A stretch of 64,000 nucleotides of DNA, from NCBI GenBank assembly GCA_905160935.1, contig CAJHZI010000559.1, positions 127,501-191,500 of the forward strand, read 5' to 3'. Of this stretch, positions 1 through 64,000 are shown piece by piece. The notes beneath the pieces were generated by a model. The model saw only the letters and a list, made by a program, of their open reading frames with translations, was not told the origin of the DNA and ran no database searches. Made by a program: the position numbers and the translations under genes. This stretch comes from Enchytraeus crypticus (taxonomy: Eukaryota > Annelida > Clitellata > Enchytraeida > Enchytraeidae). How positions within the stretch are numbered: the stretch's first letter is position 1; each line of letters opens with the position of its first letter.

Positions 1-560
1 TAATGCTATTTTGAAGAGCAATCATTTCTTTTCAAAACGACGTAAAATAGGTGCTGACATGTTCTTAATTGACAAATTTATCGAACTTTCTATGCATGCA
101 TTGCAAGAAGAGAATAATCGAAGGAGAGGACGCCTCTGCAGTGGCTGCGGTGATAGCAGTTGTACCCAGAAATGCAATGCATTCATTAAAAGTTCAATAA
201 CTTTGTCAATTAAGAACATATCACCACGTATTTTACGTCACTTTGCAAAGAAGTGATTGCTCTTCAAAATAGCTTTAGCCGAAATTTTGTGACATGTTCG
301 CTGTTATTTTTATAGAGATACATGTAATTTTACGCTGCATGTAACACGCCCGTAATCCTGTACTGGAAATTTCTTATCTGACCCCACACCTATTCACAAA
401 ACTATAACTTTCAAGTTATTAAAGATATTCAAACGAAATTTATCTATGTTTTATAGAATTGGTTGCTGGTCAGCTGCTGCAAATTTCAAGAACATCGGCC
501 AACTTCTTGCGACTTTATTGTTAAAACAATTGGGGGTATCAGTTATAAAAAAACACAGTT
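1..560. mobile_element. MITE-1 copy a (palindromic DNA transposon remnant, cut by window start)
   Basis: This stretch is the right two thirds of the palindromic element seen complete at 12,773-13,597. It matches that copy from GCTATTTTGAAGAGCAATCA onward through the inner palindrome (about 6-275) and the right arm, ending in TATCAGTTATAAAAAAACAC near 558. The open frame at 11-256 lies on the inner palindrome and is open on both strands, so I do not treat it as a gene. Confidence 0.7.
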
Positions 561-569
561 TATATTATA

Positions 570-700
570 TTATAATGTATATATATATATATATATAATA
601 TATATATAGATATATATATATTATATTAATTATATACATATATATCATATATTATATATATATATAATATATTAATATATATATGTATATATATTTTATA

Positions 701-745
<45 letters not shown>

Positions 746-762
746 GTAGTATATATATTTAT

Positions 763-814
<52 letters not shown>

Positions 815-868
815 TATATTCATGTATATATATATATATATCATATATTATATACATGTATATTTTTA
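570..868. repeat. AT microsatellite cluster
   Basis: This is nearly pure alternating TA with short interruptions. It fills the space between MITE-1 copy a and the solo LTR. The open frames on it (YIYIYI) are repeat translation only. Confidence 0.9.
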
Positions 869-874
869 TATGTA

Positions 875-1714
875 TGTCAGGAAATTATGCCCTGATATTT
901 TGTATAGTAAGATTACTTATATTATTCATATATATATATATATATGGGAATTATATAATATTATTTTGACTGATTTTAGTACTTTTATTATATAAGAGTT
1001 TAGAGGTTATTTAAGCCTATGCTTGGCTTGACGTCACTAGAGTGGGCGGAGCTAAGGGGGTTTGTTTAGAAAGGAGGAAGGTGAAGGTCACGGAGTGAAT
1101 GAGTAGATTAGATTCCACGTGATATTTTGGATTTGGAAAAGGGTTACAAGGAAAGAAAGAAGTAGTGTAGACTGTTACAGAACAGTGGTGGATGATCGTT
1201 AGTTGACATTCAAATTTGAGATTGATTAATAGTTGATCAGGGGAAGAGTTTCCATAGTAGTATTAAAGTTGTACTAACGCAGTTACTGAGGCAGTAATTA
1301 GTTGGTATATTTTTATAGTGGAATTTGTGTTTGATGCATTAATCGAGTAGAGCAAAGTATCGTATTTTCGTTGCTTGATTAGTATGTGGTCATTTTAGTT
1401 TTACAAGTTAGGATTGAATATATTGCGAGGACATTTAATTTAAATTTAATTAATTTTCGGTGATACAAAACATTCGGATATTTCGTTATTTTCTTGAACT
1501 GTATGAATCCATATTTAATTCGCTTTTTAATTTAAATTAACATAATTAATTATTAAATACCTAGTCTGTCATTTAATCCTTAAAAGGTCGGGGTCTTTAG
1601 ATTAGTGTAGTTTAATTACGAGGTCAGATGCAAAATCCATTGAATTAGTACATTTATGGATTTAGCGTCTGTTTCGGGTGTGGTTAGCCTGCTAAGGTAA
1701 GACACACCCTGACA
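875..1714. mobile_element. Solo LTR of an LTR retrotransposon (fossil)
   Basis: This 840-bp unit begins TGTCAGG and ends CCTGACA, so it has 7-bp inverted ends of the TG...CA type. It is flanked by a 5-bp target duplication ATGTA at 870-874 and 1715-1719. A TATA-like TATATAAGAG lies near 990. There is no internal region on either side, only AT repeats, so it looks like a solo LTR left by LTR recombination. Direction and superfamily (Gypsy, BEL or Copia) are not determined. The intact ends and exact duplication suggest moderate age. Confidence 0.7.
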
Positions 1715-1736
1715 ATGTATAATTTTGTTTATATTT

Positions 1737-1738
1737 AT

Positions 1739-1771
<33 letters not shown>

Positions 1772-1786
1772 ATATATATATATTTA

Positions 1787-1822
<36 letters not shown>
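1737..1822. repeat. AT microsatellite
   Basis: A TA dinucleotide tract separates the solo LTR from the SINE-B copy. Confidence 0.9.
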
Positions 1823-1826
1823 TTTT

Positions 1827-2110
1827 CCCCGTGTTGCGTCCGGGTTGTTTGAAGAATTGACCAACCGGTGACTGCACGTGTCATATAAGGCGACTAAAAC
1901 ACTAAGATCCTTAACAACGTCAGAAAGGGCATTTGGTTGGTGAACGCCTAGGCTCCAAAAATTAATACAAAAATTTAAACGAATGGAAAAGTCTCAAATA
2001 GGGATTGGCTGGTGGTGTGGTGTAGGACAGATAGGATTTGAGGCCGTCTATTCGTATCCCCCAACTCTGGTTAAACTGGGATTCAAAGGAGGATGATGAT
2101 GATGATGATG

Positions 2111-2111
<1 letters not shown>
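1827..2111 (+). mobile_element. SINE-B copy a (RTE-B-tailed short element)
   Basis: This element of about 285 bp begins CCCCGTGTTGCGTCCGGGTTG-like and ends with the RTE-B 3' terminus, including TGGTTAAACTGGGATTCAAA and a GAT repeat tail. The last 110-130 bp match the 3' ends of the RTE-B copies at about 16,080-16,197 and 26,850-26,967. It is the longest SINE-B in the window and shows the head also present at 23,044. Confidence 0.75.
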
Positions 2112-2197
<86 letters not shown>

Positions 2198-2232
2198 GTA
2201 TAATATATATATATGTATATTATATATATATA

Positions 2233-2263
<31 letters not shown>

Positions 2264-2302
2264 AGATTAGATAGATAGATAGATAGACAGACAGATAGAT
2301 AG
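2112..2302. repeat. AT microsatellite followed by GATA/GACA repeat
   Basis: TA repeats to about 2264 are followed by GATA-type units at 2266-2302, growing out of the GAT tail of SINE-B copy a. Confidence 0.9.
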
Positions 2303-2525
2303 AACCTACGTTGCTAAATTTTTTAATGCATTTATAACTATTGGATTATGAGGCTGAATAACAGTCAAGTTAAGCAACTTTATACTTGATACAAATATTT
2401 ACATAATTATACAGATAGTATCTTAACATGAAGTATCTAGACAGAAGAAAAGTTAAGTAATTACGTCTATAGACTGGCGTTTGAGGTTAAACATTTTTCA
2501 TCAGGCAAGCCTATAGTTTCAAATG

Positions 2526-2641
2526 GTAAAGCTGGTAAAGCTACGGTTAACGTCAGTTTCGTCACTCCAAAGCGATGTCAGTAACGGGCGAGCCCAGGAT
2601 TAGAACCCCGCACCATCTGATCCTCTGTCGAGTATCTTATA
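2526..2641 (-). mobile_element. SINE1 copy a (tRNA-derived)
   Basis: This is the reverse complement of the SINE1 body, with the conserved block GACATCGCTTTCGAGTGAGG (here diverged) and a B-box region written as GGATTAGAACC on the plus strand. It is older than the copies at 3261 and 4407. Confidence 0.7.
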
Positions 2642-2861
2642 TGGTGAAAATGTAGCCCTCCTAACCGTGCATAAATGCCTTAACGGAATCATACTTACGA
2701 AAGCCAAATATCAATCTGAAAACACCATTCCATGCCACACTTAAATCATTCATTTGTGGTTCACGGAGATGTGTCTGGAATAGCAAATGTTAATAACGGT
2801 AAATATTGTTACCAGGAAAAAGTAATTTTAGATTAATTTTGTTCAGAGAACACAAAAATTA

Positions 2862-3018
2862 AAAGTACAAAAAAAAGTTTTTTTCGAAATAGAAAAGTAG
2901 AAGTACTTCATATTTCAAGATCGAAAGATAAAAGTAAAAGTATTGCCAAAACTGAACGAAGTAAAAAGTAAAAGTATTTTTTAAAGTAAAAGTACTTAAA
3001 GTACTTTTCCAGCACTCT
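2862..3018. mobile_element. Terminal fragment of a hAT-like DNA transposon
   Basis: Repeated AAAAGTAAAAGTA units end in AAAGTACTTTTCCAGCACTC. Read from the other strand this starts TGCTGGAAAAGTACTTTAAG, the style of terminal inverted repeat seen in many hAT elements. Only this end is present and no transposase is visible. The assignment rests on the motif alone. Confidence 0.45.
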
Positions 3019-3181
3019 CTCAACTCACGTGATTATTCCTAATAAACCGGAATTACCTGACACACCTGAAACACCTGACTATTCACGACACACCTTGAAT
3101 CACATGGCACACCTGATACGACACACTTGAAAGGACTTGCTCATTATATTAGATATACTATAGTCGCCTTGTGTTCTAGTG

Positions 3182-3182
<1 letters not shown>

Positions 3183-3254
<72 letters not shown>

Positions 3255-3260
3255 TATATA
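3183..3260. repeat. AT microsatellite
   Basis: A TA tract directly abuts the 5' end of SINE1 copy b. Confidence 0.9.
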
Positions 3261-3410
3261 TACCGACTTCGCCACTGGCTGGAGCCAGTGTCGAAGTCGG
3301 TAAGATACTCGACCGCGGATCAGTTGATGTGGGTTCAAATCCTGGGCTCGCCCGTCATTGACATCGCTTTCGAGTGAGGAAACTGACGTTAACCTTAGCT
3401 TTACCAGCTT

Positions 3411-3411
<1 letters not shown>
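3261..3411 (+). mobile_element. SINE1 copy b (tRNA-derived, self-complementary head)
   Basis: This SINE has a pol III A box (here TGTCGAAGTCGG; TGGCGAAGTCGG in copy c) and a B box GGTTCAAATCC. It then has the family body with GACATCGCTTTCGAGTGAGG and the end TTTACCAGCTTT. Its first 42 bp form a hairpin with 20-bp arms (3261-3280 and 3283-3302) differing at one base, so the A-box region is present in both orientations. It is flanked by TA repeats on both sides. Confidence 0.85.

Positions 3412-3452
<41 letters not shown>
3411..3452. repeat. AT microsatellite
   Basis: A TA tract separates the SINE1 tail from the truncated 3' end of RTE-A copy 1. Confidence 0.85.
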
Positions 3453-6400
3453 CTGACGGGTCATGCTATATAACGCCTCCACTCTCTTCTGTCTTCCGCT
3501 TTCTTCTTATGTCCACAGAGTAGTGTTGTGGATCTTCTTTAAATCATCTAACATTCCTAATATCGGCCTGCCTCTGCCTCTCTACTTATTTCCATTCTTA
3601 ACATGTGTTAGAAATCCCTCTTAGAATGTGTTGTATCCAACTCTTCTTCCTATTTCTAAATGTATTTCTCAATTTGTCTATCTGTAGCAACTCTCTCTCT
3701 CTCTAGAACTTCCTCTTTTGTAACCTTTTGAGTCAAGCTAATCCTTTCTATACTTCTCCATATCCACATTTCCAATACCTCTAGTTTCCTGATATCTTCC
3801 TTCCTTCAAGTTCTTGTTTTACATCCATGTAATAGGGTGATCCATACTAAGGTTTTCACTATCTTTATCTTTGTGGCTTCTTTAGACATTTTGTTAAAAT
3901 TTATTTCTTATTATCGAAGACATCTTCTGTTTGTGTAATCCTACTGCATATTTCAGTCTCACATTTGCAGTCATCTGTTATAGTATGAGCTAAATATTTA
4001 AACTCCTTACTAAACTCCAATCTCTTACCATCACATATTGTAATATTGACTTCACCTCTAACCTGGGACACTCTGATTACCCTTTTTTATGTTAATCTTC
4101 ATGCCATATCTCATTGCCGTATCATTCAACCTATCCATTATCTTCTGCAGTCCAGTCTCGCTGCCCGCGATCATTCCTTGGTCATCTGAAAATCTTTTAA
4201 CAATTTCCTCCTACTTTTATTCCTTCTTCCATGGCTTACACCATCATTGTCTCAGCATAAATATTAGACCAGCGGCGAAATGCTACAACCTTGTCGTACT
4301 CCACATACTATTTCACCTTCGTCTGAGTAGTCTTGTTGGATTTAGATACTGCTCTCTGATTCACGTACAAGTTTAAAATTAGTCTTCTATCTCTCCAGTC
4401 AATTCCACTGGCTGTAGCCAGTGGCGAAGTCGGTAAGATATTCGACCGCGGATCAGTAGGTGCGGGTTCAAATCCTGGGCTCGCCCGTAACTGACATCGC
4501 TTTCGAGTGAGAAAACTGACGTTAACCGTAGCTTTACCAGCTTTTTTATTCTTTTCAAGATATTAATCATCGTTATCCCATCAAATCCTGTCAAAGGCCT
4601 TCTCAAAGTCCACAAAGCATACAAAAATGTCATTTCCATATTCTGAACTTCTTTGACAAAGAACCCGCATTACTCCTATTGCTTCTACTGTGCCGCATTC
4701 TTTCCTAATACCAAATTGTGTCTTGCTCAGTATCATCTCTGCTTTCGACTGAATGCGATTATTTATTATCTTTAATAAGATCTATGCATGAGGTTTTAAA
4801 CTGATTGTTCTGTAATCCGAACACTCCACAGCATTGGCCTTTTTAGAGGAATTGGGATCATCACCAGCTTGGTAAAGTCGTCTGGCCAAATGCCTGTATT
4901 GTACACTTCCATACGTACCTCCATTAACTTATTGAGTGTTTCTTCTTCCAACATAAGAATTCTGCTGGGATATCAGCTATTCCGGCTGCTCTCTTCTTCT
5001 TGCTGTTAAGTGCCGAATAAATTTCCTCCTTCATTATATCGGGGCCCCTTTTATCGTTTTCTATGATATTTTCTTCTTCTATTTTAAAATCCTCTTGAAT
5101 TGGTTTCCCAGCCTTGTCATACAATTCCTCTACATATTCTCTCCATCTTTCTTTTACTTCTTCCAGCTCCGTTTCAATTCCTCATCTTTACCCTTTATAC
5201 TAATGTTCTTTGCATCTCCTTTCTTTTTCCTATCGGTTCTTGTCAATATCCTGACAGAAATTGTGTCAGACGCTGGATTAATGCTGTATAAGGACACGAT
5301 AAGAAGAAGAATATCCTGACTTCCTGGCGCAATAGTTCCGAACTCCTTCTTCTATCATATACTGCTAAATCCTCATAGTTTTCTCTCCACCAATGATCTT
5401 TTGCTTTGTCTGTAATTCTTCTAAGCCCATTGTTTAAGCTTCTATATTTCCCTCGGCCATGACTGGTGTCAATACTTTTCCATTTTCTCCTTTCATCCAC
5501 TTTATCTAGCATCTCAACTGTGATCCTATGGTTTTTAGCCTTTTTTACTTTAATAAAAGCCATAATAACTTTTTTGCACCTACTTTAATAGCCTCCTGTG
5601 GCGGACACCATTTACCCCTGTACTTTCGCAGTCCTTCATTTTCTTAACTTCTCTTTCCACTGCTTCCTGAAACTGACTTCTTTTCTCGTTCAATCCGTTC
5701 AAATTCCATCTCTTACTGCTTTTCTTCTAAAGTATTCTCTTCAGCTGGAGCCTTACTTTTGCCATTACTAGATTGTGGTCTGAATTAACATCGGCTCCTT
5801 GATAGGCGATGTTAATTCGATGTTAATGTTAATTCTTCAAACTATTCCTCTACTGTTGCTTTATCAGAATATAGTCTATCTGATATCTTCCCTCGTTTCC
5901 GGTGCTTCCTGGTTTCTTCCACGTGTAACGCCTTCTCTTCTCATGTTTAAACCAAGTGTTGGTCACCACTAATCTTATTTTATTGCAAAAGTCAAGCAAT
6001 ATCTGTCCTCTCTCATTTCTTTTTCCTAGACCGTATTCCCCAACTTGATTTCCATCCCTCCCTTCACCCACCACCGCATTCTAATCCACTTAACTCTCAC
6101 TTGATCTGTGGCCATTTCTCCTTTAAGCATTACTTCTATTTTTCATACATTTCTTCAATTTCCTCGCACTCTGAGGCTGATGTAAGCATATAATCTTGGA
6201 TATGCACCAAGTCCACTGGATCCGCTTTGATCCGCACTAATATCAGTCTGTCACTGCACTGAAGAACCTGTGTTACTCGTTCACTGAAATTCCTATCCAA
6301 TATTATCGCCACACCCTTCTCCCTTTTTCTCCTGCGGAGTATATGATCCTGTACACTTACAAAATTATGATCCATCACTTACAAAATCGCCAGTGCCCAA

Positions 6401-6540
6401 GCACCTCACTTCATTCAACTCTAGGACATTTATTTTCCCTTTATCCATTTCCCTCTGGGCATTTTCAAACTTTCCCCTTTTACCCATAGTCCTCACATTC
6501 CATGTGCCCACATTTATACTTTTGTGGCGCATGAAAAGTC
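3452..6540 (-). mobile_element. RTE-A copy 1 (non-LTR retrotransposon, near full length, broken)
   Basis: This minus-strand RTE-clade LINE reads endonuclease first, from about 6,500 down to 5,850, with fragments such as YTWKKPGSTGNEGRYQIDY. The linker and reverse transcriptase follow down to 3,452. It is colinear with the full-length copy at 52,088-55,252. Many stops and frame changes are present, and the 3' terminal 20-30 bp are replaced by TA repeat. SINE1 copy c is inserted at 4407. The 5' untranslated part and the first residues are missing beyond about 6,540. It is inactive. Confidence 0.85.
4407..4547 (+). mobile_element. SINE1 copy c inserted in RTE-A copy 1
   Basis: A perfect A box TGGCGAAGTCGG lies at 4422-4433 and a B box GGTTCAAATCC at 4465-4475, followed by the SINE1 body. 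Comparison with the uninterrupted RTE-A at about 53,060 places the insertion between CAATTCC and TATTCTTTT. The head again starts with a palindrome, CCACTGGCTGTAGCCAGTGG. This insertion shows that SINE1 was active after RTE-A copy 1 landed. Confidence 0.85.
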
Positions 6541-6544
6541 CTGA

Positions 6545-7640
6545 AATAATGCTCTAATTCTCTCCTTAATATTGTTCGATGGTATGATAAATGACAAAAA
6601 CCACTTTTGTTATTTTAACCAAATTTATTTTGTAAGCAGTTAACGTTCTCGTTAATATATAACGAGAAATTAGCTGATCAGTATTGAGCAAAATGACAAG
6701 TGATTCTTATAAAACTAGGTATTAGTGTTTTACTAATAATGTGATTGAATTCATTATTCCCTTCTCACGTACAAATATACGGATCAAATGCTTATCTGTT
6801 CGTGGTCCTAAAATGTGCATTAACTTGCCAGATGTAATAAAAAACGCTACGTCTATTTCTAATTTTAAGAGAGAATTTTTCAGTGTAATACTTAATATCA
6901 ATTAAGTCTGTACGAATTTATGCTTGTAATGCTGACTTTGAACGCTTGTATTAGTTATTTAGTCACTACACTTGTTTCGTTGTATTTTCTTTTCTTGTGT
7001 CTTTGTATTTTCTTCGCTCTCTAATGTTTATTTTAGTTAGTTTTTTGCTCTTTATATGAACTTTATATGTATTTGGGGTTTAAGTAGGCTCTGCTATATC
7101 TGCTAATTATTATATTACCGCACAGAGCTTTGGCTTTTTTATGGTAGTCTGTATCGTATTATTTATTTATCTGTCTGCATGAGCATTCTATTGTTTGTAT
7201 AATCTGTGCTGAGATGTAACGACATGACACTAAATTTTTTTTGAGTACTCACATCAATCGTTCTCTTCTTTGAGCACTTTTGCAAATAATACCCTTACTG
7301 AACACATAAGCATTTTGCGATTCACTCCAAGAAAAGCTTATTTACTTACTCTTGATAGAGCAATATTTACAACAGCAACTCTAATTATTCATATAGAATT
7401 GATTTGTCAATTTTGACACTAAAAACATACGCGAGAGCTCGGGCAACTGTAGAATTGGATTAGTTTTATATGTGTGAAGGTGTCGATAATTAGGCCAATA
7501 TGTTATAAGTTAGAGATCCTGTACATCCACTGCACATCCACCTACAATTATTAATGGTGTGAGTGATATATTAATGTGAATAGGTGATTAATTTATTCTT
7601 GACAAGGGGAATGCGTGGAACGCGAAATAATACTCCATAC
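6545..7640. other. Intron stretch with a short CR1-like LINE 3' remnant
   Basis: At about 6,740-6,910 the plus strand gives a degraded LINE C-terminus (KCLSVRGPKMCINLPDVIKN, then SNFKREFF), typical of the end of CR1/Jockey-type reverse transcriptases. A 3' untranslated-like stretch follows to about 7,210. The remainder shows nothing recognisable. Confidence 0.5.
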
Positions 7641-7688
7641 CCGGTAATAGAGTGATTGATTGATTGATCAGTTGATTGACACGCTCAG

Positions 7689-7817
7689 GTGCTGCACTGA
7701 CATGTAAACCGGAAGAGCATCAGTGTAAGGAGGGAGGAAACTGTATACCTGGCAGATGGAAGTGTGATGGAATAGTACAATGCGAAGGCGGGTCCGACGA
7801 GGTGGACTGCTTTAATA
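7689..7817 (+). CDS. LDL receptor family exon 1 of window: LDL-receptor class A module
   Basis: This 129-nt exon encodes one complete ligand-binding LDLa module with six cysteines in the usual spacing (TC, QC, NC, KC, QC, DC) and the closing GGSDEVDC block. It follows an AG acceptor and ends at GTATGT, phase 1 on both sides. In the family these modules bind lipoprotein or Reelin-type ligands through a calcium cage. Here the cage looks weakened: the usual acidic residues of CDGDxDCxDGSDE read I-V-Q and E-G-G, leaving only some ligands. The acceptor lacks a normal pyrimidine tract and is preceded by a TTGA repeat at about 7650-7680. The family call is firm; calcium binding is uncertain. Confidence 0.85.
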
Positions 7818-7861
7818 GTATGTGTTTGCCATCTGCTTTTGCTGTTGATATCGTTTTCTAA

Positions 7862-8379
7862 GACTTATTTTATAAAATTTGTTATATAAATCTTAACAAT
7901 GTATATCACTCACTGTAGTTACATACGCACGTCGCATCCAGGAACTATTTTTGATACGATATTTTATTCTTTCTTTAAAGAATAATATAATAATAATAAT
8001 ATGTAATATTAATTTTATATTTTTCCCCTTTTTATTTATTATATTTTGCAACAGCAATTTTTAGTTTGCATTAGTTCTAACATTTACGAAATTGTCATGT
8101 AAGTGATTCAAATCATTTTATTGCAGACATATACAGGTACATATAACAAAACACAAAAAAAAAAGAAAATGTAATAACAGAAAGAAAGAAAATCTTAGAA
8201 GCAACTGTACCGTTAAAAAATAAATCAGTTTTTACTGCATACTATAGATAATTAGCGCAAGAAACAGATAATCAAATTTCAAAACCTACCAGCAACAAGG
8301 GATACATAATATAATTACGCCTATGCAATGCAAACCCCAAAGACACAGACACTAAATAATAAAGTTCGATTGATACTGT

Positions 8380-8380
<1 letters not shown>
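7862..8380. other. Intron, nothing recognised
   Basis: The sequence is AT-rich with short A and TAA runs. No coding, RNA or repeat family is recognised. Confidence 0.6.

Positions 8381-8381
<1 letters not shown>

Positions 8382-8455
<74 letters not shown>
8382..8455. repeat. AT microsatellite
   Basis: A pure TA tract precedes an unassigned fragment at 8456-8608. Confidence 0.9.
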
Positions 8456-8459
<4 letters not shown>

Positions 8460-8608
8460 CTGCGTCAAAAAAACTTGACCCCTACAGATAATGTTCTATA
8501 ACTTTGGTATCTGATGTCTCTTTTTCATATAAATTTTAGGGATAATACATGGTCCAATTCTACACATATGCTGAAACATTCATGGAAATATATTCACCAC
8601 AATTCGAC

Positions 8609-10005
8609 TCTATCATAGGCCTTTTCCAGATCCACAAATATACCATCTGTATATTCTTCCTCTTTCTCCTTTTCTTCTCCATCAATTGCCTCATCGTAAA
8701 GATCGGCTCTGTTGTGTACCTTCCAGGCATAAACCCAAATTGGTTGCCCTCAATGCTTGTTGAACCTCTCAACCTACTCTCCACTACTCTCTCCCATACC
8801 TTCGTTGTATGGCTCAACAGCTTAATGCCTCTATAATTTTTACACTCTTGAATGTCCCCTTTTCCCTTAAATACCGGCACTAAACGACTCAACCTCTATC
8901 AACTGCCACCACTCTCTTTGCCTTCGTCTTTAAATCCTTATAGTTTTTCCTAAATTTTTCTCTCCTACCATTCCTCCACTCCTTAAAAGCTTTTTTCTTC
9001 TCTTGCAAGACCTCCTGTACCTCCTCATTCCACCACTAAACCTCTTTATACACCTTTTTCCTACCACCCTTCACTACACTTAGTATTTCCCTACAGCATT
9101 CTCTAACTTTGTTATTAGATATTATATTTGATATTTCAACCCACATGTCATTAGCTGATCGCTCTAAAGTCCATTCAATCTCAGCCTCCAACTTCATCTT
9201 CAATTCCGCTTCTTTTTCCTTTATTCTTCCCATTTCACCCTTTCCTTAACTGATTTTCTTTTTCTAATCTTCTTACTCACCCACACAAAATCCATAACAA
9301 CTAGTTTATGATGTTTTTCTTCCCATTCTCCTCTAATAACTTGCAATTCTTACATTTAGCTTTGTCCTCCCTCCGTATCAACAAAAAATCTATTTGTGAT
9401 TGCCCTTGACTAGCTGCATAAGTGACTAAATGCCGCTCTTTCTTCTCAAACAGAGTATTGCATATAGCTAGATACTGCAGCTTTCAATATTGCCATAACC
9501 TCCATGTTACTCTCACCAAACCCAAATCCACCATGCGCCACCCTATATCTCATCCCATACTTCCCTACATGCCCATTTAAATCCCCTCCCACTACTAATC
9601 TTTCCCCCACATCACACTCACTCAACAACTCATCAAACTCTTCCCAGAATCTTTGCTTCTCTTCCCCTCAACATCCAACTTGAGGAGCATAAACACTTAA
9701 CACATTTAGTCTTTCACCCTCAAACACCAGTTTTACTAACTTCAATCTACAATTTTTCCTTTTTACCTCAACCACCCCCATCGACATCCTCTCATTCAGC
9801 ATTACTCCAACTCCATTCCTACCACTTCTTTCTCCTACGTATCACAGCTTATGTCCGTCACCTCGAACTAGCCCTTTTCCACCTAGTCTCCTGTACACAG
9901 CATACATCCACCCTTCTCCTCTTCAACATGGCCGCAACTTCTCTACCCTTTCCCGTCATTGCTTCTACATTTAGTGTTGCGAACCTTATATTTTGCCTTA
10001 CGAGA
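8609..10005 (-). mobile_element. RTE-B copy 1 (RTE-clade LINE fragment)
   Basis: Read on the minus strand, this covers endonuclease pieces (GGDLNGHVGK, then RVAHGGFGFGE) followed by the start of the reverse transcriptase (PVFKGKGDIQECKNYRGIKL, NQFGFMPGRYTTEPIFTMRQ). It stops at the position corresponding to motif A (KRPMIE for KAYDRV). The reverse-transcriptase core and 3' end are absent. Several frame changes are visible. It supplies the 5' half of the family, which the copies at 13.9 and 25.5 kb lack. Confidence 0.82.
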
Positions 10006-10070
10006 TATTAAATAAATAAAAGAGATATGCCGGTAGTTAGTGTTGTGTTATTTTATACTTCTGATCTTAG

Positions 10071-10232
10071 GAGCGTGTAATAGTGTGACTGAGTTCGACT
10101 GTAACAGCCTACGCACGTCTAGCTCTAGTCGAGTGGGACATAACTGCATACCTATAAGCAAAGTCTGTGACAACAGGAACGATTGTGGACAGTTTGAGGA
10201 TGAGAAGGATGCAATTTGTCTACGCAATATTA
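10071..10232 (+). CDS. LDL receptor family exon 2 of window: divergent LDL-receptor class A module
   Basis: This 162-nt phase 1-1 exon starts after an AG at 10069-10070 and ends before GTATGTGA. It encodes a six-cysteine LDLa module (AC, DC, NC, VC, DC, IC). The spacing between cysteines 2 and 3 is unusually long because of a serine-rich insert (TSSSSR). The acidic block is CDNRNDCGQFEDE, which keeps more calcium ligands than the previous module. It sits directly before the EGF exon, so it is the last module of the ligand-binding region, as LA7 is in LDLR. The split codon with the previous exon gives Arg, and with the next exon Thr. Confidence 0.8.
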
Positions 10233-10239
10233 GTATGTG

Positions 10240-10621
10240 ATAATTATTAAATAAATCAGTGTTTGTTTTTCGTCTATGTGCTGGCTTTCAATGTGTTCTG
10301 TGAGCTCTCTCTGGCTTCATCTTTGGATGAGGAATAAGAATTTTAACACTTTAGTATTATTATTGTGGCGTTAATTTAGGTTTAACTTTTTTCTGGGCTA
10401 GGTTTGCATACAGATGTAGGCTAGTTTTGCTAAAATCTATTAAATTAAACCTGTTCTTAATTGCCTGATGATGAAATCATAATCTGGAAAGATGATCACG
10501 ATTGATTTTTTAAATTTTGGCTAAGCTATTATTATATTCTATACTAGCTGATTGTTCTGCAGTTTAAATTATAATGATACCGTCATTGGTTAACTTAAAA
10601 GAAATTAACTTTAGGATATGT
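10240..10621. other. Intron, nothing recognised
   Basis: No motif or repeat family is recognised. Confidence 0.6.
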
Positions 10622-10637
10622 ATACAATTGGAAAGGA

Positions 10638-10832
10638 CTAACGTCAGAAAGGGCATTCGGTTGGTGAGTGCCTTGGCTCCAGGAATTGCTACAAAAATTT
10701 AATCGAATGGATAAATGAAAATAGGGGATTAACTGATGATATGATGTAGGACAGAGAGTATTTGAGACAGTCTATTCGTATCCTGACCATAGTTAAACAG
10801 GGATTCAAGGGAAGATGATGATGATGATGATG
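10638..10832 (+). mobile_element. SINE-B copy b with target-site duplication
   Basis: This 195-bp 5'-truncated SINE-B begins CTAACGTCAGAAAGGGCATT and ends with the RTE-B terminus and a GAT tail. It is flanked by a 16-bp duplication ATACAATTRGAAAGGA at 10,622-10,637 and 10,833-10,848, with one difference. The duplication proves retroposition as a unit. Confidence 0.85.
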
Positions 10833-11126
10833 ATACAATTAGAAAGGAATAGCGTGCACTTTAGGCTTTCGTAAACGTTTTAGTTTTGATATTTCCATCA
10901 GCGATTGAAAGACTAATATTAATTCTACATAACAAGGTTCAACAATTATGTATATAATTTTGTTTTTAGCAGATTTGACTGAGGTAAATAACTGAAACTT
11001 ATATGCAAAGTAATTGATGAAGTTTACTAATATAAAACCAAAGTGAACTTTTTTTGCTACAGTAGCAAACTATTGAAGTATTTTAATGATTTTAAAGTAT
11101 TAAATGAACATATACGTCTATGTAGA

Positions 11127-11252
11127 GGTGGGATTTAGCGCAGTTGATGTAGCTGTGAAGTTATAAACGAAGTAATATGCGAAGTTAAGCAACGTCGGGC
11201 TCATTAGTACTTGTATGGACGATACACCTTGGATTATCGAGTGCTGACAGCT
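11127..11252 (+). mobile_element. 5S-rRNA-derived SINE copy a
   Basis: The internal promoter region of 5S rRNA is recognisable: GCGAAGTTAAGCAACGTCGG, then ATTAGTACTTG, ACACCTTGG and GAGTGCTGACAGCTT. Upstream lies the family head GGGATTTAGCGCA. The order equals box A, intermediate element and box C of 5S genes. It is diverged and short, so it is a SINE3-type retroposon and not a functional 5S gene. Confidence 0.75.
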
Positions 11253-11259
11253 TAGACTT

Positions 11260-12770
11260 TTCTCTTAGCTTTTGCTGGTAATTTAGGAATGTGATTAGAT
11301 CTAGGACTAGTCTCATTCTTATCAAACTGAGAGTCAAAATATAGTGCATTGTGTCAGCAGTTTTGTGTCCTGCATGTGTGGGGATATAAACTATGAATTT
11401 TAAGTGATGCACCAAGCCTCACAAAGGCTGAGCACCTCGCTTTACAGACTGCTTGAAAGTTTGTAGCTGCAGCAGTTTGGTTATTGCGATACTCACTGGA
11501 CTATATACCCAGCATAGACTCCTATATACTACTCTAAGTAGGCGTAATGTAGACCTTTGCGAGACACAAGAACAAGTGAAAGGAGCTCACGGTCACCTAG
11601 CAATCGAAGTAAATAAATTAGAGTGTGATGACATCACAAAATATACTAATGCCAGTCCCTTGCAATCACCTAACATTAATTCAGGAGAATATTTCTTTAA
11701 ATTATTTTGTAAATAAATAATCCTCAAAATGCATCAGGATGGGACTAAATTATGTTAGTTAAGGCTACTTCAATAGAATAAAATGACGGAAAGGTTTATG
11801 CAAAACTTTAAAAAGCTAATTAGAAATTATTAGTAATTTAATGTACTTTTTAACTATGAAATATTGTCCATGTGCTGTCCTCTCAAGATGGTTCCCTCTT
11901 AAAATTTAATAAGTTAAGGAAAAATCCTTGCTTAAAAGTTAAACATTGACTTATGTAACTGTTTAACTGTTGTATATAGTTTTCATAGACTTAAAATTAT
12001 AATTGTCTTAGCCTACAATTAATATCAGATTTTGATCATTCTTTAATTCTTCTTAAATGAATTAATTATATTTAACTATACATAAATATGAGTATACTAC
12101 AATGAAACTGCCATACCTGTAATTGAACAAATAATTATGTTCGTCAAGTTACCACCACATTCGCTGTCACCACATTTATTTCTTTTCCCTCTTATTGGTC
12201 ATTCCAGAATAAAATATTTTTGAAAAACAATAATATTATGAAACCGTTGCAGCTCACTTGAAATCTTTTTATATTGTACATTTTTTCTTTTTGCTCACTT
12301 GTTCAGATCGATGTATATCTCAATATTACTGGAGGTTACCATGGGTGACAGTAGCACTCAAATTGTTTTTATTTCTATTATTTGTTATTCAATTTCAGTC
12401 AATGCCAGTTTAAATCTTTTCCGACAAAAATTAACTAAATTTAAGAATTTTAAGATAAATAATGCAAAAGAAATCGTAGGGAAAACGAAAATCACCTCAG
12501 CACTAGAATAGTTAATTTTATACAGAATGAAATCTAAAATAAGCCTAACAAGTGTATAAGATAGTTTAAACTACTCTTAATCGATAGTGTTAACAAGATA
12601 ATATCAGATGATAAGAAAACTCTTTTCGTACTCTTTATGCTTTATCAAAGTAGATTACTTGCACAAAGTGTGCTTATATATTAAGTTATTTAGCTACGGA
12701 AAAATTGCGAAATCAGATTGCTATGTTTTATGCACATTAAATTTCATTAAGTTACATTAGATAATCATTC
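11260..12770. other. Intron, nothing recognised
   Basis: This AT-rich stretch has only short spurious open frames (for example 11,453-11,716 and 12,299-12,511) without recognisable domains or splice context. I see no repeat family in it. Confidence 0.55.
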
Positions 12771-12772
12771 TA

Positions 12773-13597
12773 CACTGTGTTTTTTTAAATTGATACCCCA
12801 AATTGTTTTAACAATAAAGTCGTAAGACGTTGACCGATGTTCTTGAAATTTACGGTACTTGACCAGCAGCCAATTCTACAAAACATAGTTAAATTTCGTT
12901 GGAAAATAATAACGTGAAAGGTATAGTTTCGCGAATATAAGTGGGGTCAGAAAATTAATTTCCAGTACAGGATTACGGGCGTGTTACATTTAGCTTAAAC
13001 TATCTCTACAAAAATACTAGCTAACACGCTATAAAAATATCTGCTAATGCTATTTTGAAGAGCAATCATTTATTTTCAAAACGGCGTAAAATACGTGCTC
13101 ATATGTTCTTAATTGACAGAGTTATCGAACTTTTTATGCATGCATTGCATGAAGAGAATAAACGAAGAAGAGGACGCCTCTGCAGTGGTTGCGTTGATGG
13201 CAGTTGTACCCAGACATGCAGTGCTTGCATTAAAAGTTCAATAACTTTGGCAATTAAGAACATATCAGCACGTATTTTACGTCATGTTGCAAAGAAGTGA
13301 TTGCTCTTCGAAATAGCATTAACTTAAATTTTGTGACGTGTTCGCTATTACTTTTATTGAGATAATTTTACGCTGCATGTTACACGCCCGTAATCCTGTA
13401 CTGGAAATTTCATATCTGACCCCACTCCTATTCAAAAAACTATAACTTTCACGTTATTAATGATACTTAAACGACATTTAACTATGTTTTGTAGAATTAG
13501 CTGCTGGTCAAGTGCTTTAAATTTCAAGAACATCGGTCAACTTCTTACGACTTTATTGTTAAAACAAATTGGGGTATCAGTTATAAAAAACACATTG
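12773..13597. mobile_element. MITE-1 copy b (complete palindromic element, TA target)
   Basis: This 825-bp element starts CACTGTGTTTTTTTAAATTG and ends in the complement of CAATGTGTTTTTTATAACTG. It is flanked by TA at 12,771-12,772 and 13,598-13,599. Arms of more than 200 bp contain ACTGATACCCCAA and GTAATCCTGTACTGGAAATT. An inner palindrome spans about 13,045-13,320 (AGCAATCA to TGATTGCT). The TA target fits a Tc1/mariner-type helper. No transposase is encoded. Confidence 0.75.
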
Positions 13598-13599
13598 TA

Positions 13600-13942
13600 T
13601 ATGGCTATCAATTCAACGATTTCGTTACCAAATTTAATGTTTTCAGAAGAAAATTTAAATATGCTATATCAAGAATTATGGGGCTTCCTTGATTACGCGT
13701 CATCAGGTGAACTGACCCAGAAACAAAGATTGATCTAGGTCAGGTCACTTGCTTCTTATTGGTTGGAATTATTTAGTTTAGCAATGGTAGATAGGAGTCT
13801 ATGACCAGCTGATATAGATCACTAGCTGAATGACAACCAGAGTTCTTATGTACAAGGAGGAAGAGTTGTTCATGAATACATGTTTACCTAATTTGTGTAA
13901 GTTGAAATGAAATGATCAATTTTGCGAAATTTACATACATGT
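13600..13942. other. Intron, nothing recognised
   Basis: No coding or repeat signal is recognised between MITE-1 copy b and RTE-B copy 2. Confidence 0.5.
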
Positions 13943-16197
13943 ATATTGATGGACAATCGGAGAGTTTTGAAGTGAAAATCCTGGTATATCAAGGATCAGC
14001 CCTAAGTCCATATTTATTTATTTTAATTATGGATGAGTTGCTTAAGGGAGTTATTAAGGAGGCCCCATGGTGCATGTTATTTGCAGATGATCTGGCGATA
14101 GTAGGAGACACTGTGGAGAAAGTAAGCAAGATGTTGGAAAAACGTGAGAGCGGCATTGGAAAGTCAACGGCTGAGGGTGAATCAGGAAAAAACATAGCAT
14201 TTGGAGAGTAGATGTAAGGATGAGATGATAAACGGAGTTAGAGTAATAAGTCAGGGGGTGGAGCTAAGGAAGATAACAGATTTGAAGTATTTGGGAGTCT
14301 GTAATAGAGGATGGCGAGACGACTTTACCAAGTCAGTGATGATCCCAATTCCCAAAAAAGCCAATGCTGTGGATTGTTCAGCTTACAGAACAATCAGTTT
14401 AATAACTCATGCATCGAAGATCTAATAAAAGATAGTAATTAATCGCATTCAGTCGAAAGCAGAGGTGATACTGAGCAAGACACAATTTGGTTTTAGAAAA
14501 GGATGCGACACAAGAGAGGCAATAGGGGTAAAGCGGATTCTTTGTGAAAGAACCTTAGAATATGGAAATGACGTTTTTGTATGCTTTGTAGACTTTGAGA
14601 AGGCCTTGGACAGGATTGATTGGATAACGATGATGAATATCTTAAAAATAATAGGAATTGACTGGAGAGTTATAGGACTAATTTTAAACTTGTATATGAA
14701 TCAATGAGCAGTAATCAAAATCCAACAAGAATACTCAGAAGAAGGTGAAATAGGTTGTGGAGTAAGACAAGGTTGTAGCATTTCGCCACTGCTGTTACGC
14801 TGAGGCAATGATGGAGGGAAGCCATAGAAGACATGGAAGAAGAAATAAAAATAGGAGGAAAATAGTTACAAGATGTACAATTTGCAGATGACCAAGGAAT
14901 TGTAGCGGGCAGCGAGATTGGACTGCAGAAGATAATGGATAGGCTGAATGATATGGCATGAAGTTTAATATCAAAAAGGCCAAGGTTATGAGAGTGTCCA
15001 ATAATAAAGGTGAAGTTAATATCACAATAAATGGTATGAAATTGGAACAGGTAAGGAGTTTCAAATACTTGGGTCATACTATAACCGATGACGGGAATTG
15101 TGAAACGGAAATATGCAGTAGGATTGCACAAGCAAAGACGGCCTTTGATTTTAGAAAAGAACTTTTAACGAAAAGTCTAAAGAAAGACACAAAGATAAAG
15201 ATAGTGAAAAGTTTGGTTTGAACCATGCTGTTGTATAGATGCGAAACATGAACCTTAAGGAAGGAAGATATTAGGAAACTGGAGGCTTTGGAAATGTGGA
15301 TTTGGTGAAGAATGGAGAGGATTAGCTGGACCCAAAAGGTTACAAATGAGGAATTCCTGGAGAGAGTTGGCACAGATAGACAGTTGATAAATGTATTATG
15401 AAATAGGAAGAAGAGTTGGATAGGACACATTCTAAGGGGGGAAGGTCTGTTAAAAGAGGTCATAGAAGGTAGAATGGAAGGAAAAAGAGGCAGGGGCATG
15501 CCGAGATTAGGTATGTAGATAATTTGAAGACTCACTCATATGTGGAAATGAAAAGGAAGGCGGAAGACAGAGAAGAGTAGAGGCGTTATATACCATGGAC
15601 CTGCCAGTGGGCAGTGCACTATGAGCGAGAGGGAATAGAGGATAATGGGGAGTTGGAAAAGGAAATTACGAGTAAGATTGAGTCTGGGTGGTCAAAGTGG
15701 AGGGCATCTAGTGGAGTGCTGTGTGATAGAAAAATACCACTAAAATTGAAAGGCTAATTTTACAGTTCTGTGGTAAGGCCAGTAGTGATGTTTGGTTCGA
15801 AATGTTGTGCACTAAAAAGAGAACATTTACAGAGTTTACATGTGGCAGATTTGAGAATGTTACGTATAATGTGTGGAAAAACTAGGAACGACTGAATGAA
15901 TAATGAATATGTGAGGATGAATTTGAATGTTGAGGGGATCGGGGATAGGTTGGCTCAGTCAAGATTGAGATGGTATAGGCATATTGTGAGAAAGGCACGT
16001 GAGGACATAGTTGAGAGAGTTTTGAGGGAAGAGCTGGATGTTAAGCTAGAGAGAGGTAGACCACAATTGACGTGAGATTCAGTAATTATGAAGGACATGA
16101 AAAATAGAGGATTGACTGATGATACGGTGTGGGACAGAGAGGACTGGAAAAAGTGTATTCGTATCCTAATTCTGGTTAAACTGGAATTTAAGGGAAG
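13943..16197 (+). mobile_element. RTE-B copy 2, interrupted by RTE-A copy 2
   Basis: The two halves, about 13,943-14,312 and 15,634-16,197, join across the RTE-A insertion. The left half carries QGSALSPYLFILIMDELLKG and CMLFADDLAIVGD (reverse-transcriptase motif C). The right half runs to the terminus TGGTTAAACTGGAATTTAAG. It is 5'-truncated and carries several frame changes. LINE-C has inserted exactly at its 3' tail. Confidence 0.85.
14313..15633 (+). mobile_element. RTE-A copy 2, inserted in RTE-B copy 2
   Basis: This 1,321-bp 5'-truncated RTE-A is flanked by an exact 10-bp duplication AATAGAGGAT (14,303-14,312 and 15,634-15,643). It encodes the reverse-transcriptase segment (TQFGFRKGCDTREAIGVKRI, VDFEKALDRIDW) and the C-terminal region ending near the family 3' terminus CCAGTGGGCAGTGCACT. 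It is broken by several stops and frame changes. Confidence 0.9.
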
Positions 16198-16264
16198 ATA
16201 CGTATATATTGGAAACTCACTCGACTCTCGTCGAGTTCGGACGTGTTTATAATAGCTGCGCATA

Positions 16265-17416
16265 ATGGCTGAATGTGACAATAGCAATGTTGATACGCAT
16301 GTAAATATATGTAACTCTGAAATGATAGCTTGCGAATTGCTGTGTTATTTGCAATGTAAAATGGGGAAAATGTCGAACCGCAAATTACTCAGTATTATAG
16401 GGAACTTCTATTCGGCTAATGACATTGTTGAAGCAAAAGAGAAACTTGTTGAGGCTATCGATAGACTAAGTCTAGATAAATGGCCGAGGCCATCGAAGAG
16501 AAAAGCTAGTGAAAATAAGACAAAAACGGAGCTAAATGATATCTTCAATGTCTTCAGCTATTTGGATGAAAACCTGCTCTTGGATAAAATTCCAAGATTC
16601 GTCGCAATAAGCGTGGATAAATTGCCTTCTGCGAAACTCGAGGAAGGTGATTTACGTTGCGTTTTGAACAAACTGGATTTATTAGAAAACAGAATGGATA
16701 CACTCGCTCTCTCTTCCACGAGTAAATCAGACCCGCAGTCTGAGAATTTAAGCTCCATTGTGGGTAAGTTAACAAACATTGAAGACAAAGTTTCGTTATT
16801 AACTGATGCTGGTACAACAAAATCAAATCACTCAAACCAGAAGTCAATCAATGATTCCCGTCAAATGAACATAGGAGGGGTTAATTCAGTGCGTTCATGG
16901 GCAGAAATTGTGGACTCTAATACTCCGGGTAGAGGTAGAGCATCCGTTACGAATGAGGATGAAAACGACGGATATACCCAAGTTATTCGTAGGAATAAGC
17001 AATCGTCCAATAAGAGACCTCGATCGTCACCGGGTCAGCAACAGCCATCCAAGTCTCAACCTAGGCCTCAGCCGCAGCCTAACCCTAATCCTGTCAGGAT
17101 AACTGGAACTAACACATCAACATGTGTACTGAAGGCAGCAAAGGAAGTGAAGAAAAATAAAATCTTCTATGTTAGCAATCTTTCAACAGACACCACATGT
17201 GAACAAATCCAACAGTACTTAAGTGGTTGCAAAATTAGAGTAAACAATGTGTATCAAGTTAAATGTAAGATTCCAGATTCCTTTGCATTTCGTGTAAACA
17301 TTGAAGCTGATGATGTTGACGTGTTCATGTCACAGGATATATGGGCACCTTACATAAAAATAAGAGAGTGGCTATTTAAAGAAAAATCGAATACAACTAC
17401 TTCTAACAATGAGTGA
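16265..17416 (+). CDS. LINE-C ORF1 protein (RNA-binding, 383 aa, intact)
   Basis: This open frame of 383 codons starts at the first ATG after the short leader. ORF1 proteins of LINEs package the element RNA. Visible parts are an N-terminal helical region, a probable coiled coil around residues 130-185 (LLENRMDTL, LTNIEDKVSLL), a basic and proline/glutamine-rich stretch around 235-275 (KSQPRPQPQPNPNP), and a globular C-terminal domain from about 300 (KIFYVSNLSTDTTCEQIQQY). The last looks RRM-like by pattern. No CCHC zinc knuckle is present. It is fully open while ORF2 is broken, suggesting a fairly young insertion. It overlaps ORF2 by 8 nt. Confidence 0.8.
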   Translation: MAECDNSNVDTHVNICNSEMIACELLCYLQCKMGKMSNRKLLSIIGNFYSANDIVEAKEKLVEAIDRLSLDKWPRPSKRKASENKTKTELNDIFNVFSYLDENLLLDKIPRFVAISVDKLPSAKLEEGDLRCVLNKLDLLENRMDTLALSSTSKSDPQSENLSSIVGKLTNIEDKVSLLTDAGTTKSNHSNQKSINDSRQMNIGGVNSVRSWAEIVDSNTPGRGRASVTNEDENDGYTQVIRRNKQSSNKRPRSSPGQQQPSKSQPRPQPQPNPNPVRITGTNTSTCVLKAAKEVKKNKIFYVSNLSTDTTCEQIQQYLSGCKIRVNNVYQVKCKIPDSFAFRVNIEADDVDVFMSQDIWAPYIKIREWLFKEKSNTTTSNNE

Positions 17417-20394
17417 TTTTGTCAATGAAACTTTTTTAGCGCCTGATATAGAATTACATAACGGCGGTGATATAAGTATTGTGACCTATAATATGCATGG
17501 ATACAATCAAGGAATTGTTATGCTTAAGAATTTGTGTCTCTCATATAAAATAGATATAATATTTGTACAGGAGCACTGGTTAACTAATGATCAGCTCTCT
17601 TATTTTGACTGCTTCAATAATGAGTATAATATTTATGGATCGTCTGCTATGGATGATTTGTTAGGTAAAAGTATTTTAAGAGGCAGAAGTTTTGGAGGCG
17701 TTGCTATATTTATTAAAAAATCTTTGTGTAATATGGCTTCAAATGTTAGTATTGTTACATGCAGTAAGCGATTTATTGTTATAACAATAGACAAGTTATT
17801 GCTTGTCTATGTGTATCTGCCATGTTGTAAGAATTTAGATGACCGAAGTAAATTTGAATGTACACTTCATTAAATAGAAGATGACATTGTAGGATTGAAC
17901 TATAATTATGCTATAATTGGTGGTGATTTCAATACAAATATGCTTGTGGAATCTGAAGTGTCAAACTATATAAAGAATTTATTCAACAGTGTGGGAATAG
18001 TAGTTAGCAATAACCTTATGGACTATTGCCCTATTAAATACACATTCTGTGTTGATGTAGAAAGGCATATTCTTATATTGATCATTTTCTTGTATATGAT
18101 GTAAAGCCGAATTTTATTGTGTCCCTAGAGATACTAGAACGTGTTGATAACTTTTCTGACCACATTCCGGTAATTTTAAAACTAAACAACGCAGTGTTAA
18201 AACAATGTTTTAAGAAAAATAATCAGGTGGTTAATTGTCCTGCACATTCGATGTCGGTATGTAACTTGGATTGGGGTGGCTCTAATATATCTGAGTATTA
18301 TGAACAGACGAGAATTGAGCTATATGATTTGTATAGACTGCTCAATAATGACAACCTAGATAAGTTATATGAAAATTATCCTGATTTATTTAGTCAGGAA
18401 GGTATTAATGGTATATATAATCAAATAATTTTTATTTTGAAAAATTGCTCTCTCAGAACTATTAAAAGAAAAAAGAAAAAAGATGTACGCAAATTCTGGT
18501 GGGATAAAGAGTTAAATCAAATCAAACAGGAATCTATAAAGCAATTCAAATGCTGGATCAATGCTGGTAGACCTAGCGAAGGCAGCTTATACGATAATAG
18601 AATTAAAGCACACAAAAACTATAAAAGGGCAGTAATTGCACATAAGCAAAAATACAAAAACAAAGTATCAGAAGAACTACAATCTAATTTGCTTACCTCA
18701 AGTAGTTTAAAATTTTGGAGAAGTTGGAAAGGTTATTTTCTGAAGCAAAAAACAATCAATGTAATATTGCTATTGACGGATTTAATAAAGATATTGAGAT
18801 TGCTAATGTTCTAGCCAGTAGTTTTAAAAAAGCCTGTACTCCAAACTCGATGGAAAAACACCAAACGTTTCGAGATATTTACTTTAGTAAAAAGGAAATG
18901 CCTGTAAATTCAGATAATATATGCGGCATTGAAGTAGGAATGATTGACAATGCAATTGACAGAATTAAAACAAATAAAGCCCCGGGGGCAGACGGTTTAA
19001 CAATTGAGCATATCGCTTACGCCCATCCGTCTCTAATTATAACTCTAAAAAATCTCTTTAATTTAATATTGAAACTGGGTAAGGTTCCAGATGCTTTCGG
19101 TGCTGGTGTTACTATGCCAATACCTAAATTTAAGGGTACAAAAGAAAATTATCCACGGATGATTATCGGGGTATAACTATATGCCCAATAATATCTAAAA
19201 GACTTGAGTACTGTATTATTAAGTATGTCAATTTTGAAACCTCTGCTAGGCAGTTCGGTTTTAAACAAAAAGTTGGGTGTATTAACGCTGTGCATAAACT
19301 TAGAAAAGTTATTAATTATTTCACTAAAAGGAATACCACCGTTAATATTGGAGTAATCGATCTAAGAAAAGCTTTCGATAAGTGCAGTGGATATGGGATT
19401 TTATGCATGCTACAAAATAAAGGTTTAAATAGATGTATCTTAGATGTGTTGGAAAATTGGTTTTCCAAAAACTCAACCACTGTTAAATGGGAAAACTGCA
19501 TGCTAACTGCGTACCTTTAGTATCTGGCGTCAAACAAGGAGGAGTTCTATCTCCCATATTATTTACGTTATATGTAGATAACTTGTTGAATGCGTTGGAG
19601 GAATCTAAATTAGGATGTTTTGTCAATTATAAATGTCTGAATAGCTTCATGTATGCTGACGATTTGATTCTAATCAGTATATCTGTCACTGATTTGCAGA
19701 TGATGTTTAATATATGTAATAATGTCTTTATTGATTTAGATCTGCCAATAAATACATCCAAATGCCACTGTTTAAGGATAGGTCCAAGGTGCAAATATGT
19801 GTGCTCTCCGTTAAGCATTCAAGGAGTAAATATTAATTGGGTTGATTTTATTCAATACTTAGGAGTTACTATCTGTAAAGCGAAGTATTTTAAATGCCAA
19901 TGGGATGAATCTAAAGGAAAATTCTTTAGAGCCGTTAACACAATTTTAGGAAGGTTAGGAACAAAGGCAGCTGAATATGTTATTCTTAAATTGATCAATA
20001 GTCATGCAGTGTCAGCATTGCTCTATGGCACACCTGCTGCAACCTTGCGAGAGACAGAGTTAAGGAGTTTTAGCAATGCATATGATAGTGTCTTACAAAG
20101 ATCTTTCATACAACAGACAAAGCAGTAATAATGTGGTTACAATACTATTTCGGTTTCTTGCCTCTAAATATTTTGTATGATTACAATAGATTGAATTTTT
20201 TAAATAAGCTAGTTAAAGACGGTGAATTAAATAGAGGGATTGATTTGGATCATTTAGATTACTTAGCGTTTGAGAAATTACAAAGGAAATATAATATTTT
20301 AAATGATGATTCTGTTGCTACTATAAGATTTAAACTGTGGATCTTCTTTGAAAAAATGTTAACTACGGAATCTACATCTAATTTTGATTAGTAC
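17409..20394 (+). pseudogene. LINE-C ORF2, endonuclease-reverse transcriptase (broken)
   Basis: ORF2 starts at the ATG inside ATGAGTGA, overlapping the ORF1 stop. The endonuclease region reads ISIVTYNMHGYNQGIVMLKN, then FVQEHWLTNDQL and IGGDFNTNM. The reverse transcriptase shows RQFGFKQKVG, VIDLRKAFDK (motif A), SGVKQGGVLSPILFTLYVD (motif B) and FMYADDLILI (motif C with YADD). An in-frame stop lies at about 17,871. The reading frame shifts near 18,100, 18,750, 19,180-19,290, 19,490 and 20,130, so it is not functional here. Confidence 0.85.
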
Positions 20395-20579
20395 ATGGAA
20401 CTGTTTATTGTATGGTTTACAGTACATGTATGTTATCAAATCTGTTAGACTAAATTTATGCATATCGGCTAATTTCTGTCTTTTTTCGTTTATTTTTAGT
20501 TTCGTTTTGTTTGTTTGTATATTTGTGTCTGCCATATAATGGTGAATAAAAGAATATATTGATGTTGATTTATACGTAT

Positions 20580-20905
20580 TACGAAATTCAAGTAGCTACA
20601 TTTTATTTGGTCATCTCTCATTAGCCTTAAATGTATATGACTTCATTAATGAAATGTGTATATAAATAGCATAAGCAAGTTTATGCAGGTTTCGCTTTCC
20701 GAATGTACCGTCAGCGACGGTGTTAGCCTACAGTAAAACTGTCTCCATCTGAAGTAGCTATATATGAATAAATATAATCAAACTAGAGTTGTAGCAAGAG
20801 TGGTATTATGATAAATAATTGACTATTGTGATGAACAGTTACTAATACGTGTAGCTTAGAAGTGTTCGAGGCGAGAGCTAGCCTTACGTAGCACACACGT
20901 GTGAT
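20580..20905. other. Intron, nothing firmly recognised
   Basis: The stretch includes TATATAAATAG at about 20,660 and AATAAATA at about 20,770, but no paired repeats were found. Nothing can be assigned. Confidence 0.5.
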
Positions 20906-20907
20906 AG

Positions 20908-21017
20908 AAGCTAATGTTAATGTCAATTTCCTCACTCGAAAGCGATGTCAGTGATGGGAGAGCGCAGTATTCAAACCCCGCACATACTGATCCGCGGTCG
21001 ATTATCTTACCGACATC
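20908..21017 (-). mobile_element. SINE1 copy d (tRNA-derived)
   Basis: This is the reverse complement of the SINE1 body: CTCACTCGAAAGCGATGTCA on the plus strand, then a B-box-like TTCAAACCCCGCA and GATCCGCGGTCGA. It is diverged and its head is incomplete. Confidence 0.75.
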
Positions 21018-21019
21018 GA

Positions 21020-21640
21020 TATATCAGACTATACTGTAGTACTAGTGGTATAACAATTTAAAACTGCTATTATAACAATATAATTAGCAAACAGATTTTG
21101 AAGCTATAGCTGTCTAGCTATTGCCGGTCTCTGGATCGTTTGACACGTAGGAGTATAGGCCTATAGGTCTACTACGTAGTACATGGATTGAGTTGTTCAA
21201 TCAACACAGCTCTTAGACAGCACTGAGCTGTTAGTGAGAACAGCTTACTGCAAAGAGCAGCACTTAGCGAGTCGAAAGAATAGTGAGCGGTCAACTCAAA
21301 TGAGCAGACTTGGAGCCCTTTACCACATGTTCAATAATAAATATTTACGTTAACTTTTCTAGATCGTTTGATGCAAAGCTTCTTGTAGTTTTGTCATGAG
21401 TTTTCTTGAAATCTCCTGGAAATTGAAATTTCTGAATCTGTAATCGCCTTGATGATGGATGATAAACACTGTAAGAATTTAATAAATAGATTGTAATTTC
21501 ACTAGCTTTTCGCGCCCAATAATATAAATAATATTTAAATAATATTTAAACTTTATGATGGAAACTAAATTATTATAATTGGATTCCTGTCTCAGACTAT
21601 CAAATGTCTGTTTCAGACATAAGTCGCAGCATTAGCCCAG
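21020..21640. other. Intron, nothing recognised
   Basis: No coding frame, RNA or repeat family is recognised. Confidence 0.5.
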
Positions 21641-21790
21641 GCTCAATCAATCAATCAATAAGAATTTAACGTCCGGTTCCTCGCCAAACGGCAATGTCAG
21701 GGACGTCTCTTGCAGATACTACACAAGCAGGCGCCAACCAACCAATAACCATGAGAGCGTTCTTACTAGGTTGAAGGAGTAGTCGTGAAT
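21640..21790 (-). mobile_element. L2-type LINE 3' end fragment, TTGA tail
   Basis: The minus strand ends with the terminus GCGAGGAACCGGACGTTAAA followed by a TTGA-type repeat (ATCAATCAATCAATAAG on plus). It matches the copy at 40,806-41,320, including GGCGCCTG and TCTGCAAGAGAC. Only the 3' untranslated region is present. Confidence 0.8.
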
Positions 21791-21998
21791 TGTCTGACTG
21801 AAGGTCGATACGCTGACGACCTTGAGAAGCAAACTGATGGCCACAGGAGTTGTACTTAAGTTTTAGTTTTTTGTTAGAGACGGTCCGATGATTTTTGATT
21901 TCTCTGACCTCTTGGCTATGAGACTAGCATGCTACTACCTTCTCTACCTGCCTGTACGTAGTTATTAGTTATACCTGTTCCATTTTGTTGTGATACAG

Positions 21999-22118
21999 CT
22001 AGTAATTGCGCAATTAACAATGGTGGGTGCCAGCATAAGTGTGCTCAGAGACTTGAAACTACTATCTGCCTATGTAATTCTGGCTATCAGCTTACCTCTG
22101 ATAATCGCTCATGTACAG
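21999..22118 (+). CDS. LDL receptor family exon 3 of window: first EGF-like module
   Basis: This 120-nt phase 1-1 exon lies between TACAG and GTTTGT. It encodes a classical EGF module containing CAINNGGCQHKC, then ICLC and GYQL, with six cysteines. The NNGGCxHxC pattern is the signature of the first EGF repeat that follows the LDLa array in LDLR, VLDLR and LRPs (EGF-A, the PCSK9-binding module in human LDLR). From memory, the matching human LDLR exon is also 120 nt. The upstream intron, about 11.8 kb, carries MITE-1, RTE-A nested in RTE-B, and LINE-C. Confidence 0.88.
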
Positions 22119-23030
22119 GTTTGTATTTTAGTTTTATGGCTTTATAGGTTAGCATTTTAGTTTTATCTTCGCAGTTTTTGATATACCTGCATACTCGTAG
22201 ACTGGAATGCCTGTCGTAGTCAAATTTTAAAAAGCCTGTAAATTTATGTAGCGAATAAATTACTTATATTTCTAAATGTTAATTGTATGAAAGGGAACTT
22301 TTTGTCGCCTGTTTCATGCATAGCCTCAGATCGTATGAGAGATTATGCATGTTTATGATTATGCTTTTTTAATCTCATGCAATCTACTGAATTGTTTTCT
22401 TTTAAGTCGGGTATAACCAGAAACAATGGTTCTGCAATCAGTATATTCTTTTGCTATAACGCCGAACGATATCATTTCAAAAACAGATGTGTAAATGCGT
22501 GGAACTACGTGCTATTAATGTTAATTAATATTACGGTACTATTAATGCTATCTCTCCTACAGCCTTCAAAAAAGGCTTATGTGATTCTGACTTACGTAAT
22601 TTTGTGAGAATTTTTTAAAATCCTGATTGCTTTTATGATAATTTTATGTAGTGTACACATTTTTTTCTTCTAGTTACTAATAGTACCTAGAATACTAGCA
22701 CCCATTCTAATAATGCTTGTAGTACCTATACTAATATACCCTCTAGTTACAAATTTAATCCCTCTATCCTTTAATTTGCACTCAAATTCTTTTAATTATT
22801 TTCCCTTTAATTTACTGCTTTTACTGATCTACAACCAGAATATGTAAGTGCCTCTATGGCCTGTATTTTGTATGTTGCTTATTGCGGTATGATCTGCTTG
22901 ATGTTTACTTTAATAATTATTGTGATAAATACTATTATTGCTTGAGTAGGGCCTACTATTAGAATTAATATCTGAATGAAGCATTTTTGCCTCCTAATTT
23001 CTACTTAGGTATATATCTATTCTTTTGAGA
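22119..23030. other. Intron, nothing recognised
   Basis: The sequence is AT-rich. Short CTAATA/TAGTACCTA repeats occur at about 22,670-22,750, but no family is recognised. Confidence 0.5.
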
Positions 23031-23043
23031 AATGCAATTAAAA

Positions 23044-23266
23044 TTCCCCGTGCTGTGTCCGGGTTGCTGGAAGATTAGACCAACCGTGTACTGCACGTGT
23101 TGTAAATAGTGTGAGCCCAAAGCTCCAGAAATTGCTAAAACAAATGTAAACGAATTGAATGGTATGGGCATATTGTAATTGATGTGGGAGAGAGAGGCTT
23201 GGAGAAGGTCTATTTGTACCCCGACCCTGGTTAAACTGGGATTCTGGGGAAGATGATGATGATGAG
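23044..23266 (+). mobile_element. SINE-B copy c
   Basis: The head CCCCGTGCTGTGTCCGGGTT matches copy a (1,827), and the 3' end is TGGTTAAACTGGGATTCTGG plus a GAT tail. Internally it is shortened relative to copy a. It ends about 85 bp before the EGF exon at 23,353. Confidence 0.8.
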
Positions 23267-23352
23267 AAATTAACAGCCTCTGGTACAGTTTATGAAAATA
23301 GAAAAAAGAGTGCATTTATGAAAATATGAAGAGTGTATTGGTGTATGTACAG

Positions 23353-23484
23353 ATATAGACGAATGCAAGTTAGATGAAAGATACTGCTCGCAGATTTGCG
23401 AAAACACAAAAGGCAGCTACAAGTGTCATTGTAAGGACAACTATGAATTGGATATGTTCAATCATGTTGGCTGTCATGCCAAAG
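23353..23484 (+). CDS. LDL receptor family exon 4 of window: calcium-binding EGF module
   Basis: This 132-nt exon follows GTACAG and ends at AAAG before GTTTCT. The first codon, split with the previous exon, completes DIDEC, the calcium-binding EGF signature. It continues with [16 protein letters not shown], so six cysteines and the aromatic residue of the Ca2+ site are present. In the family this second EGF links the binding region to the propeller and takes part in acid-triggered ligand release. A SINE-B copy ends about 85 bp upstream of its acceptor, and an RTE-A copy begins about 180 bp downstream. Confidence 0.9.
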
Positions 23485-23665
23485 GTTTCTTTTAATTAGT
23501 TTCTTTGAACTCTCCTAATTCAAGTTTGATTTTTATTATATTTTATAACATTTCAATGTAATAATGAGAGTTGTATGAGAATTAGCGGTAACAATGACAA
23601 AAATATCAAATCTTAAGTTACAGTAAACTTACATTTCTTGATTTTCATGTCTTCTAATAATTAAA

Positions 23666-26600
23666 TCTCTCTCTCTCTCCTTCCTCTCTCTCTCCCTTAG
23701 TGCACTGCCTGCTGGCAGGTCCTTGGTATAACGCCTCCACTCTTCTCTGTCTTCCGTTTTACTCTTCATTTCCGTAAACGAGTGGATTAAATCATTTAAA
23801 TCATTTAACATTCCAAATCTCGGTCGACCTCTGCTTCTCTTTCCTTCCATTCTACCTCCTATGACCTCCTTTAGTAAACCATCTACCCTTAGACTGCATC
23901 CTATCCAATTCTTTCTATTTCTTCTTACATTCATCAACTGTCTATCAGTACCCACTGTCTTCAAGACTTCTTCATTTGCAACTTGGTCAGTCCAGCTAAA
24001 CTTTTCCATTCTTCACCATATCCACATTTTCAACGCTTCTAATTTCCTGACAACTTTCTTCGTTAATATCCATGTTCACATCCATATAGTAGCGTAGTCC
24101 ATACCAAACATTTTCACTATCTTGATCTTTATGATTTTCTTGTGACTTTTTGTTACCAGTTTTGTCTTATTGTCGATGACCTGCTTCGCTTATGCAGTCC
24201 TACTGCGAATTTCAGTCTCGCATTTCCCATCGTTTGTTATTGTGTGACCTAGATATTTGAAACTTGTTACTTGTTCCAGTCTCGTACCATTTGTTGCGAT
24301 ATTGACTTTACCTCTTTCCTGGGACACTCTCATCATTGTCTTTTTGATTGTAATCTTCATACCCTATTTCTGTATCGTATCGTGCGGTGCTATCTTCTGC
24401 AGTCCAGTTTCGCTTCCCGCTATCAGTCCTGCAAATCTCACATCTTCTAAAAAAATTCTTCCCACTTTTATTCCCTCTTTAATGTCTTTCATGTCCTCTT
24501 CCATCATTGCTTCTGGATAAATGTTAAAAACAACAGAGACAAACAACTAAAACTTTGCCGTACTCCCCGTCCCATTTCACATTCTCTCTAGTATTCTTGT
24601 TGATCTTCATTACATCTCTTTTATACATGTACAAGTTTAGATTTAACCTCGTATTTCCCCAGTCAATTCCGACTCTTCTCAAGCTGTTCATTATCGTTAT
24701 TTAATCAATCTTGTTGAAGGCTTTCACAAAATCCATAAGCATATAAAGGCTGCATCACCATATTTTAACCCTTGTTCACATAGCACCTTCATCTCTTCTA
24801 TGGCTTCTTTTGTGCCGCAGCTTTCCTGAAACCAAATTATGTCTTGATCAGTATTATATTGGCTTTCACTTGACTGCAATTATTTATTATCTTGAATAGG
24901 ATCTTTGACGCTTGACGCATGGGTTATTAAACTGATTGTTTTGTAATCCGAACACTCCACACCATTGGCTTTTTTGGGGGATTGGTATCATCACTAATTT
25001 GGTAAAGTCGTCTGGCTAAATTATACATTTCCATACATACTGTAATTTCACTAGTTTGTTCAGTGCTTCTCAATCCAACCATTTCCTAAATTCTGCTGGG
25101 AAATTGTCCCTGCTGCCCTTTCTTTTTTTCGAGCCTCTAATTAATTGCATTAAAACTTTCCTCCTTCATTATGTCTAGAACCTTTTCAACACTCTTTATT
25201 ACATTTTCTTCCTCTAGTTCTAAATCCTTCTGAATTGGCTTTCCAGCCTTATCAGAAAACTCCTACATATTCACTCTTATCTTTCTTTAATTTCTTCCTT
25301 CTCTGGCTTTAATTCCCCATCTTGCCATCTATGCTAATACTCGGTGCATTCCTTTTTTCTTATCGGTTCTTGTCAATTGCCTGACTTCTTGGTATATCAG
25401 ATCAGACGCCCACTTCTATCGTACTCTGCTAATTCGTCACATATGTCACTCCACCAATGCTCATTCGCTTTGTCTCAGGTTTTTCTAAGCCGGTTGTTTA
25501 TTTTCTGTATTCCTTTCGCCCATGAAAATGCATAAGGATAAAGCGGTGGGGTTGAATGGTATCCCGGTGGAAGTGTGAAAGATAGTAGATCGGAGAACGG
25601 TGGATTGGTTGAGATGCTTGTTTTTACAAGATTTTATGAGGGAACAGGATGCCTGAGCAATAGAGGGTTAGTTATGTAGTGCCGGTATTTACGGGAAAAA
25701 GGGACATTCAAGAGTGTAAGAATTGTAAATGTATTAAGCTGTTGAGTCATACAATGAATGTATAGAAAATGGTAGGTTGAGAGGTTCAACAAGCATTGAG
25801 AGCAACCAGTTTGTGTTTATTCCAAAAAGTCGACTACAGAGCCGATCTTTATGTTGAGACAATTGATGGAGAAGAAAAGGAGAAAGAGGAAGAATATACA
25901 GATGGTATCTGTGGATCTGGAAAAGGCCTATGATAGAGTCCCGAGAGAACTGGTGTGGGAAGTTCTGAAGCAGAGGAAAGTGACCAGGAGGTATGCTGAG
26001 TTAATCAAAGATATATACAGCAGGTGAGGACTAGTGTGAGAGTGGACAATCTGAGAGGTTTGAGGTGAAGATCAGGGTACATCAAGGATCAGTCCTAAGT
26101 CCATATTTATTTATTTCGATTATGGGTGAGTTGCTTAAGGGAGTTATTAAGAAGGCCCCATGGTGCATGCTATTGGCAGATGATCTGGCGATAGTAGGAG
26201 ACACTGTGAAGAAAGAAAGTGAGATGATGGAAACTCGAGAGAGGCATTTGAAAGTAAAGGACTGAGGTTGAATAAAGTAAAAACGAAACATTTGGAGCGT
26301 AGATGGAAGGGTGAGATGATAAACGGAGATACAGTAAGTAGTCAGGGGATGGAGCTAAGGAAGGTAACAGATTTCAAGTATTTGGAGTCTGTAACAGAGG
26401 ATAATGGGGAGTTGGAAAAGGAGGTTACGAGTAGGATTCAGGCTGGATGGGCAAAGTGGAGGGCAGCTAGTGGAGTGCTGTGTTATAGAAAAATTCCACT
26501 AAGACTGAAAAGCAAATTTTATAGTTCTGTGGTTAGGCCAGTAATAATATATGGTTTGGAATGTTGGACACTAAAAAGGGAACATTTACCGAGTTTACAT

Positions 26601-27050
26601 GGGCAGAAATGAAAATGTTGCGTCTAATGTGTGGAAGAACTAGGACCGACAGATTGGAAAATGATATGTGAGGATGAATGTGAACGTTGAGGGGGTCGGG
26701 GATAAGTTGGCTCAGTCGAGATTGAGATGGTAGGGCATTTTGTGAGAAAGGCAGATGAGAATGTAGTAAAAAGAGTTTGGAGGGAAGAGCTGGTTGTTAA
26801 GCTAGAAAGAGGTAGACCACAATTGACGTGGGATACGGTGATTAAGAAAGACATGAAAAATAGGGGATTGACTGATGATAAGGTGTGGGACAGAGAGGAC
26901 TGGAGAAAGTCTATTCGTGTCCCGACCCTGGTTAAACTGGGATATAAAGGAATATGATTATAATAATGATTTCTGTCGCCCATGATTCGTGTCTATACTT
27001 TCCATTTCCGCCCTTCATTCATTGTGTCTAACTGTTCGCTTGTGATCCAA
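23666..27050 (-). mobile_element. RTE-A copy 3, interrupted by RTE-B copy 3
   Basis: The two parts, 23,666-25,525 and 26,976-about 27,050, are continuous on the full-length RTE-A map (compare 53,930-54,000, GTGATCCAAGG). The 3' end is marked by a CT tract and TTAGTGCACTGCC. Fragments such as GRMEGKRSRGRPRFGMLNDL are recognisable. It is 5'-truncated and heavily broken. Confidence 0.85.
25526..26975 (+). mobile_element. RTE-B copy 3, inserted in RTE-A copy 3
   Basis: This 1,450-bp 5'-truncated RTE-B has a 10-bp duplication TCGCCCATGA at 25,516-25,525 and 26,976-26,985. It carries motif A (SVDLEKAYDRVPRELVWEVL), motif B (HQGSVLSPYLFISIM), motif C as LLADDLAIVGD, and the C-terminal part (GLECWTLKREHLPSLHG). 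The end is TGGTTAAACTGGGATATAAA with a degenerate GAT tail. Several stops and frame changes are present. Confidence 0.9.
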
Positions 27051-27225
27051 GGTTGAAAGCGCGAATATGTTTTCTGTTTTCATTTTATAAAGCCATATTC
27101 ATTAAATATCTTAAATTATTATATAATGTTTTTGATTTTTCTCTGTCATGTCCACTACGTTATTTTATTCTCTACATATTCAGTCACATATTAAATGCTG
27201 AGTTACAACATAGTGGGGTAATTGC

Positions 27226-27475
27226 TATATCCCCCTCTTTCTGTCTCTCTCTCTCTATCTCTCTCTCTTAGTGCACTGCCTACTGGCAGGTCCATGGCAC
27301 ATAACGCCTCCACTCTGCTCTGTCTTCCTTTTTCCTCTTCATGTCCACATATGAGTGGATCTTTAAATAATCTAACATTCCTAATCTCGGTCTGCCTCTT
27401 TGTTCTATCTTCTCTAGCCTCTTTTAGTTAACTTTTCCTCTTAGAATGTGTCCTACCCAGCTCTTCTTCCTCTAT
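27226..27475 (-). mobile_element. RTE-A copy 4 (3' end fragment)
   Basis: The CT tract and TTAGTGCACTGCCTACTGG start the minus-strand 3' end. The match to the family is lost after about 250 bp. Confidence 0.85.
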
Positions 27476-27723
27476 GAATTAATAAATTTGTATATATTCT
27501 CCATGAATCAGTTTAATGAGAGGTATGAATGCATCTGTTCGCTTTCAATGCTTTCTTTCGTACTGTACAGCTTTCGAAGCTCCGTGGCGTGTAACTCCTC
27601 TTTTTATTCTCGCCTTTCCTTTGATGTCCACTTACGAGATCGACCAGCGTTGTAATATTTTAAAACGCAGTAATTTGGTCTACAAGAAAAGAACTCAAAA
27701 GCCTAGAGATAAGAAATCATGAT

Positions 27724-28336
27724 CTCTCTCTCTCTGTCTCTCCTAGTGCACTGCCTATTGGCAGGTCCATGGTATATAACGCGTCCACTCTTCTCTGTCT
27801 TCCGCCTTCCTCTTCATTTCCACATACGAGTGGGTCTTTGAATCATCTAACATACCTAATCTCGGCCTTCCCCTACCTCTTTTTCCTTCTATTCTACCTT
27901 CTATGACCTCTTTTAATAGACCTTCCCCCCTTAGAATGTGTCCTATCCAATTCTTCTTCCTATTTCTTAATACATTTATCAACTGTCTATCTGTGCCAAC
28001 TCTCTCTAGAACTTCCTTATTTGTAGCCTTTTGAGTCCAACTAATCCTCTCAATTCTTCTCCAAATCCACATTTCCAAAGCCTCCAGTAAGGTCCACGTT
28101 TCACAACCATACAATAGCGTGGTCCAAACCAAAGTTTTCACTATCCTTATCTTTGTATCTTTCTTCAGACTTTTTGTTAATAGTTCTTTTTTATTACCAA
28201 TGGCCGCTTTTGCTTATGCAATCCTATTGCATAGTTCAGTCTCACATTTCCGGTCATCGGTTATAGTATGACCCAAATATTTGAAACTCCTTACCTGTTC
28301 CAATTTCGTACCATTTATTGTGATATTAACTTCATC
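27724..28336 (-). mobile_element. RTE-A copy 5 with 10-bp target duplication
   Basis: This 613-bp 5'-truncated copy is flanked by exact AAATCATGAT (27,714-27,723 and 28,337-28,346). It encodes the C-terminal region (LYGCETWTLLEALEMWIWRR, EVIEGRIEGKRGRGRPRLGM) on the minus strand with few breaks, so it is one of the younger copies. Confidence 0.9.
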
Positions 28337-28346
28337 AAATCATGAT

Positions 28347-29089
28347 ATGATACAAGAAGTGTTTCTAATTAACGTCGCGGAGGACCCTTTGATTAAATTA
28401 GTTTAATATGGGCGTGACATAGTTGCATTTATTGTTTTTGGTGACGCATTTTTTCTTTTTTTAAATTATTAGACATACCAAAGTGGTTTTATAGTCTTGT
28501 GAGAATCTCCTTTAACAATACATGTCACTAAATTGCAGTTAATGATTAATTTTTCACGTAACTAAATATAATGATTAGGGAAGAGTGTAAAAATTAAATT
28601 TAAATTTAGACAAACTAGCCAGCCATAATTGCATCGAAATATAAGAGATGTTAAAGCTAAATAAGAAATATAAATTTTTACATTCAATTACTACATGTCA
28701 ATCACTACGAAATGTATAATCACCCATTGTGCTGCTATATTTATTTGTAATTGAGTAACGAAATTTTAGCTAAAAGTGAGATTCAGTTGGCAATACTGTG
28801 ATATTATGCAATAAAGTATTCCAATATTTTGGACCACATACTTTTATACACTTTTCTCTAACCCCAGTTTGGTGCAGTGGACTAGCAAAATTGCTAATAT
28901 TTCTTATAAATTATGTTGTCTTCATGTAGACTAGCTAGCTGGATTTGTCGACTCTCTGTAGTCAGCAGTACCTGGAAGTGTATAATATGTATTCACTAGG
29001 CATTTTAAACGACACGTGGTATTTGGAGGAGCATTAACTGGTAAGCCAATTTTCAAAATATAATACCAAACTGATTATTTTTCCTGTAG
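28347..29089. other. Intron, nothing recognised
   Basis: This AT-rich stretch lies upstream of the propeller exon and holds no repeat family that I recognise. Confidence 0.55.
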
Positions 29090-29261
29090 GTAAAGAACCG
29101 ATGTTAATTTTTTCTAACCGGCATGACATAAGAGTATTGCGCCTTCGTTCATGGGACTATCGGCCCATGATCGAAGGCTTGCGCAGTGCGCGAGCTCTTG
29201 ACTTCGACATGCGCACCAAAACTGTGTTCTGGTCAGACTCCTCATGGAAGAACATTAGCAG
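29090..29261 (+). CDS. LDL receptor family exon 5 of window: start of YWTD beta-propeller
   Basis: This 172-nt exon follows CCTGTAG and ends AGCAG before GTTTGA, phase 1 to phase 2. The joined reading gives GKEPMLIFSNRHDIRVLRL, then ALDFDMRTKTVFWSD, the first YWTD-type blade. The G-x-x-P-x-L-I-F-x-N-R-x-D-I-R motif directly after the second EGF is characteristic of LDLR, VLDLR and LRP8. From memory, the matching human LDLR exon (exon 9) also has 172 nt. The propeller is the extracellular six-bladed domain needed for ligand release in endosomes. Confidence 0.92.
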
Positions 29262-29470
29262 GTTTGATTCCTACTCAATTACATTCTTGATCTTGCTTTT
29301 GCATGCCACTACATTTTAGTTGGCTTTTGTGAAAGTAGGTTTTTTCATGTTTCTTGCATCGTGGTTTCATGTAATTATCGCACAATAATAATGATTACAG
29401 ACTATTATCGTGATTAAAAGACTGCAGGTATGCCTGCATTATTGAAGCTGTGTGTTTTGTTAACTAGTAA

Positions 29471-29550
29471 AAGCTGATAAAGCTAATGTTAACGTCGGTT
29501 TCCTCACTTGAAAGCGATGTCAGTGACGGGCCAGCCCAAGATTTGAACCC
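29471..29550 (-). mobile_element. SINE1 copy e (5'-truncated)
   Basis: The plus strand reads AAAGCTAATGTTAACGTCGG and then CACTTGAAAGCGATGTCAGT, ending at GATTTGAACCC, the complement of the B box. The head is missing. Confidence 0.75.
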
Positions 29551-29597
29551 AAATTAATTCTAAGGTTCTATGTAACGTGTTAGAAATAATTTGTCAT

Positions 29598-30370
29598 CTT
29601 CTTAAGAAGTATCGGAATTGACTGGAGAGTTAGAAGGTTAATTCTAACCTATACATGAATCAAAGAGCTATAATCAAGCTTCAACATGATTACTCTTAAG
29701 AATGTGAAATATTATGAAGAGTGTGACAAGGTTGTAGCATTTCGCCGCTGTTGTTTAACTTTTACGCAGAAGCAATGATGGAAGAGGCCATGGAAGACAT
29801 TAAGGAGCGAATGAAGTAGGAGGTAAACTGTTACAAGACGTGATATTTGCAGATGATCAAGATATAGCAGCTGCAAGTGAAAATGGACTGCCGAAGATAA
29901 TGTACAGTCTGAAAGCTACGGCAGTGAAAAATGGTGTGAAAATTTACATCGAATAAACAAAAGTTATGAGAGTGTCCTAGTAAGAGGTAAAGTCAAAATC
30001 AAAATAAATGGTACGCGCTTGGAACAAGTAAAGAGTTTCAATTATCTAGGTCACACTGAATCTATATCTAGGTCAAACTGACGATGGGAAATGCGAGACA
30101 GAAATTCGTAGTAGGACTGCATAAGCGAAGCAGGCCATCGACAATAGGACAAAACTCGTTACAAAAAGTCTCAAGAAGATCATAAAGATAAAGGCTACTC
30201 TATTTTATGGATGTGTAGCATGGACTATGAAGGAAGATGTCAGGAAATTAGAAGCGTTCGAAATGTGGATATGGAGAAAAATAAAATGGAGTAAAAGGTT
30301 AGCTGAACCCAAAAGTTTCAAATGAAGAAGTCTTGAAGAGAGTAGGTACAGATAGACAGTTGATAAATGT
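29598..30370 (+). mobile_element. RTE-A copy 6 (old, degraded)
   Basis: This copy matches RTE-A from GTATCGGAATTGACTGGAGAG through CAGATAGACAGTTGATAAATG. It covers the second half of the reverse transcriptase and part of the C-terminus, with many substitutions, small deletions and stops. Confidence 0.8.
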
Positions 30371-30522
30371 CTTCTTCTTCTTATTTTCTCTGCGTAACGT
30401 CACTTTGTGGACACCAGAGCAGCCTCTTTTACCTTCTGTCTCCACTGATACCGGTCCTGGGCAAGATCATACACATCACTCTGTGCTAGGTTATATTTAG
30501 TGTCTATTTGTTCTATATCTTT
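30371..30522 (-). mobile_element. 3' tip of another RTE-like LINE with GAA tail
   Basis: The minus-strand translation gives KYNLAQSDVYDLAQDRYQWR and then a stop and a GAA-type tail at 30,371-30,385. Such a C-terminus (LAxDRxxWR) is usual in RTE-like reverse transcriptases. Which family it belongs to is not clear. Confidence 0.55.
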
Positions 30523-30524
30523 AT

Positions 30525-30820
30525 TATATAATAGCGTTGTCCAAATCAAGGATTTCGCTATCTTTATCTTTGTGTCTTGTTTTAGACTTCTTTAAAAAGT
30601 TCTTTCCCACTCTCGAAAGCTTCTTTTGCTTGTGCAATTCTACTGCGTATTTCAGTTTCACTTTTCCCATCATCGGTCATAGTACTCAAATATTTGAAAT
30701 TTCTTACCTGTTCCAATTTCGTACCATTTATTGTGACATTAACCTCACCTTTATTATTGGACACTCTCACCACTTTGGTCTTTTTGATGTTAATCTTCAT
30801 GTCATATTTCAATGCCGTAT
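30525..30820 (-). mobile_element. RTE-A copy 7 (internal fragment)
   Basis: The minus strand encodes RVSNNKGEVNVTINGTKLEQ and SETEIRSRIAQAKEAFESGK, matching residues just after motif C in the full-length copy. Both ends are truncated. Confidence 0.8.
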
Positions 30821-32343
30821 CAATGGTATTAGTATCAACAGATAATACTTTATCTGCTTTAAAATTAACATCTAAGTACTTAAAACGATTTAGCCACTCT
30901 AAAGTCTTATTCTGTAAAGGCATGGGCTTGATAGTGTAACTTGATGCTGAGCCAATAGCAATGAACATAAATTTATTCTAAATTTAAAGACAAATAATAT
31001 TGATTAAGCAACTTCTGTAAGCCTAAAACTGTCGGTGAAATTAACAAATATCTTCATACATTATTATTCCATCAAAATGGGGCCCAAATTTACAGCCAGT
31101 TTTAGTTTTCATTTGCTCTTAAATGCATGAGTCGACAAAGACGTTAAACAGCGCAGGTGATAGTAACTACTCTACTTATGCCACTTTTTCTAAACGAATT
31201 AAAAGAGTACACAAGATATCCTTCGAACACAAACATTTAAATTAAAGCAAAAATCTTGCAGCCATACTATTATCCGTAAGGGTATGCCTATGTTTAATAG
31301 TCTAATAAAGAAATTAAAGTGATTAACTCTGTCGAAAGTTTTTCTGAGGTGAAGAATTGCCAGGAAGATACTAATTCCTTTGTCTAAGTAATATTTTACG
31401 ACTTCTGTTATCACGAAGATAGCCTGCTTACACCCAATATCCGCTTTAAAACCAAACTGAAGGTTAATAGTAGTGAAACAATCTTGGCAAATTTTGAGTA
31501 TAACTAATTCAAATAATTTCGGGATAAGGGGTATTGAAGTAATGCCTCCATTATTATCATTATAGAGGCAATACTATTATTATAATTATTAGTGTTATCA
31601 TTTTTGTCACCTAGCTTTTCTTTAATGATTGATACAATAAGCCCAGAGCAGAAACCATCAGGAATACATCTCTGCGTAGCAATGCATTTAAAATGGCTGT
31701 TAAATATTTCACAATAGCTTGATGCGCATAGACTAAATTTTCTTTCATCAGTTTTTTAAGTCTACAAGCTTTGCCTCGTTAAGTTTCTGAATACATCGAT
31801 CGACTCAATGCATCGATCTTCGAAAGCCTCCACGCTTATGCATGCCAGGTCAAGTGAATAGCTATTAGAAGACTTCGACACAACTTGCTTGCTAGACAGA
31901 TATCGAATTCGCGTTTTACATCAGTCAGTGAGGTGGAATCACAGTAAATTTATTACAAATATTTTATAAATTCATCCGCAACAGGTTTTTCATTACATAA
32001 ACCATTTATGTAAATTTTTCAGAATTTATCTGCTTGTGGTTATTAAGCATTTCTTTGACCAAATTCTCCTAAATTTGGTGTTGTTTTTGCTGGCAAAATT
32101 CTTAGTAGCTGCTTCATCATATCTAGACTCTTGTTCTCTAATAGCCTTCTTAATAGCAAGCTTATAATTAGTCATGGCGTTATTTTAAATAGAGTATATT
32201 AAACCACATTTCGGGAGATTTTTGCTCATCCAGATTTGGTGCCATAAGATGGATTTTCGTTTAGTTCTTTTAGATTGCTATCCCAGAAAGGTTTCAAGGA
32301 TGTTGAAGAAGGGATTTTAGGAATTGGAGCATTTTCTGCAGCT
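30821..32343 (-). mobile_element. LINE-E, degraded CR1-like LINE
   Basis: Minus-strand pieces include MPLQNKTLEWLNRFKYL near 30,900, an RT motif A region (AILHLRKTFDRVNHFNFFIR) near 31,330, and upstream linker sequence (NLKELNENP, YKLAIKKAIREQESRYDEAA) near 32,150-32,300. Frames change many times. It is related to LINE-C (compare IEWVNEIRYLG at about 33,650) but not the same. Confidence 0.7.
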
Positions 32344-32353
32344 AGTAGCGAAT

Positions 32354-32727
32354 AAAGGAAGATATTAGGAAACTATAGAGGCATTGGAAATATGGATATG
32401 GAGAAGAATGGAATGGAATAGCTGGACTCCAAAGGTTTCAAATGAGGAAGTTCTTGTGAGAGTTTGTACGGATGGACTGGTGATAAATGTATTAAGAAAT
32501 AGGGAGATTTGAATAGGACACATTCTAAGAGGAGAAAGTCTACTAAAAGAGGTCATAGAAGACAGAATGGAAGGAAAAAGAGGCAGAGGCAGGCCGAGAT
32601 TAGGGATGTTAGATGATTTAAAGATTCACTCATATGGGGACATGAAGAGGAAAGCGGAAGACCGAGAAGAGTGGAGGCGTTATATGCCATGGAACTGCCA
32701 GTAGGCCGTGCACTAAGAGAGAGAGAG
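32354..32727 (+). mobile_element. RTE-A copy 8 with 10-bp target duplication
   Basis: This 374-bp 5'-truncated copy ends in CACTAAGAGAGAGAGAG. It is flanked by exact AGTAGCGAAT at 32,344-32,353 and 32,728-32,737. Confidence 0.9.
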
Positions 32728-32737
32728 AGTAGCGAAT

Positions 32738-32946
32738 TTACTGTGCAATTTTTTTAAATTTAAATTTTTGTACTTCGATAGTAAAGCAAATAGTCTGAAT
32801 TGCACATGAACAGATTTTTCCAAAGGTGCAAACTGGAGAGTAACGAGCCTATATGTGCATTGTGAGAGTTAAAGTCACCTCATCGACGCCCAAGTTTCAT
32901 ATCGTTTTTATTCTTGTTGCCTTTGCCAGGCGTAGTGAACTGATAG

Positions 32947-32995
<49 letters not shown>

Positions 32996-33250
32996 CTTTT
33001 ATTTCACCACTCAGGTAGCAAGACAAGGAACAAACTACAATACAATCATACAAGTAAACACACACGTAGTGCTGAAAAAAATAGACGCAAGCATACACTC
33101 AATCACTAAACTAAAAATGAATAACTGAACATTAATTGATTTCTAGCGAACGTTCAAAATAGTTTCGCTATAACGACTTAAAGTCTCTCAACTTGTAAGC
33201 TCCCTGGCAAGGCACAGTTAGGCCTATTAATTACGTTGACGCAGTATTTA
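32738..33250. other. Intron with AT microsatellite
   Basis: A TA tract lies at 32,949-32,994. The rest shows no recognisable family. The frame at 32,853-33,128 runs through the repeat and is spurious. Confidence 0.6.
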
Positions 33251-36075
33251 TTAATCAATGGCAACAACTCTCAAGTACTTCAATTGTTTCAATTGAAGTA
33301 CTTACAAGTAGTATCAGAAAGACACAATTTCCTCAAAAAATTAAATCTTCTATTTGCAATCTTCAGTTCAGTCAGCAATTGACCCGAAAAAAACTGACAC
33401 TGATTAATTGTTTTCTTATCGAATGTACGAAATAACTTGCTAAACAATTGAGAATAAGCATTTTCTAGGCTCTGAATTAGAGACTTTGCCAATTCTACAC
33501 ATTCAGAACCATACAGCAAAATAGGTACAGAATATGATTCAACAAGTGAGATAACTACAGAAGGTGCAGCGTTGCCCCCAATTTTGCTGAAGATAGCGTT
33601 AAGTGCCCTAAAAAATTTATGTTTACGATTTTGAATATTAATTTTGAAACTTTTTGATGACATCAAAACTAATCCCAAATAACGTATTTCATTAACCCAC
33701 TCTATGCTTCTGTTATCAATTATCATATTAATGGGCTTAATATTATGTCTAGGACCAATTCTAATGCAGAATGTCTTACTACAATTAACACTTAAACCTA
33801 CATTAGCTAATTCATTTGTGCTGATTTCAATTAGGGATTGTAAATCTGTAACAGTTAACGATAATAATATTAAATCGTCCGCATACATAAAGGAATTGCA
33901 GCACAGAGAAGATACGAAACAACAAATTTTGGATTTTTCAAGCTTAACTAGCATATTATCGACACATACAGCAAACAGTATTGGAGATAAAATGCCGCTC
34001 TGTCTTACTCCCTAAGTAACGATAAAACTACTTGATACAGCATCATTCCACTTAACACGTGAATTTAATTTGCCATACCAATTTAACAATAGTTCAATTA
34101 GAACTCTTGGTAATTTTCTGTTCGTCAATTTACAGAATAGCATTTTGAAATTAATTTTATCAAATGCTTTCGATACATCTAACGAACAAATATTTACAGT
34201 AGAGCTTTTAGTTGTGAAGTAGTCAATAGTTTTTCTTAAAGAATAAATTGCGTTACTACATCCCACTTTTTGTTTAAAACCAAATTGACGAACGGATGTA
34301 AGAAAATAATTGTCTACATAACGTAATATACAACTTTCAAATATCTTGGACAGATGCAACTAATTGTTATTCCTCTATAATTTTCAATTTTAACATGATC
34401 ACATTTCCTATCACCTTTAAGAATCGGAATAATTATCCCCTCCCCAAAAGCAGCAGGAACATACTTTATTGCCACAATTAGGTTTAACAACATAGTGATG
34501 CAACTGCAAACAATAGGATGAGCATATTGAAGATGTTCACATGTAATATTGTCCATTCCAGAGGCTTTGCCTTTCTTCAACTTGTTTATAACATCATCAA
34601 CGGTAGCAACTTCAAATTTTATATCCAGATTATCGCCAATATAGTTGGAAAATCTTTCTTCAAAATTATCTCCCAAATCATCTGAATTTTCGTTGTACAA
34701 TTTTGAAAAAAAAATTCCGCGAAATTATTAGCAATTAAAGTACTATCATTAATATTATTAATTAAGGTGCAACATTTAGCCTTAGAAGCGCCAAACTTTG
34801 CATTCCAAACGTGCCAAAAAGTGTTATTATCTTTATTTAAGAGGGCCTCATGCAGTAAGTTAGAGAGCTGACTTCTTTCAGTTTTTATTTTATTAGCTAA
34901 GAATGATCTATATTCACGTTTAGCCTTCCCTTTAGCTATATAGATGTCTCCAGATTTAGGACGTCCTGATTCTTTCCACACATTATGAGTCTGAATAGAT
35001 TTTTCTTTTAAGGTATTACCTTCGGCATCCCACCAATATTTGTAGAAATTTATTTTTTTACCTTAACATTTTCAGCGGCTGCTTTATTTAAACATAGAAT
35101 TGATGCTGGCATTATTAAATTATTGAAGGACATACTTACTGGCCTGTGGTAATTTTTATAGAGTTCACGTTCAGCTTCAATTTTTTTGAAACAAATACAT
35201 GATCAATGCAAGCTCTAAAACCATAATACGGATCATATACATATATATCTGACGTTATTATTATCTTGACGTTAATGCTATCATCGCAAGAACATATGTT
35301 TACACTAGATAAAAAAGAGTTAATGAGAAGGCAATATGTTTTCTGTCTAGTTCAAAATTGGTATCACCAAGGATAATAATATCAGAATATACTTTGTTCT
35401 CAATAACTTATTCAATAAAACCTACAATCATATTAACATCTTTTTATATGTGCTAACATCAGAGATGACGTTAAACAATAAAAATATACGGTTACTAAGT
35501 GATATGTTAAAAGCAATGCATCTATTCTGCAGAGTCAACGCAGTATAATGCATAAATTGGTCTAGTGATTTATGCCATAGGGTTACAATCCTTGAGAAAA
35601 GTCTCTCAATATTCCCTTCAATAGGCATTTAGTCATGGAGGAAATGGAACGAAATTTATAACCACAGCAGAGCAATGAAAGCTTATGTAATTCATCATCT
35701 CTAAACCAATGCTCTTGTAAGACAATTATGTTATGGTGATTAGTTAGTTCTTTAACCGTAGCTGCGCCATTTGAAAGACTAGGCGTATTGAATGAAGCAA
35801 CATTCATGTTACTGATAACATCTTACTTCTGATTAACTTTTACGTTTTGCTGTTGCAATTTTCAGCCAAAAGCGTTAAGTGACATTTCGTTGAAAACTCG
35901 TTTATGACGGTAACCTATGATGCACTAGACATACACATCGACAATTTTTTTATCGTTGCAAGCACTCATGTAACTAGTGTTTACGGGCTTTGGTTGTTCT
36001 GGTTGATATTACGTCGACTTTATTTCTGGCTGATTTGCTTTGTACAACTTATCATATGTTTGCTTTGGCTAAAAT
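33250..36075 (-). mobile_element. LINE-C relative, older copy
   Basis: This minus-strand LINE carries the end of an ORF1-like region (about 35,830-36,070, QPEQPKPVNTS), an endonuclease start (IIVLQEHWFRDDELHKLSLL), a linker (IKTERSQLSNLLHEALLNKD) and a reverse transcriptase (RQFGFKQKVGCSNAIYSLRK, CSLDVSKAFDKINF, FMYADDLILLSLTVTDLQSL). It is related to the element at 16,206 and differs at many residues. At least five frame breaks are visible. Its 5' end lies about 65 bp from the exon at 36,142. Confidence 0.85.
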
Positions 36076-36141
36076 GAAAGTGATTTCATTGTGATAGCCC
36101 TTATTATAATTATTATGATTAGCCTATTGCCATATTTACAG

Positions 36142-36390
36142 AGCACTGATGTCTGAGGACCTACGCACTGTACTCAGACAAGAAGTGATGGTATCAGGAG
36201 TTAATAACGCAGCTGGACTGGCACTCGATTGGGTCCATTCTAACCTCTATTGGACGGATAGCTCATTGCACCGTATAGAAGTGATGTATATCGGTAACAC
36301 GTCTGAAGATATGAAAATGAGGCGTCACATACTACACGAAAACCTTAATTCTCCCAAAGCTATACTCATTGATCTCCGCGACACGAGGAG
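36142..36390 (+). CDS. LDL receptor family exon 6 of window: YWTD propeller blades
   Basis: This 249-nt phase 2-2 exon begins after TTTACAG and ends before GTGAGT. It reads ALMSEDLRTVLRQEV, then GLALDWVHSNLYWTD and SPKAILIDLRDTRR, covering one full blade and the start of the next. The G-L-A-x-D-W-x-H-S-N-x-Y-W-T-D string is almost that of human LDLR. An old LINE-C relative on the opposite strand ends roughly 65 bp before the acceptor, leaving very little original intron sequence there. Confidence 0.93.
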
Positions 36391-36686
36391 GTGAGTGAAG
36401 ATCGACTATTAGGCTAGTTCTTCATTAGCGACTTAGCATGATTGTGCGGCTAGAGTACTATTTGTCCTTTCGTGACCTACGGGAGTTCATGTATTTAAAA
36501 ACAATATTTTCAAAATACAAAGCAGCCGGTTAGGCTTGGATTTGTATGTGTCTTTCTGCTTATGAGACTTGTGCACTAATGTCTCGACCATTCAACCAAT
36601 AGTATTAATAAGATTTGTCTAACTAAGTCATTAGAAATGATCACGTAATTTTATAACTGATTCTTTAGAACTCTTGATAAGGAGTA
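36391..36686. other. Intron, nothing recognised
   Basis: No family or motif is recognised before the GA tract. Confidence 0.5.
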
Positions 36687-37113
36687 AGAGAGAGAGAGAG
36701 AGAGAGAGAGAGATCTATGTTCATTGAAAGTACACATACAAGTATGCATACAAACACAAGATTATAATTATCATAGAGAATATATATACCCTATCTAGTT
36801 GACAGCCAGCAATCACGCAAGAACAGGAAGAACATACAACTGAAAAGTAACAAAAATACTAGCGAATAAGCAGTAGTAACACACCAGCGTGCAAGTTGGA
36901 AAAACAGGCGTATAAAATTGGCAGTATAATAAATGAACCAAACATTAAAATAAATTGAAGCAAACCAAAATGCAAGCTACCTCAGTAAAGACTGTAATAG
37001 CATGCATAATACATGTCAACAATTAAATATATTATTCATTACAAAATATGAAGTAGATAGCTTTTGTATCTTTCATTGAATAAGTTCTTGGATTTATTAT
37101 TACGAATTTCTAA
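36687..37113 (-). mobile_element. GA microsatellite plus probable LINE-F 3' end
   Basis: A GA tract at 36,687-36,713 is followed by a region resembling the 3' untranslated part of the LINE at 37,945 (GCATACA, AAAGTACA, then a TTGAATAAG-like end). The resemblance is weak. MITE-2 copy a is inserted at its right end. Confidence 0.4.
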
Positions 37114-37428
37114 CAGTGGCCACACACGGTCAGTTTTGCCATCAAACTCATCTGTTCAGATATCTGAACAGATAAATTTGATCGTTTGTGGGTTCGTCAG
37201 ATTTGAAAACTGACGAGAGAACTGATGACCTAGTTTCTCCACACACGATCAAATTTAACTGATCAAACTTATCTGAACAGTTCAGATATCTGAACAGATA
37301 AATTTGATCGTGTGTGGGCAAAAACTGATGGGAAAACTGACGAGCGTCAGATTTCAAAACTGATAGGAAAACCATCAAATTTATCTTAACATATATCTGT
37401 TCAGATAAATTTGATCGTGTGTGGCCAC
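37114..37428. mobile_element. MITE-2 copy a (palindromic, GTGTGGCCAC ends)
   Basis: The element starts CAGTGGCCACACACGGTCAG and ends TTTGATCGTGTGTGGCCAC. It consists of alternating orientations of TCTGTTCAGATATCTGAACA and AAATTTGATCGTGTGTGG. No coding capacity is seen. The CAGTG start and symmetrical build suggest a hAT-type or similar cut-and-paste MITE. The right terminal ACTG is not intact. Confidence 0.65.
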
Positions 37429-37444
37429 ATCAGTTTTCAGATCT

Positions 37445-37660
37445 GAAGACTTTTCCTGCCCACAAAGACTTTTGGCCACTTGTCGGCTTAAACTTATTTT
37501 AATATGAGCATTCTAATAGAAATTAATTTCTTAAATGAGTAGGCCCTAATTAAAATAAAAGTATTACAAATCACAACGATGCTTTTGGCAAACAGAGATA
37601 AGCGTTGTCGAATTAAATATCAATACTAAATTTCAATATTGATTTTAATATAAATTGAAT
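37445..37660. other. Intron, nothing recognised
   Basis: AT-rich sequence without a recognised family. Confidence 0.5.
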
Positions 37661-37665
37661 GACTC

Positions 37666-39231
37666 GTGACGCAGTGATAGAGAGCTCGGCTCTAGAACGA
37701 GAGGTCGCGAGTTCGGGACTGCGTTAAGACGTGAGAAATAAAAATATAGTCGCGCAGGATTATTTTCTCAGGGAATGACGCCCCTGCCCAGTAAATGTTA
37801 GTCAAAGCTGAGGAAGGCATAGGGGGCCCACCTCTTCATAAGGAGAATCCCCCAAGAATTGTAGTATAAAAAAGGAATGTTATAGATGATTTAAAGCTCC
37901 ACTCATACGTGGACATGACGAGGAGAACGGAAAATAGAGAAGAGAGAGATATACATTTATTCAACAAACTCGGTGTACAGTCGCATACATACAAAGTGTA
38001 CAAGAAGAGAAATAAAAGTACAAGCTTACAGCAAACTTAATCAATGATGCAATTAATTAAAACAAGCCCAATACCATTCAAATCGGTACCTAGTGGGAGC
38101 ATTACTCTATCTTGCTAGTCGCCGATATGATGTGAGAAAATGCTTCTATCAGTATATTTTACCAGTTCTTGAATAAAAAAGATTTATATAGAATACTAAA
38201 ATTATATACATTTAATGCCATTTTTATGGAATCAGGTACACTATTCCATATTTGAACACTAGAAAAAATAATCGAGTTAAAAATTTTTATATTGGAATGA
38301 AAATACAAATATTTAGTATGTGATAGTCTAGTCTCATACTCATGGTTAGCAGTTATGTTGAAAAAATATTCTTTATTAATATTGGAAACAGGCCTATTGC
38401 TATCAGATTGAATATATTTGTATATTAGTTTACCAATTGCCAATCTAAATAATAAATTAACAGGAAGTATATGAAAATATTGGTGTAATTCTTTAACATT
38501 GCAAAATTTATTTTTGATCTTGTAGATTTCTTAGTACCTTATTCATTGCAACTTGCAATGGATGTAACATCGATCTACTAGTATTGCCGTATATTTCAAT
38601 ACCATAACTAATACGTGAATAAATAAGTGCGTGAAATAACATTAAGCGACAATTTATGGGTAAGAACTTTTTACGATTGAATAGCATTGAATTTAAAGAG
38701 TTAATTTTTTTAGCTAATTGATTTATATGTTCATGAAATGATAATTTATCATCAATCCAAATACCTAGAAACTTAACACTATTAGATCTATTAGTTCATA
38801 GTCATTTATCTTTATTTTAAGACTATTGGTCTTAATAGTTTCAATATCTAGATTAGAGGGGTAAAATAAAATGAAAGTCGATTTGGCAATATTAACAGTT
38901 AACCGATTACAATTGAACCAATTCAATAATTGATTACATACAATGTTACCTGTCCTGTATAGCTCTACAATGTTATCTTCACAAACAAAAACATTTGTAT
39001 CATCACCAAATAGTTTTAACTTAGCATTATTATGCGAATATTGTATGGCATTAATAAAAAATGAGGAATAATAGAGGCCCAAGAATAGAACCTTGGGGCA
39101 CTCCAGTACAAACGGGTAAAACGAATGAATTAGCTTCGTTTATGGAGATGAACTGGTGTCTATTATTGTAGTGGAGGCGTTATATATCATGGACGTGCCA
39201 GCAGGCAGTGCACTAAGAGAGAGAGAGAGAG
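37666..39231 (+). mobile_element. Composite SINE: tRNA-like head + RTE-A 5' region + RTE-A 3' end (interrupted)
   Basis: Three blocks follow one another. The first, 37,666-37,730, is tRNA-like, with TGACGCAGTGATAG and GAGGTCGCGAGTTCGG. The second, 37,763-37,860, matches the 5' untranslated region of full-length RTE-A (minus strand 55,098-55,197: TTCTCAGGGAATGACGCCCC, AGGGGGCCCACCTC). The third is the RTE-A 3' end, 37,875-37,944 and 39,171-39,231, ending CACTAAGAGAGAGAGAG. LINE-F (37,945-39,170) splits the last block. This looks like a non-autonomous element that borrows both ends of RTE-A. Confidence 0.75.
37945..39170 (-). mobile_element. LINE-F, CR1-like LINE 3' half, inserted in the composite SINE
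   Basis: The minus strand carries INAIQYSHNNAKLKLFGDDT (motif C region, G for the usual A of FADD), CNQLLNWFNCNRLTVNIAKS and the C-terminus YETRLSHTKYLYFHSNIKIF, QIWNSVPDSIK. The 3' end has TTGAATAAATGTATATC. The copy is 5'-truncated just before motif C. The C-terminal pattern is shared with the fragment at 40,583-40,800. Confidence 0.8.
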
Positions 39232-39526
39232 TCGCGCAAACGTGGTGGTGACAAATCGATGTATACGCGACCCAAATGTTCCATTTCCTATCTAGACCCT
39301 TTCGCTTCGACCTCGAATAGCTGTATACGGGACGTTAAACGGATTTTTTTAAAATTTCAATAATAAACACTTTCGCTAAACAAATTTTAATTATATAAAC
39401 AAAGAATACTAATTTTATTTTACAGTCAAGCTCTATTATATTTCTGAACAATACAAGTGGCAAACGCAATTATATAGTGTTCTACAATCGGCCTCAATAA
39501 TGAACACTTCATAAATAGGCCGTTTG

Positions 39527-39808
39527 GCGGGATTTAGAGCACTTGGTTTAGTTGCGCGTTAATTATCGAAGTTAAGCTACACCAACCTCGATTAGTACAC
39601 TTTGGGTGATCACCTTGGAAGTCCGAGTGTTGACTGCTTATGAAGGAAAAAATCCCAGGGTGATGGAAGGTTATTCTTAAATCCGCGCCGGCTGCAATTG
39701 ATACGCCACAAAAAGACAGCGATTACTAATAACCATGGAGAGGAAGGAGGAAATGGGCCTTAAACAAGCATCTGTGTTTCCTGACTCAGTGTGCCGTTAT
39801 TTTATGTT
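39527..39808 (+). mobile_element. 5S-rRNA-derived SINE copy b (longest copy)
   Basis: The head GCGGGATTTAGAGCACTTGG is followed by the 5S promoter block: ATCGAAGTTAAGCTACACC, ATTAGTAC, TGGGTGATCACCTTGG and AGTCCGAGTGTTGAC. Then comes a non-5S body (AATCCCAGGGTGATGGAAGG to CTGACTCAGTGTGCCG). 5S box A, intermediate element and box C are all recognisable. It is a SINE3-type retroposon. Confidence 0.8.
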
Positions 39809-39974
39809 ATGTTTTATATAGGCCTACATATAAGAGACTTTGCCTATACGAGTATGCAGAAATATAAACTAAATAGTGACGATGATGCAGAATACTTAAT
39901 GAGGCAGAATAGCTACCATGTAGGAGTATAGACTATAGCTAGTATTATATTATATTGTTGTATTGATAGTGAAG

Positions 39975-40065
39975 TATTGGGTGGATATGGAGTAGCACTT
40001 AGAGTGTTCGCCTCGGATGCAATTGGCTTGGATTCAAACGCGCAATCAACTGAAAATACACAGAC
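39975..40065 (+). mobile_element. tRNA-headed SINE (third tRNA-type family), copy a
   Basis: A tRNA-like fold is suggested by TTAGAGTGTTCGCCTCGGAT and a B-box-like TTGGATTCAAACGCG, followed by AATCAACTGAAAATACAC. Similar heads occur at 47,295 and 48,062. It is diverged. Confidence 0.5.
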
Positions 40066-40357
40066 TAAATGTGAACTATGGTGAACTTAAATAAAAATAA
40101 TGATAATAGGCGAACTTTTGCAAACAAAATAGACAGGGGTATAATTTTAAATTGAGATTAAAAATAATAATAATAAAATGAACCTATTAAATCATTAAAT
40201 GAAACTTCCATCATTTGGACAGCCACCATCAATCAGTAGATGGGTACCTCTCAAATTTGTAGTTTACTTAACTCAAAATGATATTGATTGATTGTAGTAA
40301 TAACAATACCGATTAACGTGCCCTACAGGCTGGAAATGATTGACAGCTAATTAGCAT
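40066..40357. other. Intron, nothing recognised
   Basis: A/T-rich sequence with short TAA runs and no recognised family. Confidence 0.5.
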
Positions 40358-40582
40358 AACTGATCAGATATCTGAACAGTTAAATTTGACCGTGTGTGGG
40401 CGATCGTCAATTTGATCGGCAGATAAATTTGACCGTGTGGCCAAAATTCAAATGTTTCTGAACCGATATCTGGTCAGATATCTTTTCAGATATCTGTCAG
40501 CTAAATTTGACCGTGTTTGGGCTCCGTCAAATTTATCTGAACAGATATCTGTTCAGATAAATTTGATCATGTGTGGCCACTG
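40358..40582. mobile_element. MITE-2 copy b (left end lost)
   Basis: This is the same repeat language as copy a (GATATCTGAACAG, AAATTTGACCGTGTGTGG), ending GATCATGTGTGGCCACTG at 40,582. The left terminal repeat is missing. Confidence 0.65.
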
Positions 40583-40800
40583 TAAGGTAACGTTATTCCA
40601 AATCCTCACACTGTCAAAAATATAAGGTTTGTAAAAAGCTTGCTACTATTAGAAAATATTTACTTAGTGTTTGACAGTCTGGTATTGTAAAAACGATTTT
40701 GATGGAGAGAATTAATGATATCGCGAATTATTGGATTCGCCTCCAACACGTACAAAACTCTCTTTCTTGAGTCGTCTGTAATGTAAAAATACTCAAATCC
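40583..40800 (-). mobile_element. LINE-F-like C-terminal fragment
   Basis: The minus strand encodes DDSRKRVLYVLEANPIIRDI and NRFYNTRLSNTK. It is similar to the end of LINE-F (YETRLSHTKY). It is short and has lost its 5' part. Confidence 0.6.
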
Positions 40801-40805
40801 CACAC

Positions 40806-41320
40806 CTCTTCTTAAGAAATTGCACTGGCTATCAGTCTCCAAACGTATAAAATTCAAGATAGCTTCCTTGACCTTAAAAAGTTTAAATTATGGTAAACCA
40901 TCCTATCTATCTTATCTTTTATCCATCTATCAACCCTCTCGTAGTCTTCGTTCCTCTAGTAAAAACCTTCTCAGTGTACCAAATATTAAATCTACCATGG
41001 GCAGACGCTCCTTCATGTTTTCTGCTCCGACAATATGGAACTCTCTGCCACAAGACCTTCGATCTTGTAACTGTATTGGTACTTTCCTGGGCAAGCTAAA
41101 AACCCATCTCCTTCCGCCATAGGTCTAACTTTGACCTGCTTGCCTTGGATCTTGGACTTGTACTGTTTTGATCTCGCTTTCTCTGTGGTCTCTGTGTACT
41201 CGTCATCGTGTGATGCTTTGGCGCCTGTTTGTGTAGTGTCTGCAAGAGACCTCCCTGACATTGACTAATGGCGAGGAACCGGACGTTAAATTCTTATTGA
41301 TTGATTGATTTATTGGACAT
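40806..41320 (+). mobile_element. L2-type LINE 3' end, TTGA tail
   Basis: The C-terminus is open over 100 codons: LHWLSVSKRIKFKIASLTLK, GKPSYLSYLL, then TIWNSLPQDLRSC and LGKLKTHLLPP. The 3' untranslated region ends GCGAGGAACCGGACGTTAAA plus a TTGA repeat. It is 5'-truncated and otherwise well preserved. Confidence 0.85.
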
Positions 41321-41384
41321 AATTCCATAAAAAGTAATACATTTATAAAATCGATTAATAGCGATAGGAGAGATCAGTTCAATA

Positions 41385-42065
41385 ATGTCTAATATCAATG
41401 GCGTGTATGACGTGTATGACGAATAAACTCCAAAATCATCTAAACGTAGTAACGTACAATATGAATGGAATAAATAAAGGTATTTTAATATTAAAGCAAA
41501 TTTGCAATTCAATGAGGAAGGAGTTAATGTGTTTTCAAGAGCACTGGCTTGGTACTGAGCAGCTTTTGATTTCTAGACGAGTGTAACAACGGCTGTTACA
41601 TTTTTGAAGTAAGATCGATGGACTCAATTCTAAAACAAGGAATTTTAAGGGGAAGACTGCACGGGGGTTTATATACTTTAATAAGAAAGGATTTGGAGAT
41701 TTTGTTAGGCAAGTTCAATTGCTTTAGGTGTGAAGAAAAGTTTATAATCGTAACGGTGGGTAAACTAGTGATAATAAATGTCTATTTACCTAACTGTAAA
41801 AGTAACGCTGATTTGGAGCTTCTGAAACTATTATTGTATTATATCGAATTGTCTCTTACTGATATCGATTAGAAATATGCGGTGTTTGCAGGCGATTTTA
41901 ATTGTAATGTAATGAAGTATTCGAATGGAGCAAAAACGATTAAAAACTGGATGAACGAGTTAAATTGCATCGTAGCGAATAATGTGGCAATAGTTCCGTG
42001 AACAATATCATACACCTTTTCGGGAAACTCCCGGGTTACCAAATCTTACATTGATCAATAAATTT
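41385..42065 (+). mobile_element. LINE endonuclease fragment (LINE-C-like)
   Basis: The plus strand gives NVVTYNMNGINKGILILKQI, then CFQEHWLGTEQLL, QGILRGRLHGGLYTLIRKDL and VINVYLPNCKSNADLELLKL. This is the N-terminal endonuclease of an ORF2 related to LINE-C (compare VTYNMHGYNQGIVMLKN). It contains stops at about 41,583 and 41,870 and no reverse transcriptase follows. Confidence 0.8.
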
Positions 42066-42094
42066 TTATGTAACTGAAAATCTAAGTAAATTAA

Positions 42095-42760
42095 CACTGA
42101 AATGGCAGGTCAATTCTTGTTACGACTGGACAAACGACGTCCACATAGTATTCCTAGCGTATAAATCTTACTTTCTGCCTCTTGGAATATTGCTCACTAG
42201 TCTGGTCTTCTCACACACCACTTTTTAGAGTACTTCAAACAAGAGAGCCTAGATATCTGATTCTAGCGTATAAATCTTACTTTCTACCTCTTTTGGAATA
42301 TTGTTCACCAGTCTGGTCTTCTCACACACCACGGGATATCTTTTTTGCTTGTCAGGTCAACGAAGTTACACTAAGACGATTTACGGCGACGGGCATATGT
42401 CTTACAGTGATTGATTAAAGTCCCTAAATTTATTTAATATCTTTGGAACTCAGACGGCTTCATTCAGATATAGTTCTTAGTTAAAAGATTCTTATTGGTC
42501 TTGCACCTGGCTCTATTGCAGATTTTGGCGTGACTTTGTCAACTCGGAAATCACGGGGGAATTCCTGTAAATTAAGCATTGACATATCTAGAGTCGATGC
42601 CAGAAATAATTTCTTTGCTTCTAGAGTATTTGATCTGTGGAACGCATTGTCCGATTACATAGTTTTAAATAGTAACAAACGGCAACTTTTAAATGTTGAT
42701 TTAAATTAGTTTTTAATTTTAAATTAATACAATCTTATTAAAATGCCAGAACACTTTGTC
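42095..42760 (+). mobile_element. CR1-like LINE 3' end with an internal duplication
   Basis: YKSYFLPLLEYCSLVWSSHT and the C-terminal region SRVFDLWNALSDYIVLNSN are recognisable. A segment of about 71-73 bp is present twice, 42,151-42,221 and 42,260-42,332, separated by 38 bp. Stops are present. Confidence 0.75.
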
Positions 42761-43559
42761 CGGTGCACTTAATAGACTTATTACCCTAGAATTATTGCAC
42801 TCCTGTCTGTATTGTACTTCTGTCTGCACATATGACGTATAGCTTAGTGAAAAGCTGCAACCGAAACATTGGCGGAGGTAATAAAAAGTGGAGCGATTGA
42901 GTTAATGTTGAAGGCTGCTGCAGTGGTGCACTATCCTCTTAAGCTGTTGCTGTTGCTGCTGTTACGTTAAGGGTAATTGGCCTGTGTGATATTTCTGTTA
43001 CATTTTAAGCTCACTACAAGAATTCTATACACCAAGATTGCCTATGAATTAATAAAAAGGCCTAATTTATTATTATATTAATATATAATTTAACAATAAA
43101 TTGTGTCACAGCAGGCGTACTAAGGCTCAAATATGCTCGAACATTATTGATTACGTTCGAACATACAAGACGAAAGTGATGCTATAAAAAGGCTGGAAGG
43201 GTTCGAGTAGATTATGAAAGTTAAATATTAGGTGCACAAAATATACCGCAATATGAAAAGTTACAGCGATTGGATTACAACGTTACTAGCGCATATTCAA
43301 GTTTTAGAGAGGATCAATTGGTGGGTCCGACTCTCCGCGATTCGTTGAGCCGTCGATGCAGCGGATGCCGCCGCTCTATCAGGTGAGGGCGTCATTGGTT
43401 TCATCGGGGAAAGGCCTTCGACACAGCGTCTGCTTTACTACCACGAGAACCCACTGAGATTCCACCTGGCAATCCGGCGTGGCGTCCTTCATATTCTCTA
43501 GATTTTTCCACGATTTTCTCTCCTATATCCAAAGGTGATGACATACTAGTTTTTTTTAC
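42761..43559. other. Intron, mostly unrecognised, with a GC-richer patch
   Basis: 43,315-43,500 is clearly richer in G and C than its surroundings and has a short plus-strand frame (FIGERPSTQRLLYYHENPLR). I cannot assign it. The remainder is AT-rich without a recognised family. Confidence 0.4.
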
Positions 43560-44230
43560 TAACGATGCTTATTTGTTCTATGGTTTCAGTGGGTTATCTA
43601 TCCCGAATTTCCCTCACGATGTAAGAAGTAGCATCGTCAATGTCCAAAGCTTTCAATCCGTGTAAAGGATAAATCTAGTATGCACCTACACCCTCTACTT
43701 AAATTACTGTACAAGGCTCCATATCCTTGTCATTTTGCAGAAAATATAGTTTTTAATATAGGTCAATGCTATACTGAATTTTTGAGTGAATGAAGGCAAA
43801 ATAGAGATCTCTACGACAGTTCATCCCTGGGGATATTATCTCTTCGTCCATATAGCATACTATCTAAACTATTTTTTCTATGAGACTAATATTGGATGTG
43901 TTCTTTAAATGAAAAACCATCATCAAGTGGAATACTAATAAATTTCATATCGTAAACTATATTAGCCTAGGCTCCAGAATTTGTTACAAAAATTTAAGCA
44001 AATGGAAAAGTCTCAAATAGGGGATTGACTGATGATATGATGTAGGACAGAGAGAATTTTGAGACAGTCTATTCGTATCCCTATCATAACTGAGATCCAA
44101 GGGAAGATGATGATGATCACTTTAGGGATATCAAAAGCTAAATTCTTGCCGATGTTAACAGGGTAATTTATTAATTCATTAACGAAATATTGGATGTTTG
44201 TAATTTTTCTTTCTTTATGCCTAGACGCTT
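43560..44230 (-). mobile_element. LINE-H, degraded CR1-like LINE, interrupted by SINE-B
   Basis: The minus strand gives FISIPLDDGFSFKEHI near 43,930 and YFAFIHSKIQYSIDLY-like pieces near 43,800, typical of CR1/Jockey ends. A SINE-B copy sits at 43,964-44,117. The sequence is highly broken. Confidence 0.5.
43964..44117 (+). mobile_element. SINE-B copy d (5'-truncated)
   Basis: It starts AGCCTAGGCTCCAGAATTTG, contains GGGGATTGACTGATGATATG and ends in GGGAAGATGATGATGAT, matching copies a and b. Confidence 0.8.
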
Positions 44231-44786
44231 AGTAACTCTGTGTCTGTTTTAATATTGTTACTATTTATATTATTCAATAAATTCTAAATATTTTTAATTG
44301 ATTATGCTGTTTAGTAGATTTTTCAAGTAGGTTTGCAGAAAACCCTCTATCCTTCTCCAGCAACTTGCGATAAGATTAATATTTTAATTGGATAACTTTA
44401 CTTTTAGTTGTTCTAAAGTACAATTAATTTTTATTTTAAATCGTTTCCTTACCTCATTAGTTAACCATGTTATGTCCTTATGCTCCTACATGAGCGCAGT
44501 TCTGTTCTGGTGGAATGTTTTCATTAGTTTAATTGGCTGAGGTTTATGGTATAAATGCGATATAGTTATCAATACAAGAAGAGTTAAAAATATTCCGCCA
44601 TGTGGAAGCTCATCCATGCCATGCGGTAGCTTATCTTATTAATTTTATTCTCTTATTAGGACACATTTCAGAGTCTTCGGACCTTTGTGTCCTTTTCATT
44701 TCATGTGAGTTGCTGTATTTTGTGAGACTTTTCTAACTATATTGTATGAATGATTAAATCAATTAAATAAATAAAAATAAAAATAT
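44231..44786. other. Intron, possible LINE 3' untranslated remnant
   Basis: The end TTAAATAAATAAAAATAAAA at about 44,765 resembles a LINE poly-A-type terminus. No coding part is recognised. Confidence 0.35.
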
Positions 44787-44855
44787 CCAGCCCGACATAG
44801 CTTAACTTCGTTCATTGACGCGCAGCTAAGCCGAGTGCGCTAAATCCCGCCCCAT
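44787..44855 (-). mobile_element. 5S-derived SINE copy c (5' part only)
   Basis: The reverse complement reads GGGGCGGGATTTAGCGCACT, then CGGCTTAGCTGCGCG and GAACGAAGTTAAGC. This is the cleanest copy of the head. It ends about 30 bp before the exon at 44,887. Confidence 0.7.
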
Positions 44856-44886
44856 TAATTAAGCACATGACGGATTGATGTTTTAG

Positions 44887-45011
44887 ACATCTGTATTGGT
44901 CAGAATGTGCTAAATCTGGTCAAATAATGAGATCTTCTTTGGATGGTAGTAACAAAATAACCGTGATGCCATCTGGACCCAATATTGTGTCGCCTCAAGG
45001 TCTTTCTTTAG
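44887..45011 (+). CDS. LDL receptor family exon 7 of window: YWTD propeller blade
   Basis: This 125-nt exon follows GTTTTAG and ends CTTTAG before GTATGT. It encodes HLYWSECAKSGQIMRSSLDG and then SPQGLSLD across the junction. The tryptophan blade motif is LYWSE, where most relatives have YWTDW. The last nucleotide joins the next exon to give Asp in LSLDLESDTLFWVDAKLH. A reversed 5S-derived SINE ends about 30 bp upstream, so the branch point and pyrimidine tract have to sit in a very short space. Confidence 0.9.
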
Positions 45012-45690
45012 GTATGTCCTCGCTCTCTCTTTCTCTCTCTCTCTCTATCTTTTTGATATTTTATTTCTTTGTGTATTTCAATATCTGGTATTATCTATTA
45101 CTGTTTAATTATATTATATTAGAATCTTAGTATTATTGTTGTTTTAAACTATCGCTATTTAACACAAAATCTTAAATATGATGCAAAATTGGAAAAATTT
45201 AATTCATTTAGCACTCTGAAAGGTTGTTTTTTTTCTATCAAGAGGCTTATGGCACAACTTTATTAGAGAACAATCCGATATTTTGATTTAGTTTGTTTCA
45301 TTTATTCCATGCATAATTAATTCCAGTGTCTTTCAGGTATTCACACAGCTTGAAATTTCCGTTTTTTTTGTTTAGCTATGTTATTTATAAGTCTTCATGT
45401 GTAGTTTTATAACTTAAAAGCCAAGAGCTTTAGAGCATATATAACTTACAATTATTGAAAAGTTTCTGATTGACTATTGTTAAGAATGTTATAAATATTG
45501 AATTTCTCACAAAAGCACTTTAAAATAGTATTTTGAAAATTATGTTGAAGTATCCTAAAATTATGTTGAAAAATATTTGTGAATATTTTAATTAAATATT
45601 TAAAACTATTTTTAAAATGGAAATAGAATACCATGCTCTAGTTTGAAAATAAAATAGTACTTTGAAAATAATTGTTTGCCCATCACTGCC
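45012..45690. other. Intron, CT-rich start then unrecognised
   Basis: A CT tract at about 45,020-45,050 follows the donor closely. The rest is AT-rich without a recognised family. Confidence 0.55.
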
Positions 45691-45699
45691 TGTTAGATA

Positions 45700-46375
45700 T
45701 CTAATCAGCATGTGAAGTGCAATAGACAATGGACATAGATATTGATAAAGAAAGACGTAAAAGATTAGTTGAACACGATTAATTACAAATGAAGTTCTGA
45801 AGAGAGTTGATACAAAGAGACAGCAAATAATTGCGAAAAATATAAACAAGAGCTGGAAAAAACTTGTCTAACGATGGGTGGTTTGCTGCAAGATGTCAAT
45901 AAAAACTGATTGCTAGAGAAATGGAGTAATGGAAGTGTTGTCAACCTGATGTGTCAACACTAATTGGAAGTGTCAGAGCAACGTATGAAACTATGGGAGG
46001 TCAGACTGCATGACTGAAGAGGTAAAAATAGAAAAATCTTAACATTTGTGGCCGTAAAGTTTAAACCTTTGTAATATGATATAAACTTCAATAAAAATAA
46101 AAATAACGAATGGTTAAGTGCCACTTCACTCTAATGTGCCAAGCTAATGTGTCGCACTAGAAGTGCGACACATTAGCTTGGCACATTAGAGTGAAGTGGT
46201 CAGGTATCGAAAGGGCAAAAGGTTAGTAACCCCCGGAAGGCTGACATAATGATGTTTAGCACTTTTATAGCACATTCCAATATGGATATCGACTTGAAGA
46301 AAAGCAGAGGACAAAATTAATTGAAAGAATTTTATGCTATGGACCTACCGTTAGACAGAGCACTGAGAAATATAA
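45700..46375 (+). mobile_element. RTE-A copy 10 (very old)
   Basis: Faint RTE-A similarity at 45,700-45,870 (AGATTAGTTGAACACG, AATGAAGTTCTGAAGAGAG) resumes at 46,290-46,375 with CTATGGACCTACCGTTAGAC AGAGCACTGAG, the family 3' end. A perfect hairpin lies between the two parts at 46,121-46,199. Confidence 0.5.
46121..46199. repeat. Perfect inverted repeat, 38-bp arms, 3-nt loop
   Basis: The left arm 46,121-46,158 and right arm 46,162-46,199 are exact reverse complements, separated by AGA. The arm starts CCACTTCACTCTAATGTGCC. Each arm holds CTAATGTG twice. No flanking duplication is evident. Confidence 0.95.
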
Positions 46376-46379
46376 TGGT

Positions 46380-46738
46380 GCCCTATCACTATCCTCTAGG
46401 CATTTTAACACTCTATTAAGCTGCGACTGACGGGTTATTCTGTTATAGTTTTGTCGGCAGTGTGGCAAATATAAAATATAAAATGAAACGTACATAGTCC
46501 ACCACACAATGTAGTAGACAATGTATATGAAAGAGTTAAACAAAACAAAACTGAATTTAAAATAAAAAATAGACTATATGTTTATCTTCCACATAAAATA
46601 TGGTATTTGCAAAAGTTTATTCATAAAATGGTCAAGGCAGCCTTTACATCATTTTCGAAGATATTTTAAACTTTAAATCTTATCTAGCCATAGAGTTATC
46701 AATTTAAATAATATATTTCTTTTATTATCATTCATCAG
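46380..46738. other. Intron, nothing recognised
   Basis: AT-rich sequence without a recognised family. Confidence 0.5.
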
Positions 46739-46952
46739 CATCATCTTCCCTTTAATCCCAGTTTAATTTAGTTGCCTTCCTCAATTAGGTGGAATAATTA
46801 AATTTAATCCTGGGGGAAAATATTTCATGATGAGGTGGGTCCCCTCTTGCCATCCTCGGCTCCTGCCATTAATCGCCTCTTACGTACACGTGGCAGATTG
46901 TTTGCGGTTGCCCTATTCTGCAGTGGTCCAACCACACCCGAGCACAACACAT
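46739..46952 (-). mobile_element. Short RTE-related non-autonomous element
   Basis: The minus strand begins near GGGTGTGGTTGGACCACTGC and contains GGCGATTAATGGCAGGAGCC and GGGACCCACCTCATCATG. The last resembles the RTE-A 5' region (GGGCCCACCTCGTCGTC). It ends in AAACTGGGATTAAAGGGAAG plus a GAT tail like RTE-B. It looks like a 5'-end to 3'-end deletion derivative. Confidence 0.55.
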
Positions 46953-47027
46953 CGTCATCATCTGCCGTTAAACTCCAGTTTAACCAGGGTCGTGATACGA
47001 ATAGACTTTCTCCAGTCCTCTCTGTCC
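46953..47027 (-). mobile_element. RTE-B 3' end fragment
   Basis: Plus-strand CATCGTCATCATCTGCCGTT, then TCCAGTTTAACCAGGGTCG and GAATAGACTTTCTCCAGTCC are the complement of the RTE-B terminus. It abuts an L2 fragment at 47,028. Confidence 0.75.
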
Positions 47028-47208
47028 GTTTGAAGGAGGTCGGGAAGACTCCTTCTGAGAGTGAGAGGTTGATCAAGTGGGTAATGGGTAGTAAAAATTT
47101 CTAATATTTGAAAAAGATGTTTTCAATGTAGGCCTTTAATTTGACGTCACTGACATTGCCTTATGGCGAGGAATCGGACGTTAAATCCTTATTGATTCAT
47201 TGATTGAT
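47028..47208. mobile_element. L2 fragments in opposite orientation
   Basis: 47,028-47,088 encodes INLSLSEGVFPTSF on the minus strand. 47,140-47,208 is an L2 3' terminus on the plus strand (TGACATTGCC, GCGAGGAATCGGACGTTAAA, TTGA tail). The plus-strand piece lies between inverted arms at 47,092-47,143 and 47,211-47,262. Confidence 0.7.
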
Positions 47209-47294
47209 ATTTACGAATTTTAGGTTTATATTGAAAACATCTTTTTCAAATATTTAAATTTTTTATTCAGATATTAATTTATTGAGAGTCATAT

Positions 47295-47400
47295 GCTCCA
47301 TTAGTCGATCGTCGCCTTAGGATTGAGAGTTTTAGATTTGAAATCTCAGGTTCAGTTAAAATAGACCATTTTTCTAGTTGTTTGCAATTTTGTGCACGGG
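47295..47400 (+). mobile_element. tRNA-headed SINE family, copy b
   Basis: ATCGTCGCCTTAGGATTGAG, then TAGATTTGAAATC and AGGTTCAGTTAAAAT match the order in the copy at 48,062. Confidence 0.5.
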
Positions 47401-47411
47401 TTACATTCTAG

Positions 47412-47549
47412 TTCATAAATATTAACGCTAATTACAGCTCTGTCACTTGTCCACTATAAATTTTGATGAGTGTAAGTTATATTAGTCACTATAAGTATAT
47501 TGCGAGTATTTATTTAATTTTATCACAGCGTCATATTTAGAATTCTAAA

Positions 47550-47580
<31 letters not shown>

Positions 47581-48030
47581 GTCTGTTCTTTTCCTTTATC
47601 TAAATGAATAGTTTCTGCTTTAAAATTTATATAAAATTATTAAACGTTGCTGGTCGCAGCAGCGGGTGACATTGCCCTGAATCCACAACTTTTGGCTCCA
47701 GCAGCGCCAATAAATAAGAATTCTAAATATTAATTTTAATTACAGCTCTGTCATTTGTCTGTATTTGTTATATGTTTACATTTTATCGCTGCGCCGTATT
47801 TATAATTCCTAAGTATTAAAGCTACAGCTCCATCATTTGTCGAAGTATTAACTGACTGTGAGTATTTATTTAATTTAAATCGAGATGTCATATTTAAAAT
47901 TCATAAATATTAACGCTAATTAAAGCTGTCATTTGTCTTTTATAAATTTATGGTGAGCATAAATTTGGACGCATCGTCATATTTATAATTTCTGATTAAA
48001 TAAACTTTTTCATATGTAGTAAAGTTCTAC
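47412..48030. repeat. Diverged tandem repeat, about four units
   Basis: Units of roughly 90-140 bp share AAATATTAACGCTAATTACA, GCTCTGTCATTTGTC and CGTCATATTTATAATTC. Unit spacing is irregular. A short retroposon interrupts the first unit at 47,555-47,717. Confidence 0.65.
47555..47717 (-). mobile_element. 163-bp SINE with 15-bp target duplication and AAT tail
   Basis: It is flanked by exact GAATTCTAAATATTA at 47,540-47,554 and 47,718-47,732. On the minus strand it runs from TTATTTATTGGCGCTGCTGG to an AAT repeat tail. The head contains GTGTCACCCGCTGC-like sequence. The source RNA is not identified. Confidence 0.8.
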
Positions 48031-48061
48031 GTGTATATTATATTGATTTCTTGAGAATTGT

Positions 48062-48180
48062 TTGGTAAATTTCTAGAGCGTCCGCCTTAGGATTTGAAGT
48101 TCGGATTCAAATCCAGGTTCAGTTAAAAGTGCCTCTTTATCCTACATGTGTGCATTTTTCTCACGGATACATCTAGTATA
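48062..48180 (+). mobile_element. tRNA-headed SINE family, copy c
   Basis: TCTAGAGCGTCCGCCTTAGG, then GTTCGGATTCAAATCC (a good B box) and AGGTTCAGTTAAAAGTGCC are the clearest copy of this family. The anticodon-loop region would be GCCTTAG. Confidence 0.65.
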
Positions 48181-48325
48181 CAGTTACATCAAATTCGCCG
48201 ACACGGCGAATTCCATCATTTTCACGGTGGATTTGAGAATTTGATCATCCTTATGATTGTTTGCTTGATTTATTTATTTATTGATTGATTGATTGCCTGC
48301 TTTATTGATCTATTGATTGGTGTAG

Positions 48326-48465
48326 ATTTAGAGAGTGACACACTGTTTTGGGTGGATGCTAAACTACACTTACTAACGGCACTCAATCTCACATCATATA
48401 CTTCGCACTTTGTGTTCACTTCGTCTGTTTATCTTAGACATCCTTTCTCTCTCGCTGTATTTGAG
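48326..48465 (+). CDS. LDL receptor family exon 8 of window: YWTD propeller blade
   Basis: This 140-nt exon follows GTGTAG and ends GTATTTGAG before GTCTGT, in phase 0. It encodes LESDTLFWVDAKLHLL and ends RHPFSLAVFE, a motif nearly identical to the exon end HPFSLAVFE of human LDLR. From memory, the matching human exon (exon 12) is also 140 nt and ends in the same phase. The following exon, expected to begin with an acidic residue and another YWTD strand, is not found in the remaining 15.5 kb. A TTGA-type repeat lies within 55 bp upstream of the acceptor. Confidence 0.88.
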
Positions 48466-48770
48466 GTCTGTCCCTTTACGCTTTCACTTAGTTTCATTTC
48501 TCTTTTCTCTCATCTGTAATTAATATTAGTGCAGACGAATTAGCCAATCTTGGTTTAAGTGTAAATTGTAGACGTGACACATGAAATTTAGCCAATTAAT
48601 AGGTCTATGCCTATTGGTATCAGGACACTAGATTAGGTTAATAAGCTACGTTATTTATTATAATCTCCGGTATCCTCAAAAGGCTTCAAAATTAGGTCTA
48701 ATATTCAAAATCGGAACCTTTGTTTTAAAGCGAAATGTTTTAAAGTTTTTAACGCAATCTTCAGCTAAAG
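48466..48770. other. Intron, nothing recognised
   Basis: This is AT-rich intron between the last visible exon and the fold-back element. Confidence 0.55.
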
Positions 48771-48773
48771 TAG

Positions 48774-50997
48774 ATATGAATAGCGGCTTCTGGAACAGCC
48801 CAGCTACGGTTTAGCCTATTAGCCTATAGGCTAGCAGCTGCTAGGCTGTAGCCTAGCAGCTGCCTATAGCCTAGCAGCTGCTAGCAGCAGCGGGCGGCGG
48901 CAGCAGGCGGCGGCGGGCGGCTCTCGGGGCGGCGCTGCTGCAGGGGGTATGACGCGCAGACGGGACGGCTCTGCTGCGGCCTGTCTAGACAAGTCCGACA
49001 AAAACCAGATGCGCGGTGCCTTGACGCGGAGAATGTCCTTGAATTTCAAAACAAACTTATTACGTAGTCGCACACATATAGACAAGTCTACAATTACACA
49101 ATTGTGGTGAAACCGTTGATTCTTAATTAGCTGTCCTACTTATTGTGCAGCGTTTCGAAATATGCAATAGATACGTACTCTGTCTGTATGCACGGCAACT
49201 GTTGTTATGATGTATGCAAATTGTAAACACTTTTTCAGTTAGATGTCTCTAAGTGTTAACATTAAGTGTTTGTAAACAGTAACCACTATTCCGACAAGGC
49301 ATCTTTATCCACTTTAAATTTACCAAGACGTGTTTCTATCAACATTAACTTTACCAAGTCATGCTTTTATTAACTTTAACATTAACAAGTTATGTTTTTA
49401 TGAAATTTATTATCGTGAAGACATGCTTTTATCAATTGTAAATTTACCAAGGCATCTTTTTTACCAACTTTAACTTTAACAAGTTAAGTTTTTATCAATT
49501 TTAAATTTATCAAATCTTATTTTTATCAATTTTAAATTTAGCAAGTTAATTTGTTATCAAATTTAAATTTATCATGTCATCTTTTTATTAATTTTAACTA
49601 TAACAAGTTAAGTTTTTATCAATTTTAAATTTATCAGATGACCTGCGCAATAACAGCTGCGGTGTGCAGCCTAAAAGCTAGTGATGACGCATTATCAGAT
49701 GACCCAAGCTACCTAAGGAGGTACACACTGACCTATACTGCGCAATAATAGATGCTGCATGCAGCTGCAGGCAGTGGCGGACTAACAGCTTCTGTGGCCT
49801 AAACCTAGGTTGGATAGCCTAAGGCGCAGAACCTATACTGCGCAATAACAGCTGCTGCGTGCAGGCGGCGCGCTGCTGCGCTCAGCCTACAATGATGACT
49901 CATTCTCACGCGCACAATTGTTATTTTGGCCTACTAAGCTCAACGTAAACATGATGACTCATTCTCACGCGCGCAATTGTTACTTTGACCTACTAAACTC
50001 AACGTAAACACGATGACTCATTCTCACGCGCGCAATTGTTACTTTGACTTACTAAGCACGACGTAAACATGATGACTCATTCTCACATGCACAATTGTTA
50101 TATTGATCTACTAAATTCAATGCATCTTTTTTACTAACATTAACTGTATCAAGGTGTTTTACATCAACATTAACTTTATCAAAGCTTATTTGTATCAACT
50201 TTACATTTATCAAGTTAAGTTTTATCAATTTTAAAATTGATAAAAATAAGATTTGACAAATTTAAATTTGATAAAAACTTAACTTGTTAAAGTTAAAGTT
50301 GGTAAAAAAGATGCCTTGGTAAATTTACAATTGATAAAAGCATGTCTTCACGATAATAAATTTTATAAAAACATAACTTGTTAATGTTAAAGTTGATAAA
50401 AACTTGACTTGGTAAAGTTAATGTTGATAGAAACACGTCTTGGTAAATTTAAAGTTGATAAAGATGCCTTGTCGGAAAAGTGGTTACTGTTTATAAACAC
50501 TTAATGTTAACACTTAGAGACATCTAACTGAAAAAGTGTTTACAATTTGCATACATCATAACAACAGTTGCCGTGCATACAGACAGAGTACGTATCTATT
50601 GCATATTTCGAAACGCTGCGCAATAAGTAGGACAGCTAATTAAGAATCAACGGTTTCACCACAATGTGTAATTGTAGACTTGTCCATATGTGTGCGACTA
50701 CGTAATAAGTTTGTTTTGAAATTCTAGGACATTCTCCGCGTCAAGGCACCGCGCATCTGGTTTTTGTCGGACTTGTCTAGACAGGCCGCAGCAGAGCCGT
50801 CCCGTCTGCGCGTCATACCCCCTGCAGCAGCGCCGCCCCGAGAGCCGCTCGCCGCCGCCTGCTGCCGCCGCCTGCAGCAGCTGCTGCTAGCAGCTGCTAG
50901 GCTATAGGCAGCTGCTAGGCTACAGCCTAGCAGCTGCTAGCCTATAGGCTAATAGGGTAAACCGTTGCTGGGCTGTTCCAGAAGCCGCTATTCATAT
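48774..50997. mobile_element. Fold-back element with inverted arms of about 760 bp
   Basis: The outer ends are TGAATAGCGGCTTCTGGAAC and its complement, flanked by TA on both sides. The left arm (to about 49,530) and right arm (from about 50,236) are nearly identical over their outer 300 bp. In order inward, each arm has a GC-rich tip with CTAGCAGCTGCTAG repeats and GGCGGC runs, a unique block (CAGACGGGACGGCTCTGCTG) and a run of TTTATCAATTTTAAATTTA-type units. The middle has four 59-bp repeats. No open frame for a transposase is present, so it depends on another element. Confidence 0.9.
49893..50110. repeat. Four 59-bp tandem repeats inside the fold-back element
   Basis: Each unit contains GATGACTCATTCTCACGCGC, AATTGTTA and CTCAACGTAAACA. 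The last unit is the most diverged. Confidence 0.9.
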
Positions 50998-51009
50998 GCT
51001 AGCGAGATA

Positions 51010-51415
51010 AGAGCAGTACAGCAATCTGCAGCTTCTGTTATGATTCAGCTTGTGGAATCGTATTGTGTGCCTTCTCTATGTGACAACAATGTTACTATCA
51101 ATTACATAGACTCTGAACAAGATCCAGTTTAGAACACAATTGAAATTGATACTCAGTTCAATAATTACTTCTCTGCAATAGGTAACACCCTTGCTTCTAA
51201 GATTATCTCACCTGTTAATGGATATAAATCATTCCTTTCTCCTTCTATAACAAAATCTATTTTTTAAATCCTGCAACTGAAGATGAAGTATTAAATATTA
51301 TTTTGTCTCTGAAATCTACTAATTCTACTGGTAGTGATGGCGTAATTTAAAAATTTCAACTTTCTATTAATTTTATCATTAATCCTTTAACTCACTCACT
51401 TAAATCAGGCTGGTC
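51010..51415 (+). mobile_element. CR1/L2-like LINE fragment (start of reverse transcriptase)
   Basis: The plus strand gives FNNYFSAIGNTLASKIISPV, then EDEVLNIILSLKSTNSTGSD, the usual sequence before the reverse-transcriptase fingers. It is broken by frame changes and stops after about 400 bp. Confidence 0.65.
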
Positions 51416-52087
51416 ATAGTTATCCTTCTTCGTCTTCTCTAGGTGCCGTGCCTGTTCCAAGCCTGAGCGGGCATGGTCATATTCCTCCATATGTCTTGTT
51501 CATTGTTGCTCCAATCATCTCTGTTTCAGTTAACTGCATCCATTTGCTAAGACTCTTAATTAACGTCATCTGCTGTCGACCCTTGTATCTTTTGCCATTT
51601 ATTATTCAAGTCACTACGGTATTTTCATCTATTTTGTTCCGCATAATGTGTCCGAAAAACTGCATCTGTTGTCGTCGTATTCGGTTCAAAAGGTCACGAC
51701 ATGTTGACATTCTTTGTAAAACATCTTCATTTTTAACGTGATCTATATAAGATATACGTAGCATTCTTCTATAGAACCATATCTCTGTTGCTTCAAGTTT
51801 CGATTCCATTACAGAAGAGATTGTCCAAACTAAACTTTCATATAACAATATTGGTCTTTTTTTGGTATCAACTGATAATTTATGACTTCTGAAAATCTTT
51901 GACATTCTATTATGTACCTCCTTAGCCATGGCTATTCTTCTGTTTATTTCCTAGTCATATTTCCCATTTTGATGAATATTAACCATATTTATTTGATGGA
52001 TATTAATTATATTATATTTATATTTAGGATAGGGACCCTAAATATAAATATAATATAATAATATTATATTTATATTAAGGGTCACTT

Positions 52088-53417
52088 TCTCTCTTAGTGC
52101 ACTGCCTACTGGCAGGTCCATGGTACATAACACCTCCACTCTTCTGTCTTCCGCCTTCCTCTTCATTTCCACATATGAGTGGGTTTTTAAATCATCTAAC
52201 ATACCTAATCTCAGCCTGCCCCTGCCTCTTTTTCCTTCCATTCTACCTTCTATGACTTCTTTTAATGGACCTTCCCCCCTTAGAATGTGTCCTATCCATC
52301 TCTTCTTCCTATTTCTTAATACATTTATCAACTGTCTATCTGTGCCAACTCTCTCCAGGAATTCCTCATTTGTAACCTTTTGGGTCCAGCTAATCCTCTC
52401 CATTCTTCTCCAAATCCACATTTCCAATGCCTCCAGTTTCCTAATATCTTCCTTCCTTAAGGTCCATGTTTCACATCCATACAATAGCGTGGTCCAAACC
52501 AAAGTTCTCATTATCTTTATCTTTGTGTCTTTCTTTAGACTTTTTGTTAATAGTTCTTTTCTACTACCAATGGCCGCTTTTGCAATCCTACTGCATATTT
52601 CCGTCTCACACTTCCCGTCATCGGTTATAGTATGACCCAAATATTTGAAACTCCTTACCTGTTCCAATTTCGTACCATTTATTGTGATATTCACTTCACC
52701 TTTATTATTGGAAACTCTCATAATCTTGGTCTTTTTTATATTAATCTTCATGCCGTATCTCAAAGCCGTATCATTCAGCCTATCCATTATCTTCTGCAAT
52801 CCAATCTCGCTGCCCGCTACCATACCTTGGTCATCTGCAAATCGTACATCTTGTAACAAATTCCCTCCTACTTTTATTCCTTCTTCCATGTCTTCCATGG
52901 CTTCATCCATCATTGCCTCAGCGTAAATGTTAAACAGCAGCGGCGAAATGCTACAACCTTGTCTTACTCCACGTCCTATTTCACCTTCTTCTGAGTATTC
53001 ATGTTGCATTTTGATTACTGCTCTTTGATTCATGTACACGTTCAAAATTAGTCTTCTATCTCTCCAGTCAATTCCTATTCTTTTTATGATATCCATCATC
53101 GTTATCCAATCAATCCTGTCAAAGGCCTTCGCGAAGTCTACAAAGCTTACAAAAACATCATTTCCATATTCTAAGCTGCTTTCGCAAAGAACCCGCATTA
53201 CCCCTATTGCTTCTCTTGTACCACATCCATTCCTAAAACCAAATTGTGTCTGGCTCAGTATCATTTCTTCTTTCAACTGAATGCGATTATTTGCCATCTT
53301 AATAAGATCTTCGATACATGAGGTATTAAGCTTATTGTTCTGTAATCCGAACACTCCACAGCATTGGCTTTTTTGGGAATTGGGATCATCACAGACTTGG
53401 TAAAGTCGTCTGGCCAA
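52088..53417 (-). pseudogene. RTE-A reverse transcriptase and C-terminal domain (open over 440 codons)
   Basis: This long open piece covers TQFGFRNGCGTREAIGVMRV, motif A FVDFAKAFDRIDW, motif B GVRQGCSISPLLFNIYAEAM and motif C VRFADDQGMVAGSE. The C-terminal segment follows: LLYGCETWTLRKEDIRKLEA, ISWTQKVTNEEFLERVGTD and GRMEGKRGRGRLRLGMLDDL. It is the best-preserved RT in the window. The frame runs on past the element end into flanking DNA. Confidence 0.88.
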
Positions 53418-54368
53418 ATACCTGTATTGTACACTTCCATAGACACCTCCATTATCTTATCGAGTGTTCTTATCTTCCAACATTTTCAAGAATTTTGCTG
53501 GGATTTCATCTATTCCGGCTGCCTTCCCCTTCTTCATACTGTTAATTGCAGAATAAACTTCCTCCTTCATTAAGTCGGGCCCCTTTTATCGTTTTCTATG
53601 ATATTTTCTTCTTCTATTTTAAAATCCTCTTGAACTGGTTTCCCAGCCTTGTCATACAATTCCTCTACATATTCTCTCCATCTTTCTTTTACTTCTTCCA
53701 GCTCTGTCTTCAATTCCCTATCTTTACCCATTATACTAATGTTCTTTGCATCTCCTTTCTTTTTCTTGTCGGTTCTTGTTAATATCCTGACTTCCTGGTA
53801 TAATAGATCCGACCTCCCTCTTCTATCATATTCTGCTAAATCATCACACTTTTCGTTCCACCAATGATCTTTTGCTTTGTCTGTAATTCTTCTAAGTTCA
53901 CTGTTTAAGCTTCTATATTTCCTTAGGCCGTGACTGGTATCTATACGTTTCCATTTCCTCCTTTCATCCATTTTGTCTAGCATCTCGCTTGTGATCCAAG
54001 GTTTTTTAGCTGTATTTGCTGTTCGAAAGCCATAAACTTCTTGTGCACCTATTTTAATAGCCTCCTTTAGCTGACACCATCTTTCATTTACCCCTGTACT
54101 CTCGTAGTCCTTCATTTCCTTAACTTCTCTTTCCACTGCTTCCTGAAACTGACTTCTTTTCTCGTTCAATCCGTTCAAATTCCATCTCTTACTGCTTTTC
54201 TTCTTGAGTATTTTCTTCAGCTGAAGCCCTACTTTTGCCATTGTGGTCTGAATTAATATCGGCTCGTGGATAAGCCCTTGAATTCTTCACACTATTCCTG
54301 TACCGTTGCTTTGTCAGAATATAGTCTATCTGGTATCTTCCATCTTTTCCGGGGCTTCCTGGTTTCTT

Positions 54369-55093
54369 CTATGTGTAACGCCTTCTCTTTTCATGTTTGA
54401 ACCAAGTGTTGGTCACCACTAATCTCATTATATTGCGAAAGTAAACCAATTTCTGTCCTCTCTCATTTATTTTTCCTAGACCATATTCCCCAACTTCATT
54501 TCCATCTCTCCCTTCACCCACCACCGCGTTCCAATCCCCCATAACTATCACTTGATCTGTGGCTTTGTCTCCTTTAGTCATTCCTTCTATTTTTTGTACA
54601 TCGCTTCAATTTCCTCATCCTCTGATGCTGATGTAGGCATGTAGATTTGGATAAACACCAAATCTACTGGATCTGCTTTGATCCGCACTAACATCAGTCT
54701 GTCACTGCACTGAAGAACCTTTGTTACTCGTTCACTTAAATTTCTATCTAATATTATAGCCACACCTTTCTCCCTTTTATCTCCTCCGGAGCATATAACC
54801 CTGTACCCATCACTTTCAAAATCTCCAGTTCCCAACCACCTCACTTCACTCATCCCTAGGACATTTATTTTTCCTTTCTCCATTTCCCTCTTTACATTTT
54901 CTAACGTTCCCCTTTCACCCATAGTTCTCACATTCCATGTGCCCACACTTCTCCTTTTGGGGCGCATGGAATGTCCTCTTGGTATATCTGTGGGGCACCC
55001 AAGGTGCCGACTGGCCGTGGGATTCTTACCACCTCCTCCCCATTTAAGGGGTGCACGGGACTGGGGGCGTTCATTTTTGTCGTGATATACCAT
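54369..55093 (-). pseudogene. RTE-A endonuclease domain
   Basis: The apurinic-type endonuclease motifs are visible: GTWNVRTMGERGTLENVKRE, then LGMSEVRWLGTGDFESDGY with the catalytic Glu in SEVRW, and VIVMGDWNAVVGEGRDG (motif with the Asp/Asn pair) in the next frame piece. The domain nicks target DNA for target-primed reverse transcription. A frame change lies between the 54,587-55,093 and 54,369-54,581 pieces. Confidence 0.8.
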
Positions 55094-55265
55094 TATTTTC
55101 TTGGGGGATATGCTTTTTGACGACGAGGTGGGCCCCCTATGCCTTCCTCAGCTTTGACTGTCATTTACCGGGCAGGGGGCGTCATTCCCTGAGAAAACTA
55201 TCCTGTTTACCCGAAGAAAACTATCCTGTTTACCCGACACTTATCTATGACTAGGGTCACTTATC

Positions 55266-55269
55266 CATC

Positions 55270-55350
<81 letters not shown>
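55266..55350. repeat. AT microsatellite
   Basis: A TA tract lies within split RTE-D, between the RTE-A insertion and the RTE-D reverse transcriptase. Confidence 0.9.
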
Positions 55351-55850
55351 CATATATTCTACTTGTTTGACATTTTGATCTCCTACTTTGATTAAGCATG
55401 GTTGTGGCATTTTTAGTTTGCTAACTATCATGCATTCTGCTTTCTTCATATTTATAAATAATCCACTGGTCTCACTATGATATATTATAATATCCAACAT
55501 TTCTTGAAGTATATTTCGCGAGTTGGCAATGAGAACTATATCATCAGCATTACGGATATTATTAAGATTGTATCCTCCAATTTCTAAGCCTTTTATTTCA
55601 TTGATATTCCTTATTATATTTCCTCTATATAAGTTACAAAGATTTATTGACATTACACAGCCTTGCCTTACTCCTCTCTTAATTCCGCAAATGTTACTGT
55701 ACTCGTTCTCATATCTCATCGCAGCTTCTTTGTTCCAGTGTAAATTACTAACAATCCTTATGTCTTTGCCATCTATATCCAATTCATGTAGAAGATCGAT
55801 TTTTTCTGTGTCTAACTTTGCCAAAAGCTTTGGTTAGTTATCCTACTGCA

Positions 55851-56159
55851 TTAAAACAACTAATTACTTTTATAAACAATCTAATCGTGCTTTTTCAACT
55901 CCTTTGTAAACTCTGGCTGTACAATTTTGAATTATATCCTCAGTGAATTAAGAACCGGTTCCACTGAATCAGTTTTTAATTAAATGTTCATACAGCGCTT
56001 AATTGATACTTGGAAATGATTATCTACATGTATGTCTATGTTTACAGTTGTACAAGATCCTTAAGTCAGTAGAATCTCTGATCGTTATCTCTAAAGTTAT
56101 CAGGGGTTATCTGCTAACATTAGTCCCGCCTGTACTATTGTTTGAATCTGGTTTTAATT

Positions 56160-56160
<1 letters not shown>
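55851..56160. other. Intron, nothing recognised
   Basis: The frame at 56,003-56,278 has no receptor motif and runs into an AAT repeat. Confidence 0.5.
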
Positions 56161-56200
<40 letters not shown>

Positions 56201-59200
56201 GGTTTAACGTCCGCTTCCTCATACAAGGATAATGTCAGGGACGCTCCCCCCCCCCATCACATATCACTACAAATCTAAGTTTTACTAGTTTAGATATTAA
56301 TTTAAATGTAATTGTTATTTAGCTTATGATTACTATCTCTTCTGTAAAGTAGTCTCGAAGACCGAGTTCAGCCAAGACACTGCTATATAAGTTTTCGTTG
56401 TTAATAATAATAATACAAATCGATTCACCCCAAACGATCTGAAAAAACCTATGCTGAAGAAAAAGAAAAGATCCTAAACGGTGCCGGTCCGGTGATTAAA
56501 AACACAGTGAGGCAAGGTGAAAAAAGTCTATGGTGGGAAGAGATGTGTTTTCAACCTACAACGAAAAGTGAAAGTAGTAGAATATGAACGAAGAGCAGGA
56601 GGCAGAGAGTTCCAAACAATGGGAAAGAAAATGAACGTCTACCTAACGAAGTGAGAAAGTGACTGCTTTTTAAGCAGAGCAGAAACAGTAACAGTTTTAA
56701 ATGTAGAAGGAAAATTCCTTGGGAAAGTGAAAGATTAACCAGATGGGTAATTGGAGGATGGAGGGCATCAATGCATGTTGTAAGTAGTTTAATTGGAATA
56801 GCATCTAGTGAGCAAACTGAGTCAGTAGAGCAGAGTATTAGATGACGGATTTCTTTAAGAGAAGCAGGTTTAAAATTGGACTGCAGAGGTGGAGTTGGCA
56901 TAGAAGAATGTGCATGTGCAATAGCCTCAGAATTGGGTGGTATAGAAGAACTGAGTCAGGAAATCTTGTCCTCAAAAAAATTTAGAAAGTTGCTAGCAAG
57001 AGTAATTCTTAAAATAAGAACTCTTGGCGGAGGAGATCATATGATCAACTAACTTAAATTGTTTAACGTAGTTAGCCTGGATTGATCGTATGGTTTTGCA
57101 TTTGAAGAGGATTTTTCTTATCTCTCCTATATTTAGATTCTAGTTTGGTGCGTAAGGATTTTTGTACAAGAATTTAATCGGAAATAAAGGGTTTCCTCGG
57201 AATGGAGCGACTAGAAATAGTTAAGAGAGGAGCGTGCTTGTCCAATAAAGACAAATGCACAGAGTGAAATTGTTGCGTAAAATTAGCAACAGTTGAGGTT
57301 GGATTGGAGTATAATGAAGAAGCCATAGTATCAACAGACAGTGAAGAAATATTGATGGAAGGGAATTTACGATAGCTTTTAATAGTTCTAATAGTTATCC
57401 TTGATAAACACCTAACCTTCCACGAATACATAACTAGAACTTCACAAGCATGTTTCTTCCATATCCGTGGTCTTCGTCGAATACGTCCATATTTGTCACG
57501 TGAGATAGCTGCTACAATTGGTGCTGCTCTTGTGCAATCGAAATTGGACTACTGCAATTCCCTGTTTTTAAATCTCCCTGGCTGTGAGATTGATCGGTTG
57601 CAGATTGTTCAAAATTGTCTTGCGCGAGCAATTTTTTGTAGGTCCAAGTACTCACATGTTATGTCTATTTTAAAGTCTTTGCACTGGCTAAAGATTAAAG
57701 AACGTATCATTTACAAAAAAGCTTCGTTAATCTATAAGTCCATCACCATCCTTCTACAAACTTGTATGTCTCACTTGATTAAAGTGATGCCGCCTGCTGT
57801 TACTCGGTCTTCTAAGTAATTACTCTCGTGAGACCTAGCTTAGCTTCACGCTCTAAGCTATCTAATCGTTCTTTCCAGCATGCTGCACCGCAGATCTGGA
57901 ATTCTCTTCCATCCAGTCTTCCGAAATCTTCATTTGAATCACAGCGGCTTTGCCTTCCTATGAGCGTTTCCATAGGCAGTTGAAGACCTATCTTTTCCAT
58001 CTCTTTTCCATCCAGTGTCCATGAGCAGCGAAATGCGCCTAGACCACCACCTTTTCTTTATCTCCCTTTACTTTGGACTGAATTTCTGGATTTTAGAATT
58101 TGCAGCGTTTTTGGACATTTTTGTGCTCTCCGGCTTGATTTTGTCTCAATAGAGCTCAATGTTGTCGTTGATGACTGTAGCACTCTAATTGTTGTTGTTG
58201 TCCTAGAAGCAAAGGAGTTAGTGATCACAGGAAATGTGCAGAAAATTACACTGTGATCTGACAATGACAACTCTGAGACTCCGAAGTCAATCAACTTAAT
58301 GTTGTTACGGGTAATTAAAGAATCAAGGAAGTGAAGATATGGGTAGGAGAAGAAATATGCTGCTTGAGGCCAAAAGCCTCAAGTGTAGTGAAGGGCTGAA
58401 GAATAGTGATGAATATGTGAGTCAATGTGTAGATTGAAATCACTCATAAATATCAGATCAGACCGTAAAGAGAAAATAACCTCAAGAAGTGAGGAGAAAT
58501 CAGAAAGGAAGTCAGGCTTGGAGAAGGAATGAGGTAGATGACCTTATATACAGTCAAAAAGAGATATGATTTAGAAGCACAAGTAAGTCTAAGCTACATG
58601 TGCTCAAAAGATGGAAAAGATATGCTTTTAACGAGGGAAGCAGAAAAGCGGACTAAAAAATTGCAGAAATTCCACCCCCACGACCAGAAGAACGACCAAT
58701 GTGCACAATAGAATAGCCAGGAGGAGTAAGAGAGTTAAGGACTGGGGGTGGAATGTCAGAAGGTAACCATGATTCAGTTAGAAACAGAAGATCAATTGAC
58801 TCATCAAGAATGTACTGTTGAATTAATTCAAGATTGTTTATATTCTTTGTAACTGTAGTGGCAGATCGAACATTGAGTCAGTAAGTGGACAAGTTAGTAG
58901 AAGAAACAAGGCCAGGATTCAATTCAACATAGCCAGCAAGAATTAAGTGAAAGAGAGAATTAGATTTGAATGTCGTCTAGAAGTAAGATTAAGCGAAACA
59001 ATATGAAAATAGGATTTTGAGAAACAGGGTAAAGGTAATGAATCAAGGCACTGGCATGCAGACGCATGAGCTATAGGTTGATAGGTCAAATTGCATGAAG
59101 AAGACGCATGATCAGTGAAATGGTTAGTCATGTGGGGAGTAGTGAGAGTTAAAACAAGATAAATGGACAGAAAGAGTAGTGAAAGCACATCATTGGCATG

Positions 59201-59335
59201 AAAAACTGGAAGGGATTTCTTTCTGTGGGTGAAGCAGAAAGAAATCAGCGAATTGAAGTAAAGCAAAATCAATGTACGAGATAAAAGTATTAAAGTTACC
59301 GGATGAAAAGCCTGATGAAAGCGTGAAAATTTTTA
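56161..59335 (-). mobile_element. L2-type LINE, minus strand, internally deleted and interrupted
   Basis: The 3' end is an AAT tail at 56,161-56,200 plus the complement of GAGGAAGCGGACGTTAAACC. The upstream order on the minus strand is endonuclease near 58,700-58,860 (LLFLTESWLPSDIP, SSGRGGGISAIF), DHSVIFCTFPVITNSFASRT, LLDKHAPLLTISSRSIPRKP and EIRHLILCSTDSVCSLDAIP. It then jumps to TSLGRRSF, so the reverse-transcriptase core is deleted. A plus-strand LINE end is inserted at 57,396-58,186. Confidence 0.8.
57396..58186 (+). mobile_element. LINE 3' end (L2/CR1-like) inserted in the minus-strand L2
   Basis: The plus strand gives AATIGAALVQSKLDYCNSLF, then IVQNCLARAIFCRSKYSHVM and LHWLKIKERIIYKKASLIYK; APQIWNSLPSSLPKSSFES is in another frame. 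Flanks suggest a 10-bp duplication TCTAATNGTT with one mismatch. Confidence 0.75.
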
Positions 59336-59452
59336 AACAAAAATAAAACAACTATTATTGTAAATCGAAAGAAAATAAGTATATACTGGAGTAGAGAAAG
59401 CTATAAGTAATATGATAGAATAAAATATAGTGGAAGAGGTTACATAAAATCT

Positions 59453-60371
59453 TTCTCTCTCTCTCTCTCTTAGTGCACTGCCTACTGGCAGGTCCTTGGT
59501 ATATAACGCCTCCACTCTATCCTTCGCTTTCCTCTTCATGTCCACATATGAGTGGGTCTTTAAATCATCTAACATACCTAATCTTGGCCTGCCTCTTCCT
59601 CTTTTTCCTTCCATTCTACCTTCTATGACCTCTTTTAATAGACTTTCCCCCTTAGAATGTGTCCTGTCCAACTCTTCTTCCTATTTCTTAATACATATAT
59701 CAGCTGTCTATCTGTACCAACTCTCACCAGAGCTTCCTCATTTGTAACCTTTTGAGTCCAACTAATCCTCTTCATTCTTCTCCCAATCCGCATATCCAAT
59801 GCCTCTAGTTTCCTAATATCTTCCTTCCTTAAGGTCCATGTTTTAACATCCACACAATAGCGTGGCCAAAGCAAGGTTTTCACTATCTTTATCTTTGTGT
59901 CTTTCTTTTGACTCTTTGTTTAAAGTTCTTTCCTATTACCGAAGGCCACTTTTGCTTGTGCAATCCTACTGCATATTTCAGTCTCCATTTCCCGTCATCG
60001 GTTGTAGTATTACCCAAATATTTGAAACTCCTTACCTGTTCCAATTTCGTACCATTTATTGTGATATTCACTTCACCTTTGTTATTGGACACTCATCACT
60101 ATGGTCTTTTTGATGTTAATCTTCATGTCATATCTCAAAGCCATATCACTCAGCCTCTCCATTATCTTCTGCAGTCCAATCTCGCTGCCCGCTACCATTC
60201 CTTGGTCATCTGCAAATCGTACATCTTGTAACAATTTTCCTCCTACTTTTATTCCTTCTACCATGTCTTCCATAGCTTCCTCCATCATTGCGTCAGCGTA
60301 AATGTTCAACAGCAGAGGCGAAATACTACAACCTTATCTTACTCAACGTCCTATTTCACCTTCTTCTGAGA
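59453..60371 (-). mobile_element. RTE-A copy 12 (3' third)
   Basis: The CT tract and TTAGTGCACTGCCTACTGG mark the 3' end. The minus strand reads back to VRFADDQGMVAGSEIGLQK and MNIYADAMMEEAMEDMVEGI. It is 5'-truncated at motif B, with a handful of frame changes. Confidence 0.88.
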
Positions 60372-60614
60372 AGAGCATAAAATAAAATATTTACATAAAA
60401 TAAGATTAAATATTAAATTAAAACAATAACACTAAGTTGTTTGTATATAAATGCATCATCCTTTAGGCTCAGCTTAAGCTCTCCTTGTAATGCATTTTCC
60501 GTTTTAAAAATCTTTAGTTCATGCTTTAGTTAGTCCGCAATGTTTTGCTCGTTACTTAGGTCAAACTTTTTAGGTCAACTTTTTCTGTTTGTAACTGTTC
60601 TTCGTTTTTATCCT
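60372..60614. other. Unassigned stretch between RTE-A and L2
   Basis: It starts with ATAAAAT repeats near the RTE-A 5' junction. Nothing else is recognised. Confidence 0.5.
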
Positions 60615-63373
60615 TTTAATATATGTCGTTTCGTCTTGTATGCAAATCCTACCTCTTTTTGATTGTCTACAGACCACCTTCTTTATCCAAGGTCAATTTC
60701 ATTTCTGATTTTTCTTTGCTTCTTGAAGACATTGCCTCATCACCCACTGATTTAATAATTATGTGTGATGTCAACATCCACCTAGACTCTGATGACTATT
60801 ATTCTTCTTCTTTTTTAGCAAAACTTGATGCCTTTGATCTCAAACAACATATATCTTCCTCTACTCAACCTCTGGTCACAGTCTTGACCTTCTTATCACT
60901 CGAAACAACATGTCATTTCTTGATCATGGAATCTAAGAGCCTTCATTAACAGATCACAGTTAAATATTCTATAAATTGCCTGTGACTGTTAACGTACATC
61001 CTTCCAGAACACATAAAACTTACTCTCCTCTATTAACATTGATGCCTTCTCTGCTGATACTATGTCCCCTTCTTCGTATTCTAATTCGTCTTCAACTGTA
61101 GCCGTATATTCAGCTCAATTTAGCTTCTTACTTTCTTCTGTATTAGACAAACATGCCCCTCTCAAGACCATTCTTTGCAGCTCAAACCCTAGGAAAACAT
61201 TCATTTCTGAACAATCCTTAAACAGAAAACTGAACGTTCCAGACTCGAAACTAAGTTCAGGAACGATCTGAAAAATCCACCTGAACTACGAAATCCAGAC
61301 ATTAAGTCCAAGTACCTCAAACAAAGAAAATTATTAAAGAAAATTATTAATTCTGCTAAAAGCTTGTACTATCAAAATCTAACCTCGCAGAATCAAAATT
61401 GCCCCAAGAAATTATGGGGAGCACTTGACTCTCTGCTTGATCGCACAATTCCGAAGTCACTTCCCTCTACCACCTCATCATCTTCTCTTGCTACCTCTTT
61501 TCTCTGCTTTTTTAATGACAAAATTGTCAAACTCTATAGCTCTATACCCTCCAACTCCATTGACACCGACAACTCCATTTCTGTAAATATGCCTGAACCA
61601 CCACTACTTTCTAGTTTTGAACCAGCTAAACCGGAAGAAATACGCAATTTTATTCTTCGCTCTACCGACTCATCTTGCCGCCTTGATGTTATTCCTACAC
61701 GATTACTGAAATCCTGTATTGATGTTTTAATTGCTCCTATTACTTACCTAAGCAACCTCTCACTCTCAGAAGGTATCTTCCCGACCTCCTTCAAACAAGC
61801 AGCTGTATCTCCTTTGCTAAACAAGCCTTCTCTACCAAAAGATGATCTTTCCAGTTACCGTCCTATTTTCAATCTTAACTTCATCTCTAAACTTCTTGAA
61901 GAGGTAATTTGTACCCGTTTACGCACTCATCTTGATTCTTTCCCTTCTTTCTCTCATTATCAATCTGCCTATAGAAAACTCCATTCTACTGAAACCGCTC
62001 TTCTTTGTATACATAATGATCTTAGCTTGGCCATGAGTAGTAAACAGATTTATGCCTTGGTTCTTCTAGATCTCTCTACTGCATTTGGTACATTTGACCA
62101 TGGCATAAATAAATAGGCTTAAATCTTGTTTTGGCATATATGATTCTGCTTTTTTCCTTCTCACATCATACCTCTCATGTCGCACACAATCGGTTGTTAT
62201 TGGTCAAAATCACTCTTCTGAACTACCCCTCCTACGCGGTGTTCCTCAAGGTTCCGTGTTAGGTCCATTGCTTTTCTCTTTATATATCACTCCTCCTAGC
62301 TACCTGCTTGCTCAGTTCTCCAGAAATTTTCATTTCTATGCAGACGACACACAACTGTATATTTCCTTTCTAAGCATGATTCCGATCAAAAACTAACTCA
62401 TCTCTCATCCATTCTAGACAAGGTTTATTCCTGATTTTGTGCTAACCATCTTTCTGTTAATCCCTCCAAAATTGAATACCTTTTCATTGGCACTCCATTG
62501 CAAAGAAGTAAAATTACTAATAACTCTGTTAATTTTCAGAATCTTGCTCTTTCACCATCTCGATCCGCTAAAAAAACCTTGGAGTCATATTTGATGAAAA
62601 CCTTGACTTTAAATCCCATATCTCTTCTGTTTGTCGCGCTTCTTTCTTTCAGATTCGTCAGATTAGGCAAATACGTCCATCCCTTACTAGAAATTCAGCC
62701 ACTATCCTTCCTAATTCTATAGATCATTCAAAGCTCGACTACTGTAATTCATTATTACATGGGTTGCCTACTTCTATTCTCAATCGTTTGCAGTACGTCC
62801 AAAATTGCTTGCACATGTTGTTTGCAAGTCCTCTCGACTTCAATTTCGCTCTCTTTCTCTACTTCATAGTCTTCACTGGCTCCCTATTAATCAACGCATA
62901 AAGTATAAAATCGCTCTCCTAAGTTTCAAAACTCTGCAATTTGGCAAGCCTTCTTACTTATCTGAAATTCTTCTTTCCTATCGTCCCTCACGTGCACGTC
63001 GTTCCACCGATGCCAATCTTCTCTCTGTTCCAAATATTCACACGTCATTGGGCATACGTTCATTTCCTTACGCAGCAACCACAATCTGGAACTCTTTACC
63101 TGCTAATCTTCGCTCTTGTTTTTCTCTTTCAACATTTTCTAGCAAGCTTAAAACTTACCTTTTCCCACCATAGACATAATCAATCGACCTTGGCAATTTT
63201 TTGATCACCGGACTGGCTTTCATTTAGGACCTTACTTCTCCTCGGCACATTTCTTTTGCAGATTGGTCTGGCTGAATTGATCTGCAGTGATGTGTGCTGT
63301 TGGGGACGTACCTGACATCATTCCTGGATGAGGAAACGGACATTAAACCTTTATTATTATTATTATTATTATT
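60615..63373 (+). mobile_element. L2-type LINE, plus strand, ATT tail
   Basis: The order is the end of the endonuclease (VYRPPSLSKVNFISDFSLLL, IIMCDVNIHLDS), linker (VLDKHAPLKTILCSSNPRKT), and reverse transcriptase (ILRSTDSSCRLDVIPTRLLK, LVLLDLSTAFGTFDH for motif A, GSVLGPLLFSLYI for motif B, ADDTQLYIS for motif C). Then come the C-terminus LHWLPINQRIKYKIALLSFK, TIWNSLPANLRSC, and a 3' region ending GAGGAAACGGACATTAAACC plus an ATT repeat. It is 5'-truncated and broken by several frame changes. Confidence 0.85.
61364..62116 (+). pseudogene. L2 reverse transcriptase, N-terminal half (open piece)
   Basis: This open 250-codon piece runs from the linker through motif A. SSYRPIFNLNFISKLLEEVI is the finger region and LVLLDLSTAFGTFDH holds the motif A aspartate. 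In the family, STAFDTVDH is usual, so G replaces D after F. The frame is lost just after motif A, and motifs B and C lie in other frames downstream. Confidence 0.8.
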
Positions 63374-63580
63374 TACAATTTAATGCTATTTTCATTATTA
63401 CTGTTTGTTATCTCACATTTTTCTACGATCATATGTTGCTTTGTTTCTGTGTTTCCGGTAGGCAGCTAGATAGAGCTCAATTGTGCTCTTTCTGACGGCC
63501 GTTTTATTTTTGTTCTGTCTCTTTGTATGCACTTTGTGTACATGTATATTTTGATTCAGTTACAAATATATGATCATGGT

Positions 63581-63611
<31 letters not shown>

Positions 63612-63736
63612 CATGGTTGACTATATGCGCCTTTTAACATTAAACGCTTACTTACCTAAAAATGTATGACTATTTATTAATTAAGTTATCATGTTCCAAC
63701 TCTCAGACTTAAATTTTACTCTTGTCAACTCTTTCA

Positions 63737-63767
<31 letters not shown>

Positions 63768-64000
63768 TTCTCCATATCTCTTAAAACAAAAAGGCTTTTA
63801 CGTACTTTCATGTATAGATGAAATGGAAGGCTGAGAATAGAATTGGATGGAAAAATTAGGTGATATGACGTACCGTTATGTGTTACACATGAAAGAAATA
63901 GTAATACGTGTATAAGACTTTGTTGAAGAGCGATAAGGAAATGCGTCTACAAACAATTACATCATTGTACTTATATCGTGTAAGTTTCTGTTAATTAGCT
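63374..64000. other. Intron with CT microsatellites, otherwise unrecognised
   Basis: CT tracts lie at about 63,581-63,610 and 63,735-63,771. No exon of the receptor gene and no repeat family is recognised here. Confidence 0.55.

What the first reader, a model, noticed from the sequence alone, without database searches (positions are those of the whole stretch)
48774..50997. Large fold-back element with near-identical arms of about 760 bp and no coding capacity
The sequence shows two inverted arms (48,774-about 49,530 and about 50,236-50,997) whose outer 300 bp differ at only a few positions. They end in TGAATAGCGGCTTCTGGAAC and are flanked by TA. Each arm has a GC-rich tip of CTAGCAGCTGCTAG repeats, a unique block and a run of TTTATCAATTTTAAATTTA-like units. 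This layered build recalls Foldback-type elements, but I recognise no named family. High arm identity points to recent mobility or arm-to-arm conversion. Transcribed within an intron, it would form very long double-stranded RNA.
Basis: partly seen in the sequence, partly recalled or inferred. Interest (0 to 1): 0.75.

Follow-up and report, generated by a model that had tools for sequence, protein, structure and literature searches.

The report
Fold-back offshoot of a Polinton
This 2.2-kb hairpin-shaped stretch of DNA is a gene-less offshoot of Polintons, the large virus-like mobile elements found in the same genome, and it probably moves by borrowing their enzymes.

Summary
The fold-back is real: arms 48,769-49,539 and 50,227-51,000 are about 97% identical and enclose no gene. 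Joining its flanks gives a stretch colinear with a LINE copy elsewhere in the window, so it is a discrete insertion.

In most genome copies the element starts AGTAGRTAT, so the "flanking TA" is internal. Of 14 two-ended relatives, 11 have an exact 6-bp target duplication and 3 match 5/6; none has an exact 5- or 7-bp one. The window copy has only 4/6.

AGT...ACT ends plus 6-bp duplications are Polinton/Maverick hallmarks (PMC8097293, passages). The genome is rich in Polintons ending AGTAGATAT. Two relatives with the fold-back's own tip, 15.5 and 13.5 kb, share a polymerase-like gene (weakly identified); the first also has an integrase, the second the window element's inner repeats.

Best reading: a non-autonomous, TIR-only Polinton derivative, mobilised in trans (inferred). 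Relatives reach 10.6 kb through kilobase arrays of the 31-bp repeat.

The parts
48763..48768 (.). left copy of the proposed 6-bp target duplication, AGCTAA (the LINE relative reads AGCAAA here)
   Evidence: 4 of 6 match the right copy
48769..48777 (+). left terminus AGTAGATAT, shared with resident Polintons (AGTAGATATATGGTACC)
48769..49539 (+). left inverted arm
48778..48980 (+). GC-rich tip (66.5% GC) with CTAGCAGCTGCTAG palindromes; the outer 120 bp of the arm match one end of the 15.5-kb element on C293 in 110 of 123 alignment columns
48981..49294 (+). unique block of the arm
49295..49636 (+). 31-bp AT-rich tandem array, + orientation
49637..49891 (+). GC-rich middle block; relatives lie about 0.95 kb inside both ends of the 13.5-kb element on C419 (the right one partial)
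49892..50114 (+). 59-bp tandem array, 3.8 copies
50118..50232 (+). second piece of 31-bp array, still + orientation
50220..50245 (.). perfect 26-bp palindrome where + oriented 31-bp units meet the inverted arm (proposed snap-back junction)
50227..51000 (-). right inverted arm; its last bases (ATATGCT) read as an eroded form of ATATCTACT
51001..51006 (.). right copy of the proposed target duplication, AGCGAG
48517..48769 (-). left flank: decayed LINE reverse-transcriptase remnant, matching the LINE copy at 33833-33582
51026..51072 (-). right flank: continuation of the same LINE remnant (33569-33523)

Best explanation
The element is a non-autonomous, TIR-only derivative of a Polinton (Maverick) lineage living in the same genome. 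Shown: it is one discrete insertion into a LINE; it belongs to a multi-copy family whose two-ended members make 6-bp target duplications and mostly begin AGTAGRTAT; resident Polintons begin AGTAGATAT and make 6-bp duplications; a 15.5-kb element with the fold-back's own tip carries a retroviral-type integrase; a 13.5-kb element with that tip carries the same polymerase-like gene as the first, plus the window element's GC block, 59-bp array and 31-bp array in the same order and orientation. Inferred: the fold-back has lost all genes, its ends are recognised in trans by Polinton integrase, and it is copied by the Polinton protein-primed polymerase. Inferred: the second arm arose, or was renewed, when copying snapped back within the 31-bp array (26-bp palindrome at 50,220-50,245). 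The arms would stay alike because the displaced single strand can pair end to end as a panhandle, as in adenovirus replication (recalled analogy).
For: Flanks joined without the element are colinear with a LINE paralogue (tblastn E 1e-16 for the LINE protein against the joined flanks). Exact 6-bp duplications in 11 of 14 two-ended relatives and 5/6 in the other 3; exact 5-bp 0 of 14, 7-bp 0 of 14. Seven of the 14 had their ends fixed in advance by the terminal pattern: 5 exact (one in a TA run), 2 at 5/6. Terminal pattern: 43 places in the genome at up to 2 mismatches, reversed-pattern control 0. Resident Polinton 17-mer AGTAGATATATGGTACC: 193 exact places, control 0; it occurs in 18 of the 20 stretches that I fetched upstream of PolB genes, and in 15 of these 18 the main alignments between copies begin at or near it. 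9 of 10 element pairs with this end have exact 6-bp duplications, 3 of the 9 being TATATA. The C293 element (15.5 kb) matches the window tip in 110 of 123 columns at one end, carries rve PF00665 at E 9.1e-12 (retroviral integrases in the PDB), and has long TIRs (76% over 1137 columns) that match the arms of fold-backs L015 and L032 at 77% and 82% over 858 and 936 columns. The C419 element (13.5 kb) shares protein pieces with C293 at 80-90% identity, and holds a 31-bp array and the GC-block/59-bp modules.
Against: The window copy's own duplication is only 4 of 6, and its right terminus is eroded. The polymerase of the C293/C419 lineage is only weakly identified: PF03175 E 0.0013 in one of six pieces, below the curated cut-off, Endonuclease_7 E 3.8e-4, also below cut-off, and no significant match to the common Polinton polymerase of this genome. 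I looked for an integrase in C293 only, not in C419. The open frames of C293 are broken, so that copy is unlikely to be the present helper. Against the common Polintons only the outermost 9-10 bp are shared. Movement in trans was not observed. The 31-bp unit was not found as an array in the C293 ends, only in C419. 12 of the 19 fetched loci gave no second end, so the 14 are those that could be resolved.
Confidence: 0.86

Rival explanations
1. An independent fold-back transposon that has converged on, or captured, Polinton ends and only hijacks the integrase (a parasite, not a descendant).
For: Against the common Polinton lineage only the outermost 9-10 bp are shared, and the 10-mers behind the terminus differ between copies.
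Against: The second Polinton lineage shares hundreds of bases of arm with the family and the inner modules.
Confidence: 0.09
2. A Tc1/mariner-type (TA) or Sola2-type (4-bp AWWT) fold-back, as the ATAT at both ends would suggest.
For: ATAT at both ends of the palindrome; Tc4, a TcMar element first described as an element with a fold-back structure, exists (PMC11071193, passages); Sola2 elements with AWWT duplications exist (PMC3627910, passages).
Against: In other copies ATAT/GTAT lies inside the conserved terminus, and target duplications are 6 bp in 11 of 14.
Confidence: 0.02
3. An assembly artefact or chance inverted duplication of local DNA.
For: Inverted artefacts may occur in this assembly: contig C626:2700-9900 is a 7.2-kb palindrome of 99.9% identity.
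Against: Arms differ at 16 positions plus indels; the flanks rejoin a LINE; many copies exist elsewhere.
Confidence: 0.01

Closest known systems
Polinton / Maverick
   Same: AGT...ACT ends, 6-bp target duplication, long TIRs (intact vertebrate Mavericks: (AGT)2//(ACT)2 or (AG)3//(CT)3 ends, 6-bp duplications, TIRs 46-1447 bp; PMC8097293, passages); tip and arm sequence shared with 13-15-kb gene-bearing elements here
   Different: 2.2 kb instead of about 13-25 kb, no genes, arms make up about 70% of the element
MITEs filed as Maverick in Helicoverpa (PMC9033116, passages only)
   Same: non-autonomous, 6-bp duplication in the table row
   Different: as I read the table row, 306-654 bp with TIRs of 18-42 bp and 5 sequences in H. 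zea; no fold-back build or helper in the passages I saw
Drosophila foldback elements (FB, Tetris, Galileo)
   Same: long, internally repetitive TIRs; Tetris copies lack conserved ORFs and its TIR repeats feed a satellite (PMC4079207, one section and passages); Galileo TIRs 0.3-1.2 kb (PMC3573991, passages; PMC3688188, abstract)
   Different: Tetris has 8-10 bp duplications, Galileo a P-type transposase; a 31-bp repeat in FB is recalled, and I compared no FB sequence
Tc4 of C. elegans; Mcmar of Meloidogyne
   Same: fold-back or long-TIR elements (PMC11071193 and PMC3169594, passages)
   Different: Tc4 duplicates TNA at CTNAG; Mcmar is Tc1/mariner-like
Defective adenovirus genomes with inverted terminal duplications (recalled, no call)
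   Same: symmetric short genomes kept by protein-primed replication and panhandle repair
   Different: viral particles, not chromosomal insertions

Membership tests
Polinton / Maverick | 6-bp target site duplication | tested here: met
   family: 11 of 14 exact, 3 at 5/6; window copy 4/6 only
Polinton / Maverick | ends 5'-AGT...ACT-3' | tested here: met
   AGTAGATAT at the left end; right end eroded; same start as resident Polintons
Polinton / Maverick | long terminal inverted repeats | tested here: met
   about 770 bp
Polinton / Maverick | integrase and protein-primed polymerase genes in the element | tested here: not met
   no stop-free frame above 91 aa; hence at most a non-autonomous derivative
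Polinton / Maverick | gene-bearing relative with the same tips | tested here: met
   C293 element: tip 110/123, rve E 9.1e-12; its polymerase only weakly identified
Tc1/mariner | TA target duplication | tested here: not met
   TA lies inside the terminus; exact 2-bp repeats outside it in 3 of 14, each inside an exact 6-bp one
Mutator/FB-type foldback | 8-10 bp target duplication | tested here: not met
   exact 8-bp 1 of 14, 9-bp 0 of 14, 10-bp 1 of 14; the 8- and 10-bp case is one (TA)n site
Sola2 | 4-bp AWWT duplication | tested here: not met
   exact 4-bp in 2 of 14, at the TATATA and TGTGTG sites
Foldback architecture (descriptive class) | long TIRs built partly of tandem repeats around a middle domain | tested here: met

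The most novel reading that the evidence does not exclude
The family consists of chromosomally integrated defective genomes of a virus-like Polinton: symmetric, gene-less molecules made by snap-back copying of one end during protein-primed replication, kept alike by panhandle repair, and living on helper Polintons. They carry a 31-bp repeat that in one relative has grown into arrays of about 4 kb per arm, so Polinton replication would be a source of satellite DNA.
Probability: 0.3. Interest if true: 0.82.

Novelty: new variant of a known kind. Interest (0 to 1): 0.64.

Why it matters
Fold-back elements have been traced to Mutator-, P- and Tc1/mariner-type transposons; here is a fold-back family tied to Polintons, the virus-like giants. 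It offers a non-coding reporter of Polinton activity (6-bp duplications, shared tips), a possible case of defective-genome biology inside a chromosome, and a route by which Polinton ends could seed long satellite arrays. It also shows how such ends can be misread: a TA that seemed to be the target site is internal.

Tried and rejected
TA, AT or ATAT as target duplication: the natural reading of the window alone, dropped when most other copies showed AGTAGR outside ATAT/GTAT and 6-bp duplications. Searches that led nowhere: the TIR 19-mer in viral contigs, 0, and in prokaryote genome contigs, 6 stretches with one match each (about 2 expected in 257 Gb of uniform random sequence; none with a second copy in the stretch); phages, no match; Rfam at gathering scores, 0; tRNA, 0. 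Origin of the arms from the common Polinton lineage: dropped, only 9-10 bp shared. Proving the polymerase of the C293/C419 lineage by comparison with the common Polinton polymerase gave nothing significant, and NCBIfam nothing. Capsid- and protease-like looks of some C293 frames are recalled resemblance only; Pfam gave no hit for those pieces. Partner shuffling gave a mean of 0.82 exact 6-bp matches per 14, but its shuffles include true pairings, so I rely on the 5- and 7-bp controls instead. Three fold-back relatives (L016, L017, L032) have stop-free frames of 101-152 aa that I did not scan. Papers: ten searches, each showing a capped list (20 of 62); no listed title or abstract start describes fold-back or TIR-only Polintons, but most subscription papers are not held. 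The original Tc4 paper and a paper on Sola and related superfamilies are not held.

Full report
What was claimed and what is there. The window holds two inverted arms, 48774-49539 and 50227-50997, 96.9% identical over 772 columns. Aligned between 48778-49535 and 50236-50993 they show 16 substitutions and 12 gap columns, K2P 0.022. In 100 shuffles the best inverted match reached 41.9 bits, against 1282. Layers: GC-rich tip with 14-bp palindromes such as CTAGCAGCTGCTAG, a unique block, a 31-bp AT-rich array; then a middle with a GC-rich block, 3.8 copies of a 59-bp unit and a further piece of 31-bp array in the same orientation, which meets the right arm at a perfect 26-bp palindrome. There is no coding capacity. 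As single-stranded RNA, 751 of 762 left-arm bases pair with the other arm. That is a property of the sequence, not evidence of transcription.

It is a discrete insertion. The left flank up to 48769 and the right flank from 51026 match neighbouring parts of one LINE copy, 33833-33582 and 33569-33523. With the element left out, the joined flanks align across the junction to the LINE, as DNA and as protein (E 1e-16). The joined flanks had about 24 bases more than the LINE at the junction; 18 of them are accounted for by the corrected ends (9 bp left terminus, 3 bp right, 6 bp duplicated target).

The genome corrects the ends. The window is G000:C466:127501-191500 of a 524-Mb genome in 802 contigs. 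The outer 307 bp of the arm gives 82 matches; only 40 of 155 first-look candidates were scored, so counts are lower bounds. In the window it starts at 48769. The ATAT that looked like a target site is therefore internal.

Target duplication. With these ends, 11 of 14 two-ended elements have exact 6-bp duplications and 3 have 5 of 6; exact 5-bp and 7-bp: 0 of 14 each. I left out of that count the window copy (AGCTAA/AGCGAG, 4 of 6) and C708, which repeats the insertion seen in L023. The first seven came from 19 loci, of which 12 gave no second end in the stretch fetched; there the boundary was chosen among a few candidate AGT/ACT positions, which favours a match. For the other seven it was fixed beforehand by the pattern, with 5 exact and 2 at 5/6. 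One exact case (C293, TATATA) lies in a TA run and says little. The C600 pair (L020) could not be resolved to two ends.

Polintons in the same genome. PF03175 (DNA_pol_B_2) gives 206 matches, many in open frames of about 1350-1420 aa. Upstream of 20 such genes I fetched 6 kb each (one shorter); 18 of 20 contain AGTAGATATATGGTACC. In 15 of the 18 the main alignments between copies begin at or near it; in three (L045, L062, L064) they begin further in. The 17-mer occurs 193 times in the genome, reversed control 0. For 10 element pairs with this end, 9 have exact 6-bp duplications, three of them TATATA; the tenth (C108, 3 of 6; ends alike at only 51 of 110 positions) seems to pair ends of different elements. 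In vertebrates intact Mavericks end (AGT)2//(ACT)2 or (AG)3//(CT)3, among others, with 6-bp duplications (PMC8097293, passages).

A second Polinton lineage carries the fold-back's own tip. The terminal pattern AGTAGRTAT-N10-TTCTGGRACWGYCC (up to 2 mismatches) has 43 places, control 0. Two inverted pairs are of Polinton size. C293:2426009-2441469 (15.5 kb) aligns to the window tip at 110 of 123 columns at one end and 100 of 136 at the other; a common Polinton gives 74 of 144. Separate stretches of it carry an integrase core (PF00665 E 9.1e-12; PDB retroviral integrases), PC4 domains and a polymerase-like gene (PF03175 E 0.0013, below cut-off; no significant match to the common Polinton polymerase). 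Its frames are broken. Its TIRs are long (76% over 1137 columns) and match the arms of fold-backs L015 and L032. C419:701964-715467 (13.5 kb) shares the polymerase-like pieces at 80-90%, has a weak Endonuclease_7 hit, a 31-bp array in + orientation at 704800-706000, and the GC-block/59-bp modules from 702915 to 704012 on the + strand, with a partial copy on the - strand near its right end. The window element has GC block, 59-bp array and 31-bp array in that order and orientation from its left end; the parts of C419 between were not read.

How it probably works. The shown part is ends, duplications, shared tips, shared inner modules and lack of genes. Inferred: integration by Polinton integrase in trans; replication by the protein-primed polymerase; origin of the symmetric form by snap-back in the 31-bp array; arms homogenised by end-to-end pairing of a displaced strand. 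The last step rests on a recalled analogy with adenovirus. The 31-bp array varies from none detected (for example L017, L022, L032) to about 4.2 kb per arm: L018/L019, a 10,626-bp element with duplication GACGAT, has arrays of about 4.15 and 4.2 kb in opposite orientation. That resembles Tetris, whose TIR repeats feed a satellite (PMC4079207, one section and passages).

Novelty. Fold-back elements are known with Mutator- and P-type transposases (PMC4079207, PMC3169594, PMC3573991: passages) and in the Tc1/mariner group (PMC11071193, passages). Short MITEs have been filed as Maverick with a 6-bp duplication (PMC9033116, passages). I saw no description of fold-back or TIR-only Polintons in the capped listings of ten searches (last), in a library that lacks most subscription papers. 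I therefore call it a new variant of a known kind.

Noticed in passing
G000 (own genome): Polinton-rich genome: 206 PF03175 matches, many in open frames of 1350-1420 aa, and 193 exact copies of the Polinton terminal 17-mer.
   Followed up: partly
one search places (listed part): At the common Polinton ends listed, the 17-mer usually recurs in inverted orientation about 115-195 bp away, so the TIR itself seems bounded by inverted repeats.
   Followed up: no
L023 (C626:2700-9900): Near-perfect 7.2-kb palindrome (99.9%) near a contig end; C708 holds a like copy of the small fold-back inside it. Possibly an assembly artefact.
   Followed up: partly
L057 and L058 (C234, C108): Beyond a common Polinton end lie frames 42-86% identical to separate pieces of the C293 element, its integrase piece included: a common Polinton seems to sit in or beside one of the second lineage; the two loci are 99.9% alike.
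   Followed up: no
L101 1660-2165: PC4 (transcriptional coactivator p15) domain hits in two overlapping frames near one end of the C293 element.
   Followed up: partly
L020 and L029 termini: Some copies carry AACCCCAATAC-like sequence in place of the usual tip 10-mer; tip 10-mers differ widely between copies.
   Followed up: no
window 16256-20391: Long non-LTR retrotransposon: several large frames in a row, one with RVT_1; the window holds many LINE fragments.
   Followed up: no
window 47271-47412 and 48040-48177: Repeated stretches (73%) with a tRNA-like B-box look (recalled motif), perhaps SINEs.
   Followed up: no
window 1916-2113, 10640-10835, 23122-23265, 43965-44117: Short dispersed repeat of about 150-200 bp, four copies.
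   Followed up: no
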